NCBI RefSeq assembly: GCF_033568475.1
Contig: NC_133121.1
Location: forward strand, 806,001-870,000
Length of the DNA: 64,000 nt
Direction of reading: 5' to 3'
Source of the DNA: Henckelia pumila
Taxonomy: Eukaryota > Streptophyta > Magnoliopsida > Lamiales > Gesneriaceae
Shown: positions 1-64,000 of the stretch, piece by piece
How the letters are laid out: each line of letters opens with the position of its first letter
Numbering within the stretch: position 1 is the stretch's first letter
Notes under the pieces: model-generated
What the model was told of the DNA's origin: nothing
The model's input: only the letters and a program-made list of their open reading frames with translations
The model's database searches: none
Position numbers and translations under genes: made by a program

Positions 1-1945
1 GTGCTAATTGTGGGACTAGTCAAAATAAAAAAAATATGTAATGTGCGATTTCTTTATAGTGAAAAATAGCAAATAAGAGGACTTTGTTTTGAAGGTTTTT
101 TGGCAATGTTGTTTCAGGTTCCCCAACCTATTTTTTGATGAGCTTTGGGGTCTTGTGAACTTCGAATCACCGTAAGAGGAGATGAAAATATTTTAAGAAA
201 ACTGTAATTTATTACAGGCCTCAGTTTGGTTTCAAATTTTTTATCTTTACAGTTTTACTATTTTATTGTATATTGCAATTGTAATACATGTCCTTCCACA
301 TTCAATTAATATTGTACTTCCTCCTAGTTCCCCAAACAAGAAATTTATTTGTGTCTGTGCATTTGTTAGTGCAGTGTCATCCGTCGATATGCATTGAAGA
401 TTTTTTAATGTCCCAATCAATGGTCTATACCCCCTTTTCTTTTCACGTCATAGATGTATATGATAACTTGTACTCGGCTTCTCCGCTCATTGATGGTGCC
501 GATTTTTACAAATGATGTTATCTGTGATTATTGAGCTTTTATGGAAGACGTTATGTGGTATATGGAAACACATGGATTAAAAAAAGTCCACCATATGCAC
601 CGATCTCCTTGACGCAATCTAATTGCGTTTTTAGATGAGAGAGTAAGCCGTTATTGTCTTATTTGTAAACATATAGTTGAATTTTGATAATTTACATTTG
701 TATTTTTTTCAAAACAAAATAGGAAATATATTATATCAACTTGTGTAAGACAATGAAATCAACGAGGTGATCCCGTATTTGTGTTCCGAAAATCTAGTAA
801 TCGTCAAATAATTTCATATCAACCTTTTTTTTATCATAAAACGATAAACTCAATTGTTCTTTTGTTGGAACGTTAATATTCAACAATAACATATTGTCTT
901 TTGAAATTTATACTGTTTGAGAACTTTTACGATGGACCAACCGATAATGAGATCAACGATATAAACAGAGATGCTTCTGGATACCATTATGTGCTAATTG
1001 GGGGACTATTCAAAACATAAAAAAAGAGTTGTAATGCGCTATTTCTTTATAGTGCAAAATAGTGAATATGAGTACTTTGGTTTTGAAGGTTTTGTGAAAA
1101 TGTCGTTTCAATTCCCCAACCTATTTGTTTATGATTTTTGGGGTCCACTAAACCTCGAAACACCGTAGGAGGAGACGAAAATGTTGTAAGGAAATTGTAA
1201 TTTATGAAAAGCATCAGTTTGGTTTTGAATTTTTTATTTTTAATGTTTTTACTATTGTATTGTATATTTCAATTGTAAAAAATGGCCTTACATATTCAAG
1301 TATTATTATACTCCGTCCTTATTCCCCCAACAAAAAATCTATTGGTGCATGTGCATTTGTTAGTGCCATTCGTCGAAATGCATTGTAAATTTTTTAATGT
1401 CCCAATCAATGGTCTATACCTCTATGTTTCGACGTCATGTATGTATATGATAACTTGTATTCCGCTCCCCCGCTCATTTATGGTGCCGATTTTATATGTG
1501 ACTACGGAGCTTTTATGGAAGACGTTATATATAGAAACACATGGATTAAAAAAAGTTCACCATACGCACCGTTCCCCTTGAACGCAGTCTACTTGCATTT
1601 TTAGATGAGAGAGAGTAAACAATAAACCAATCGATAATGAGATCAACGATATAAACAGAGACGCTCATGGAGACCATTATGTGCTAATCGTGGGACTAGT
1701 CAAAATAAAAAAGAGGTGTAATGTGCGATTTTTTTATAGTGAAAAATAGTGAATAGGAGGATTTTGTTTTGAAGGTTTTTTGGCAATATCGTTTCAGGTT
1801 CCCAAACCTATTTTTTGATGAGTGTTGGGGTCTTGTGAACTTCGAATCACCGTAGGAGGAGACGAAAATATTTTAAGAAAACTGTAATTTATTACAGGCC
1901 TCAATTTGGTTTCAAATTCTTTATCTTTATAGTTTTACTATTTTA

Positions 1946-2206
1946 TTGTATATTATAATTGTAATACATGTCCTTCCACATTCAATTAATATTGTACTTC
2001 CTCCTAATTCCCCAAACAAGAAATTTATTGGTGTGTGTGCATTTGTTAGTGCAGTGTCATCCATCGATATGCATTGCAGATTTTTTAATGTCCCAATCAA
2101 TGTTTATACCTCCTTTTCTTTCGACGTCATGGATGAATATAATAACTTGTATTTGGCTCCTCCGCTTATTAATGGTGTCGATTTTTACAAAGAATGTTAT
2201 CTGTGA
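1946..2206 (+). pseudogene. Array copy 3 of the unrecognised 86-residue segment
   Basis: This is one of the better preserved copies of the array's coding-like segment: 86 codons from ATG to stop with the landmarks C-A-F-V-S-A-V, R-F-F-N-V-P-I-N and P-P-L-I-N-G. Comparable open copies lie at 2920-3198, 3911-4276, 4915-5175, 6267-6527 and 8426-8686; those in units 1, 2, 7, 9 and 11 are broken. The related copy at 39.4 kb reads on through a further 30 residues where the array copies stop, so the array versions look like truncated relics. No promoter or start context argues for expression. Confidence 0.5.
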
Positions 2207-2459
2207 TTATTGAGCTTTTATGGAAGACGTTATGTGGTATATGGAAACATATGGATTTAAAAAAGTCCACCATATGCACAAATCTCCTTGAACGCAATCT
2301 AATTGCGTTTTTAGATGAGATGGTAAACCATTATTGTCTTATTTGTAAACATATAGTTGAATTTTAATAATTTACATTTGTATTTTTTTAAAAAAAATAG
2401 AAAATATATTATATTCAACTTGGGTAAGACAATGAAATCAACGAGGTGATCCAGTATTT

Positions 2460-2815
2460 GACCTTTAGATTTCTAAAAGGTTAATAAATTTAGGTTTTTG
2501 AAAGGTCAATAATGCTTGAGTTTCTGAAAGGTTAATAACCTTTCTGAAAGGTCAAATAACATTTGATATGTTGAAAGGACACTGACCCTTGGCATACTGA
2601 AGGATCATTTTCCTATAAACACTTGACCTCGTTTCAAAATTTACAACTTTGGGAAACCAATTTTCACTCTATCTCTCTTCTCTCGATTTTTTTCTGAGCT
2701 ATTTCTTTCCAAGTCATGATAAAGTTCAGGTAATGTTCAGTTCGCCTGTATCGTACTTTGTGCTAATTTGTTGCAGGTATCATCGTTATATCCTGAAAAA
2801 CTATCGTCTACAGTA
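2460..2815. other. Foreign segment replacing the middle of an array unit
   Basis: Between unit 3 and unit 4 the usual spacer stops after GATCCAGTATTTGA. About 355 bp without similarity to the other units follows, and the unit resumes at AAACCTCGAAACACC. The segment starts with short direct repeats built on GAAAGGT(T/C)AATAA at about 2460-2570, then a pyrimidine-rich stretch at 2660-2710. The step between units stays about 970 bp, so the segment replaced array sequence instead of adding to it. I see no terminal repeats or target duplication. Its origin is unknown. Confidence 0.6.
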
Positions 2816-5294
2816 AACCTCGAAACACCAGGAGACGAAAATGTTTTAGGGAAACTGTAATTTATTACAGGCCTCGGTTTGGTTTCGACTTCTTTATCTT
2901 TACAAGATTTATTATTTTATTGTATATTGTAATTGTAATACAGGCTCTTCCACATTCAAATATTATTATACTCCCTCCTAATTCCCCCAACAAGAAATCT
3001 ATTGGTGTGCGTGCATTTGTTAGTGCAGTGAAATTTGTCGAAATGTATTGCAGATTTTTTAATGTCCCAATCAATGGTCTATACCCCTTCTGTTTCGACG
3101 TCATGGATGTATATAGTAACTGTATTAGGCTCCTCCGCTCATTGATGGTGCCGATTTTTACAAATAAGATGTTATCTGTGACTACGGAGCTTTTATGAAA
3201 GACGTTATGTGGTATATAAAGACACATGGATTAAAAATGTCCACCATATGCACCGATCCCCTTAAACGCAATCTAATTACATTTTTTTATGAAATGTAAG
3301 ACGTTATTGTATTATTTGAAAACATAAAATGGAATTTTTATCATTTATATTTGTATTTATTTTTTGTTTTTTTAATGAGAAATATATCATATCAACTTGA
3401 GTAAGACCATGAAATCAACCGAAGTGATCCAATAATTGAGTTCCGACAATCCAGTAATTGGCAAAAATGATTTCATATAAACCTTTTCTTGATCTTAAAA
3501 TGATAAAATCGGTTGTTCTCTTGTTGCGACGCTGATATTCAATAATAACGTATTGTATTTTGAAATTTATATCGTTTTAGGGCTTTTACGATGTACCAAC
3601 CGATAATGAGATCAACGAATAAAGACGCTCATCGATATCATTATCTGCCAATTGTGGGACTAGTAAAAAAAAGTGTAATGCGTGATTTCTTTATAGTGAA
3701 AAAATATGAAGGAGAGGACTTTGGTTTTGAAGGCTTTGTGTCATTTGTCAATGTCGTTTCAGTTCTTCAACCTATTTGTTGATGAGTTTTGGGCTACAAT
3801 GAACTTCGAAACACCGTAGGAGGAGACGAAAATATTTTAAGGAAACTGTAATTTATTACATGCCTCAGTTTGGTTTCAAATTCTTTATCTTTACATGATT
3901 TACTATTGTATTGTATATTGTAATTGTAATACATGTCCTACCACATTCAAGTATTATTATACTACCTCCTAATTCCCCCAACAAGAAATCTGTTGTTGTG
4001 TGTGCATTTGTTAGTGTAGTGTCATCCGTCGAAATGCATTGCAGATTTTTAAATGTCCCAATCAATGGTCTATACCCCTTCTGTTTTGACGTCATGGATG
4101 TATATGATAACTTGAATTCGGATTCTCCGCTCATTGATGGTGCCGATTTTTGTAAATTATGTTATCCGTTACTACAGAGCTTTTATGGAAGAAATTATGT
4201 GGTTACTGTGGTATATGAAAACACATGGATTAAAACAAATCTACCATATGCACCGATCCCCTTGAACGTAATCTAATTGCGTTTTTAGATGAGAGGGTAA
4301 GTCGTTATTGTCTTATTTGTAAACATATAGTTGAATTTTGATAATTTATATTTGTCTTACTTTTTTTAAAAAAAATAGGAAATATATCATATCAACTTGA
4401 GTAAGACCATGAAATCAACGAGGTGATCCAATATTTGAGTTTCAAAAATCCACTAATCGCAAATAATTTCATATCAACCTGTTTTTTTTTAATCTTAAAA
4501 CGATAAACTCGATTGTTCTCTTGTTGCAACTCTAATATTCAACAATAACGTATTGTCTTTCAAAATTTAATATTGTTTTAGAGCTTTTACGATAGATCAA
4601 CCGATAATGAGATCAACGATATAAACAGAGACACTCATGTATACCATGATGTGCTAATTGTAGGAATAGTTAATTTTTTTTTAAAAAAGGTGTAATGTGT
4701 GATTTCTTTATAGTGCAAAATAATGAATAGGAAGACTTTGATTTTGAAGGTTTTGAGGCAATGTCGTTTCAGTTATCCAACTTATTTTTTGATGAGTTTT
4801 GGGGTCCAGTGAACCTCGAAACACTGTAGGAGGAGACGAAAATATTTTAAGGAAACTGTAATTTATTACAGGCCTTAATTTTGTTTCAAATTCTTTATCT
4901 TTTACTATTGTATATTGTTATTGTATATTGCAATTGTAATACAGGTTCTTTCATATTCAAGTATTATTATACTCCCTCATAATTCCCCCAACAAAATTTG
5001 TGTGTGTGCATTTGTTAATGCAGTGTCATCCGTTGAAATGCATTGCAGATTTTTTAATGTCCCAATCAATGTTATATACCCCTTCTATTTTGACGTCATG
5101 GATGTATATGATAACTTGTATTCGGCTTCTCCGCTCATTGATGGCGCCAGTTTTTACAAAGCATGTTATCTGTGACTACAGAGCTTTTATGGAAGACATT
5201 ATGTGGTATATGACATATGAATTAAAAAAAGTTTACCATATGCACCGATCCACTTAAGCGCAATCTAATTGCATTTTTAGATGAGATGGTAAGC

Positions 5295-5425
5295 CGTTAT
5301 TGGTTTTGAAGGTTTTGTGGTTTTGAAGGTTTTGTGGAAATAGTCAATATGAGGACTTTGGTTTTGAAGGTTTTGTGGAAATGTCGTTTTTGAAGGTTTT
5401 GTGGAAATGTCGTTTCAATTCCCCA
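5295..5425. repeat. Short internal reiteration in array unit 7
   Basis: The motif TTTTGAAGGTTTTGTGG, which occurs once in other units, appears four times here with variable tails. The sequence jumps from GGTAAGCCGTTATTG (start of the long-unit spacer) straight into this motif, so about 340 bp of the normal unit is missing. This explains the short 6-to-7 step and suggests slippage or template switching at the deletion point. Confidence 0.7.
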
Positions 5426-7454
5426 ACCTATTTGTTGATGATTTTTGGGATCCACTAAACCTCGAAACACCGTAGGAGGAGACGAAAATGTTGTAAGGAA
5501 AGTGTAATTTATTAAAGGCGTCGGTTTGGTTTCGAATTTTTTATCTTTATTATTTTTACTATTGTATTGTATATTGTAATTGTAATACAGACACTTACAC
5601 ATTCAAGTATTATTATACTCCGCCCTTATTCCCCAACAAGAAATCTATTGGTGCATGTGCATTTGTTAGTGCAGTGTCATTCGTCGAAATGCATTTTAGA
5701 TTTTTTAATGTCTCAATCAATGGTCTATACCCCTATTTTCGACATCATGTATGTATATAATAACTTGTAATCTGCTCATTCGCTCATTGATGGTGCCGAT
5801 TTTTTTGAAGGATGTTATATGTGACTACGGAGGTTTTATGGAAGACGTTGTATATATAAACACATGGAATAAAAAAAAGTCCACCATACGCACCAATCCC
5901 CTTGAACGCAGTCAAATTGCATTTTTAGATGAAAGAGTAAGCGATGAACCAACCGATAATGAGATCAACGATAACAACAGAGACGATCACGGAAACCATT
6001 ATATGCTAATTGTGGGACTAGTCAAAATAAAAAAAAGAGGTATGATGTGCGATTTCCTTATAGTGCAAAATAGTGAATAGGAGGACTTTGTTTTGAAGGT
6101 TTTTTACAATGTCGTTTCAGGTTTCCCAACCTATTTGCTGATGAGTTTTGGGATCTTGTGAACTTCAAATCACCGTAGGAGGAGACGAAAATATTTTGAA
6201 AACTATAATTTATTACAGGCCTCAGCTTGGTTTCAAATTATTTATCTTTATAGTTTAACTATTTTATTGTATATTGTAATTGTAATACATGCCCTTCCAC
6301 ATTCAATTAATACTGTACTTCCTCCTAATTCCCCCAACAAGAAATTTATTGGTGCGTGTGCATTTGTTAGTTCAGTGTCATCCGTCGAAATGCATTGCAG
6401 ATTTTTTAATGTCCCAATCAATGGTCTATACCTCTTCTCTTTCGACGTCATGGATGTATATGATAACTTCTATTCAGCTCCTCCGCTCATTGATGGTGCC
6501 AATTTTTACAAAGGATGTTATATGTGATTATGAAGCTTTTATGGAAGACGTTATGTGGTATATGGAAACACATGGATTAAAAAAGTCCACCATATACACC
6601 GATCTTCTTAAACGCAATCTAATTGCGTTTTTAGATGAGAGGGTAAGCCGTTATTATCTTATTTGTAAATATATAGTTGAACTTTGATAATTTACATTTG
6701 TATTTCTTTTTTTAAAAGAAAATAATAAATATATTATATCAACTTGGGTAAGTCAATGAAATCAACGAGGTGATTCAGTATTTGAGTTCTGAAAATCTAG
6801 TAATCTGCAAATAATTTCATATCAACCTTTTTTTTTATATCATAAAACGATAAACTTGATTGTTCTCTTGTTGGGATGTTAATATTCAACAATAACATAT
6901 TGTATTTTGAAATTTATATTGTTTGAGAACTTTTACGATGTGCCAACCAATAATGAGATCAACGATATAAACAGAGATGCTAATGGATACCATTATGTGC
7001 TAATTGGGAGAATAGTTAAAATATAAAAAAAAGATGTAATGCGCGATTTTTTTATAGTGCAAAATAGTGAATATGAGGACTTTGGTTTTGAAGGGTTTGT
7101 GGAAATGTCGTTTCAATTCTCCAACCTATTTTTTGATGAGTTTTGGGGTCCACTAAACCTCGAAACACCGTAGGAGGAGATGAAAATGTTGTAAGAAATT
7201 GTAAATTATTAAAGGCGTTAGTTTGGTTTCGAATTCTTTATCTTGTCTGTTTTTAGTATTGTATGTATATTGCAATTGTAATACAGACCCTTAGGCATTC
7301 AATTATTATTATATTTCGTCATTATCCCCTCAACAAGAAATCTATTGGTGATTGTGAATTTGTTAGTGCAGTGTCATTCGTCGCAATGCATTGTAAATTT
7401 TTTAATGTCTCAATCAATGGTCTATACCCTTATGTTTCGACGTCATATATGTAT

Positions 7455-7909
7455 TGTTGGGAATTTTCATATAACTTTAATCCATAATCCATCATGTTAA
7501 ATCGTCAAGAATAAACTGTAAACTGAAGCGGAAGCGTACCTGAATCCATAACAATAAGTATTTGTAGATCTGCATGGTTTGGCCTTCCAGATCAACACGA
7601 TTTGTTTTGAGAGTCCTTTAAATTTTCTCTCGCTCTCTAACTATCGAAGAGAATAAATGTGTCTATGTAGACGTCGTGTGATTTGAGGATCATAACCCTT
7701 TATTTATATTATGGGATTCTATTTAAGCCAATCAATCAAATAGAAAAACTCACTAGTATATACACATTAAAGACCACACCCTTTTAGATACATTAAAGCC
7801 AAATAAACCAAAACTTTATTTAGATCACTTTTATGGGCTAACTTTATTTGACAGTCCACAATACATAATTATTTACATATAAGCTGAACGTTGGATTTAT
7901 GATCCAACA
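7455..7909. mobile_element. Solo LTR of an LTR retrotransposon, Copia-like
   Basis: A 455-bp segment begins TGTTGGGA and ends GATCCAACA, with TGTTGG/CCAACA as short terminal inverted repeats. It is flanked on both sides by the 5-bp target duplication TGTAT (7450-7454 and 7910-7914). It interrupts array unit 9; removing it restores the unit. No internal retrotransposon sequence remains, as expected after recombination between two LTRs. It contains an AT-rich TATA-like stretch near 7700. Superfamily assignment rests on its end sequence and size, so Copia is likely but not proven. It is younger than the array unit it splits. Confidence 0.88.
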
Positions 7910-9737
7910 TGTATATGATAACTTGTATTCCGCTCATCCGCTCATTGATGATGCCGATTTTTATAAAGGATGTTATATGTGACTACGGAGCTTTTATGAA
8001 AGACGTTGTATATAGAAACACATGGATTAAAAAAAGTCCACCATACGCATCGATCCCCTTGAACGCAGTCTAATTGCATTTTTAGATGAGAGAGTAAACG
8101 ATGAACCAACCGATAATGAGATCAACGATATAAACACAGATGCTCATGGTGACCATTATGTGCTAATTGTGGGACTAGTCAAAATAAAAAAAGAGGTGTA
8201 ATGTGCGATTTCTTTATAGCGCAAAATAGTGAATATGAGGACTTTGTTTTGAAGATTTTTTGGCAATGTCGTTTCAGGTTTCCCAACCTATTTGTTGATG
8301 AGTTTTGAGGTTTTGTGAACCTCGAATCACCGTAGGAGGAGACGGAAATATTTTAAGGAAACTGTAATTTATTACAGGCCTCGGTTTGGTTTCAAATTCT
8401 TTATCTTTACAGTTTTACTATTTTATTGTATATTGCAATTGTAATACATGTACTTCCACATTCAAGTAATATTGTATTTCCTCCTAATTCCCCCAACAAG
8501 AAATTTATTGGTACATGTGCATTTGTTAATGCAGTGTCATCTGTCGAAATGCATTTCAGATTTTTTAATGTCCCAATCAATGGTTTATACCCCTTTTCTT
8601 TCGACGTCATGGATGTATATGATAACTTCTATTTGGCTCCTCCGCTCATTGGTGATGCCGATTTTTGGAAAGGATGTTATCTGTGATTATGAAGTTTTTA
8701 TGAAAGACTTTATGTGGTATATGGAAACACATGGATTAAAAAAAATCCATCATGTGCACCGATCCCCTTGAACGCAATCTAATTGCGTTTTTAGATGAGA
8801 GGATAAGTCGTTATTGTCTTATTTGTATACATATAGTTGAATTTTGATAATTTACATTTGTCTTTGTTTTTAAAACAAATAGGAAAGGTATTATATCAAC
8901 TTGGGTAAGACAATGAAATCAACGAGGTGATAACATATTTGAGTTTTGAAAATCCAGTAATCGACAAATAATTTCATGTCAATTTTTTTATTTTTAAAAC
9001 GATAAACTCGATTGCTCTCTTCTTGCGACGCTAATATTCAACAATAACATATTGTATTTTAAAATTTATATTTTTTTAGAGCTTTTACGATGGACCAACC
9101 GATAATGAGATCAACAATATAAACAGAGACGCTCATGGATACCATGTGGGACTTGTCAAAATAATAAAAAAAAAAAGGTGTAATATGTGATTTATTTATA
9201 GTGCAAAATAGTGAATAAGAGAATTTTATTTAGAAGGTTTTGTGGCAATGTCGTTTCAGTTTTTCATTCTATTTGTTGATGAGTTTTGGGGTTCAGTGAA
9301 CCTCGAAACACCTTAAGAGGGGATAAAAATATTTTAAGAAAACTGTAATTTATTACAGACCTCAATTTGGTTTCAAATTATTTATCTTTTACTATTGTAT
9401 TATATATTGCAATTGTAATACATGTCATTTCACATTCAAGTATTATTATACTATCTCCTAATTTCCTCAACAAGAAATCTATTGTCGTGTTTGCATTTGT
9501 TAGTGCAGTGTCATCCGTCAAAATGATTGCAGATTTTTTAATGTTCTGATCAATGGTCTATACCCCTTTTATTTTGACTTCATAGATGTATATGATAACT
9601 TGTATTCGGCTCATCCGCTTATTGATAGTGCCAATATTTACAAAAGATGTTATATGTGACGACATTATGTGATATATGGAAACACATGGATTAAAAAAAA
9701 TCCACCATATGAACCAATCCCTTGAATGGTTTTGAGA

Positions 9738-10466
9738 ACAATGGTTTTATTTATGTTTTGTCTTGTTTCTACTCTACTTTTATTTCGAAGATTTGTAAAT
9801 AATAATTAATGATTTTGTCTTCTCAGTCAATAGCGTGTTGCATTAACTATATTTTTTATTATGTAACAAAAATATTTTAAAATTGTGATTTTAAAGTAAT
9901 TTGTGTTTTTTTTAAAAAAAACATTGAAACAATTACGGTGTAATATTTCGTAAATCCTTATCCAGGTTGAGTAATAAATATTAAATTTAAGTTTAATTTT
10001 ATATTATGCTATTATATATATATCTATATTAAAAAAATTTAATTAACTACAATAACATTGAAGGAAGAAAATAGAAGTTAAAAGACTCAATGTCTTTCAA
10101 GTTCAAGTTATAGTAAATACAATACACACTATCCCCATGTTCTAACGCATGAATCATGATGTTATTAATTTTTAGGCAGCTATTGATCTTTATTTTTTGG
10201 TGTCTAGCTAGCATCCTCTTCTTGATTTTGAAGACATAAATATAAATAAATAAATAAATAAACAAAAATCCAGAATCTCGGCACTTCATTGTAGGAAGAG
10301 GTTTTCTAAATTTATAAATTAGAAATTTTAGTGAAAAATAAAAACATATTAATAATACTTATAATATATATTTTATTAGAAGTTTAATAACAATAGAAGT
10401 CTTAAATTTTTAATCAAAATTTTCTTTGTTATGAATAGTATCAACAGGTACATACAGATATTTATA

Positions 10467-10467
<1 letters not shown>
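9738..10467. other. AT-rich intergenic DNA, no gene seen
   Basis: After the array fades at about 9737 the sequence is low-complexity AT-rich DNA with scattered poly-A and poly-T runs. The only open frames are short and compositionally biased, and none resembles a known protein. Confidence 0.6.

Positions 10468-10547
<80 letters not shown>
10468..10547. repeat. (ATT)n microsatellite
   Basis: About 26 uninterrupted ATT trinucleotides form an 80-bp pure simple repeat. Length variation between individuals would be expected. Confidence 0.97.
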
Positions 10548-10698
10548 CTCTAAATAAAATAAAATTTATTTTAAGCGACAATTTTTTTAATTTGATAATA
10601 CTATTATATCTGTATCAGTGATTAATTTGATCAGCAATGTTTACGAGGTAAAAATAACTTTTTTGATTCACTAATTTTTCTTAGTTAGGATTTTGGTC

Positions 10699-11325
10699 CA
10701 CTGAAATTTTAATTTTTTGTTTTAGTGTACTAGCTTTGAAATATATATATTTTTTGGCTTATTGGGGGTATTTCGTCGGAATGCGGGAGAGAAAACGAAA
10801 AATGCCAAAAAATTGAAAATTTAGAATTATTCGATTTGATATAAGTAATTGGACAAAAATAGGCAACAACTAAAAGTTAGAAAACAAAATTTTAAAATAA
10901 TATATTTAGTTGTGATGCCGATATTCCGATAATAGGTTAACCAGGAGACGTGTTGATAGTTTGAAAAATGACATTGATTAAATAATTTTTTTTTATTTAT
11001 GATCTTTCTTTCACTGAAATTTTAATTTTTTGTTTTAGTGTACTAGCTTTGAAATATATATATTTTTTGGCTTATTGGGGGTATTTCGTCGGAATGCGGG
11101 CGAGAAAACGAAAAATGCCAAAAAAATTGAAAATTTAGAATTATTCGATTTGATATAAGTAATTGGACAAAAATAGGCAACAACTAAAAGTTAAAAAACA
11201 AAATTTTAAAATAATATATTTAGTTGTGATGCCGATATTCCGATAATAGGTTAACCAGGAGACGTGTTAATGATAGTTTGAAAAATAACATTGATCAAAT
11301 AATTTTTTTTTATTTATGATCTTTC
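10699..11325. repeat. Two-copy tandem duplication, 313-bp period
   Basis: The block starting CACTGAAATTTTAATTTTTT at 10699 is repeated from 11012 with very few differences (for example GGGAGAG versus GGGCGAG, and a 3-bp indel near the end). The high identity indicates a recent duplication. No coding sequence or terminal inverted repeats are visible. Confidence 0.93.
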
Positions 11326-12320
11326 TTCAAAAATTTTTTTTGCAAAATGAGTTTCAAACATAATGGAAATACAAATACTAAACAAAGAGAAAAATTGAGA
11401 AGATTATATTTCAAATCATGATCAAACAAATGTTATTTAGTTAAATAATTATGATGTTGAGATTAAGTTTTTCCAGGTAAACTTTTTCGGAGGATCGGAT
11501 TTGAACCAGGAGTTTCCTTTAATATTGGTTAGCCTTGCATCTCCATTTTAACTCACTATTGACCTTGAATGAACGATCCTACTTCACTTTATTTCAAGGT
11601 TTCTTTTCTTTTCTTTTGGAGGAGGAGGACATTTGAGGGTTTCTACTGCTCTAATTAAAACACGATAATTTTTTTCTCTGAAATTGTGTAAATCATTAAT
11701 ATTCATGATTAATAGCTAGCGACGATTGATTTCTATACATGTTCATGCCAAATATACCTGTAGACATTACTATATTTGCAATTATTATTCAATGTGTGCG
11801 CGTGTTAGGTAGCGACCTAAATTTTTAGGTGGTGTAGAAAATTGATACATGTTATTAATTAATGAACATCGATCTATGCGTTTAAATTTGCGTTCGATTG
11901 ATAAAACTCATGATATTCCAATTTTTAAGAAAATTATAAAACGTAATTAATATACGTGCATCAAATTAAAAAAATAATAATGGCAGATCATGTTTTGTGA
12001 TAACTAATTATATATATTAGTTTATTGATGCACGTGTTGCGTGGTTATATAATATTTTTATATTAATTTGATTTATATTCAAATAAGAGTAATATCTAGA
12101 ACTAATTTGTAATTTAAAATATCGAAATTAAAAAAAAAAAGAAATTATATAGAGAGAGATATCAAGGACACACGTAAATATCCAAGTATATAGGTTTAGA
12201 AAACCAATTTTCAGAAAATGAAATATAATAATGTATAATAATTTCATTCACTTAATTGCTTCTGAAATTACGCTTACGTGCATTCATATTTCATTTACAT
12301 ACCGTAAATTCACGATTCTT
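11326..12320. other. Intergenic DNA upstream of the DUF538 gene
   Basis: AT-rich sequence without a supportable gene. The last few hundred bases before 12320 probably hold promoter elements of the downstream gene, but no named cis-element can be defended beyond the TATA box listed separately. Confidence 0.5.
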
Positions 12321-12323
12321 GAA

Positions 12324-12332
12324 TTATATAAA
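12324..12332 (+). promoter_or_regulatory. TATA box of the DUF538 gene
   Basis: TTATATAAA lies about 60 bp upstream of the ATG at 12394, which fits a short leader with transcription starting around 12355-12365. Assigned from sequence and spacing only. Confidence 0.6.
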
Positions 12333-12393
12333 CCCCATTTCCCCCGATCGACCCTGAAACGTCCAACGTAACCATTAATATATTACAATAATA

Positions 12394-12852
12394 ATGTCTT
12401 TAATAACAGAAGAAATCCGAGCAAGTGCATCGGAGTTGTACGCCGGAGATGAAATCTGTCAAACGGAATCAAAAAACCTGCTCACAAGAATGGGCTTACC
12501 AAACGGGCTCTTGCCCTTGATAGACATGGTGGAATGCGGCTACGTGGAGAAGACGGGCTTCTTTTGGCTCACACAGAAGAAGAAAACCGAGCACAAGTTC
12601 GAGAAGATCGGAAGAAACTTTCAGTACGCCGCCGAGGTGACGGGTTATGTGGAGAAAAACAAGGCCAAGAGATTGACTGGTGTTAAGGCCAAAGAGCTTC
12701 TGATTTGGCTCAATGTATGTGACATTTATGTGGACCATCCGCCCACCGGAAAGATCACGTTCAAGTCTCCGACTGGTCTGACGCGTACGTTCCCGGTGTC
12801 GGCGTTTGAGCTCGAGGAGGAGCCGGCGGCTGTGAAGCTGCTGGGTAATTAA
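12394..12852 (+). CDS. DUF538 family protein (152 aa), intronless
   Basis: A single uninterrupted frame of 152 residues has the typical DUF538 architecture: a lysine/glutamate-rich N-terminal half, G-L-P-x-G-L-L-P near residue 35, the segment V-E-C-G-Y-V-E-K-T-G-F-F-W-L near residues 46-60, a central V-T-G-Y-V-E-K-N-K-A-K-R-L-T-G-V-K-A-K-E-L and a C-terminal I-T-F-K-S-P-T-G-L-T-R-T-F-P-V-S-A-F. DUF538 proteins are small plant proteins of unsettled biochemical role, some linked to stress responses. This one has no signal peptide or membrane segment, unlike some relatives, so it is probably cytosolic. The ATG follows a TATA box by about 60 bp and gives the family's usual length. The last 40 coding bases are copied again at 14625, as part of a segmental duplication. 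Confidence 0.93.
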   Translation: MSLITEEIRASASELYAGDEICQTESKNLLTRMGLPNGLLPLIDMVECGYVEKTGFFWLTQKKKTEHKFEKIGRNFQYAAEVTGYVEKNKAKRLTGVKAKELLIWLNVCDIYVDHPPTGKITFKSPTGLTRTFPVSAFELEEEPAAVKLLGN

Positions 12853-13627
12853 AGAGGTGAATATTGTACGTGCATGTGATCAAGGGGCCATTGATATATA
12901 TGATATATATATATATATCTAACTATAATTTTCCCCCATGGAAAATCATATATTATAAGTTTATATTTATTTATATAATACATTATGCTTATTAATTATA
13001 TATAATTTTATATCTATGATATATGATTTTGCAACTAAAAGATCATCGACCAGATCTGGTCATCTACATGGTTTGATATAATCTTCTATATATATTTATT
13101 GTGATTATCTACTGTACGTACTGAATATAATTATCATGAATAAAGTTAATTTTATCTGTTTGATCATTTTTAATTAAGTCGTTAATTGTTTAAGTTTGGA
13201 GGCATAAAAAAAAGGTGAACTCGAGAAAGTTTAAAATAGTTTTGATATTTGAAGCTAGGATAGAATAATTTAGTGTAAAGTATTTAAAGTTGAGGGTGTA
13301 TATAAGTATAGCTATGTTTTACACTAAATTGTTTAAGTTTGGAGGCATAAATTATCTAGTTAGCAATTTTGAAGCGTAAGCGTAGGCTGCGTAGCTAGCT
13401 ATGTTTTGGAGCATTTTTGTTTCTTTGAATTTATATTATGACATTTTGAAATGAAACTTTCATACCAATATCAAACAATGTCCCCATTCACATTACAACT
13501 TGTACTTTCGAATTTATAATTAAATATATAAACCATCAGCTACAGTGAAATTAAATTAAATTTAAAACGAAACGAGGATAAGTGTGTTTTTTTTTTTAAA
13601 GTTTGTGTATGTATCTATATATATAGA

Positions 13628-13782
13628 GAGTTTTGCTATGTTGTTCACCTTCGTGTCTACCTATGAGGTGACAATCATTCATTGGATGAACCATTTGTAT
13701 ATGATTAATCTCATTCATGGGATGATTGTCACCTCATAGGTGGGCATGAAGGTGGGCACGGGAGGTGGGCAGCATAACAAAA

Positions 13783-13785
<3 letters not shown>
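13628..13785. mobile_element. MITE-like inverted repeat, 158 bp
   Basis: The left end GAGTTTTGCTATG and the right end CATAACAAAACTC are inverted and nearly complementary. The arms continue inward with CACCTATGAGGTGACAATCAT-type sequence and its reverse complement, so most of the element can form a hairpin. It sits between TA-rich flanks (a TA or TATA target duplication is possible but cannot be proven in AT repeats). It has no counterpart in the second duplication unit, so it may post-date the duplication. Confidence 0.7.

Positions 13786-13868
<83 letters not shown>
13786..13868. repeat. (AT)n microsatellite
   Basis: About 80 bp of almost pure AT dinucleotides follow directly after the MITE-like element. 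An apparent open frame through it (tyrosine-isoleucine repeats) is an artefact of the repeat. Confidence 0.95.
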
Positions 13869-13870
<2 letters not shown>

Positions 13871-14518
13871 GCTTAAAATCGATCGAATATCTTTGCCTCC
13901 ACAAAATAAGATAATTTTTATTTATTTTCACATAACTTTCCATTAATTTCACTTTCAAATTAATTGATAACTTTAAAATTTACGAAGTAAAATTTACGAA
14001 AAAAACGTCTCGTATCATTGTATTAAATTGTTTGCTAGTTGATTTATTTATTTTTTTAAAAAATAGGTATCTCATCTTCTTCATATATATTTAATTTCCG
14101 ATCGTCAAATATTTTGCCATATTATAGTTACTTTATATTAATTCATGACATATTTTGAAGACCGTTTTACCATTTTCCAACGAATTCCCTTTCTTCTAAG
14201 AGCTAAATCAATGGCATCGCGAAAAAAACAATATTGTAGATTGACCTCTGAAATTGAACACGCCCAAGATCAAAGATAAAGATGAGACAGAAAGGATGAT
14301 TCACCTCGTCCAAGGGTTTATTGGTCGGGTTGGATCGATCGCCAAAGAAAATTTTATATTTATTTTTATATGGTAGGCACACGTTACTATTAATTAACGG
14401 GAAAAAAAACGTTAATATATGAACCGATTATATATATTTTTCCTTGAAGTCGCATTTTAGTTTCAAGCTTCTATCTATGCACATCATATACGGTTTCTTG
14501 ATTCCCTTCACTCGAAAA

Positions 14519-14626
14519 ATGACCACTCTTCTTGCGATCTCGTACTCTCCCAAGCTGAACACTCAACACTCGCGTAGATTAACGATAAATTCGACCCCTA
14601 TTTCGATGTATTTTTATAAAGCATGA
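14519..14626 (+). pseudogene. Orphan copy of PsbP-domain gene exon 1
   Basis: The sequence matches the first exon at 16082-16192 almost base for base through the upstream leader (TTCCTTGAAGTCGC) and about 26 codons (M-T-T-L-L-A-I-S-Y-S-P-K-L-N-T versus M-A-T-L-L-A-I-S-Y-S-P-K-L-N-T). It then diverges, loses the 5' splice site and runs at 14624 into the copied DUF538 3' end. No downstream PsbP exons follow before 16082. It is a by-product of the segmental duplication and cannot encode a PsbP protein; any transcript from the copied promoter would make at most a 35-residue peptide. Confidence 0.9.
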
Positions 14627-16192
14627 GGAGGAGCCGGAGGCTGTGAAGCTGGGTAAAGAGAGGTGAGTACGTGCATGGAGATATATATTGTGATCAAGGA
14701 GGCGTAGGGGCTAATATCGATATACCCCATGGAATATCGGAATAATATTTTTATAAGTTTATTATATGATACATTAATTATGCTTATATATTAATTTAAT
14801 TATATATAAGTTTATATGAGGTATATATATATATATTAATTAGTCATCTGCATGGTTTGATCTACTCTCTAAGTCATATATTCTCTTGAGCGATTATGCA
14901 AAATTATCAATAAAGCTTTATCTGTTTTCATATATTTTTCTTGTTGTTTAAGTTTGAGAAATTAGTTTAAAATATTTTTGATATTAATTGAAGATATAAA
15001 ATAAATTCAGAGTAATGTATTGAAAGTTGAGGGGGGTATAAGTGTAATTTAACCATGAATTGATTAGTTAGCAATTTTGAAGCGTAAGCCTAGCTAGCTA
15101 TATATATGTTTTGTAGTATTTTTTTTTTTTTGAATTTATTACTATTTTTTGAATGAAACTTTCATACCAATGTCAAACAATGTCCATGGATAGAGTTTTT
15201 TGTCACTGTGGTTGTATAATGGGAAAATTAAAAAAAATTTATCATGACAAAAACAATTTTTATAAGTTACACGCACTTAGTAAGATAGTAAGATAACTAC
15301 TTTTAATTTATTTAAATTGACTTCTAAAATTAACCCTCTCACAATAAATAAAAAAATTGATAAAATATCATGGGATTTAGAACTTTTATTTATTTTCGCA
15401 TGAATTTCCATTTCACGTTGATAAATTTTAAAATTTATAAAGAAACCTCGCATCATCAATATTCAACTGCTTGGTAATTAACCCCACCATTTTCTCATTT
15501 TATTAGTCGTGTTGGATCATGAAGGTAATTTAAATATATATTAGTACTCGCGTACACGCGTTGCGTGCTTATAAATTATAGCTAGTTTTTTTTAATCAAA
15601 AACCAAAAATAAAAGTATAGAATAATTTAAAAAGTGTATATAAATAAATTAATTTTAGAAAAGTTGTATTTTCGTAAATTAGTAGTTGTCATTGGACAAA
15701 AATAAAATAACATTTAGTACATTTTTGGTGATTAAATATTAAGTATACGATAAAATATAAAAGTAAAGGAGTTGGTTAGATCAACATACCACATCTCTAG
15801 CTTTAATAAAATAAAATAGAGAAGATAAAATAAAATAGAAAAGATATTATCATTTGGTAGGCTGTAGGCACACGTTACGTGTGCTAAGACATTACTATTC
15901 ATGATTTAAAAAAAAAAATGAGAAAGAGAAAAAAAAAACATTACTATTCGTTAAAGGGAAAAAACAGCTAACCGATTATATTATTAATCTTCCTTGAAGT
16001 CGCGTGACGCTTCTATCTATGCAAATCATATTCTTCACCCACGCAGCCATGGTTTCTTGATTCCCTAGCTTCACCCGAAAAATGGCCACTCTTCTTGCGA
16101 TCTCGTACTCTCCGAAGCTGAACACTCCACACTCGCGTAGATTAACGATAAATTCCACCCCTTCACCTTCCGTTTCTTGCATGCTAAATGAG
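14625..16192 (+). repeat. Segmental tandem duplication, second unit
   Basis: This second copy of the DUF538-tail, intergenic and PsbP-exon-1 unit starts in the last DUF538 codons (E-E-E-P-E-A-V-K-L-G) and ends with the functional exon 1. The junction at 14618-14630 has GAG/GAGGAG on both parents, which fits unequal exchange or repair at short homology. Confidence 0.85.
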
Positions 16193-18417
16193 GTGAGTGA
16201 GTCTCATCAATACTGGGTTCATCAGTAGAATTCCTTTATCTTGTGATGTTTCTTCTTGTCGATTAAACGATTTGTTTCCCTGTAAAATGCTTCTGTTTTT
16301 GCCTTAATTCATTTTGAGTGGGCGTTTAGTGATATGATTTTGAAATACTTGGTATTGATTAACATTGCAAATGATAAGATTTGCTATATTGGTATAGCAA
16401 TATTGTTGACAAACAGTAGTAAGCAAGACAAAAACTTTTTAGAAAAACATAAAATAAAATTGGTCGTTCGTTTTGGCTCGAATGGGAGTTCTTGGTCGGT
16501 GGGCGAGGGACATTAGCAGCGGTCACAAACAAAAAAAAAAGAAAATGAAAAACTTGCTGTGAATAAGGAGGGCAATTGAGATACATGAACGTCATCACAT
16601 TGGATCGAGGTGAGTTGCGATTATTCTTAGATGGATTAGTTCCAGCCAGGCTTTATGATCTAGACAGTTGCCGTTCTATCCATTGGTAAAAATGTTTAGG
16701 ATATTACAATGAAATAAGAGATGCAAGATCTAGGCCAGAAGGTCTATCATGTCCCATGTCTTAGTAAAGCAATCTGTAGTTTGGTCATTCTGCTAATGTA
16801 AGAAAATTATACGACCTGGAAAGAAGCTGGAATAATATTTTTCCCAAGGAATTATTACATACCTCCTGTCTCTAGTGTATTCCTCAATTAGAAAAAAACA
16901 ACAAAGTAAAGTGAATTCACTTACAAAATCATAGCATTATAGCTGCACAGCTTCTCACAAGACATTTTTCTAATATATATAACCAGAGTAAAGGTTTTGC
17001 AGTTCCAAGAAGAAATGCTATGGCATTGATCCTCTCAGGTTACATCCTCTCAATTTCCAATGCCCAAAATACTGCTTTTGCACAGTCTGTAGTATACAGG
17101 GAATACATAGATTCATTTGATGGATACTCATTCAAGTACCCGGGGAATTGGATTCAAGTACGTGGTGCTGGTGCTGATGTATTCTTCAGGGACCCTTATG
17201 TTCTCGATGAAAATATTTCCGTAGAGATATCATCTCCTTCGTCCTCCAAGTATAAAAGCGTAGAAGATTTGGGTTCACCTGAGGAAGCAGGGAAGAAAGT
17301 ACTTAGGCAGTATTTGACCGAGTTCATGTCTACTCGGCTTGGTGTCAGGCGTGAATCAAAAATTCTTTCTACGTCTTCGAGAGTGGCCGATGATGGGAAG
17401 CTGTACTATCAAGTTGAGGTGAGAGTTTTTTCTTTTTTTGCGCTTGTTGAGCTAAATTTTTTATTTTTGGAGAATTTGATCGAACTATTTGTTACATGGT
17501 GAATTAGTAATACTGTGTGAAAAATAATGGGGGCTGCCTCCTCTGTGTTTGAATAATAAATACAACCCGGTGATAGCTTACAAGCCGTAAAAACATACTT
17601 TTGTTAGATATTGAAATTGTAAAACTATTAAGCCAAGTACGCAATGCAAAGAAGCCATAAAAGTGAATGATATTGGCCACTGGGAAGGATGGTGGAGTGA
17701 TGAAAAGTGCACATGAATGCTACATTCTATAAATCTTTTCTTCCACTTTACTTCCTTCCTATCCGCATGGCCATGTAATGGAATTTCATTGTGTATTTCA
17801 TTGGTAGGCAGATATACAAAAGAAAGAGGTTTATTTTCATAATGGGTTTGATGCTAGAAAGAAAATCATGATTCATAACTCCTTACCTAAGGGCCATTTT
17901 CTTTAATCAATTGATTCAATCGTATTATCGATGATTTAACTGTGTCAGAACATTTTATTAACTCTCTTCCATTAATAAATACATAATTTGGGTTCTATTT
18001 TCATTTATTTCTTCATATATGCCACCTACTGACCTACGTATCGTGGATGACAAAATGTTATTCACTCTTATTTTCTCTCATACATTCTTTATGGGTGTTA
18101 CTTGAGAACTTGTGATCATATGATTTTCATTTTGTGCTTCACTGCTATGAAGAATGTGAAATTAATTGAACTGTGTGACACTCTATGTATAACAGGCAAA
18201 CATTAAGTCATACGCGAGCAACAATGAATTGGCAGTCATGCCACAGGACAGGGTGGTTCGTATGGAATGGAATCGGAGATACCTTTCGGTTCTTGGAGTT
18301 GAGAATAATCAGTTATATGAATTACGATTACAGACACCAGAAAAGTCATTCATGGAAGAGGAAAATGATCTTCGCTCCATTATGGATTCCTTCAGGGTGA
18401 ATAAAGTGGTTGCTTGA
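16082..18417 (+). CDS. PPD2: PsbP domain-containing thylakoid lumen protein, PPD2-like (254 aa)
   Basis: Three exons: 16082-16192, 16987-17418 and 18196-18417, all joining in phase 0 (254 residues). Residues 1 to about 70 form a bipartite chloroplast/lumen transit peptide: a Ser/Thr-rich start, then P-R-R-N-A-M-A-L with a hydrophobic stretch and A-F-A-Q, like a twin-arginine lumenal signal. The mature part is a PsbP fold: F-D-G-Y-S-F-K-Y-P-G-N-W-I, G-A-D-V-F-F-R-D-P, N-I-S-V-E-I-S-S-P, and a C-terminal L-R-S-I-M-D-S-F-R-V. PsbP-like proteins act in the lumen around photosystem assembly; the specific role of this paralogue is not established here. The acceptor at 16986 was chosen over the one at 17002 because it keeps frame with the strong donor AG|GTGAGT at 16192. 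Assignment to PPD2 rather than another PPD paralogue is from memory of family features and is moderate. Confidence 0.82.
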
Positions 18418-19900
18418 TGCTGATCTTTTTGGAAGCTATTTTCCATTTTTTGTATTTGTTAAAACAATCACAGTTTCTGTATCTTTTGGTCATTCCTCTC
18501 TTTAGGATTTGTGTAGCTTTATGAATCTCTAGCTATGTGTTCTCATGTATGAGAAAATCGATCTTTCTTCTGATTTTTTGTTTGTCATTGTTTGAATTTT
18601 GAAATATGACATTTTTTTTAAGGTTTTTATTTATGTCTTTGTCTTGTTTCTACTCAATTTTTATTTGGAAGAAATTGTAAATAATGATTTTGTATTGTTA
18701 TAGTGACTGAAAAACTGAAAAGGGCATTTTTTCAGTAAAAATAAATAAGAATAAAGTGTAATATATTTTAAAAATTATAATAAAATATGTATTTATAGAT
18801 CATAAGTCATAATAAAGAATGATATTGGGATTTTTTTTTAAAAAAATAATTTAAATGAACAAGAAATGGACCTCCTCTTGGACGCTGAATTGAAGGCATG
18901 ATCTACCGGAAATGGATCCCTTTGAGTTCTCGTCATCTGCTCTACTTTTAATTATTAAACAACAATTAAGGATAATTATTTTTAAGTGGGAAATTAAAAT
19001 ATACAATTAAGTCAATGAATTTAATTGTGTGTTAAAATATATATTAGAAAATATTTGATAACAACGATATTAAAGTACATTATTTCCGAAAAAATGGCAA
19101 CTTCAGCTCGAATTCGTTGGACAATCTGATGTGTATTGGAGCTGTGCGAGCTCTCTCCTCCCCGTCGACGACCACGGTGCGAGAGTAACTTTTAAGGTGT
19201 TTTGGCTTGATTATAATAAATTTTATTTTGTACATGTGTGCTTGAGTGGTATAATTTATTTGTACCAAAACTCCATGTTAAGTTTCAAATGGGAATTTCA
19301 CTCCAATGACAATTAAGTAGGCACATTGACATTTTATAAAAATTGCATGACCTACCTCTAGTAACCTGTTTTTTTTTAACACATGCTCGTGTTGCGGCTA
19401 AGAAACCAGCACGAAACCCAACATTGAGTTGAGATTCATTAGACAAAAAATCATGAAATCTTGCTCGAATATTCCATGGTATATTATTTAAAGATTCCAT
19501 GGTTTTTGCTCAACTTTGCTAAACATTGTGTGGATTTCTAAAATATTATAGATAAATAAAATGCTAATTTTGTAAATTCAACACAACATGATTCAAAATT
19601 GGTTCAAATAAGCATTAACACGGGTAAACGTGTTAATTTTTTTTAATATTAAAAAAAGAGACGCAAAGAATTGAAGTATATATTTTCGATATTTGTTTTT
19701 GACACGAATAAATCATTTCAGCATATATAAGAAATCTTGTGCAAATCGGATTGTTGGACCACAAAAAGATTCCAACTTTTTCTGCAACTTTGACTGCTTT
19801 TACTCTCTACATTTTTATTACCCTCATTAAATTCATTTATTTGTCCAATTTGACTGTTTGCTTCTCCCTCCGCCACTATTAATAAATTCAACCAATGCAG
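18418..19900. other. Intergenic DNA after the PsbP-domain gene
   Basis: The first 150-200 bp probably hold the 3' untranslated region. The rest is AT-rich with short open frames on both strands that lack recognisable domains or splice-consistent extensions. No gene is supported. Confidence 0.5.
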
Positions 19901-20152
19901 CTTGCTCCGTGTATCAGTATTTCCTTTAACTTCAATTCAGATTTAAACCGAGCTTAGCCCAGCGTTTTGACTCTGATTTCTCCAGCCCTAACACACCCAA
20001 ATTCTGCTTGACATCTTTTCATATTCGAACCAACGGACGAGTGAGTGTTCTCCGGCGAGCCTCCGCCCGTCACCACCTTTGCTTCGAGTTGTAAGGAGTT
20101 TAAACTCGAAAATTCAAGCTTTACTCTTCAACAACACAAGCTTCCCGGGGTG
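19900..20152 (+). other. Leader-like, pyrimidine-rich, GC-richer segment
   Basis: This stretch (CCAGCCCTAACAC, CTCCGGCGAGCCTCCGCCCG, then CCCGGGGTGAGG at about 20146) is less AT-rich than its surroundings. It resembles a plant 5' untranslated exon ending at a GTGAGG donor. The next recognisable coding relic on this strand is the ECHIDNA pseudogene 6 kb downstream, so it could be that gene's old leader or an unrelated non-coding first exon. No ORF is assigned. Confidence 0.3.
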
Positions 20153-20859
20153 AGGAATTTGCTTGCTTCCATTTAATTTGTTTTCGACTCAAGTCTCGCA
20201 TTAATATTCATAAATTGTTGGGTTAATTTTGTAGGTTCCAGAGTTGACTGACATTTAGGTATATTTCTAGGATTAGTTGAGGACTTAATTGATATTTCAA
20301 CATTTATGGTTTGTGTAGTCATTATTTGAAGTGTGACTAAGAAATGGTTGAATTTAAATGTTATGATTTTTTTTTTTTTTTTTGGAAATTTTATAATTTC
20401 CTAAATTTATTATTTTAGGAATTTTAGCAAATTGTGTGAAAATACAGATAGAATTTATGCGACTTTAAAATGCCTAAACTAGTTGTTTTGGGATTTTAGG
20501 CTTAAAAAATTATTGTTGCAAGCAAAAATAACCCAAATCAGCGTTGTTGGTCTTTGGCCCAACTATTCCTTTTATTCCCCCTGAAGTTGTTGAGCTGCGT
20601 GTTCTTTTCTTTCTGCTGCTGAGGGTGAAAGATCGAGAGATTACTTTGTCTTTGCTCTTCTCCTTTAGGGGTCTTCCTTCAGGGTGTTGAGGGCAGTGAG
20701 CGTGTATTAGGCGTGGGAAAACCTTTGTGGTTGACCCCCGAGTTTATGATATTTCACGTTTCTTGCTTGCTGGTTTCTTGTCTCGTGTTGTGCAGGTTTG
20801 AACGGTGGTTAACATATTTTTTTCAATCCCCCAAATGCTAGTGCTGTTTTTTTGCATTA

Positions 20860-21010
20860 ATTTGTTTTAAAAAAAATTCGGCCGGCTAGCCTGCAACCCG
20901 AGGGGGGCATGTTGAGGTTTAATGTGCGGTTTGGACTTTGGAGGAGGGTCTAAACGGGCCGCGGGTTGTGGCGGACAGAGGGGATGGTCCGTTTGACAGC
21001 CCTAGGAAAG
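20860..21010. other. GC-rich block, possible hAT-type element end
   Basis: A GC-rich block (GGCCGGCTAGCCTGCAACCC, then GGGCCGCGGGTTGTGGCGGA) ends in GTTTGACAGCCCTA. The reverse complement, TAGGGCTGTCAAAC, resembles terminal repeats of Ac-like hAT elements. No matching opposite end was found within a few hundred bases, so it is at best a truncated element. Confidence 0.3.
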
Positions 21011-21344
21011 AGCTAGTTAGAAGCATTTTGTATTTCATATTTGCATGAAGTCTTTTGCCCCAGAGTTAGGTTGTTTTTTTTAAAATTGTTTATTCGTATA
21101 TGTCAGGTAGTGATTTGGGAGGGGCTAGTTATAAGCATTTGAAGTATTGTTTTTTCTCTGCAACAATGTCTCTGCGTAGGTCAATACAAAAAATAAGGTA
21201 TGCCTAGTTTCGTTTATTTTCTTTTTCACAATGTATTCTACATTCTACAGAATTGTCACGATATGACTTTGCAATTGTTTTGCACTTTTGCTCATAAAGT
21301 AGTATTGTTTTACTTTCTTTTTAACATGTCAAGTAATACTCGTT

Positions 21345-21562
21345 TAGAAGCTCGCTTTAACAATAAACGTTCTGTAGAAATATCAAATTTTAGCATGTTA
21401 AGTCACTTACTGTTCCTGTACGTGATAAAAAATCTAACTGCAGATGTGCATTTTTGAGCGCGGTTGCTCGCGTTAAAATATACTATAGAAGTTTAAACAT
21501 CCACATCAATTGTGCAAACAACTATCGATTTGATGTTGTTAACATATTCGATAACTTGTATT
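21345..21562 (+). pseudogene. Diverged relic of the array's unrecognised protein family
   Basis: Conceptual translation gives E-I-S-N-F-S-M-L near 21380, C-A-F-L-S-A-V near 21442, then Y-Y-R-S-L-N-I-H-I and F-D-V-V-N-I-F-D-N-L-Y-S-V near 21555. It aligns in order with the copy at 39.5 kb (E-I-S-D-Y-H-I-L ... C-A-F-V-S-M-V ... F-D-V-V-D-V-V-D-N-L-Y-S-V). Reading it needs a frame slip between the first and second blocks, so it is decayed. It is the most diverged member in the window and presumably the oldest. Confidence 0.6.
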
Positions 21563-21576
21563 CGGTTAGGAGAAGT

Positions 21577-21609
21577 TTGAACAATAAAAAATGACAAGAT
21601 TATCAACAA
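21577..21609. repeat. Left copy of a 33-bp direct repeat
   Basis: GAACAATAAAAAATGACAAG followed by ATTATCAACAAAA is repeated exactly at about 23430-23462, with looser similarity (GTTAGG...GGAG) just before both copies. About 1.85 kb lies between them, including the family relic at 21.8 kb and the Tourist-like MITE. The pair could mark a duplication or an inserted block. Confidence 0.75.
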
Positions 21610-21611
21610 AA

Positions 21612-22208
21612 AAATGAGTTGTTCGCGCGAACATAATGTGGTGCACACGAAATCCATGCACGGGACCTAGTGTGCGGTGGATCATTCTATGTATATATCA
21701 CACTATTCAAGTTATTGAAGAACAATTTTTTTATTCGCCCAGAACCTAATTTATCTCAGGACCGCCTTATTGCACCATCTTAATTAAGAAGGTTTTGCAG
21801 AAATCTCATATTCTAGCTGACTTTCTATCACATGTTTGCAACAAACAAGATGTTGATGTGTGTGCATTTGTAAGCAATGTTGCATGTGTTGAGATGGGGT
21901 ACCGGATTTCTAATATCAAAATTAGAGGTTATGAATCTTACTGATTTGACGTGGTAGATGTGGTCGATAATTTGTATTATGTTCCGCCTCTCCCCGAAAA
22001 TACAATTATGAATGTCACGGTAATTGTTGGTCTCATTTCATTCGTTTTTTCGAGTTTCCCCCCGAAAATACAATTATCTTTAGAGTTGCATCGGACATTT
22101 TGGCTAGAGTTGCATACCATGTCAAATACAAATAGGCGGCGGCTGTTCATATTCACAAGTACACGAGGACAAGCATGCACACCCTTAACCTGCAAAGAAT
22201 ATATATGA
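21612..22208 (+). pseudogene. Second relic of the unrecognised protein family, with flanking element sequence
   Basis: The block starts with GAGTTGTTCGCGCGAACATA and GTGGTGCACACGAAATCCAT, the same sequence that borders the palindromic element at 39-40 kb, and continues with AACCTAATTTATCTCAGGAC. The coding-like part from about 21790 reads Q-D-V-D-V-C-A-F-V-S and V-E-M-G-Y-R-I-S-N-I-K-I-R-G-Y-E-S-Y, then D-V-V-D-V-V-D-N-L-Y-Y-V-P-P-L. After P-P-L the sequence differs from the 39-kb copy and continues open to about 22208 without a recognised domain. In-frame stops make it non-functional. Confidence 0.65.
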
Positions 22209-22688
22209 ATCGCGTCATGAAGTTTTAGTACTTGAACAAGATTCTGTAATCAATGTAAGATATGGTTCTTTCGTTAATGAAGGAGCAAAATGAAGTTAAT
22301 CAAGTATTCAATAGCAAAATGAAACTAATGTTCTACAAAATATGCGAAACCGTGTTTAGAACGATGATAGAATAAAGAGAATAATTTAGCTCCACTTGTC
22401 TGGGCATATAAGAGCGATTGGTTTGTTCAGCAAAAAGATGCTCACTCAATTTTGTTCCTGAACTTCAATGTCTGTATATTATAATTGCATTGATTTAATA
22501 TATAAATGTGAACAACTTTATACCTAGACTAGAAAATATTATATATGAATAGATTAATTGAGGATTGAGAAGCATGCTTACTTCTTAAATGTAAAACTTA
22601 ATTAGTATATTTGAGAGAGATTTTATTCTCCTTCTAAAGACGATATTTTGATATATGGAAACTTTTAATCCATACAAATTTTTTAAGG

Positions 22689-23242
22689 CCATCTCCAATC
22701 TGTTCACTCCTCCAATGGGGGCAAATTTGCCCAAAATAGCACCCCACCAATCTTACCCCTGAACCAAATATGGCGCAGCCCATATAATTTTTTTTATATA
22801 AATTCTTTTATTACTTTTTAATTGTTATTATAACTTTACTTATGTTTAGATAATAATATAATATTTATTTTATAATTAAATATTCAACATAAAAATTTAA
22901 TTATAATTGTTAAATTAAAATTACAAATAAATGTGTAATTTTTTATTTTTTAATATTTATTTATATTAATTATAAATAATTAATTATTGCCTTGGTGTGA
23001 TTTAATTTTTACAAATAATATAATTAATATAAATGCAAATAATTAATGTAACAATACAATTTTAAAAAAAACATGTAAACATTTGAACACATAATTCAAA
23101 TACAAGGAATATTATGAGAATATTCTTTTTGGTGCCAGATTTGGTGCAAATGGGTTGGAGATGGATATTGACTTTGGTGCAAAACCTACACTAAAATAGT
23201 TCAAAACTTGCTCTAAAATAGAATTCATGGTTGGAAATGGCC
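22689..23242. mobile_element. Tourist-like (PIF/Harbinger) MITE, 554 bp
   Basis: The ends GGCCATCTCCAATC and GGTTGGAAATGGCC are inverted repeats, each flanked by TAA (22686-22688 and 23243-23245), the 3-bp target duplication typical of PIF/Harbinger. GGTGCAAATGGGTTGGAGAT near the right side is a second copy of the terminal motif. The interior is AT-rich and non-coding, so the element is non-autonomous. Confidence 0.87.
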
Positions 23243-23429
23243 TAAGATAATTAAAATTTTTCACTAATGTTGAAAATTATTTTTCGTTGAATTGTCTGTT
23301 TGTTTGATTTATAAAATAACAGCAAGTTTGACAAGGGAAAATTATTATATATATATATAAAAGAAAATGAATGACAAAAATAATATTTTACTCGTATCGA
23401 ATCACGTCAAGTTAGGTTTGGAGTAATGT

Positions 23430-23462
23430 GAACAATAAAAAATGACAAGATTATCAACAAAA
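23430..23462. repeat. Right copy of the 33-bp direct repeat
   Basis: Exact partner of 21577-21609. Downstream sequences differ (GATGATACAATG here, AAATGAGTTGTTCGC at the left copy), so the repeat marks a boundary and not a continuing tandem. Confidence 0.75.
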
Positions 23463-26090
23463 GATGATACAATGTTTGTGTGAGCAGCAAATTATCCCAA
23501 GTGAGTCACAATTATCAAAATGCTGAGTTGGCTGCTGGATAATAATTGAGTTGATACTTCTTATTAGCTATATATTTATATAGCTGCATATGCCTGAATG
23601 AAAATATGGACTAAAGGAAAGGTCATGAGTTCAATTACTATGAGTTTTAGGAGCAATCATTACAAGGGAACTGCTAGATCTATGTGATCTCCAATTCCGT
23701 GTGCTACTGTCTATTACACTGTGATTGCAACATGGCTTTGAAGATTTGTTTTAAAAATTCAGGTGCACCATTATTATCAAGTGTAGCTCTTGTTGGAGCG
23801 GCGAGCTTTCTGTCCTTGAGAATCTTTTGTCAATGATAAAAATATTCACTATCAACCTTTTGATGTGTCACTGTGGGGCATGCAGCTACCTGTATTGTCT
23901 CATGTCTCAGCATTTCCTGTTGGAAGTTTCATGCTTATCATCTAGCTAAGGGATAGAGTGATTGAGGTATTGCGGGAACTTGCTTTATTAGGCTGTCAGG
24001 TTCTGAAATGTGTTAATTGTTTGAATCTCTGTTTTTTTGTTGTTAATGGATTAAAGGTCATTCATTCTAGAAACGAAATATTTACTATAATAACTGATTA
24101 ACTGTACTTAGCACGGTCATTGTATCTCTGCATTTTTTCTTATTCGACATGGGGGCAATGAAATTTAAGTTGTTTACAGGTGTCTTGCTATATTGCTTCA
24201 AGTTTGATAGATGCTCATCGTTTGGTACACTACATCTTGATATCCAAGGTGGTCTCGTTGAAGAGATTACTGATTGTGTCCTTTGCTTTGTTCATTTGTT
24301 TTTGGTGTATTTTATTTCAAATATTCTCAAAGAAGAGCGGGGAAGTTGCTTAATATGCCTCAACATGATGCTTGTTTAACATTGTTTTTCAGTTATATGG
24401 TGGAATTCAGAGATATTCAGAACTATTTCCAGACGGTGGCTTTTTTCAGGGGAAAATTTGTTTTTGATCATCGGTATATCTTTTTCATTACATCTACATT
24501 TATTCCATCAATCCGACATTTACTGCGACCATGGCATAGTTAATGCTTTTAGTTAACAATGTTCTGGTTTCTAGATATCTTTTTTGTCAAATTTAACATT
24601 GTTTTCTTCATGTCCTTTTAACTTTTTAAACTGTTAACTAGGATTTCTTTATGTCCTTTTCTATCTTAGAGAATTGATCTTTCAGATGTAATTTGGTTCT
24701 TGGTTCTTCTTTGTATTTTGTAGTGCTCTTTCTCAAACTTTGTGCAAATGTGTAAAATCAATACCAAGCAATAGCTACTGTTTCTGTATAACAAATTTAA
24801 ACTTGAAATGACTTTCAGATATAAAGCTAACTTATAAAGACAGAGGAACAAATGATATTCATTTTTGTATATCATTACAAAGAAAACTGATACATCTTTA
24901 TAGTTACAATGGGCATATCTCACCAGGAAATCAAGAGAAAAAAATATTAACTTACCTAATCTATACAACTGAGATATCTATCAATCAATTTAAAATTTCT
25001 ATCAAATCATGTAAATTGATTCTAATTACTTTAAATTAGTACTAATTGATTTAAATAAATCTACACTAACATCCCCTTCTTTTGCATAACTCGTTAACTT
25101 TGGCCAATTTCCATGAAGGATTATATCTCATATTTTAATATTTTCGTCTATTTATGTCAGTGTTTCAGTTGGGAGCTCAGTCACTAACATCTATGGAACT
25201 TGTCTTCTGTGTGCTTGCATTATCCTCTTTTATCATGGAGGAAAGGTGAGGTCTGTATGCTTTTGCATTCTCGTATTGGCTTGTATTTTCTATATATTCT
25301 TGTCCCTTTCAGGCATATAATTTTCATAGTAATGTTGCAATAACCTTTAGAAAAAGGTTCTTGATAATATTTTAAATTGTAGAAAGTCACTCAGAAAAGC
25401 AGCATTCGCATCATATAATTTATGCATCTAAAAGTATGGTGGAAGAAATCTAGACCAATTCAATCAAAATAAATTCATATCAGAGATTTTTTGTATTCTC
25501 AATTATATGAATTCTGGTTTTAGCGCAGAATCTTCAAGATTAACATAGAAATATTGATTTAATGTTCATCTAAGTAAAAATGCCTTGAAGAAACTCTTCA
25601 TGGCATATCCGAGACGAAAGAAATAAAGAGTAGATACCTGTACCATTGAGAATGGGTTCCATGAATGTGCTGGATAGTTAGATTAAGATCATGGGAAATT
25701 CAAATTGATTATTGCAATCATGACCAACACGAGTAGATCTCCAGAATTATTAACTGGAAGCGAAAATATCTCAAGGAAACTCTCCCATGCAAAAACAGGG
25801 AGCTGAGAGTCTGAGCCACTCACTAGATGTTCATATGTTGTCTAACAACAAACTATTTTCAAGATTGTACCTACAGGCATGATGGATAATGTAAATGGAT
25901 TTAGTACTTGCTGCGCCAGGAGAAAAAGTTCCCGCTATGTAGCATACAGGAGAAATGTCTCACTAATATTTCATATAGGACAGACCCTATCTAAATGTGT
26001 GGAATGTAACTTGTGGTTTATCCTGCAATACTTCCCTTTCGGAAAGCGACTAGTTTCATTTTTGAATACTGCATTGACATTCTTTCTGTG
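23463..26090. other. Unassigned region upstream of the ECHIDNA pseudogene
   Basis: Several stretches are less AT-rich than the background (about 23760-23830, 24150-24480, 25150-25250, 25880-26090) and carry open frames of 75-105 codons bordered by splice-like AG or GTGAGG. None translates to a domain I recognise. They may be decayed exons or introns of the gene whose relic follows. Confidence 0.35.
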
Positions 26091-26332
26091 CCAGCAGCCT
26101 GCAGAGGGGAATTACGCTAATTCGAAGATATGCTTCCATGTGCTTTATAAGGTTGATTACAGTTTGTTTTTGACTGACTTTCTTGTTGTTTTATAATTTT
26201 ACTGTGTCTATGAATAATTTGAATTGTCAAAAACTGCTTTCCATTTGACAGGCTGCTGCGTTGGCATTTTATATTCTTTCAGCTCTCTTTTTCGATGGTT
26301 TTGTCATCGTTCTTGTGGTCACTGTCCTTTAG

Positions 26333-26506
<174 letters not shown>

Positions 26507-26692
26507 TAACCGAGTGGATCATGCGTATTTTATCCCTTGTCTTTTCCCTCTTTGGCAGTCTCTGGCGCGGATGAACAACAAGGATTCTCGGTTGTTCTGG
26601 TGGACTTTAATCTTACAGTAAGTGAATATTTAAATTAATGGCCTTGAGTCCTTTGGTGTATATTTTGTTCATCCGAACATGATGTAGCCTAA

Positions 26693-26962
26693 GACATAGT
26701 TTGGTACATAGGATATGATAAGTATAGGATATATAATATAAGGATAAGTAAAATGGTAGGATACTATGTTGAATGTTTTGTATGATTTTAATAATAGTGA
26801 TTAAATTTATATATTCGATTTTAATGACAAAATTAACCCTATCGTAATGTGGAGGAGAATGAGACGTGTTTAAAATTTAGATGTTTTTATATGTGGAGGG
26901 TAATCATATTTTTTTGTAGTATTTTTTTAGTTGTATTAAATTTAGTGCACCAAACTATGCCC
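26693..26962. mobile_element. Small MITE-like element in the pseudogene
   Basis: The left end GACATAGTTTGGTAC and the right end GTGCACCAAACTATGCCC are imperfect inverted repeats around about 270 bp of AT-rich non-coding DNA. A target duplication could not be fixed with certainty. It sits in the intron after the third ECHIDNA exon relic. Confidence 0.6.
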
Positions 26963-27116
26963 AAGGGCTAAGAGGGTTGGCAATAAGTAAGCACATGACA
27001 GAGTCCTGCAATCTCTCATGAAAACTTGAAATTTTCACTATAGTTTCCGTCATAATGTTGCTTCTGCTTTAGCTGTCAAATCACTCGTTGATTGCATATT
27101 CAGAAGCCTTTTATTT

Positions 27117-28602
27117 TGAGTTATTTGCACCAAACATAGAAATTTGAAAATGCACACTTTTTTCCCATGTTATTTTAATAGGCATCTTCAACCCCGATCT
27201 TTTAAAAAAATTAGCACACTCGCTTCTTCAGATGAGTGATTGTTGCGCACGCGTCCCTCATGCAACTAGCCAAAGATTTTGATATTTTTTTGCATCAAAT
27301 ACCCCTTTGAAATATTAAAAATACATATTTGACCCCTGTGAAAATAATTTTTAAATCTATTCAACCCATAATACACAATTTTTATTAAATCTAATTAAAA
27401 AATATTTAGCAAACACTTTTCGTTTTATTAATTTTATTTTTAATTTTAATTTTATTATGATTATATAATTATTTTCTAAAAAATATTATTATTTTATCTT
27501 GTTATCATTATTTTATTAAACTTTCTTCTTGTTTCCAATTTCTCAATTAAAAATGCATTCATAAACGAGATTTAAATATCTAAAAGTATCAAAATATTAA
27601 ATCAAAATGATAATTTCATGCATATTATTTTTCAATTTAGGCTTATAGATTTTTGACCAAAATCTAAATTTTTTAAAATGTATTGCAGAATTTGCATTAA
27701 ATAATAATACACAATATTTATTAAGATCTAGTTATAAAATATTTTTCAAACATTTTTAATTTTATTTATTTTTAATTTTTAATTTAAATTTATAATTTAT
27801 AATTAATTTATTTCTAAAAAAATTATTACTTTATCTCGTTATCATTATTTTATCAAATCATTTTGTGTTTCAACTTTTTCATTAAACATGATTCATAAAT
27901 AACGATTTAAATATCTAAAAATACCAAAATATTGAACCAAATGATAAGTTCATGAATGCTATTTTTTTCATTTAGAATTATATAAGCATGTTATTTTTTT
28001 TATTATTTATTACAAATTTTGCAATGCATATTCTCGAAAAATTTAAATTTTGGTTCAATAATATATAGTTATAAATCGAAAAAGCATTATGTTTGAAATT
28101 ATCGGTTTAGTTCAATATTTTGGTACTTGAAATTATTTAAATACTTGTTTATGAATGCATGTTTAATGGAAAAGTTGGAAACAAGAAGAAAATTTAATAA
28201 AATATGATAACAAAATAAAATAATAATATTTTTTAGAAAATAATTATATAATCATAATAAATTTAAAATTAAAAATAAAATTAATAAAATAAAAAGTGTT
28301 TGCTAAATATTTTATAATTAGATTTTAAACAAAAATTGTGTATTATGGGTTGAATAGATTTTAAATTATTTTTACAAGGGTCAAATATGCATTTTTAATA
28401 TTTCACAAGGGTATTTGGTGCAAAAAGAATATCAAAATCTTTGCCCAGTCGCATGAGAGGCGCGTGCGCAACAATCACTCATTTGAAGGGACGAGTGTGC
28501 TAATTTTTTAAAAGGTTAGGGTTGAAGATGTCATTTAAAATTTCACAGGAAAGAAATGTACATTTTCAATATTTTACAGGGGTGTTTGGTGCAAATAACT
28601 CA
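27117..28602. mobile_element. Foldback DNA element, 1486 bp, 8-bp target duplication
   Basis: It starts TGAGTTATTTGCACCAAACA and ends with the matching GTTTGGTGCAAATAACTCA, flanked by TTTTATTT on both sides (27109-27116 and 28603-28610). The arms are complementary for at least 250 bp (including CAACCCTA/C-type blocks, a GCGCACGCG/CGCGTGCGC block and TGGGTTGAATAG) and loosely for most of the length. The left arm also contains a diverged direct duplication (27540-27660 versus 27880-27990). There is no coding capacity. An 8-bp duplication suggests hAT-type mobilisation, but a Mutator-type foldback remains possible because the flanks are simple T/A sequence. Confidence 0.85.
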
Positions 28603-28956
28603 TTTTATTTTTGGTGACAAGCAGTCAACTTAAACATTGCTTTTCGGCTGTAGGGGGTTGTGTGGATATTCTTAGCACCCTTGTCTTTTCTTTTTTGCAT
28701 GATGATAACTGTTAACATTTTATTCTTCTAGTTAATTATAAGATAGAAATTGTTTTTGTTTCGTATGCTCGATGATTGAGCGATTATGTTGGTCCTCCTC
28801 ACAGATGCTAAATAGCAGCTTCAAGCATTTGCCACTCAGATCATTGCTTCTCGGGTCACGTCTACTTTTCCATCAGCATTTAGTGTCGTCTGAATGATGT
28901 GTACGAAAAGATGGGAGGAAGAAAAAGAGAGATAAGATTTCAAAAGAATCGATGTC

Positions 28957-29054
28957 GTTCAATTTTCACAATCGTTGTGTAGTGGTACTAATAGAGGCAT
29001 TGATGTTCAATTTTCACAATCGTTGTGTGTAGTGGTACTAATAGAGGCATTGAT
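28957..29054. repeat. Two-copy tandem repeat, 48-bp period
   Basis: GTTCAATTTTCACAATCGTT and the following GTGTAGTGGTACTAATAGAG occur twice head to tail (28957 and 29005), differing by a GT dinucleotide. It lies in the former 3' region of the ECHIDNA pseudogene. Confidence 0.9.
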
Positions 29055-30077
29055 TTTGCACTCATGTAACACTTTATGCCAGACGTCAATGTGATATTTC
29101 TATTTCTTGAGGCCTTATTGTACATGAAATTGAGTTGATTCATACCGTTGAATGAATGAGACTGATTGAATTCTCATCTCAGTTCATAATCATGCTTCTG
29201 TTTAGAATTAGCTATGTCGAGCAGCTCCTTCATGTGCTTTGATGCAGTAATGATTCTCGTTTGTTGATACAAGTTACTCCATCCTATATTAGATATGGAC
29301 AGAAACTAAAACTATTAATTTGTATATTGTGTAAATGAGGGGATATCCATGTAATACACAAGTTTTTGTCTAAAATAACACCGAGTGGGTTCGATATTTC
29401 GTTGCAAAACAGGTGCTTGAAATTTCCAATCATGTCAATGGGATTTGTGTACAAATGAATAGTAGACTAGTCAAGTGGTCTTGTGAAGGTTAGCAAATTT
29501 TTTATTTTTTATTTTTTAAAAAAACAACAAATTGACAACAAAATGGAGATAGATTGTTCTAAAAATCTCTGCTTTTCTTGGAGTTTTTGGCGACATTAAA
29601 GCGAGAAAATTAATAAGTTGCTTTTCTGAGGATCACTATAATTCTGCTTGTCGAGAAATAGATCATACTACCAAGAGATTTGATCATATGTTCCAGTGAA
29701 TATTAATTGTTTACTTTTTATACATGTGTTTCGGTAATATAATGTTCTGAAGAAGAACAATTTACACTATTTTCAGAATCACTTCATTTGACAATTGAAA
29801 CATCACTTGATTTAGGTCTTGGATATGCATTCATTTTGTATTCACTTTCTTTTATTCATAAAATAACTTCAACGTTTTTTAATACGAAACATATACGTGA
29901 GTTTTAAATAATTTATATATTCAATTATAATATTAGCGAGCTTTCACGTTCGATGATAAATTTTGATTAAAATGATTATATGCATAGACACACATATGTA
30001 AATAGTGTTTTTAAGAGTTAAAACATAAAGTTAAATTACTTTTAAAAAAAAAAAAATTCCTTGATGATATTTAATTA

Positions 30078-30116
<39 letters not shown>

Positions 30117-30204
30117 GGGAGAAGATTTTATAAGGATTTCAAAGCCTGAAACCTCCAGCATATAAAGTATAAACCCATTGGCCAAGAAGCGGGTGGTTTT
30201 TATA
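29055..30204. other. Intergenic DNA, no gene seen
   Basis: AT-rich sequence with a short (AT)n run near 30090-30114. No coding or element boundaries could be supported. Confidence 0.5.
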
Positions 30205-30539
30205 GGGAAATTCTATGCTCCTCCGGAGGAGTACTCCCCCTATGCTCAACGAATGACATGTGTCCATTTTGTTTTTTTTTTCCCCTCTTCGTTCAGTTTT
30301 TTTCCTTTTGTTTTTATGGTTTCATTTGATCTTGTTATTTTTATTTAATTTTTTTAGACAGAAACATTTGATTTGTTTTTATTTTTTCTCTTTATTTACT
30401 AATTTTTTTTTTTATAAATTTGAATTTTTTTCCTTTCAATATTTAATCATTAATATTTACTAATGAGAATTCAACTGTAAATGCTAAAATTTAAACTAAA
30501 AAATGATAAAACTTGAAAAAAAAGTTTGGTGCATAAATC

Positions 30540-30588
<49 letters not shown>

Positions 30589-31085
30589 TGTGTGTATCAA
30601 ATTTTACAAATGACATAATTAATACAAACTATTCAAATTAATGTTTTGATAAAATATAAATAGCGTACACATTTTACCCATAATTAAATATGAGTTAAAA
30701 GAGATAATGAGTATAATGAGTATTTTAGTTAAAATTTCATTACAAACTCTAATTTGAAAATTAGTTTTTTTGATAACGTATATTAGCATTTTTAATTTAA
30801 TAAAAAAATTCAAAATTTGAAATAACAACGTAGCTTTTTATGGATATTTTTATTTTTATCATCGTAATTTATGTATTAAATGATAAGGGAAAAAAAAATC
30901 AACTTAATGTCTAAACATAGATAAAATAAAAAGAACCAAGATCAAAGAAAACTATAAAAACAAAAAGGAAAAAAAAAACTGAACAAAGAGGACAAAAAAT
31001 TAAAAAATAAAAAAGCAAAACGGGGACACTTGTCATTCATTGGACATAGAGGGAGTACTCCTCCTAGAGGAGCATAGAATTTCCC
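30205..31085. mobile_element. Non-autonomous Mutator-like element, 881 bp, perfect 9-bp target duplication
   Basis: Both ends read inward as GGGAAATTCTATGCTCCTC, followed by GGAGGAGTACTCCC-type sequence and C-T-ATG-related blocks, giving inverted repeats of about 65 bp. The element is flanked by GTTTTTATA on each side (30196-30204 and 31086-31094). A 9-bp duplication with long inverted repeats is the Mutator (MULE) hallmark. The interior is A/T-rich with a 46-bp (AT)n run at about 30541-30586 and no transposase. Confidence 0.92.
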
Positions 31086-31249
31086 GTTTTTATACATCTT
31101 AACATACTTTTTTTTTTTTAGAAAAAAAAACATATTTTAGGGGGGATATAATATCTTAAATTAGAATAAGTTTATTATGAACGATATATTATATTATGAT
31201 TAGTTTGGTATAAAATACAAAAAGGAGTTGTTATTTATTGCTTCTTGTT

Positions 31250-32450
31250 TGAAAAATGAAAACGACCCCACCATACCACCAATCTTTATCCGATTTTCTT
31301 TTGTTTCCCATCTTCTTTTGCTCCCTTTTCTTCTCTAATCTAATAATAATAAAATATCAAGAATTATTGCTAATCAAATAACTATTGCTGATCGATTGTG
31401 TAGATAAGGTAGTGTTTGAGTCGTTTCGGTTTCTTTTTGCATCTTTGTTTTGGCTATTCGGTGAGTATATTCATTAAAAGTATCGTCTTTTGCTTCATTC
31501 TTACCTGATTTTATATATAAAGTTGGTTTCTCTAACTTAATTGTTAATGGGAAGTTGTAGATCGGTGCGTCTTTTCACCATCTACTGAAAGTCTCGATAA
31601 CCTTTGCTGTGGGTTTATTGCGGTATGTTTGATTCTGGATTTGGAGTTTTTATTTTCTGTGGCGCTTAAGATTTAAGATGATCAAAATTTTGGGCTTGAT
31701 TGATCTTGATCGAGGTTTTGGAGGTGTGGGTTTATTTCGTCGCACTGAAATGTCTATCATCTCGACTCTCGAGTCTTTTCTAGAGTTCTTCACTCTCTGT
31801 GTTTTTGTTCTGCCTTCTGGGTTCGGAGATTTTGTTAAGTTTTTAGATTTTTGGTATTCAATACTAAAGTTTGAACTCAATGCTAGGTTCAATGACAGAA
31901 TGGAAATCATGAAATTGTCAGCTCAAAGTTTGAAAATAAATGATCTCATCTTCAAGCAAAATACATTCTTTTCACAAATTTAAATTTTTTTGGATAGCCA
32001 GGTTTTGGTTATGAGTCATTTGGTTTCTGTGGATCAAGGACTTCACGAAATTTTGTTCAATTTCATCACTTGTTTGGGGCACTTGACTCCATGGGGGATA
32101 TGTTTTCTCATTGTTGTGCTGTTATTTCTATGAGTTTGTTTTACTATTAATTCCTAGTTGGTTAAAGTCCAGTTAGCTTATTAGTTATGCTAAATGGAGC
32201 AGTTACTTAGTTCATTACGTATTTATTATTTTCTCATATAAATAGCTTGTATACTCTTTTATTTTCATACTTTTAAGATACAGAGAAGATGATCATTCCT
32301 TCTCCATCGTTCTTTCTCTACCAATCTTAATCTCAATAGTTTGAGCTATATAATATTGTACTGTTCTGTCATAATCTTTGTTGTTTTATGGGATGTGGAT
32401 CGAGTTAGAGAATTTCATGCTTTAACATTGATTTATTACCTGGATTCTCA
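31250..32450 (+). other. Promoter, non-coding first exon and leader intron of the pyroglutamyl-peptidase gene
   Basis: A pyrimidine-rich leader (about 31260-31340) is followed by a plausible donor, GGTGAGTA, at about 31460. The intron would end at CTCAG just before 32451, four bases ahead of the ATG. A leader intron of about 1 kb is inferred from these sites only. An open frame at 31678-31983 within it lacks domain similarity. Confidence 0.5.
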
Positions 32451-32454
32451 GTAG

Positions 32455-33978
32455 ATGGGATCTGAAGGACCTACTTCGCCTATAACAATTCATGTGACCG
32501 GATTTAAAAAGTTTCATGGGGTTGCAGAAAATCCGACCGAAACAATTGTTAACAACCTCCAAAGTTATCTGAACAAAAGGGGTGTATCAAATGCGCTGAT
32601 CATCGGTAGTTGCACAATTCTTGAAACTGCAGGGCAAGGAGCTGTTGTTCCTTTGTACCAAACGTTGCAATCTTCGGTGAGCAAGGATAACACAGTGTCC
32701 AGTTCGAGCAGGGTTATCTGGGTATGCTGCTCTTTTGCTTCTTACTCTTAACTTGAATTTGTCTTGTTTTTCCGACAAATGCTGTGAGGCATACTGATAT
32801 TGAACCCAACTATTCTTTGTGTTAAATGGATCTATCTTTCCATTCGAGAGACTTAACCCTGGCAACATATTTCTATAGTCATGCAAAACATCATGTATGT
32901 GTTCAAATTATAAATTGGCACTGTCAAATTCTATCACATTTATTGCTTATAATTTATTTTTGTTAATTCTACAGGCAATTCTCTAAGTCTGTTGTCAATT
33001 TAAATTCTAGTTCACTGTCAAAACATCTTTACAAATATGCTAGATGTTTTATGATTAAAATTTTTCGCACTGCGTGAATAGAATGAAACTTCTTGTCATT
33101 TTTTATAGTGTTGTCTGATTTCTCTTCCTTATGTCCATAATTCAGGTCCATTTTGGAGTAAACAGCGGAGCCACAAAATTCGCTCTAGAGCATCAAGCTG
33201 TCAATGAAGCCACCTTCCGTTGTCCAGATGAGATGGGATGGAAGCCTCAGGTCGGATGGGCTAATTAATTCTCTCCAATCATATATCAGGATAACTAGTT
33301 TTATATAACAATGATCTTACTTATTGCAGAAAGTTCCCATCGTTCCTGCGGATGGTGGGGTTTCACGGATACGAAAGGTATGTATACATATGATGCTTAT
33401 GTTAGTTTTTACTTTAGGCTCAGTTGTTGAATGTGGAAAAGGATAAGGCCTTTCTTAGCTGGTTAAAGTGTTGGAGACATTGATCATTGATGAACTCTGG
33501 GAGTACACAATCATGTGTTTATACTTTATTATTATACACATAGAAAAAGGAAAATTAGTTGAAAATATAGCGAACTATGAATTATGATGGGAGGATAAAA
33601 CATCATTTGAGACAAAATTACAAATAACACAACCAGCTTTTACCGCCCTTGAAACCTTCTCTCTTTACCTGGTTTCCATGTGGTCATGTTAGTGTAAAAC
33701 TTAACTTATATCACAAAGCCTCTAATTTTAAAATGCAGACCTCACTTCCGGTTGAGGATATTACGAAGTCCTTGACGAAGATGGGTTATGAAGTGATGAC
33801 TTCGGATGATGCTGGTCGGTTTGTTTGCAACTATGTATACTATCATTCGCTGCGTTTTGCGGAGCTGAATGGAATTAAATCGATATTTGTGCACGTTCCT
33901 CTCTTCTTAACCATTGACGAAGAGACACAAATGCAGTTTGCTGCTTCGTTGTTGGAGGTAATTGCATCATTGGAGTAA
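32455..33978 (+). CDS. Pyroglutamyl-peptidase I, peptidase family C15 (219 aa)
   Basis: Four exons: 32455-32721, 33146-33250, 33330-33377 and 33739-33978, all in phase 0, giving 219 residues, the usual size for family C15. The enzyme removes N-terminal pyroglutamate from peptides in the cytosol. The fold starts with I-T-I-H-V-T-G-F-K-K-F and N-P-T at residues 9-30. The likely catalytic triad is E104 (A-L-E-H-Q-A-V-N), C170 (G-R-F-V-C-N-Y-V-Y-Y) and H192 (I-F-V-H-V-P), by analogy with bacterial PCP. There is no targeting peptide. The start codon follows a leader-intron acceptor by four bases. The gene converges on the minus-strand zinc-finger gene 1 kb downstream. Confidence 0.95.
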
Positions 33979-34592
33979 TCTGAGCATCGTGGTGTTCTAT
34001 CATTGTGAAGGTGATGGATATATATCGATGTATATATATTTATGGCAATGCGGTGGTTTACTATTCGATCAAGTTATAAATAATATATACTCTATTTTGT
34101 TGACGTTTTTCGAGTTTGATGAATTCTTTTTTATTTATTTTTTCTTTAATGTATCTTTTGGTTCGTGTGTAAAATATTGCATCTTACCAAAGTACTGAGA
34201 AGGGGTAAAATCCACTTGTGTGTGTACATGAATTATACCTAATATTTATATTTACTCAAAAATCAAAATTATGTGGTCGTCATTAATATTTTGTATATTG
34301 TATTAAAGATAAAAGTAAAATCCTCGAGGCGAAAGTGGAAAAGATTTTGCTGTTTAAACCAAAGCCGAAGTATAGACACTCCCAAATGCTCCATTGGAAT
34401 GATGTTTACTGTCGTCACCCCAAAGATAAGAATAAAATAAAATAAAATCCGATCAAAACCAATAATTTTGAATCTATGGTATCAAACTATCCATGGCAGA
34501 AACGGGGGACAAAATGTGGTCCAAGTTTTGTTTTTTTACTTTGCATAGTCTGTAGTTAGACAGTATTTTGGTCGCACTATGTCACATGTTCA

Positions 34593-34636
<44 letters not shown>

Positions 34637-34999
34637 CTTCTGCGACAATGACTATATACCATTAACATGACTCATGGATGCCAATGATCATCAAATTCTG
34701 GAGAGGTCAAGGTTCTAAACCCACAACCCGCCCTTGGTTCAAAAAAAAAAAAAAAAAAAAAAAAACCTCATAGATTAATAGTCTTTTAACTTGCCAGAGC
34801 CAATCCTTTTAAGCCAAAAATCTCATCCCTAATATATACAAGTCCCTTTGGTTTCATTCAACACATAGGATACACTTTTATTTGAATAAGAGATTTCGTG
34901 TCTAAACGATTCTTAACCATGTATGCATCTGTGTTGTGTATTGTGTGTGTCTACAATAGCAAGCACAATTCTAAAAGTTCTGCATGTGCTGGTGGTAAG
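33979..34999. other. Intergenic DNA between two convergent genes
   Basis: This holds the 3' untranslated regions of both neighbours, an (AT)n run at about 34598-34629 and a 24-base poly-A tract at 34741-34764. The poly-A tract follows TTGGTTC and could be the tail of a degenerate retroposed sequence, but no body or target duplication was recognised. Confidence 0.55.
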
Positions 35000-36339
35000 C
35001 TATCCCCAGTCGATGAAAGGCAGCGGCGGATATCCACCCTCAGGAGGTGGACACAATGATGGAGGTAGGTTTCCCAAGGTAGTTCCAAGTTGACTTCCAT
35101 ATACACCTATAATGGGAAATGGCATATCAGCATATCATATTGAAATGGCTCGCCCTATTAACTCGACATCAACTCAAGTGCAGGACACAAATAAAAGGGA
35201 GGAAGTAGTAAACTTTCCAGTAAATGACTGCACATTAGTGACAATATTTGTTCCTGAAAATTGGAAATGAATTCACAAAGTGAAACTCTACTAGTATCAA
35301 CTTAAAAAGGAAAAGAAAACTAGTAAAAAAAGTGCATCATCACCTGCTATTCCTTGAATGTTTGTGGCGGCCACATCCTTGGGATGATAGTATTTGCAAG
35401 AATCTCCATTTTGGCACGAACCCTTGAAACCCAGAGAAAAAAAAAACATAAAGATAAAAAAAAAATAACGAATGTAACCGTGTCACAGTAGCCTCCGAAA
35501 AATTTTCACAACTTATGAAGATTCAGCTTATCTATTTATTGATGCTCTCATCTTCCAGAACCCAGGAATTTGATTAACTTTGCCAATGATTGTGTTAATT
35601 GAGCACGAGCACACGAAAAGTAAAGTTTTCTTAGAATGTACAAGCCATGAATCCAAGAGAGGAAATTATTCTGAACATCAATCAACAGATCTTTTTATTA
35701 GTGCATAATAATTGGAATACTGGATGTTATTCCCGGTAAGATATTCATCTTAGACAAGGCTCGAGGTTCATATATCAGTCAAAAATCTGTATGGTTTCCA
35801 TATTATACTCCCACTAGATCCAGACAAATGAATATAGGTGCCTAGTTAATGTGGCTTACAGTATGAAAATTAGCCTTATCCAGCAGCAAAACATAAGCTT
35901 AAAACAAAGAAAGTGTGCGTCTCCCACTGCATCTTCCTCATTAATATACGAAGTCCAAAAACAGTGTAAAGAACACGTTTTCATCAAATCAAATAAATTT
36001 CCTGAATTCTAAGAGAATTAAAAAAAATAAAATAAAAATAAAAAAGAAAACCCACCGTACTAACAAATCGATTGCAAACTCCTTTACCAAAAGACTCGGG
36101 CTCATGAATTCGATTTAAATCTGAAGACGATATAGAAAAGAAAAAAGGGATATGATAAGGTGGTGGTTTTGAAATTGAACGATGGTAGCAGGCAGAAACA
36201 GAGAAAACGTACTTTGGGGAGAGTACCAGGCAGCTTTGGCTCTCTGGTGCTGAATGCCCTGGAGGTGGCGCCGCCGCGCCGTAGGGGTGTCTTGGAATTC
36301 CTTATCGCAGTAGTCGCAGTAGTACTTGCCCAACGGCAT
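35000..36339 (-). CDS. U11/U12 snRNP 20K-like (ZMAT5-type) zinc-finger protein (125 aa)
   Basis: Four exons on the minus strand: 36339-36213, 36120-36056, 35422-35344 and 35106-35000 (125 residues). Residues 5-33 form a U1C-type C2H2 finger (Y-Y-C-D-Y-C-D-K-E-F, H-L-Q-G-I-Q-H). Residues about 58-80 form a CCCH finger (V-C-N-R-F-V, G-S-C-Q-N-G-D-S-C-K-Y-Y-H). The protein ends in P-P-P-E-G-G-Y-P-P-L-P-F-I-D-W-G, the signature tail of this family. The human homologue is a subunit of the U11/U12 di-snRNP of the minor spliceosome; plant members are annotated as CCCH proteins. It is shorter than the human (about 170) and other plant homologues. The linker between the CCCH finger and the tail is compact, so either this lineage has a short version or a small alternative exon between 35344 and 35106 was missed. 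Confidence 0.9.
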
Positions 36340-36534
36340 CCTTCACAGCTCCTCCAACTTAGATTAGATTTCTATGCTTAATTGTTTTGACAAGGGCTCC
36401 ATTCATTTATTTGTTTTTCTTTTTAAAATTAAAATAAACCGAATAATCATTTTCATGTAAAAGATAAAAAAATAAAAGACAAATAAGCTACTTCAATTTT
36501 CTATCAATATCAACAAAAAAACCATTTATTTATG

Positions 36535-36710
36535 GCAAACACTTGTATGCAACCGTTGCACGGGTCGTATTCGTGTGACGGATCTTTTATATGGGTTATC
36601 CATTAAAAAGTATTACATTTTATGTCAAAAATATTATTTATTATTATAAATATGGATAGGTTGACCCGTCTCACGAATGAGACCGTTTCACAGGAGTGTT
36701 ACTCTTTATT
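36535..36710. mobile_element. MITE-like repeat with GTCTCAC-type ends
   Basis: GACCCGTCTCACGAATGAGA followed by CCGTTTCACAGGAG lies at the right side and, on the left, GTTGCACGGGTCGTATTCGT and GTGACGGATC. These blocks are typical of a very common plant MITE built on (G)TGAGACGG ends. A second, shorter relative lies at 38650-38790. Exact ends and target duplication are uncertain. Confidence 0.55.
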
Positions 36711-38649
36711 TATTTATTTTTTTGTACGAGATGGGACTCGTAATCACGGTGCTTCTATTAATTTATTTAATATTATGGTAGTTAATACATTTGCATTACA
36801 AAATACACTTCATATGCCTCCTATGCAAATTAACAACAGACAGGTAAGAAAATGAAAAGTCGAAACAACACAAACGACATGAGACACACGCGAGGTCGGC
36901 AGCAAACACAAGTCAACAACCATTCATGAGTTACCTTCTTTTACAAAAAAAGACAAGGTAATACTCGCACCATATATTAAAAACGGATACCGGAGGCACG
37001 AGGCCAATCAATGCAATATCTTAACGCCGCGGCCTTGGGATTATCATGACCCGAGAAAGGGACACTTTGCGATGTGTGAATTTATTTTCTATTTTGCTAT
37101 CTTCAAATATTTAAGTAGCTTTGAGACAATAACAATGTTATCCGGCCCCCATAATGTCATGCCCTCCTTCTTTCTTTGATTTAGAACTGTTGCAAGGTTC
37201 GTACGTAGTCTAAAACTTTTTCATTTATCTCTTGGTTCCTGTCGCTTTTTTCCACTCTCGCTTTGTGGCCATTAATTGAAACTGCCTCTCATTACTTTCA
37301 ACATTCTTCGAGAACCATTGCAGGCAAGGAAATATAAGGAAAATGGATCATTGTCCTTCATCAAGGAAAGGTATCCCACAAAAACTGTTCGAAGCAGGAA
37401 AGTTCAACTTTTTAACGAAGTTGAATTGAAGTTTTTTTTATATATACGTGCTATTTTTCTGATTTTTTTCCCATGAAACAAGGAAAATACTTATTGAGAA
37501 TATGCAGAACAACTTTTGGAAGTTAGAATCAAGATGCGCTGGTCAATGAAGCTCATACACCAAATACTTGACTAAAGTGCAGTAATTACTGAGTTGGTCA
37601 TAAAGGAGCGATCATTTATATATTTTCTTTATCTGTTCTAGGACTAAAAAAAACAATATTTGCACTTCCTTGATAGTAACTTTTCCTTCAACAGCTCATT
37701 TAGCCTCAAGACAGAATGCAGAGCGCAAGTAGAGCACACAATATCCATAATTTCGAACATAATTATAGAATACTTGCTTTAAATCAATATATTTAAGCTA
37801 AGCCCCAAAAAAGCACAAAAGAGATATTCCAAATGTACAAGTATTGGACAAAAACAGCAAACGAACTCCTGAAACAAATGTCACCATAAAATTCACCGAT
37901 CCGCGTCAAACAAAAAGGAAAACAAACGAAAAATATATGGAAAAAAAAAAACTCAGGCAGTGGATCAAAGCAAAAGGATGGGAAGGACGCACCGATGATC
38001 ATGGGGACTGAATCCGAGGATCATATGATTGAGAGCACAAACTTAAAAGAGGGAGAATGGAGAGACATGTAGAGTAGCTAAGCTTGCTAAGAAACTCTTC
38101 CTCCCCTTCCATTTCACTTTTATGCATGTTACGGTTACAAAAATTGTTTTCCAAACTTTTTTTTAAAAAGTTTTTGCAAACATATGTTATTTCTTTATTT
38201 TAATATAAAATATTCCTTTCAGCCATCTCCGCGTGTCTTTATATAATTTTTTTTTTGACACAAATTTTATGATATTTAAGAGTTAAAATAAATATGTTTC
38301 AATTTCTTGTGTAATCTCACGAGTTAATCATTTTATGTTTGACTCAAAATAAATCAATTTGTTTCGATTTATTATGTAATATCAAGAAGAAAACGATGTC
38401 TAAATGTTAAAATGTAAAATCGTTGAATTTATAAACATTTTGTATTATTGGAGTGGGGTGGTCTAAGCTAATGAGTGGGATTAGATTGGTAGGCAAGAAT
38501 ATTTTACATGTTGGCACATGATGATCTAAGATAACTTCGACCGGCCATGATTGTTAATAACATAAGAGATAATATTTAGGCAAGGTCGTGTCTCCTTGTT
38601 TTCAATCTGAGAGAGATGAACACGAAGTTAGGCATGTAGATTCATCTAA
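36711..38649. other. Intergenic DNA, no supportable gene
   Basis: Open frames of 66-77 codons at 36622-36855, 37276-37476 and 37793-38002 (minus) have no recognisable domain and no matching splice context. The stretch 37200-37420 is slightly less AT-rich and may be part of an unrecognised non-coding transcript or a relic exon. Confidence 0.45.
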
Positions 38650-38790
38650 CAACATATTTTTGTGAGACGGATCTCTTTTTCGATCTAACTTGCAAAAAAA
38701 AAATAAAAAATTTATGCGAATATATACATATATATATTGCCACTTTTGAGCCGTACGTCTCACGAACGACACCGTCCGATAAAAAACTCA
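38650..38790. mobile_element. Second, truncated MITE-like repeat with GTGAGACGG end
   Basis: TTGTGAGACGGATCTCTTTT at the left and CGTACGTCTCACGAACGACA then CCGTCCGATAAAAAACTC at the right are imperfect inverted repeats. They share blocks with the element at 36535-36710. Confidence 0.5.
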
Positions 38791-39439
38791 TTCAAATTCA
38801 AGATTTTAGTCATAGGTAGGACAACCAACTTTTTGCATTATTTAGATGGATGTAACATAATTGTAACATTACAAAAAATTAGTTTATTTTAGTTATTTAA
38901 TTTAATTATCGTCCCGTTATATTCTATATTTGAAAATTGAAATCATTGAACACATTCCTCAAACCAAACATGATAAATTCATGGTAAACCAGTCTAAGTA
39001 AAAACTTTGTCCATAAGCTAAACAAGCAATAACTAATTTTTTTTTTTACCACATTATGAAAGGGGAGAGGACTGTAAAGCCATTTCCAAAAACCTGGATC
39101 AAACAGTCAGGGGCGGTTCTCAGATAAATTAGGTTCGGGGCGAATAAAAAAACAGTGTTTCAATAACTTGAATAGTACTGTGATATATATATAGAATGAT
39201 CCACTCAGGAATTTCGTGTGTACCGCGTGATGTTCGCGCGAACATCTAAAAATTAAAAATTAAAAACTGAGTAGTTCGCGGGAACATAATGTGGTGCACA
39301 CGAAATCGCGAACATCTAAAAATTAAAAATTAAAAAATGAGTTGTTCGCGCGAACATAATGTGGTGCACATGAAATCTATGCACCAGACCTAGTGTGCAG
39401 TGGATCATTATAATTTATCTCAGGACCGCCTTATTGTAC

Positions 39440-39838
39440 CATCTTAATCAAGAAGGTTTTGCAGAAATATCAGATTATCACATTCTAGCTGACTTTCTAT
39501 CTCCTGTTCGCAACCAACGAGATGTTGATGTGTGTGCATTTGTAAGCATGGTTTTCTGTGTTGAAATGGGGTATCGGATTTCTAATATCAAAATTAGAGG
39601 TTATGAATCTTACTGTTTTGACGTGGTAGATGTCGTTGATAATTTGTATTCTGTTCCGCCTCTCCTCGTTGATTCCGAGACATACGAAAGTGATGTTCTG
39701 TGTCGAATTGGAGCCCGAGTAAGTGATGTTATGTGGTACGCCAAGGAATATGGGTTAAAAGCTTCTACCATGTGCTCTATGAATAACATCTTATCCTCCT
39801 ATCGAAATGTGAGAAGAGATTGCGTTCAAGTGGATTAG
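39440..39838 (+). pseudogene. Left-arm copy of the unrecognised protein family, open frame
   Basis: An open frame gives the longest intact version in the window: A-E-I-S-D-Y-H-I-L-A-D-F-L-S, then D-V-D-V-C-A-F-V-S, V-E-M-G-Y-R-I-S-N-I, Y-C-F-D-V-V-D-V-V-D-N-L-Y-S-V-P-P-L, and D-V-M-W-Y-A-K-E-Y-G-L-K-A-S-T-M-C. Frame preservation over at least 115 codons suggests this was once a real protein. After about 39777 the frame reads into the palindrome spacer (reverse of the partner arm), so the C terminus shown is artificial. Function unknown. Confidence 0.55.
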
Positions 39839-40180
39839 AGCACATGGTAGAAGCTTTTAACTCATATTCCTTGGCGTACCACATAACATCACTTACTCGG
39901 GCTCCAAGTCGGCACAGAACATCACTTTCGTATGTCTCGGAATCAACGAGGAGAGGCGGAAAAAAATACAAATTATCGACGACATCTACCACGTCAAGAC
40001 AGTAAGATTCATAACCTCTAATTCTATTTTAGAAATCCGGTACCCCATCTCAACACAGACAACAGTGCTTACAAATGAACACACATCAACATCTCGTTGA
40101 TTGCAAACAAAAGATAGAAAGTCAACTAGAATGTGATAATCTGATATTTCTGCAAAACCTTCTTGATTAAGATGGTACAA
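39777..40180 (-). pseudogene. Right-arm copy of the unrecognised protein family
   Basis: Inverted copy of the left arm. On the minus strand 40180-39986 encodes the N-terminal half (H-L-N-Q-E-G-F-A-E-I-S-D-Y-H-I-L) and 39992-39777 the C-terminal half (D-V-V-D-N-L-Y ... D-V-M-W-Y-A-K-E-Y-E-L-K). It continues with N-P-L-E-R-N-L-F-S-H-F-D-R-R-I, a block also found in array units (P-L-E-R-N-L-I-A-F-L-D-E-R-V). The two halves are in different frames, so this copy is broken. Confidence 0.6.
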
Positions 40181-40430
40181 TAAGGGGCAGTCCTAAGATA
40201 AATTAGGTCCTGAGCGAATAAAAAAATGGTCCTTCAATAACTGAATAGTGTGATATATATATAGAATGATTCACTGCACACTAGGTCCAGTGCATGGATT
40301 TCGTGTGCACCACATTATGTTCGCGCAAACACCCGCGAACATCTAAAAACATCTAAAAATTAAAAATTTTGCGCGAACATAATGTAGTGCACACGAAATC
40401 CATGCACACTAGTTTGCCGCGGATCAAAAT

Positions 40431-41280
40431 TATATATATATATATATATTTATAAACTAATCGAATATTATTATCAAAGTAAACCACAATATATAATTAA
40501 CAAATTTACACATAATAAATGTTCTACATAATTTCTCAAAAATATCCTATTCAACAACCAATATTATTTAAAATGCACTTTTGTCGCATTTTTTGAAGCA
40601 AATTCGTCATTTTTTAAAATCATTGTACGTACGATGAATAATCGTACTAAAATAAAAATATTTTAACTAAACTCAAGTGCAATATAAAATAGTACTAAAT
40701 AATGAACTAAAAACCGAACAAAAAAACATATATATAGGATAATAATAAATTCGCGTAATATGAATTAATAAAATAAAAATGCAATAATCAATTAATAATT
40801 AATAATTGAAAAAAAATAAAAATGTTACATTTTTTCAACACAATTTCAAATTTGAAATTTAAGTAATCGTCATGGTTTAATTGTATAACAAGTAAGAAAA
40901 ACTTGATATGCCTACTTATGAAGCATGAAAGTTTGTGATAAATTTCGTGTTTAAAATAATTTGTTTGTGGTGATTTAACCCAATTGAAGGAAAAAATTTG
41001 CAATAAAACCGGCCTACAATCAATTTTTTTATATTTTTTATTAACTAAAATTATGTATTAATATAAATATTAAGTAAAAAAATAATCGAGACTCATAAAA
41101 AAAACGAGGCTCTGAACGATAACCCAACCCGCCCTACCTGACGATCACCCGTACAAACAGTCAACAAACACCATCCTTGTATATATTTTTTGATAAATAT
41201 TATTGTTTAAAATAAGAATATTTATTGTATATAATATTGATTTATTTTTTATTATTCATATATTTATATTTATATTTATA
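40431..41280. other. AT-rich intergenic DNA upstream of the ATP-citrate lyase gene
   Basis: Low-complexity A/T sequence. A short frame at 40788-41003 (minus) has no recognisable domain. Promoter elements of the downstream gene probably lie in the last few hundred bases; TATATTTATA-like runs around 41255-41285 are candidates but too repetitive to assign. Confidence 0.45.
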
Positions 41281-41501
41281 TTTAAAAAATGGCAGCATCC
41301 AACGAACAGATCATTGCCTAAATCGCCCAACCACCGTCTTCAGTGCCCATCCACTCACACAGCACTGCACCATCGAGTTGGTGAATTTCATCCTTTTGCC
41401 CAAAGCTAACGCTTTTATCCCAAATCATCCCTTTTCCAACAATCAATTTTACAGGATTCATTTACGATTTTGAGCTTGGCAACGGGAGTGGAACAAGAAA
41501 A

Positions 41502-44500
41502 ATGGCGAGGAAGAAGATCAGAGAGTACGATTCAAAGAGGCTGCTCAAGGAGCATTTGAAAAGATTGTCTGGGTTTGATCTCCAGATCCGTTCTGCTCAG
41601 GCATGAATTCGTTTTAGTTTTGCTACTTCTTTTTTCATGATTCCGCGTGATGCTTTGCAATGTGATGATTCTGTGCCGTGAGCCCGTGAGTTACCCGTGG
41701 GAATGTTTTAGTCCATCCGTTTAACCGTTCTTATCATTTGATTTGGGTTCTTGGATCTCTGTCTGATCCGTAGAATAGTTTATAGTGTTTTGAGGTAGCT
41801 TTTCATTTTTCTCTTTTATATCGTTTGATCATCTGCTTAGCCAGAATTGTGTCATCATACTGTTAATTTTTTCAGGGCCAATTAATTCTTCTCATAATAT
41901 ATATTTTAAAATTTTTTGATTGGCTGATTATGTTATAGGCATTAGTTTTATGGCAATCTCCCTTCTCAACAAATACTACCGGTTATTTTCGTTGGAAATT
42001 TTTTAATGATAAAAATTTATTCTTTGTTATTTTACTCGGGTATTTTACTCGGATGTCATTAGTAAAGTTCCTTGGCTACATATTACTAGGCGCCTAATTA
42101 AAATACTGCAAAGTCAGCTATTGAATTCCCTTTGATCCTTTGATCTTACTGCTTCTTCATGTGTATTACACTTGATCAACTATTTTGAAACTGTATTATA
42201 AGACTTGACATCAATGATTGGTGACAAGATAGATATATCTGAGTTTGACACTTCAGTTTTAGATGCCACTTCTGCGAGTTTAAAACAAAAAGACAAAATT
42301 TCTTGAAGCAGATCTCATGATCGCTTGAGAAAATATGATAGCAAGCAAAATACAAGGTTGATATTCAACCTTGGTGTATGAAATATTGAGCGGACAAAAT
42401 TGTGTTAATCCTTGCAATTTTAGTAGGAGTTTGTATGTAACAATTCATTTTTAGTTTTTATTTACCGCATTACAAATATAATTTACTCATGTTACTGTTA
42501 AGAATATTGATTTGGACTTGACTCCATCCGAAAGCTAGCTCAATGAGAGATTGCCCAAGTATATATATGTGTGTGTAACTCTCAGGAACTTTATTTGACC
42601 GATGTGGACAACTAACACACCAACGCACACCCCTCACATTTAGGAATGAAACAACTGGACACTTGGATTGCCCATAGCTGGACCACCCGTTAATGTCGCC
42701 CAGGAATGAAACGACTGCAGCGTGGAGAATTAAAGGGTGACCCAACTATGGGCAGTCCAAGTGTCCAACGCATAACGGTGGAACGTGTCTTTGATACCAT
42801 GTTAAGATTATGAACTTCTTAACATGATATTAGTGTCAGGTTCCACCTTTATGCGTTGGACTGCCCATAGTTGGGCTGCTCTAATATCTGCACGCTCCAG
42901 ATGTTCATTCTTGGATGTGAGTGAGGAGGGTTTTTTTAATTATCCCACATTGGTTGGATAAAAATCCCGAGAGTTCTATACATAGACTTGGACAATCCTC
43001 CCCCTTGAGCTAGTTTTTGGGATTGGAGTTAGGTCTAAGTTTAATTGGCCGCTTGTAACTTGATAGAGGTTTCGGCATGAATCTGATCAGAGCTACATTT
43101 CTGTCACTAAATAATGTCCTTAGGTGACCGAATCGACAGAATTTACTGATTTAACCAACCAAGAACCATGGTTATCGTCCACAAAGTTGGTTGTTAAACC
43201 TGACATGTTGTTTGGGAAGCGTGGGAAGAGTGGGCTGGTAGCTTTGAACTTAGATCTTGCTGAAGTTGCTGAATTTGTGAAAGCACGCCTTGGTGTTGAG
43301 GTGACTGATAATCTTAACCTATGGCATTTTACTATTAATCTTTGGTTGTTCAAATGTTGAAATTTATTCTTCCTAGGTTGAAATGGGTGGCTGTAAAGCT
43401 CCCATAACCACATTCATTGTTGAGCCTTTTGTTCCTCATGAACGAGAATATTACCTGTCCATTGTGTCTGAGAGGTTAGGATGTAGCATTAGCTTCTCAG
43501 AATGTGGAGGTATCGAAATTGAAGAGAACTGGGACAAGGTAAAAATTGCACAATTTTTATAATACTTCCCTTTTGATATGGTTGCATTAGTATTATTTAT
43601 TTATTATTATTATTTTTTTTGGAGAAACTAAGATTGAATCATGATTTGGTTCTGCAGGTTAAGACTATACATCTTCCCACAGAAAAACCAATGACCTTGG
43701 AGGCATGCGCTCCATTAATTGCCACACTTCCATTAGAGGTAAGCTTTTCATCGATTTAATTTGCTGTTGCTAACTGAGTGGTGCTAGTTCAAACTCCATA
43801 TGCTATTATTATTACTGTCTGTAAATTCCAGATGTTTGTTGTTGTCTTGTCTTTGTATCAGTTCTGGTGGATTCTAGTACAAAGCAGGTCTAGCAAGAGA
43901 ATGAGTATAAAAAGACTATAGAAATAATTTTAAAAGAGTAGCTTTAACTCCTCAAAGTTGGAAGGATGGTAAGTTGTAATCAACTCTATTTATTGACCTT
44001 GTAAACCAAAGGTGACTGCAAGGTTCAGCTAGTAATTGGTCTGTTTGAAATATTTTGATCTGCTTGTGCTGGAAAATCAAGCAATAGAATAATAGTTACT
44101 TCGTTGTTTATAGAGCACAAAGTATCATAGAGGTCGGAGACAGTATCCGTATATCCAACCATGCCGACTTTATTCGCACAGGAAGGACGACTATGATAGA
44201 ACTCTCTGATTGGACTCCAAAGAATCTAACCAGCCACTCTAAAAATTGTGTTTTATGTAACTTGGGCAGCAATCAGATTACACCTAAGCCAGAACCTTTT
44301 CACATACATTAGCCTCCTAGAACTAGTCTGCCCAAACTGGTTGGAAGAGTCACAATGATAATATTTGTGTTCAATCCACTCAGTTAACTTGACTAACTCA
44401 GCTAATTTATCAGCTCAAATTATAGCACTAAGTCTCCCCACACTGGTTGGAACAGTCGGAATGATAATTAATTGTATCTGTGCCACCTTGTTAATTTGAT

Positions 44501-47500
44501 TAACTCACCTAATTTGTCCTCTCAAACAATTTTTGTTTGAGCGAACAAACTTCTATACGGATGTAATGAGTAAACTCAAGGAGTGTGTAAGTTCGATGAG
44601 AATGCAGAAAACAGGTTTCTGGATAAGTGCAGTAAAGAAGTTCTACAATCTTCAAATTTGGTCTTTATACAGACAAGAAATTTTGAATCCTGAAATATTT
44701 GAATCACAGATGTCAATGGCTGGTTTATCTCTTGAGAAACTACCCAAATCCTTCCAAAACATGACCACGAACTTTGCAATTGCTAGTTCCAAACATTTAC
44801 TGACACCTGCAGAAGTCCTTTCCAGTTTTCCTCTGTCTAATAGTAAGTTTAGGCAACAAACATTCGATACACTACGCTGTAATGATCCTCAGCTGATTTA
44901 ATATAATAATATAATATCTGATTTAGCGGAAAGTTTCTTTGATCTGTACTTTATCGGCGCTTAACTGCTCTGCTATGAACTATGTCCTGCTACCCTGTTT
45001 GCAACTTTTCTGAGATGCTGTGCTGGTTCTATTCTATTAGACAAGCTTGACTGTTATCAACCATAATCAACGCAAGAAATTAAGATAAACTGAGATTTAA
45101 TGGCATATAATGTAAATAAAGATCCCAGAAATTGACCTCTGTACAAGGAGATTTGCTCTCGTTACCTAGCCTCAGCTAGTAATCTCATTCAAACAAAATA
45201 ACAGTATGTTCAACTCTAACCAACTCTCTACTCTTATAGTTTCTTTTGCCTCTTCCGCAAGACATTAATTCTAAAAACTAGATAATATCTTTGGCCCAAA
45301 TTATTTTGGCCCAATGTACATAAGTCCCTAGCATTGACTGCATCTTCTGAATATGTTCTATTTGACAATTAAGGGGATCAATCATACCTGGTTCAGAGAA
45401 ATCATCTGTTACTCTCTTGCATCCAGACTTGATATCTAAATAATTCAGCTATAAGCTGGATGACAAAACTGTACGTAAACAACTAAAAAAAACAAGCAAA
45501 CACAAAAACTTATTGTCATCAAAGACTCTGCTTTTTGTGCTGAAATATACTTTTTTAAAAACCATCTGGTCTAGGTTTGCCATTTTCTGTGTTTCTTTAA
45601 CTCCATATTGTCAACGCTAAGCCACCGTAAAGTTTTTACCTACTATTAGTTTAATCGTTTTATCGTTATTGTGTTGTTTAATATGCAGAAATCACTGTAG
45701 AATTTACCTTCACCCCTCATGGCATGCTAATTTTTCGTTATCAATTCAGGTTAGGGGGAAGATAGGCGACTTTATTATTGGCGTCTTTTCTGTTTTCCAA
45801 GGTATATACTCCTTGCCAGCCGTGGATTATGTTTCTTGATTTTTATTTCCATTTCCTAGAAATTAGATGATGGAAAGAGTGAAAATGCATGCATCTTTTC
45901 TCTTTCTGGATGCAAAAAAAAGATTTTGGAAGGAAAAGAAATGCTTGCCTTTTTCTTTTTTTTTTTTAAGAAAATGTTTTGCACTTATGTGTTTGATGAG
46001 TCCCAGATTGAGTACATTGTCTTTCTAACTTCATATTTGATGTCCTTCTTTCACCCCAGATCTGGATTTTAGTTTTCTTGAGATGAATCCATTTACTCTG
46101 GTAAATGGAGAGCCGTATCCACTTGACATGAGAGGAGAGTTGGATGATACAGCTGCCTTCAAAAACTTTAAAAAGTATGGCTCATTAGTTGTTTTACATG
46201 CGTGGAACGGTTATTGTTTCCTTTTGATAATCATTTTGTTGCCTTTTATGCAATTTTTTTTTTTTGTTTCAGATGGGGCAATATCGAGTTTCCCCTGCCT
46301 TTTGGACGTGTATTAAGTCCAACAGAAAGCTTCATTCACACATTGGATGAAAAAGTAAGTACCCTGTGTTTCGTGAATCGTGTAACTTTTGCACTTCTAA
46401 AACTTCCTCCATTACTCAAAAGCTTGTTCCCTTGTGCAGTTTTTTTCCATTCATTAGATTAGCAAAAAGGACTTTTTGCTTTTTGTTACATTTTATAGTC
46501 AAGACATTCTATATGATTCACTGGTTTTGAACCTTTGGTAGAGGTTAATCCATCGAAACATTTCGTGATCACCTTGTTGGCATCTTATTCATTCATTTGC
46601 ATCGTGTTACAGACCAGTGCATCATTGAAATTTACTGTCCTGAACCCAAAAGGACGTATCTGGACAATGGTAGCTGGAGGTGGCGCAAGTGTAATATATG
46701 CTGATACAGTAAGTATCCATACTTGTCCATGTGCCTGTGCCGCAAATTTCTACAAAGTTCATAAATATTTTTCCACACTCTATTATTTTGTCAAAAGGTT
46801 GGGGATTTGGGCTATGCATCTGAGCTAGGTAACTATGCGGAGTACAGTGGAGCTCCAAATGAAGAAGAGGTTTTGCAATATGCCAGAGTAGTGATTGACG
46901 TAAGATCTTGAGCTTTATAATCTAAAATTTTCATTCTGATGCACTCAGCTCTTTTTTTTTTTCTTTGCTGGTCCTCCAGTGTGCCACAGCAAACCCTGAT
47001 GGCCGTAAAAGAGCTCTTCTTATTGGAGGAGGTATAGCAAACTTTACAGATGTTGCTGCTACTTTCAATGGAATTATCCGGGCACTCAAGGAGAAGGTTT
47101 AGTTCAAATATTTGATGCATTTAGATAATCTTACTTCTGCATTTATGTGCAAGACTTCACTTTTTTTTTTTTTTTTTTTTGTTTCAACTGAGTAGGAATC
47201 CAAGTTGCAGGCATCAAGAATGCACATTTATGTTCGTAGAGGTGGTCCAAACTATCAAACTGGTTTAGCTAGAATGAGGGCTTTGGGAGAGGAACTAGGG
47301 GTTCCAATCGAGGTAAAAGTTGATGTCTGTTCTATAATAAGCTGCATTCAGTTTATTTTAGGTTCGAGCATTTGCTAAAAAAAAAATTATTCTATTCAAT
47401 TGGGTTGGAATTTGAGCAACTACATTATCTTTGTTTTATGTTTGTCTGTAATTTTTTAAAATTATTTTTAGAAACCTTTTTGATTATCATCATTCCAACG

Positions 47501-48522
47501 CATCAAAGTCAGAAAGATGATCAATTCAATTTGAGCAACTACATTATCTTTTTTTTATGTTTGTCTGGACGAAATTGAATTGATCATCTTTCTGACTTTG
47601 ATGCGTTGGAATGATGATAATCAAAAAGGTTTCTAAAAATAATTTTAAAAAATTACACATTAGTTGAACTCCATACTCAGTCTTGAAAAACTAACTAACT
47701 CCGCTGAGCTATTTGGCAGGCTGACGGAGACTTCTTTTTGTTTTTATGTTGATCTCTCGTTCTGATGGTTTTTTAGACAATTTTGTATGATATCAAGCTA
47801 TTGACGAATAAAATAGTCTCCGCAAGCTATTTAATGAGATCCTACATTAAGGGTAATACCCAAATCATGTATCCAATGATTCGTATTTTTACACATAGGC
47901 GTAATTAATGATATATTGCTGACGCGGCAAATCATGAGACATTAGATCTATCATTGGGGTAATACTCATATGCTAGGTTGAACTCTAGTCCGCAAGCTTA
48001 TAAGATCTTTTAATGACAATTTTTGTATTCAGAAAACATAAGACGTTTAAGATCCCAAAAACCTTTAGTTGGATCTCCCATCACTTTTTAACAAGCTTTT
48101 TAAGCTTACAAAATAAACTATTTCAATTTTGTAGGACCTTAAATTTTATTAAACATTGTAATGTCTTTTTGTAAGTTCTTTCACACCTTCTAAGTTGTTT
48201 TAAAGACCTTGTAAGCAAGGCAAACACTCCCTCAAATTAGCTTCCGATGTAAAAAATTTTATAGTCCAGAAATATTCATATATTTATATTTGATGATTAT
48301 GTTTTCTTTCACTTAAAGATGAGTTTTGAAGGATATTCTTAAACTTGTCTAGATCATTGTCTTTCCTTCGCAAAACATGAAAAGTTATCATAGTAGCGTT
48401 TTTGGATCTGGATCTACGAGTAACATGAATTGCATCGATGATGTAAGCAGGTTTATGGGCCTGAGGCAACAATGACTGGCATTTGCAAGGAGGCAATTGA
48501 GTGTATCATGTCAACTGCATAA
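41502..48522 (+). CDS. ACLA: ATP-citrate lyase (synthase) alpha chain, ACLA type (423 aa)
   Basis: Twelve exons: 41502-41600, 43124-43300, 43377-43538, 43658-43738, 45750-45801, 46060-46174, 46273-46354, 46613-46708, 46798-46899, 46980-47096, 47196-47312 and 48451-48522. They sum to 1272 bases, 423 codons plus stop, the exact length I recall for Arabidopsis ACLA-1. With ACLB it forms the cytosolic heteromeric enzyme that makes acetyl-CoA and oxaloacetate from citrate, ATP and CoA. Landmarks: N-terminal [14 protein letters not shown]-grasp segment [67 protein letters not shown] and the end [16 protein letters not shown]. The first intron starts with GC, not GT. Introns 1 and 4 are long and hold repeats. 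Confidence 0.98.
42480..43010. repeat. Inverted-repeat element in ATP-citrate lyase intron 1
   Basis: ACTATGGGCAGTCCAAG with CCAACGCATAACGGTGGAAC (42747-42788) is matched in inverse by GTTCCACCTTTATGCGTTGG and ACTGCCCATAGT (42839-42872). The hairpin loop contains TGTTAAGA...TCTTAACA. Nearby TCCCACATTGGTTGGATAAA and CAATCCTCCCCCTTGAGCTA are phrases common to a widespread plant repeat. Its class (TRIM-like or other) and exact ends are uncertain. Confidence 0.6.
44290..44535. repeat. Diverged two-copy repeat in ATP-citrate lyase intron 4
   Basis: GTCTGCCCAAACTGGTTGGA ... CTCAGCTAATTTATCAGCTC at about 44325-44417 is repeated, diverged, as GTCTCCCCACACTGGTTGGA ... CTCACCTAATTTGTCCTCTC at about 44431-44526, a period of roughly 105 bp. 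Confidence 0.65.
44533..44901 (+). other. Unrecognised 122-codon open frame inside ATP-citrate lyase intron 4
   Basis: It translates to a protein-like sequence with ordinary composition (M-F-E-R-T-N-F-Y ... [15 protein letters not shown] ... [12 protein letters not shown]). It is the longest unexplained frame in the window. It lies within a 2-kb intron beside the diverged repeat and has no splice partners I can defend. It may be a relic of an inserted gene fragment or element. I do not recognise a family. Confidence 0.3.
47448..47656. repeat. Perfect 85-bp inverted repeat in ATP-citrate lyase intron 11
   Basis: Bases 47448-47532 and 47572-47656 are exact reverse complements (85 of 85) around a 39-bp spacer. 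The spacer itself (GAGCAACTACATTATCTTTT, then TTATGTTTGTCTG) repeats, in direct orientation, the sequence just left of the first arm at about 47413-47447. This is the pattern left by replication template switching. Transcribed within the pre-mRNA, it would form a long stable hairpin. Confidence 0.95.
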
Positions 48523-49500
48523 AGCTAACCTTGCATTCTGATCATTTTCATGACATCCATTAGTTTTTTCGGTTTCAGAATTTCAATTTGAGCAGTAGAT
48601 GAATTAAACTTCTAAAAGCATTGGCTGGTTTGCTTGCTTATTTGTGACCTCTCCCTCTGTGTGTGTGTTTTCTGAACCTGAATTCAGATCAATTTTCTGG
48701 AATGAGAATTCATTAGTTGAGGGGATGCATGCATGTTTCCTTGCTTGTACATTCATCTAAATTCCAACATGAGTTGCATGATCAAATTTGGTATTTTTTT
48801 ATTTTTTTTCCACCTTTAGTAATCAATTCGATCATCTAAAATTTATATTAAATTCTATGTTTCATTTTTCACAGTAGCACCTAACTACCTAATGCAATTG
48901 CTGTAATTAATAATAATAATAATAATTAAAAAATATATATGGAGACAAGTCCTCGTGGTGACAAGGCATGCATGTTCCATGCTCCTGGGAATGCTAACTT
49001 CTGTTGATAGGGGATAGGTCCAAACTCATGCATATACTTTTTTAATTCATTAAATTAATAATATAAATGAATAATATTTTCCATTCTCTTCTGTCACTTG
49101 CTGCTCTCTGAGATCAGCACCACTTCGTAAAGAAAAAATAAAAATAAAAATTAAAATTAAATAGCACCACTTGACAACACAATTGGTGACTTTCAACCAA
49201 CGTGGACTCCATAAATAAAATATTTTAATATTAATTTCGACTTTCGAGAGATTGATCATGTATATGCTAAATCATGAGCAAAGTTTACAACCGTGACAAA
49301 AACTTTTATGATATTATTTTACCAATTAATTTTATTAGACGGATTCTTTAATTGATCGATCAATAAAAAAATTTACTCTGTGAAAAAACATTATCTTTTT
49401 ATTATTGATAAACCTACTCACAAAATGTAGCATGTATACGCGAGGGAAAAAAAATATTTTTTTAATCTGTGGAGGGATTTTCTATAATGAAAACTACATT
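48523..49500. other. 3' flank of ATP-citrate lyase and intergenic DNA
   Basis: The first 200-300 bp probably carry the 3' untranslated region. The remainder is AT-rich with a short (AAT)n run near 48909. No gene seen. Confidence 0.5.
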
Positions 49501-49504
49501 CGTT

Positions 49505-49655
49505 TTAGTACATGTCACCCGCAGGGCACTATCCTGCGGGTGATGTGTAACCTCATGATTGATCAAAATTAATGGGTTTCACATAGGGCCCACTAATTTT
49601 AACCAACTATGGGTCTCCATGTCACCCGCAAGCCACTATCCTGCGGATAGCATCT
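49505..49655. repeat. GC-richer hairpin block, possible MITE
   Basis: CACCCGCAGGGCACTATCCT followed by GCGGGTG is a short hairpin. GTCACCCGCAAGCCACTATC then CTGCGGATAG repeats it about 110 bp later in the same direction. The two blocks border a near-palindromic centre (AAAATTAATGGG ... CCCACTAATTTTAA). Looks like a small inverted-repeat element; ends not fixed. Confidence 0.5.
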
Positions 49656-51455
49656 ACTCAACCGATATTTGAGATCTTCGTGTCATGCTGGATGCCAGAA
49701 TATCTATCAATTGTTTGCATAAAAAATATAAATTGACATACTCACCCAGTGACATGTCGCACATTATTATTGTAAAATGCATGGCATGCACTGCGCATTA
49801 TTATCATAATAATAATAACAATAACCCTAATAATAATTCAAATTTATCAGCGTCGGCAGATCCATATTAATTTAACTGGCAGGACCATCTATATTAAATT
49901 AGATTGACATTAATCTTGACTTACGTACGCTAGGTTTTCACTAAAATTAATTCGAATTTATACCAAATTTTGTTACATACTACCAAACAAATTAATATTG
50001 TTTAATTAGAGGCCGAACTCTTTTAGCTAGCATGATCTAATAACCTAAACCAGATCATATATATAATATATTAGCTTTGAGGTTTGCTGAATTACCAGTA
50101 TTTTGTACACCAAATTAATATCGTGGTACCTAGATTTATTATTACATGTTATCTATCAAATAGGATGCTATCGATTGATTTCTCCTTCAATTTATTTTTC
50201 AAATATATCTCTAGTTTTACAAAAATCATTATATTTATATTTATCCTAATTACTCTGATACACGGAAATGTGTTTATTTGTGGATCTCATAGTCGTTATT
50301 TTTTATGCGTGTTGGGTGAATCTTTCAGATGATTGTAATATTCAACAAGTCACGATAGCGAAGTAAATTACATTGTCCAAATTCTATGTTACTCACCTAT
50401 TTCACCAACTCGAATATACATTGATTTTTTTATGAGATAGCATTTCAATTGTAGATCCAATGACTAAAAAAAAAAAATACATATTTATTTTCACGTTAAA
50501 TAATATATTGTATCGTAAAAAAAAAATAATGTGACTGTTTTTTTTAGAATCAGATCTATAATTCAAGACATCAAAGCTAACAGAGTAGCATCAAACCAGG
50601 ATATATGCCACCAACCTTGAATTTGAAAAGGGAAAACATCAACCAACGAATCGAATAGACCAAGATATGACCACATCATGGGTTGGTGAACGCGATCCCA
50701 AATGCAAAATCCCATTCCCACCCCACTTGTATTGTACACACACAAAAATGCACTAGTATTACTATTATACTCTATTTTTTTTTTATTGCAAAATCTGCGT
50801 CATAACTCGTTAGTGGGGTTTTATTATTAATATCTAGGAAATTTTTTTTAAGAATGGACTCTATATCTTTCAAAATACTTTTTATATACATTATATAATT
50901 TAAATCATGCCCCCACATGGAATATCACGATGGACTAGACATTTGAACGAGTTTTTCTGTCCGTGAATTTAAATAACAGTAATAAAAAATCAAGTTTAGA
51001 AACAATAATCCATGTGGCATACTGCATCGATAGAGTAACTTTTAATCAATATATGTTTGTTTAATATCAGTACAAAAAAAAATTTCACAAAAACTCTTAT
51101 AAAACTGTAAATTTAGTTCATCAAATCATTGGATCGGTTCGTCTTATGGCAATGTACTTAAAAAAAAAAAGAATTGTTATGTTAATGTACATGTAAAATT
51201 TTATTTTTGATTTCATCCTCCATATGGGGTCATGCTAACTATGAAAATAAAATAGAATTTAAGCACTTAAATTGTAATTGCAGCCTAAACTTTCCACCAA
51301 ACAAACCAATGTCACTCTCTCAACGACTACGATCAGTCTCTACCGTTGGATCAGATGACGTGAACACACATCGGACGGTGCATAATCTCCTTATTACAAC
51401 CACCCTACTTAATCTAGTCCCCAGCATAGATTTAACTGCACACTCCACCGTTTCA
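49656..51455. other. Intergenic DNA upstream of SAM synthetase
   Basis: AT-rich. Open frames at 49685-49870, 50084-50332 and 50563-50745 (minus) have no recognisable domains. The 51280-51460 part is less AT-rich and probably contains the SAM synthetase promoter. Confidence 0.5.
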
Positions 51456-51461
51456 TCCATC

Positions 51462-51469
51462 TATAAATA
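51462..51469 (+). promoter_or_regulatory. TATA box of the SAM synthetase gene
   Basis: TATAAATA lies in a less AT-rich stretch (CTCCACCGTTTCATCCATCTATAAATAACC). Transcription would start near 51495, followed by a leader exon ending at a donor such as GCGAAG|GTATTC (about 51572). Confidence 0.7.
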
Positions 51470-51494
51470 ACCCACTTGCTTCATTCTTCAAGAC

Positions 51495-52633
51495 TCGCAA
51501 GTATTGGTGTTTTCCTACCCCATAGCCGAAGGATACGCGAATCTTTTGTCGGCAGCAGCTCTCATTTGCGAAGGTATTCGATTTTTAGCAAATCTTGGGC
51601 TTCCACGTCTTGGTTTTTTACATTTATGAAGGTTTTTGTTCATGGGTGTGGTGGGATGTAATGCTGCTGTTATGAAGTTTAGCAAATTTTTGGTTTTAGC
51701 ATTTGATATTCGTTTTTGTTCGTGGGTTTTATTTTTTTTCCTCGTTTGTGTGACTGAATTTGTTTCTTGACTGATTATGTTGTGTGTCTGAGTCAGTTTT
51801 GGGAGGTTTTGAGCTGCGAACAGTTGATTTCTTTCGATTGCATAGATCGTATCACCGAGAATTGACCTTCTTACACGACAGTCTTAGACTTCGTGTTGAC
51901 TGTTTTACTTGCAGCGGGTGAAATGGGTGAGTTAGTACATAAGTTAATGTATGTGTGTCTGAGTACATTTGTGGATCTTCTTATCCCAGATCTGCTACAA
52001 AATTTTGGATCCGTTCATGATCTTTGGGATCTGGATGACGTCTTTTCGTTTCTCAAGATTTGGGGTTAAGATTTAATCGTAAAGTGAGAAATACTAAAGA
52101 TCTGAACTTGGTTTTGCTTCTCAAGTATAGCAGCTTTGAGTGCTGCATGTTCTTGGTGAATTTCCTCATGATTTTGGTTGGCATGATCTTGCTTCATATT
52201 AGTTTGATCAATATATGTTGAAAATTTTGTTTCTTTCAACTCAGATCTGTTCTTTGTGTGCTCTGTTTAATGGTTTTAGTGAAGAATTACCCCTTCGCTA
52301 TGAGGAGATTCTTGGTTTTTAATCACTGTATTCTTGCTGGCATTTGGAATTTGATTCTTCATTATGCTTCACTTGGTGAAAAGAAAATATTCTTGTATTC
52401 TTTCTACTTAAAAACGCGTTAAAGCAGGTTCTTATATTGATGCAACAGCATACAAGTGTAAAAACTGTTGCCTTGTTTGAGGGATTCCTTTTCTTCTTGA
52501 ACATGTCAATTGTAATGTAGAATTCTTTGGATTTTTGGTTCGTAGTGACGATTTTTGGTGTTATCTGCGTTTGTATCTTATTGATGGAGGAACTGTATGA
52601 TGTATATGTGTTTTATCGTTGAAGGTTGGGAAA
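51495..52633 (+). other. Leader and probable leader intron of SAM synthetase
   Basis: Between the TATA box and the ATG lie about 1.1 kb of T-rich sequence with intron-like composition. The most consistent reading is a non-coding first exon to about 51571 and a leader intron of about 1 kb ending at GTTGAAG just before the ATG, at about 52624. Leader introns are common in plant SAM synthetase genes. cDNA would be needed to fix the sites. Confidence 0.6.
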
Positions 52634-53815
52634 ATGGACACCTTCCTATTTACATCCGAATCCGTGAATGAGGGTCACCCCGACAAGCTCTGCGATCAGA
52701 TATCTGATGCAGTATTGGATGCCTGCCTAGAACAAGATCCGGACAGCAAAGTTGCTTGTGAAACCTGTACCAAGACTAACATGGTGATGGTCTTTGGTGA
52801 GATCACAACAAAGGGCAATATAGACTACGAGAAGATCGTACGTACCACTTGCCGCAACATCGGATTCACATCTGATGATGTTGGTCTCGATGCTGACAAG
52901 TGCAAGGTCCTAGTTAACATCGAACAACAAAGCCCAGATATTGCACAAGGTGTCCATGGTCACCTGACCAAACGCCCTGAAGAGATTGGTGCCGGTGACC
53001 AGGGACATATGTTTGGCTATGCAACTGATGAAACCCCCGAGTACATGCCTCTCAGCCATGTGCTCGCTACAAAATTAGGTGCTCGACTCACGGAAGTTCG
53101 TAAAGATGGCACTTGTCCTTGGTTGCGGCCTGATGGCAAGACTCAAGTAACTGTTGAGTACTACAATGAAAATGGTGCCATGGTTCCTATTAGGGTACAC
53201 ACGGTTCTCATCTCGACTCAACACGATGAGACTGTCACAAATGATGAGATTGCCAAGGATCTCAAGGAGCATGTCATCAAGCCCGTCATCCCCGAGAAGT
53301 ACCTAGACGAGAAGACAATTTTCCACCTCAACCCTTCAGGTCGGTTCGTGATTGGTGGGCCTCATGGTGACGCTGGTCTCACCGGTCGTAAAATCATCAT
53401 CGACACCTATGGTGGCTGGGGAGCGCACGGTGGAGGTGCCTTCTCTGGTAAGGATCCAACTAAGGTCGACCGAAGCGGTGCATATATAGTTCGACAGGCT
53501 GCCAAAAGTATCGTGGCCAATGGCCTGGCACGTAGATGCATCGTACAGGTTTCATATGCCATTGGCGTGCCTGAGCCATTGTCTGTTTTTGTGGACAGCT
53601 ACGGTACAGGTAAGATCCCGGACAAGGAAATCTTGCAGATTGTGAAAGAAAACTTCGATTTCAGGCCTGGCATGATCTCCATTAACTTGGACTTGAAGAG
53701 AGGCAGTGGCGGAAGGTTCTTGAAAACAGCTGCATACGGCCACTTTGGAAGAGATGAACCAGACTTTACTTGGGAAGTTGTGAAGCCCCTCAAATGGGAC
53801 AAGAGCCAAAGCTGA
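52634..53815 (+). CDS. SAMS: S-adenosylmethionine synthetase (393 aa), uninterrupted CDS
   Basis: It makes S-adenosylmethionine from methionine and ATP in the cytosol, supplying methylation, ethylene and polyamine pathways. The true start is the ATG at 52634 ([18 protein letters not shown]), giving 393 residues, the plant norm. The frame is open five codons further upstream but without ATG. Signature 1 is [11 protein letters not shown] at residues 119-129 and signature 2 G-G-G-A-F-S-G-K-D at 266-274. H15 and D17 of the substrate-binding G-H-P-D motif are present. The C terminus, [11 protein letters not shown], is typical. All three domains are complete with no breaks. Base composition is clearly more GC-rich than the flanks. 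Confidence 0.99.
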
Positions 53816-54480
53816 AGCCTTGATATGTTTCTTGCAAGTGCTTGAAAATTGTCTGCTGCACCGAAAGTATTGTTGTATTGTGTATTTTGCCATTACATGT
53901 TTTTTATTTCAGCCGTTGTCAGTAGTTGTTTGGGTTTGGAGATTCTGATAAAGACTAGGAAATATATATGATATACCATTTAAGGAATCTGTGTGTTGTC
54001 ATGTATGAATAACGATAGTCTTCAAGTTGATCAATGAATTGTTGTTGTTATGAGTTTTTTATTTGCTCCACCATTTTTCTATCTCTGTGGACTTTAGAGT
54101 TTGAAAACGAAACGGATCCAACCCGTTTGAAATGTAGATAAAAATAGGTAAACGAATAATGTTTACTTAATTATAACTATATTATCTATCACTATCAATT
54201 TTACATGAACACTTTAGAATTGGTGTCATGTATAATTTTAATTTTCCCTAAAACTCCCTACATCTTATGATCAAACTAAAAATAGTTTTACTACTTTTTC
54301 AAAATAAAAAATAAAAAAAAATTGAGAAGGGGATTGATAAAATATTAAAATATGTTAATAATTTGGGGAAAATGTTGGAAGAGGTTAGCTTCGAGTTTGC
54401 ATAAAAATCTAATATTTTTCGAGTTGTCAATAAATCTCAATTAATCTCACATATTTGTCTATTGTCCCTTAGTACTAAAA

Positions 54481-54512
<32 letters not shown>

Positions 54513-55484
54513 TAACAATTTACTGTATATATCTCTAAAAAAAACAATCAAGTTGATGCTTCGATTATTCATTGTTTGAGAAAGATTAATCAAGTTGTCC
54601 ATCTATTAGTTTTTAGATGTCTACATCTTAAATGTAATATCTTGTTTAAGGATGCTATTGCTGTCTTTTTTAAAAAAAGCTGTAATCTTTGATCGACCTT
54701 TATGATAAATGATAATGAATGTAATCTTTCTTAAAAAAAAAAAAAAAAACAATTTACTGTATATTAGTATATATCATATTATATATTATATAAAAAAAAT
54801 CATATTATATATTAATGGAATGTGGTGGAGTTTTCATATAGAGAGCCGTATTGATAATGACAAGGTATTGGCCACGTCCAACGCGCTTCATTCTTTCATT
54901 CATCCTCTCAATTTTCCCCATAAATAAGGCATCAAAAAGGAAAAAAAGAAAAAGAATGATCATCGGAAAAAATCTAAAATTCTTGTCGTGTCTAACGAGA
55001 AATGATCAGAAATTGGAGTTGTCTGGATCATGCCTTTGATTACTCCAGAGTCCAGAGGTTTTTTCTCCCCAGTGCTGATTTATTTTTGAAAGTCATTTTG
55101 TCCATCTTTGCATTGGCCTGTGAGATTTTTGTTCCATCCTTGTTCCAATGTGGTATAAAGCTTCTCTTTTGATACCCGATTCATTGATATATATTGATTT
55201 TTTTTACCTATTATTATTCGGCGTAATTCCCAGAATTTACATGCATTAGAAATCGATTTGATGATTGCACAATTAGGAGTGACAATTGCAGCTTTTGTTT
55301 TCTTTTTTTAAGTTCAATTTCAGCTGTTGGATTTGATGCAATCATGCAACTTTTTCTTGTTTGGGTAAATTCTTGATTTTGTATCGTAGGTAATGTTGAA
55401 ATTGGAGATTGCACAGCAATGTGGCGAAAAGTGATTTACTTTCTTAATAGAGTTTTAGGGGCTTTAATTTAACGAGGTTTTAGA
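53816..55484. other. 3' flank of SAM synthetase and promoter/leader of the TBC gene
   Basis: The SAM synthetase 3' untranslated region probably ends near 54040-54060. Then follow AT-rich DNA, an (AAT)n run at about 54479-54510, a poly-A tract near 54733-54750, and, from about 54860, a less AT-rich pyrimidine-rich stretch (CATTCATCCTCTCAATTTTC) that may contain the TBC gene's transcription start. A leader intron is possible but not defined. Confidence 0.5.
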
Positions 55485-58400
55485 ATGGACAAGAATAGAG
55501 TGGATGACTCCGAAGCAGGACCGGTGGTGCTTCCTAAAGTTGATAGGTTTGGATTTTTGAAGCAGGAAAGTAACTCCCCTGATGGTTTAACGAGAAGCAG
55601 ATCAGCTTTTGAGTATGAGAGGTGTGCATTTTTTAGGAAGTTAATAATTTCTCGTACTGCTTTTCTTACTTTAATATAATAATGTATTCATATTGCTTTA
55701 GCTTTTATGCTTTTAGTCCTATGATAAATATTATCCTGCATTTGATTGCTCAGAGGATTTTGATAACCAAAACCATGTTATTGGCTGCAATCCTTGGTGT
55801 TTTTCGACATCTGTACAGAAGATTCAATTTTAGCTCTTCAATTCCCGCCACAAATTTATGTTTGCTGTTTCTGCTAGAGGATTGAGTATTTCATCTTCTT
55901 TCCTGATTTTACGTGATAAAAAAATTCCCCTAAATTTTAGATCTGTTTAGAGTGGATGTAACAGAGTGATTAAATAGCTAAAAAATATGATTGGATGGAT
56001 ACCAAAACCCTATTTTGAATGTCATGGGAGTCACAATCATGTTAGTGTTTGAACTGATAGATGTATAGTTTTGGCATGATCAAATCAGTTTTAGATACGT
56101 GATTCATCATAGCTTACTTTTTTATAATGTTTTTAACTGTAATCCTGATGTAATATATTGGATCCAAACACACAACATATATATATATTTTTTGAATTAA
56201 ATTATCCCAAAGTCAATTTCTGAAGTGCTATGCTTCCCCTCCGTTATGGAGGACATCAGCTAGTTTGTATTTTCTAGGTGACTTAATACCCTTGTCTGAA
56301 AAGCACAACCACAGAGATTTCTTCTTGACACCCAATGCAAGTTTCAACTATGGCATCAGGAAGAGAGAACTTTTAAGCCTTGCTTTCTATTTCAGAGGCT
56401 GAACTGAATAAAACCAGCAAACAAGAATTTTTTTTTTGATAATTTCAGTGATTTAGGTTGAGAGTTCTACTTAGACTTTGCCTTGTACTCTGATAAATAA
56501 GAGATTAGGCTTTGGTTATTTGAGTTTCATAGATAGTTGCTTGGCTACGAAATTGTGATTCAAAATTTAGACAATGTTTTATTGTGTGAGATTGTGTTGT
56601 ATGTTAACATTGAAGGTTCTCGTACTGAAGCTCTAAATTAGTAACTATATATCTAGCACTGAGGCAGTTTTGGCCCGCTGAAAGTCTGCAAAAGCTTACC
56701 TAAAAGATATTCAAGAATTAAACCGGAAAATTATGTGAATTGCAGGATGCCAAACAATTCAAGAATACCTCCATCATCTGGAAACACTGAAAAACAAGTA
56801 AACCAAAATAAATTCTAGCACGACTTAATGATTCGTCTAGAACTGCACAATATTTTAAAGAAGTCTCTTCTATCTCTTAGCATTTTGTTATCCTTGCTTT
56901 AGATCACAGTCATGTCGTCTGTATGATCGTTTAGGAAATAATTTGTTGAGGTTTTTGTTCCAAAATATTTTTTTTGGTTAACACGAGGGGTGTGCTTTCC
57001 ATATAATGTTGTTATATCGTTATGGGCTTCTCAGGGATGAAAGAAGAATTAGAAAATGGAGAAAAATGATCGGGGTTGGAGGAAGTGATTGGAAGCATTA
57101 TGTTAGGAGAAAACCTCAAGTTGTGAAAAGGAGAATAAGGAAAGGTATTCCCGATTGTCTAAGAGGACTTGTCTGGCAGTTAATCTCTGGCAGTCGCGAC
57201 CTCTTGCTCATGAATCCAGGAGTCTATGAGGTAACCATGTTGTTTTTTCTAATGTCAAATATGCATGGGAATCCACCCTGGTGCGCATGTGGTGGGCACA
57301 CATTTTATGTTGTTTCTGCCTTCATAAATTTAAGCAAATGGAACCGATATTAACAACTGTTTTGATTTCATCTCAAAATAAAGTAATTTTTTTAATTGTT
57401 GTACTTTTGTATGGTAAGAACCTTCTTTGTACTTGCTTGAATTGGTTTAAACTACTCTGAAATCTCATTAGTTTGAGAATATGACAGCTTTTTGTTCAAT
57501 TGTTGCATGGCATGTATTTCTCTCAAATTTTGGTATTTGAGTTATTTATTATTTTTTAGGTTGTGCTTTAACCATGGCTTGATGAGAATGTATCCGCATG
57601 TGAAGTTTTGGTTCTCCTTACAAGTCTTGTCTATGTACCTACTAGTTGCCATCATCTTGTATCCCGTGTTTTGATAATTATATTTAGTAGTATGTTAAAA
57701 TTCTCACTTGCCTCATGAGTCCAGGGTGCATGCAGGCTCTGTTTAGTATAACAATATTTCAGTTGCTGATAAGTCTTCATATTCTTAACCTGTTGACCGT
57801 TCTAAAGAAATTGAGTTAGTAGCTGTCCAAATGTAATTTATTTGAGCTTTGATCTTGAAACCCATTTATCTGTCTCTGAGGAACAATCTGTCATGTGGCT
57901 TTCATTTATGGTGAAAATCTTGGAGGATATCAATTTAGATGATTCTGGAATCGTTGGATTTGAAAATTTTTGCCTTGTTTCTCCTTTTACTCTTTATAAC
58001 TAATTAGCTGTGATTTTGAAAGGTCACGTGTAGGGATGAATTTCTTTGTAGGCGTTGACGCAAAAAAAACGTGTTACCACATTTCCTTATTTTGTTCTCT
58101 CATGATAGTTCTTGTGTTTCTGTGCAGCAATTAGTCATCTATGAGACATCTGCTTCAGAGCTAGATATTATTCGAGATATTTCTCGTACGTTCCCTTCAC
58201 ATGTTTTCTTCCAGCAAAGACATGGTCCAGGTCAAAGATCTCTTTATAATGTTCTGAAGGCGTATTCTGTATATGACAGAGATGTTGGATATGTGCAGGT
58301 TTATTATATATCTAAATTGTTATTTATTTGCCAATTTCCTAATTTCCTACCACCTATTCAAACTAAAACTTCTGTTGGTTTCAGGGCATGGGATTTGTGG

Positions 58401-60304
58401 CCGGTTTATTGCTCCTTTATATGAGTGAAGAAGATGCATTTTGGTTGCTGGTTGCTCTCCTGAAAGGAGCCGTTCATGCTCCGATGGAAGGATTGTACTT
58501 GGTGCAGTTTTAGTTGATAATTTCTGCAATTTGATTTAGAGTGTGATTAGTTTCATCATTATTGCCACGTGATGACGTGCAAAACATCTACACTAATAAA
58601 TATGATGATGAGATCATGTAAATCCATGTAGAGTGGCATTCGAGCTTATCACTTTGAATCCTATACTAACTTTAGATGTTCTGTTTGTGCAAATAGTTTT
58701 GCTTTATACCACCTCAAATATTTGAGAGTCCATCATGACAACAAACATTTATATGGTTTGTGCATATAGTACCTTGTGTGAAAGGATGATGTCTATTGAC
58801 GCTAGTCCGGCATGATTTTACTTGAAGTTCACCTGATACTCTCAGTTGAATTTAGTAATGCCATGTAACAGGAAATATAAGCAAAATAAGGCCACTAGCT
58901 GTCTATCTTTCTGTTGATCTGTCAGCGTGTTTTTAATCTTGACTAAAGTCTCACTTTAGGTGCTAGTAACATTTTATATTGGGAGTTGAAAGTCCAAGGT
59001 TTACCATTGATGCATTATTTCCCGATATATCAGCTTCTGTAAAGTTGTGATACCTGATTTTTGTTGAATTTCTTACACATCTTGTGCGACTATCATGGCA
59101 CGGTTTTATTACATTCGTATGACAGTCGAACACTGTTGCATCTATGCTTCAGTGCCTTGGCGTTTTTATCAAACTTGAAACTATAAGGAAGATCTTGAAA
59201 TGTTCAGGTGGGGCTGCCTCTTGTGCAACAATATCTATTTCAGTTAGAGAATTTGGTGAAAGAACACTTGCCAAAGTTGGGAGAGCATTTTGCTCAAGAA
59301 ATGATAAATCCGAGTATGTATGCAAGCCAGTGGTTCATAACTGTTTTTTCATACTCATTTCCATTCCATTTGGCTCTTAGGATTTGGGATGTCTTTCTCT
59401 CTGAGGTTGGTTGTTAGCCATGTGCTGTCATTTTTACCTGCATCCTTACACATTCTAAATTTGTCCTTTTCCCCTTCGCTCCAGGGTGTAGTCATTGTCT
59501 TTAAAGTTGGTTTGGCTCTGCTGAAATACTGCCACGACGATTTGGTGAAATCACACTGCCATCATTTCTTGAATTCTTCTAGTTCCAATGCTTTTTAGTG
59601 GCTTATCTCAAATAATTTTTCTTGGTTCAACAGGTGAAGTTGCCCTTTGAAAAACTGATACATGCATTACGCAACTTCCCTGAGGATGCCATGAATCCTG
59701 ATATGTTACTTCCAATGGCCTTCTCAATTAAGGTTCGTTTTTTCCTTTGCAAAAGTGAAAGTATGTCCTGTGTTATATGTCCCACAATGGGTTCACAAAA
59801 AATTCTGAGCGACTAATTAGCTCGAAATGCTTTGGCACTTGATAAGTTTAGTTTGTAAGAGTTTAAGCCCTCTTGTTAAATTTATGATTTAACATTGTGC
59901 TTTAGTTAAGAACTTGATGATATGAAACGTCAATGACGTGACGTGACTAAGTTGGCATGATAGGTTAGATGAAGGTGCATTCGTCGAATATTGATGGGTA
60001 AGTGGAAGTCACGCAGTGTGGCTGTTATGAGCGTTATTTGGCTAATTTTTCTTGGTTATTGCCTCATACTGTTACACACAATAACCCAAAAATGCGCGCG
60101 CGCGCACACACACATGCACTTGAAACACTTTCTTTTGTTCTTTTGGATTGATTGGTCATCTGCCGCTGTTGAATCTATTACTTTGTTAACATTTGCAAAC
60201 GAATGATATAGGTGTCAAAGAGCTTGGCAGAGTTGAAAGAGGAATATGAGAAACAAAATGGGAAGCTATCAGATCGTATCAAGCAGAAACTGCAGTCATC
60301 TTGA
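55485..60304 (+). CDS. TBC-domain RabGAP, PAM1-like (356 aa)
   Basis: Eight exons: 55485-55621, 57035-57230, 58128-58298, 58385-58501, 59208-59405, 59485-59544, 59634-59732 and 60212-60304 (1071 bases, 356 residues). It matches the length and sequence I recall for Arabidopsis PAM1 (plant adhesion molecule 1). TBC proteins stimulate GTP hydrolysis by Rab GTPases on membranes. N-terminal V-D-R-F-G-F-L-K-Q-E; W-R-K-M-I-G-V-G-G-S-D-W; the TBC domain starts about residue 83 with K-G-I-P-D-C-L-R-G-L-V-W-Q. The arginine finger is R131 (I-R-D-I-S-R-T-F-P) and the glutamine finger Q168 (G-Y-V-Q-G-M-G-F); both are present, so it should be an active GAP. Later blocks: M-S-E-E-D-A-F-W-L-L, P-S-M-Y-A-S-Q-W-F-I-T-V-F-S-Y, L-R-I-W-D-V-F-L-S-E. 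Intron 7 holds a (CG)n(CA)n run near 60094. The gene converges on the receptor kinase. Confidence 0.97.
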
Positions 60305-61358
60305 ATACTTTACTTTGCACTCTGTTTCAATTGAGTAGAGCAAATATGTGAATATTGTTTTGTCGTATATTTACTGGCCTTATTCGGGCCGTTTGTGACT
60401 CTGTATATAGTAGATGTTTTCCCCATTCAGCCAAATGGGAGTCTTTTAAAGAAAGAATTCGATCTCTTTGCCAACAAGTCGACGAACACCGGGGTAAAGC
60501 TTGAATTATAGTTGAAATGTGCAAGTACTCAGTTAGATTCACTTGATTGTGGGTTGATTCAATCCTATCCTTTTTTGTTTTTGTTTTTGTTTTTGTTTTC
60601 ATGAGGCTATGTAATGGACAACGTGAAAATAAAACGCGATGTCCTACTAGGATCAAATAATCTTTGATTGTGATATTCTTCGACCCGATTGAGGCAACAA
60701 GTCAGAATACATTAGAGGTCATATTATGGTTGTAACGTGTTATTTGTTTATATTTGTTGGTGTGACATCGAATGATCTACGGCTAACTTTCTTGTATATT
60801 ATTATGGAACCAGGCTGCCCAATAAGTTGTGTATGATTCGACCCAAAAACTCACATAACTCGTCTCTTGTAACTTTGAACACATATTATCAAACATTATT
60901 GTATCCAGAAAACTCGGTTAACCAAAACCATTACATGTTTCAATATGATCACATAAATCCCTTTTTCTTAATAGTCTGCTAAGAAGCAAAACTCATTTCT
61001 TCCATCAATGAATTGAATATAGCTAAACACTTGCTAGTATACCATCAGTCAACCCCCTTAAAGAACAAGAATATTTGGAGAAATGGAGCAACAATACCAA
61101 CAAAAGATATAGTTTTTTTTTTTAAAAAAAAAAAGGAAAAAAGAAAAAGTGAAATATTTTATGATAGAATCTCCGCTCACCTATAGGTATGTTTTTCCTT
61201 CTACTTCTAGACAGCTACTTCTTGAGCATATCATGCATTACTAGAATTCTGGTACTAAATGAGATCCTTTCAAAAGATTCATGGAGGCCAAAGTAAGCGA
61301 CTCTTTTTAGTAGTCCTCAATATTTACTTCGGCTCTAATAGTGTGGTTGTCTCTCTTT
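60305..61358. other. Intergenic DNA between convergent TBC and kinase genes
   Basis: 3' untranslated regions of both genes. A (TTTTTG)n run lies at about 60571-60600, and a T-run followed by an A-run at about 61111-61133 that can pair. No gene. Confidence 0.6.
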
Positions 61359-63607
61359 TCATCGCTGCATAGTTTTCTCCGGCTGAGAATCAATCTGTAC
61401 GCCACTTTCTCGAGTTCTTCGATGCCTTCGATCCTATGGCATTTATGTTTTCATAAGAATCAAAACTCATTAAATCTTTACTAAAAGACACTTTGCAGGA
61501 TTGGAACACTGACCTCTCTTGGTATAGGATATTCCTCTGATTCGAGCATTCGGACAACCTGGCTCATCCTAGGTCTCTTGTCGGAATCTGGATCGACACA
61601 TCTCAAAGCAGTCAAAAGTGCCCTTTTGAGGGCTCGAGTTGGTGGCCTCGTGTCAACTTTTGAATCCACCACTTCCTCTGAGCGCCTACTTCCAACCATC
61701 ATTTTCAACCAGTCAACCATATTAACCTGAAAATATCCACAGTTTCGCGCACTTGGAGTTACACTTGATACGTGAGACAAAACAAAACTAGACTACACCA
61801 ATAAGAGTTGTTGAAGAGTAACTACTTAAATATCCAAGGGGAGTCAAGTCAAAAACATTGATTAACAAAAATCTTAAAATTTATATTCTGCTCTTGTATT
61901 TCTAACACAAAATAGTACCTCTGGAGCAGGACGCCCATAGTCTATCGGATCCCTTCCAGTTATCGCTTCTAATAGTACAACGCCAAAGCTGTAAACATCG
62001 CTCTTTTCGTTTAGAAGTCCAGTGTTGGCGTATTCAGGAGCCACGTATCTGAATAGTAAGAGACAAGTTGATGAATGAGGATGCTTCTTACATCAATCTC
62101 CATTTTTACGTACAACTAAAAGTGTTTTTAGCTGATATCACAAAGTAACTCGACAAAGGAACTAACCCAAAGGTACCCATGACTCGAGTTGTGATGTGAC
62201 TTTTTCCAGCCCCAAGTAGTTTAGCCAGACCAAAATCAGATACCTTGGCATTGAATTCTTCATCAATCAGTATATTGCTTGACTTTATATCTCGATGAAC
62301 AACTTTTGGCTCAATGGCTTCATGCAAGTACGCAAGACTGCAGCATATGTATCATGTGCCATGAGACCTAATATATGATTGAAAGGAAAAAGACTGAAAG
62401 ATACAAATGAAGTAATAGCTCAGCCAACTTACGCTTTAGCTGTGCCGAGGAGAATCTTCATCCTCGCCTCCCAAGTAAGAAATCCATGGTGACGCATAGC
62501 TCCATGGAGCCATTGCTCTAGATTGCCGTTGTTTACATACTCGTAAACTAGCATCCTTGAAGATAAGATTAAGTTTACAAATTCAAAGCAGGAAGGTACT
62601 ATTCTGTTGGCTATGTCATCCAAATTACACCTACACAAACTTTAACAAAATTATATACCACTGAATGATACCTATGAGTTCCTTCAATACAGTATCCCAA
62701 AAGTCGAACCAAATTTTTGTGACGCACATTACCAATAGCTTCAACTTCCACTCTAAATTCTTTTTCTGCTTGACCTCTGCGCATAAAAAAACATAAACAT
62801 ATTAAATTTCACGATTACCGTACTCAAACGCCATGTTTAGATCACTGCAGAACATAGACAGCCACACAAGACAACTGGAAAGGCAATTGTTCGGCAAGAC
62901 TACCCACTAAATATGTCTTAACGTAGAATAGAGTCAATTGTAACTCACAGATTATTAAGGAGCTTTTTGACAGCCACCGGAACACCGTTTACAAGCTGTC
63001 CTCTGTAAACCACTCCATATCCACCCTCTCCAATAACATTTTCCTTTGAAAATTTGTTGGTCCCAAGTTCAAGATCTCGTAAAGTAAACCAATGGCCCCA
63101 ACCCAAATGAGAAAACTCAGGGAGACCACTTAAAGGTGAAGGAGCAGTGAATGGATTCGATGAAGAAGGTATGAATGTCCCCGAATTCCCTTCTTCTCCT
63201 GACTCTGATCCACGATGATCTCTATCCATGTTATGGAATGAATCAGGCTGACTGCTGTTATCTACATTTTTCACTTTTGGCATCTCTAAATGGACGAAAA
63301 CCGAATCAGATTCTTCATTGCTCGACTTGTCATGAATGGTGAGAAGAATCCCATCTCGTGGAACAAATTCATCCACGGGCACTTGTTCTACCTGCACTTC
63401 TTTGATTTCTTTCGAAACCGTAGGTATTTGGCTTAGAGGGAGCTTGTCTTTAGCTCTTCTTGATTTCTTCCGTTTGGTGAGATAAAATGTCAACAGGAGG
63501 AGGATAACCACAATAGATACACCGATTATAATTCCAATAATTTGCCACACCTTGAGACCGAAAAGGCTGGAATTCTTGGAGAGTTGTGCATTCAGACCAG
63601 AAGCCAT
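61359..63607 (-). CDS. Receptor-like protein kinase with short extracellular part (491 aa)
   Basis: Seven exons on the minus strand: 63607-62949, 62776-62672, 62555-62433, 62337-62167, 62048-61919, 61726-61514 and 61433-61359 (1476 bases, 491 residues). The architecture is about 20 N-terminal residues, a membrane helix at about 21-43 ([10 protein letters not shown]), a basic stop-transfer (K-R-K-K-S-R-R), an acidic, serine-rich linker, and a Ser/Thr kinase domain from about 186. Seen: glycine loop G-E-G-G-Y-G-V-V at 193-200, lysine K214 (V-A-V-K), H-R-D at 310-312 with K-S-S-N, D-F-G at 330-332, and A-P-E-Y in the activation segment. All catalytic residues are present, so it should be an active RD kinase. 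It belongs with the plant family typified by At2g42960/At3g59110/At5g18500, whose ligands are mostly unknown. An AG acceptor four bases before the ATG (CATCCTAG|AGG) suggests a leader intron. Confidence 0.96.
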
Positions 63608-64000
63608 CCTCTAGGATGTGGAAAATACCAGTAGAGTTCGTTAGCACAAGAAACACACACAAAAAATGACTTGTCTTCTACAAAATTTGCATATTTGAGG
63701 AAGAAAAAAGAGAGACTATATTGTGAGATTTGAATAATCTCCCATTCCTTTCTGAACATTTTACAATCCATGAATCCACTAAACAACAGAGAACGTAAAA
63801 CCAATTTAATTTAATTTGCTAAATATAAAAACTTGAAATTTCGCGAGTTTCTTGTGAAGATAACAAAACTGAAGGTTTAATACTGAAAATAACTAGCACA
63901 AAATGCTCATAAAATCCAAGAATTGTCACGAAAAAATATGATGACATTGGAATATACAGGGGTAAAATATCTTAAAAAATAAAAATAATTACCACCATAA
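63608..64000 (-). promoter_or_regulatory. Upstream region of the receptor kinase (leader intron or promoter)
   Basis: AT-rich DNA with a likely leader-intron acceptor at about 63612. Open frames here are out of frame extensions and carry no domain. The non-coding first exon, if any, lies beyond or near the window edge. Confidence 0.4.

Follow-up and report, generated by a model that had tools for sequence, protein, structure and literature searches.

At the left end of the window, a stretch of 64,000 nucleotides from contig NC_133121.1 of Henckelia pumila, a DNA unit repeats head to tail and several of its copies hold an open frame of about 86 codons, which raises the question of whether this locus is a working gene family, a satellite or a relic of some other kind. 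We consider it very probable that a dead chimeric fragment of a pseudogene, in which the 3' end of an LTR is fused to part of a papain-like protease gene, forms a tandem array specific to this locus; most likely this array is a relic in the genome and not a working gene.

Extent and layout of the array

Dissection with five unit pieces delineated 11 head-to-tail units within window positions 1-9727, starting at approximately 156, 1151, 1836, 2816, 3797, 4807, 5458, 6159, 7156, 8316 and 9294, with a spacing of 651-1160 bp, where the longest unit includes a 455-bp insertion. Self-comparison of window 1-12000 yielded head-to-tail matches across all of 1-9727 (78.6-92.5% identity where longer than 250 bp), in agreement with the initial annotation, which had counted about eleven units. 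That annotation placed the array at 1..9737; its right end, at about 9727, stands, but the left end lies 8.6 kb outside the window, beyond nine additional units. The window holds the right-hand 9.7 kb (1..9727, forward strand, 11 of the 20 units) of an array of 18.3 kb located at C2:~797413-815727 (window -8587 to 9727, with window position p corresponding to C2:806000+p). The array is absent from the output of Tandem Repeats Finder, since that program considers periods of 500 bp at most.

The units come in two sizes. A typical long unit (156..1147, forward strand) consists of an LTR-derived segment (156-343), a protease exon-A fragment (344-649), a segment denoted "mid" (650-917) and an exon-C fragment (920-1147); the short unit next to it (1151..1832, forward strand) combines LTR-derived sequence (1151-1337) with exon A (1338-1611) and exon C (1619-1832), without "mid". 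Only two of the 20 units, one at 2461..2997 (forward strand) and the other at window -8511, carry a longer LTR piece, which in the former occupies 2461-2811 and runs into the 3'-end block at 2816-2997. The same position opens a 2.84-kb block (2461..5302, forward strand), comprising the LTR piece and three units, the third truncated; its counterpart at the array's left edge, window -8511 to -5677, is 97.2% identical. No inverted copy of the unit was detected in the array by dissection with the unit pieces; only short stretches of "mid" and of the LTR matched in reverse. In DNA searches, for which the counts are lower bounds, all 31 matches to the gene part (31/31) fall within C2:798031-815726, and the array is confined to a single locus as far as these searches reached. 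Satellites form long arrays, usually at several loci, against which stand the one locus, 18.3 kb and 20 units found here.

Sources of the LTR and protease parts

In each unit, about 187 bp derive from an LTR that is dispersed in the genome and correspond to its 3' end. Eight loci (L001-L008), drawn from at least 39 genome matches that all fall on one part of the query and from which the array copies are missing, align to window 2461-2993, the longest stretch, and to the LTR block of 10 or 11 of the window units. The end CCCAACA is present in five of these eight (L002, L003, L004, L006 and L007), nearly so in L005, and not in L001 and L008. Of 28 genome matches to the 351-bp LTR piece upstream, 26 lie outside the array. 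At another locus, L009, two copies of the LTR lie in the same orientation, 5.04 kb apart and 89% identical; both begin with TGTTAT, and the 5' copy ends with CCCAACA, the 3' copy having a different end. Between them lies a gag_pre-integrs match that falls just short of its cut-off (27.6 against 28.4 bits; E = 2.4e-6), and the LTR in the units is probably copia-type, an assignment based on this one sub-threshold domain match. Two pieces of L010 are, we presume, RNase H-like and integrase-like; the former had no Pfam match, and the latter had weak unrelated Pfam matches only. In L001, the sequence preceding the LTR includes a stretch, presumably LRR receptor-kinase-like, that is absent from the seven other loci compared; we take it as a probable chance neighbour. 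At the left edge of the array, the founding LTR is not flanked by a matching 5-bp target-site duplication, its left and right flanks reading TTACA and AGAAA. The 455-bp insertion at 7455..7909 (strand unassigned) resembles a solo LTR (TGTTGGG...CCAACA), with the 5-bp target-site duplication TGTAT at 7450-7454 and 7910-7914, and is younger than the unit that hosts it.

The remainder of the unit is a fragment of a gene for a divergent papain-like (C1A-type) cysteine protease. Five ORFs of the family, from the array or the window, were scanned directly without a match to Peptidase_C1 (PF00112); one of them gave, in another frame, two weak unrelated Pfam matches (E = 0.065 and 0.22), and the protease label therefore rests on relatives. 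Array exon A matches the relative L020 with E = 2.6e-8, and array exon C, exemplified by the fragment with the His/Asn region at 6934..7152 (forward strand), matches L020 with E = 1.7e-10 and another relative, L024, with E = 0.004. Two relatives exceed the PF00112 cut-off of 20.7 bits, namely exon C of L024 (25.0 bits) and a sequence at C1:87759393 that adjoins an exon-A match (34.4 bits); L041 (19.8 bits) and L051 (17.0 bits) score below it, and L045 and L035 have no PF00112 match. At E <= 0.1, PF00112 is found in 4 of the 18 exon-C pieces of the family. A profile of these 18 sequences retrieved 128 PDB sequences at E <= 1, of which the best 60 are all papain/cathepsin-type, and phmmer with exon C of L024 gave 106 matches at E <= 10, the best 60 of these being papain-type. 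The same search with exon C of L020 retrieved no papain-type chain, only two chance matches; L020 and L024 both belong to alignments whose profiles retrieve papain-type PDB chains. On these comparisons, the array exons are homologous to recognised members of Peptidase C1 (papain family).

The catalytic set of papain-type proteases is Gln-Cys-His-Asn, and by eye the family shows apparent Cys, His and Asn regions of this kind. The copy at 39.4 kb in the window reads NQ...VCAF, and most of the relatives that we read have H before VxVG or VIVG and QNS after it. Papain-type proteases have WAF after the Cys; the family members that we read differ in having AFV, MLV or LLV at this place, and depart further from C1A papain in a Ser in place of the Cys in L024, in QGS in L045 and L051 versus QNS elsewhere (Gly for Asn), and in that most members lack a Pfam match. 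Many array units retain the Cys, with broken frames. Among the relatives, L045 and L051 have long open frames (313 and 272 aa, respectively) and a dN/dS of 0.60 between them; four short pairs of relatives gave 0.30-0.83, and two pairs have no synonymous change. An AlphaFold model of L045, made from a 5-row alignment, has a mean pLDDT of 40.0, too low to support a papain fold. Another reading, as the C-terminal region (C-JID) of a TIR-NBS-LRR protein was dropped after the Cys/His/Asn pattern and the relatives indicated papain.

The initial annotation also stated that the protein family occurs elsewhere in the window, which holds for 39374-40185 and 21415-22082. A separate exon-A copy at 39374..39838 (forward strand), open for 154 codons, has 117 genome matches, 14 of them within the array. 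It is paired with an inverted second copy (39836..40185, reverse strand), whose arms with 39429-39779 are 96% complementary over 188 bp and 93% over 160 bp. Further exon-A fragments lie at 21415..22082 (forward strand), where 21620-21996 is 88% identical to the arm at 39.9-40.3 kb. The unit that had been called unrecognised can be identified as papain-like protease exons joined to the 3' end of an LTR, and the accompanying view of a formerly coding gene fragment or element body, not a short satellite, proved apt in that the units contain both.

Joints, reading frames and amplification

The joint between the LTR and the gene is alike in all 20 units, save point changes and small gaps, and so it most likely had a single origin; the joint between the gene and the next LTR is alike in 18 of 20. 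About six codons separate the LTR-gene joint from the active-site Cys that follows it, and the part of the protein preceding the Cys is missing from every unit. In six of the 11 window units, as initially reported, and in 11 of all 20, a frame of 84 or more codons remains open. These frames exist, but not as gene frames, because the first ~24 codons are LTR; in the example at 8426..8686 (forward strand; 86 codons), the LTR codons are followed by the active-site Cys region, after which the frame breaks. Compared with the 39.4-kb copy, 17 of the 20 units have in common a 2-base gap that disrupts the frame, implying that they multiplied as non-coding DNA. The two units with the longer LTR piece are free of the gap, each with a frameshift of its own, and one further unit is uninformative.

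Among the units, variable sites at positions 1, 2 and 3 numbered 32/55, 29/56 and 26/55 (p = 0.52), with no sign of constraint, whereas comparison of the units with the 39.4-kb copy gave 16/55, 17/56 and 26/55 (p = 0.038), a weak sign of earlier protein constraint. In zone 2, past the frame gap, the counts of 22/41, 14/41 and 24/41 (p = 0.065) have no clear reading. Given the frame gap and the codon-position test, the protease fragment was probably already dead when it was amplified.

The array matches itself over 6060 bp at an offset of 1692, over 4334 bp at 3390, over 2621 bp at 5092 and over 2850 bp at 10972. Mean divergence is 10.4% among long units, 8.7% among short ones and 15.8% between the two (10 long and 6 short units, with 4 of the 20 left out). 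The joining of the LTR 3' end to a protease gene fragment, most likely a single event, seems from the joints to have been followed by a tandem duplication that connected the exon-C end with mid-LTR sequence at a short likeness around CAGTGAAC; this exon C/LTR joint would be the origin of the repeat. The offsets and divergences are consistent with loss of the middle piece in one unit and expansion of the resulting long-short pair of ~1.69 kb through unequal crossing-over. Later, the 2.84-kb block of the left edge would have been copied into the middle of the array, and the solo LTR inserted. Duplication and drift would account for the persistence of the array, and we propose no protein function.

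Alternative readings and implications

The open frames invite the view that the array consists of small tandem genes, or encodes one long multi-domain protein, with the ~86-codon frames as exons translated in each unit, now or lately. The 11 of 20 open frames exceed the 6.9 of 20 expected from a simulation of decay without selection, although this simulation is crude and the copies are not independent, and relatives with longer frames (L045 and L051) exist elsewhere; nevertheless, with LTR sequence in ~24 of the 86 codons, the part before the Cys absent throughout, codon positions changing about equally and the frame gap shared by 17 units, translation is very unlikely. There is slightly more room, at a low probability still, for a functional non-coding locus, where the array and perhaps the inverted exon repeat 30 kb away would form one locus yielding small RNAs that control the divergent papain-like family, with the LTR as a promoter. 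The exon lies on inverted arms, its family is large, and the longer LTR piece of two units might hold promoter sequence; but the matches of the 39.4-kb exon, other than those in the inverted repeat and in the sister copy at 21.8 kb, have 28-71% protein identity, which offers little for siRNA targeting, and dissection with the unit pieces detected no inverted unit in the array. If this reading were true, the target would be a protease family of this plant lineage that is large and fast-changing and has no name as yet.

An ordinary retrotransposon-derived satellite, that is, LTR-derived tandem repeats of a genome-wide kind, would explain the LTR 3' end in each unit, and such satellites are reported in a plant by Vondrak et al. 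(PMC7004042), where arrays grow from short tandem repeats inside dispersed elements. The present array resembles those in being tandem DNA with part of an LTR retrotransposon that expanded locally. It differs in that the duplicated sequence was an LTR end together with part of a host gene, at one locus and in only 20 units; with the host gene making up most of each unit and the gene part found at that locus only, as far as the DNA searches reached, we regard a satellite of this kind as extremely improbable.

The dead chimeric fragment that we favor has an affinity with a general class, the clusters of tandemly duplicated pseudogenes. Such clusters likewise consist of local head-to-tail copies of broken genes, and the protease family forms clusters elsewhere in the genome, too; here, unlike in these clusters, the unit is an LTR-bounded fragment with a dimeric higher-order pattern. 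A literature search found no paper on the array or on this LTR-protease chimera. The event is ordinary in kind, but its history is readable: the array is a clear case of the birth of a tandem repeat, legible in a single 18-kb locus from the founding LTR-gene joint through the duplication joint and the long-short dimer to block copying. It also cautions that a decayed chimera of retrotransposon and gene can present itself as ~86-codon open frames that recur along a tandem array. Finally, it draws attention to a divergent papain-like family that is large in this plant and that Pfam leaves mostly unnamed.

Extent and unit structure of the array

Self-comparison of window positions 1-12000 produced head-to-tail matches spanning 1-9727, bearing out the tandem array described in the initial annotation. 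Five segments of a single unit, used as probes, located 11 unit starts in the window and 9 more within 8.6 kb to its left (negative coordinates below), so that the whole array comprises 20 LTR-derived blocks across ~18.3 kb. In each regular unit, this block is followed by protease exon A (the Cys region), in the long units by a “mid” piece, and by exon C (the His/Asn region). There are two main unit lengths, ~990 and ~700 bp, the ~270-bp mid piece being absent from the short units. Among the irregular units, the one starting at 1836 ends within mid, where the LTR piece starts, that at 4807 is missing mid and the greater part of exon C, that at 9294 ends inside exon A, and that at -6159 carries an additional partial copy. 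The window corresponds to C2:806001-870000 in a genome of 885 Mb and 133 contigs. All DNA matches to the gene part of the array in this genome, at least 31, fell at the array locus. The adjoining genes, for DUF538, PsbP and S-adenosylmethionine synthetase, agree with the plant origin assumed in the initial annotation, DUF538 and PsbP being indicative of plants.

The surrounding DNA is itself repetitive. Positions 11666-11827 are 83% identical to the DNA immediately left of the array (-8734 to -8589), and parts of -15553 to -12642 are similar to parts of 23516-25875 (81-90%); judging by these similarities, they are older local duplications flanking the array. A 314-bp unit occurs in about two tandem copies at 10663-11328 (94% matches), close to a 28-unit TTA microsatellite at 10462-10547.

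Origin of the two components

Each unit opens with an LTR end, probably of the copia type, as indicated by the paired copies at locus L009, the end motifs, and the gag_pre-integrs match between the copies. A genome DNA search with window 1000-2000 gave at least 39 matches, all within query positions 834-999. In eight of these loci that we examined, the similarity to the array extends upstream into 2461-2811 and ends with CCCAACA in five, with nearly this motif in one, and differently or earlier in two; past the LTR end, pairwise comparison detected no match longer than 100 bp between any two of the eight. L009 contains two LTR copies, 5.04 kb apart and 89% identical, with TGTTAT at the start and, in the 5' copy, CCCAACA at the end; the gag_pre-integrs match scored 27.6 bits, slightly below the curated 28.4. 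The upstream LTR piece has 28 genome matches, two of them inside the array.

The rest of the unit is, by homology, a protease fragment. The 154-aa frame of the separate exon-A copy at 39.4 kb (39374-39838, + strand) matched 117 places in the genome: 14 in the array, 7 nearby on the same contig, C2 (including the query itself), and 96 elsewhere, many of these clustered on C1, C2 and C4. The relatives contain a Cys-region and a His/Asn-region exon, and the array matches one of them, L020, in both exon A (E = 2.6e-8) and exon C (E = 1.7e-10). Exon C of another relative, L024, matched Peptidase_C1 with 25.0 bits, above the cut-off of 20.7, and an independent genome-wide PF00112 search hit C1:87759393-87759701 (34.4 bits), next to an exon-A match to the 39.4-kb frame. 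With a profile of 18 exon-C pieces, 128 matches at E <= 1 were obtained in PDB; those listed, 60 in number, are cathepsins, falcipains, papain-like enzymes of plants and related sequences. Against the protease reading, none of the five array or window ORFs scanned had a papain-family match in Pfam (one had two weak unrelated matches), phmmer with L020 exon C did not find papain, and the AlphaFold model of a third relative, L045, was unusable (pLDDT 40).

At 39429-40185, the protease exon forms an inverted repeat with a 188-bp (96% complementary) and a 160-bp (93%) arm pair, the inner arms 56 nt apart, and a transcript would form a long hairpin. The protease fragments at 21596-21996 and 39103-40443 have flanking repeats in common that contain short GCGAACAT-type motifs, which would fit transport of both by one mobile or foldback sequence. 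At L041 (C2:131075047 region, 511-1836, - strand), a papain-like exon containing an NSWG motif (Peptidase_C1, 19.8 bits, slightly below cut-off) shares one frame of 441 codons with domains of coatomer alpha (TPR_COPA_B, E = 5.7e-17; COPI_C, E = 1.3e-10). At L013 (~C2:712.7-713.5 kb, 2538-3398, + strand), a protease-exon fragment adjoins a caulimovirid-type peptidase A3 (PF02160, E = 4.3e-32 and 3.4e-7), likely a piece of an endogenous pararetrovirus. Many members of the divergent papain-like family also cluster at C4:1.31-1.34 Mb, C4:160.80-160.97 Mb, C1:85.95-85.98 Mb, C1:78.6-78.8 Mb and C2:130.57-130.61 Mb; four matches on C1, spaced every ~3.89 kb, may represent a second tandem array.

Coding state, founding and growth

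As initially annotated, six of the 11 window units keep an open frame, here of at least 84 codons; in the whole array, 11 of 20 do, against 6.9 of 20 in a crude neutral simulation, a count in which the copies are not independent because three units arose by recent duplication of three others. A 2-base gap relative to the 39.4-kb copy is common to 17 units; both units bearing the longer upstream LTR piece lack it but have a 1-base gap of their own, and the remaining unit is uninformative owing to a larger deletion. In the codon-position comparison proposed initially, variable sites among units upstream of the gap were about equally distributed (32/55, 29/56, 26/55; p = 0.52). Compared with the 39.4-kb copy, the commonest base per column was different at 16/55, 17/56 and 26/55 positions (p = 0.038), a weak signal of past coding. 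These results fit DNA that once was coding and no longer is, and the fragment was probably dead when amplified.

Point changes and small gaps aside, all 20 units pass from the LTR end into one identical stretch of exon A, which begins ~6 codons upstream of the Cys. The LTR block follows the end of exon C in 18 units and further LTR in two (-8161 and 2811). Because the exon-C end and the LTR are much alike around CAGTGAAC at their joint, we infer that a duplication joint linking the two lies there, a step that stays inferential since none of the gene copies found was both uninterrupted and similar enough to reveal the gene side past the joint. The flanks of the left-edge LTR differ (TTACA vs AGAAA), and therefore do not show a simple insertion accompanied by target duplication.

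Long self-matches of 6060, 4334 and 2621 bp (~91% identical) occur at offsets of 1692, 3390 and 5092, that is, the long plus the short unit length and its multiples. Mean divergence is 10.4% between long units (n=10), 8.7% between short units (n=6) and 15.8% between long and short ones; these means leave out both LTR-bearing units, the end unit and the one at 4807. Positions 2461-5302 are 97.2% identical to the block at -8511 to -5677 and are, by this comparison, a copy of the array's left edge placed within the array. One unit is interrupted by a solo-LTR-like insertion of 455 bp that is flanked by TGTAT duplications.

We found no evidence supporting a function of the array. Overall, it is most likely a single-locus tandem repeat of a dead LTR-protease chimera, belonging with the known pseudogene and retrotransposon-derived tandem repeats.
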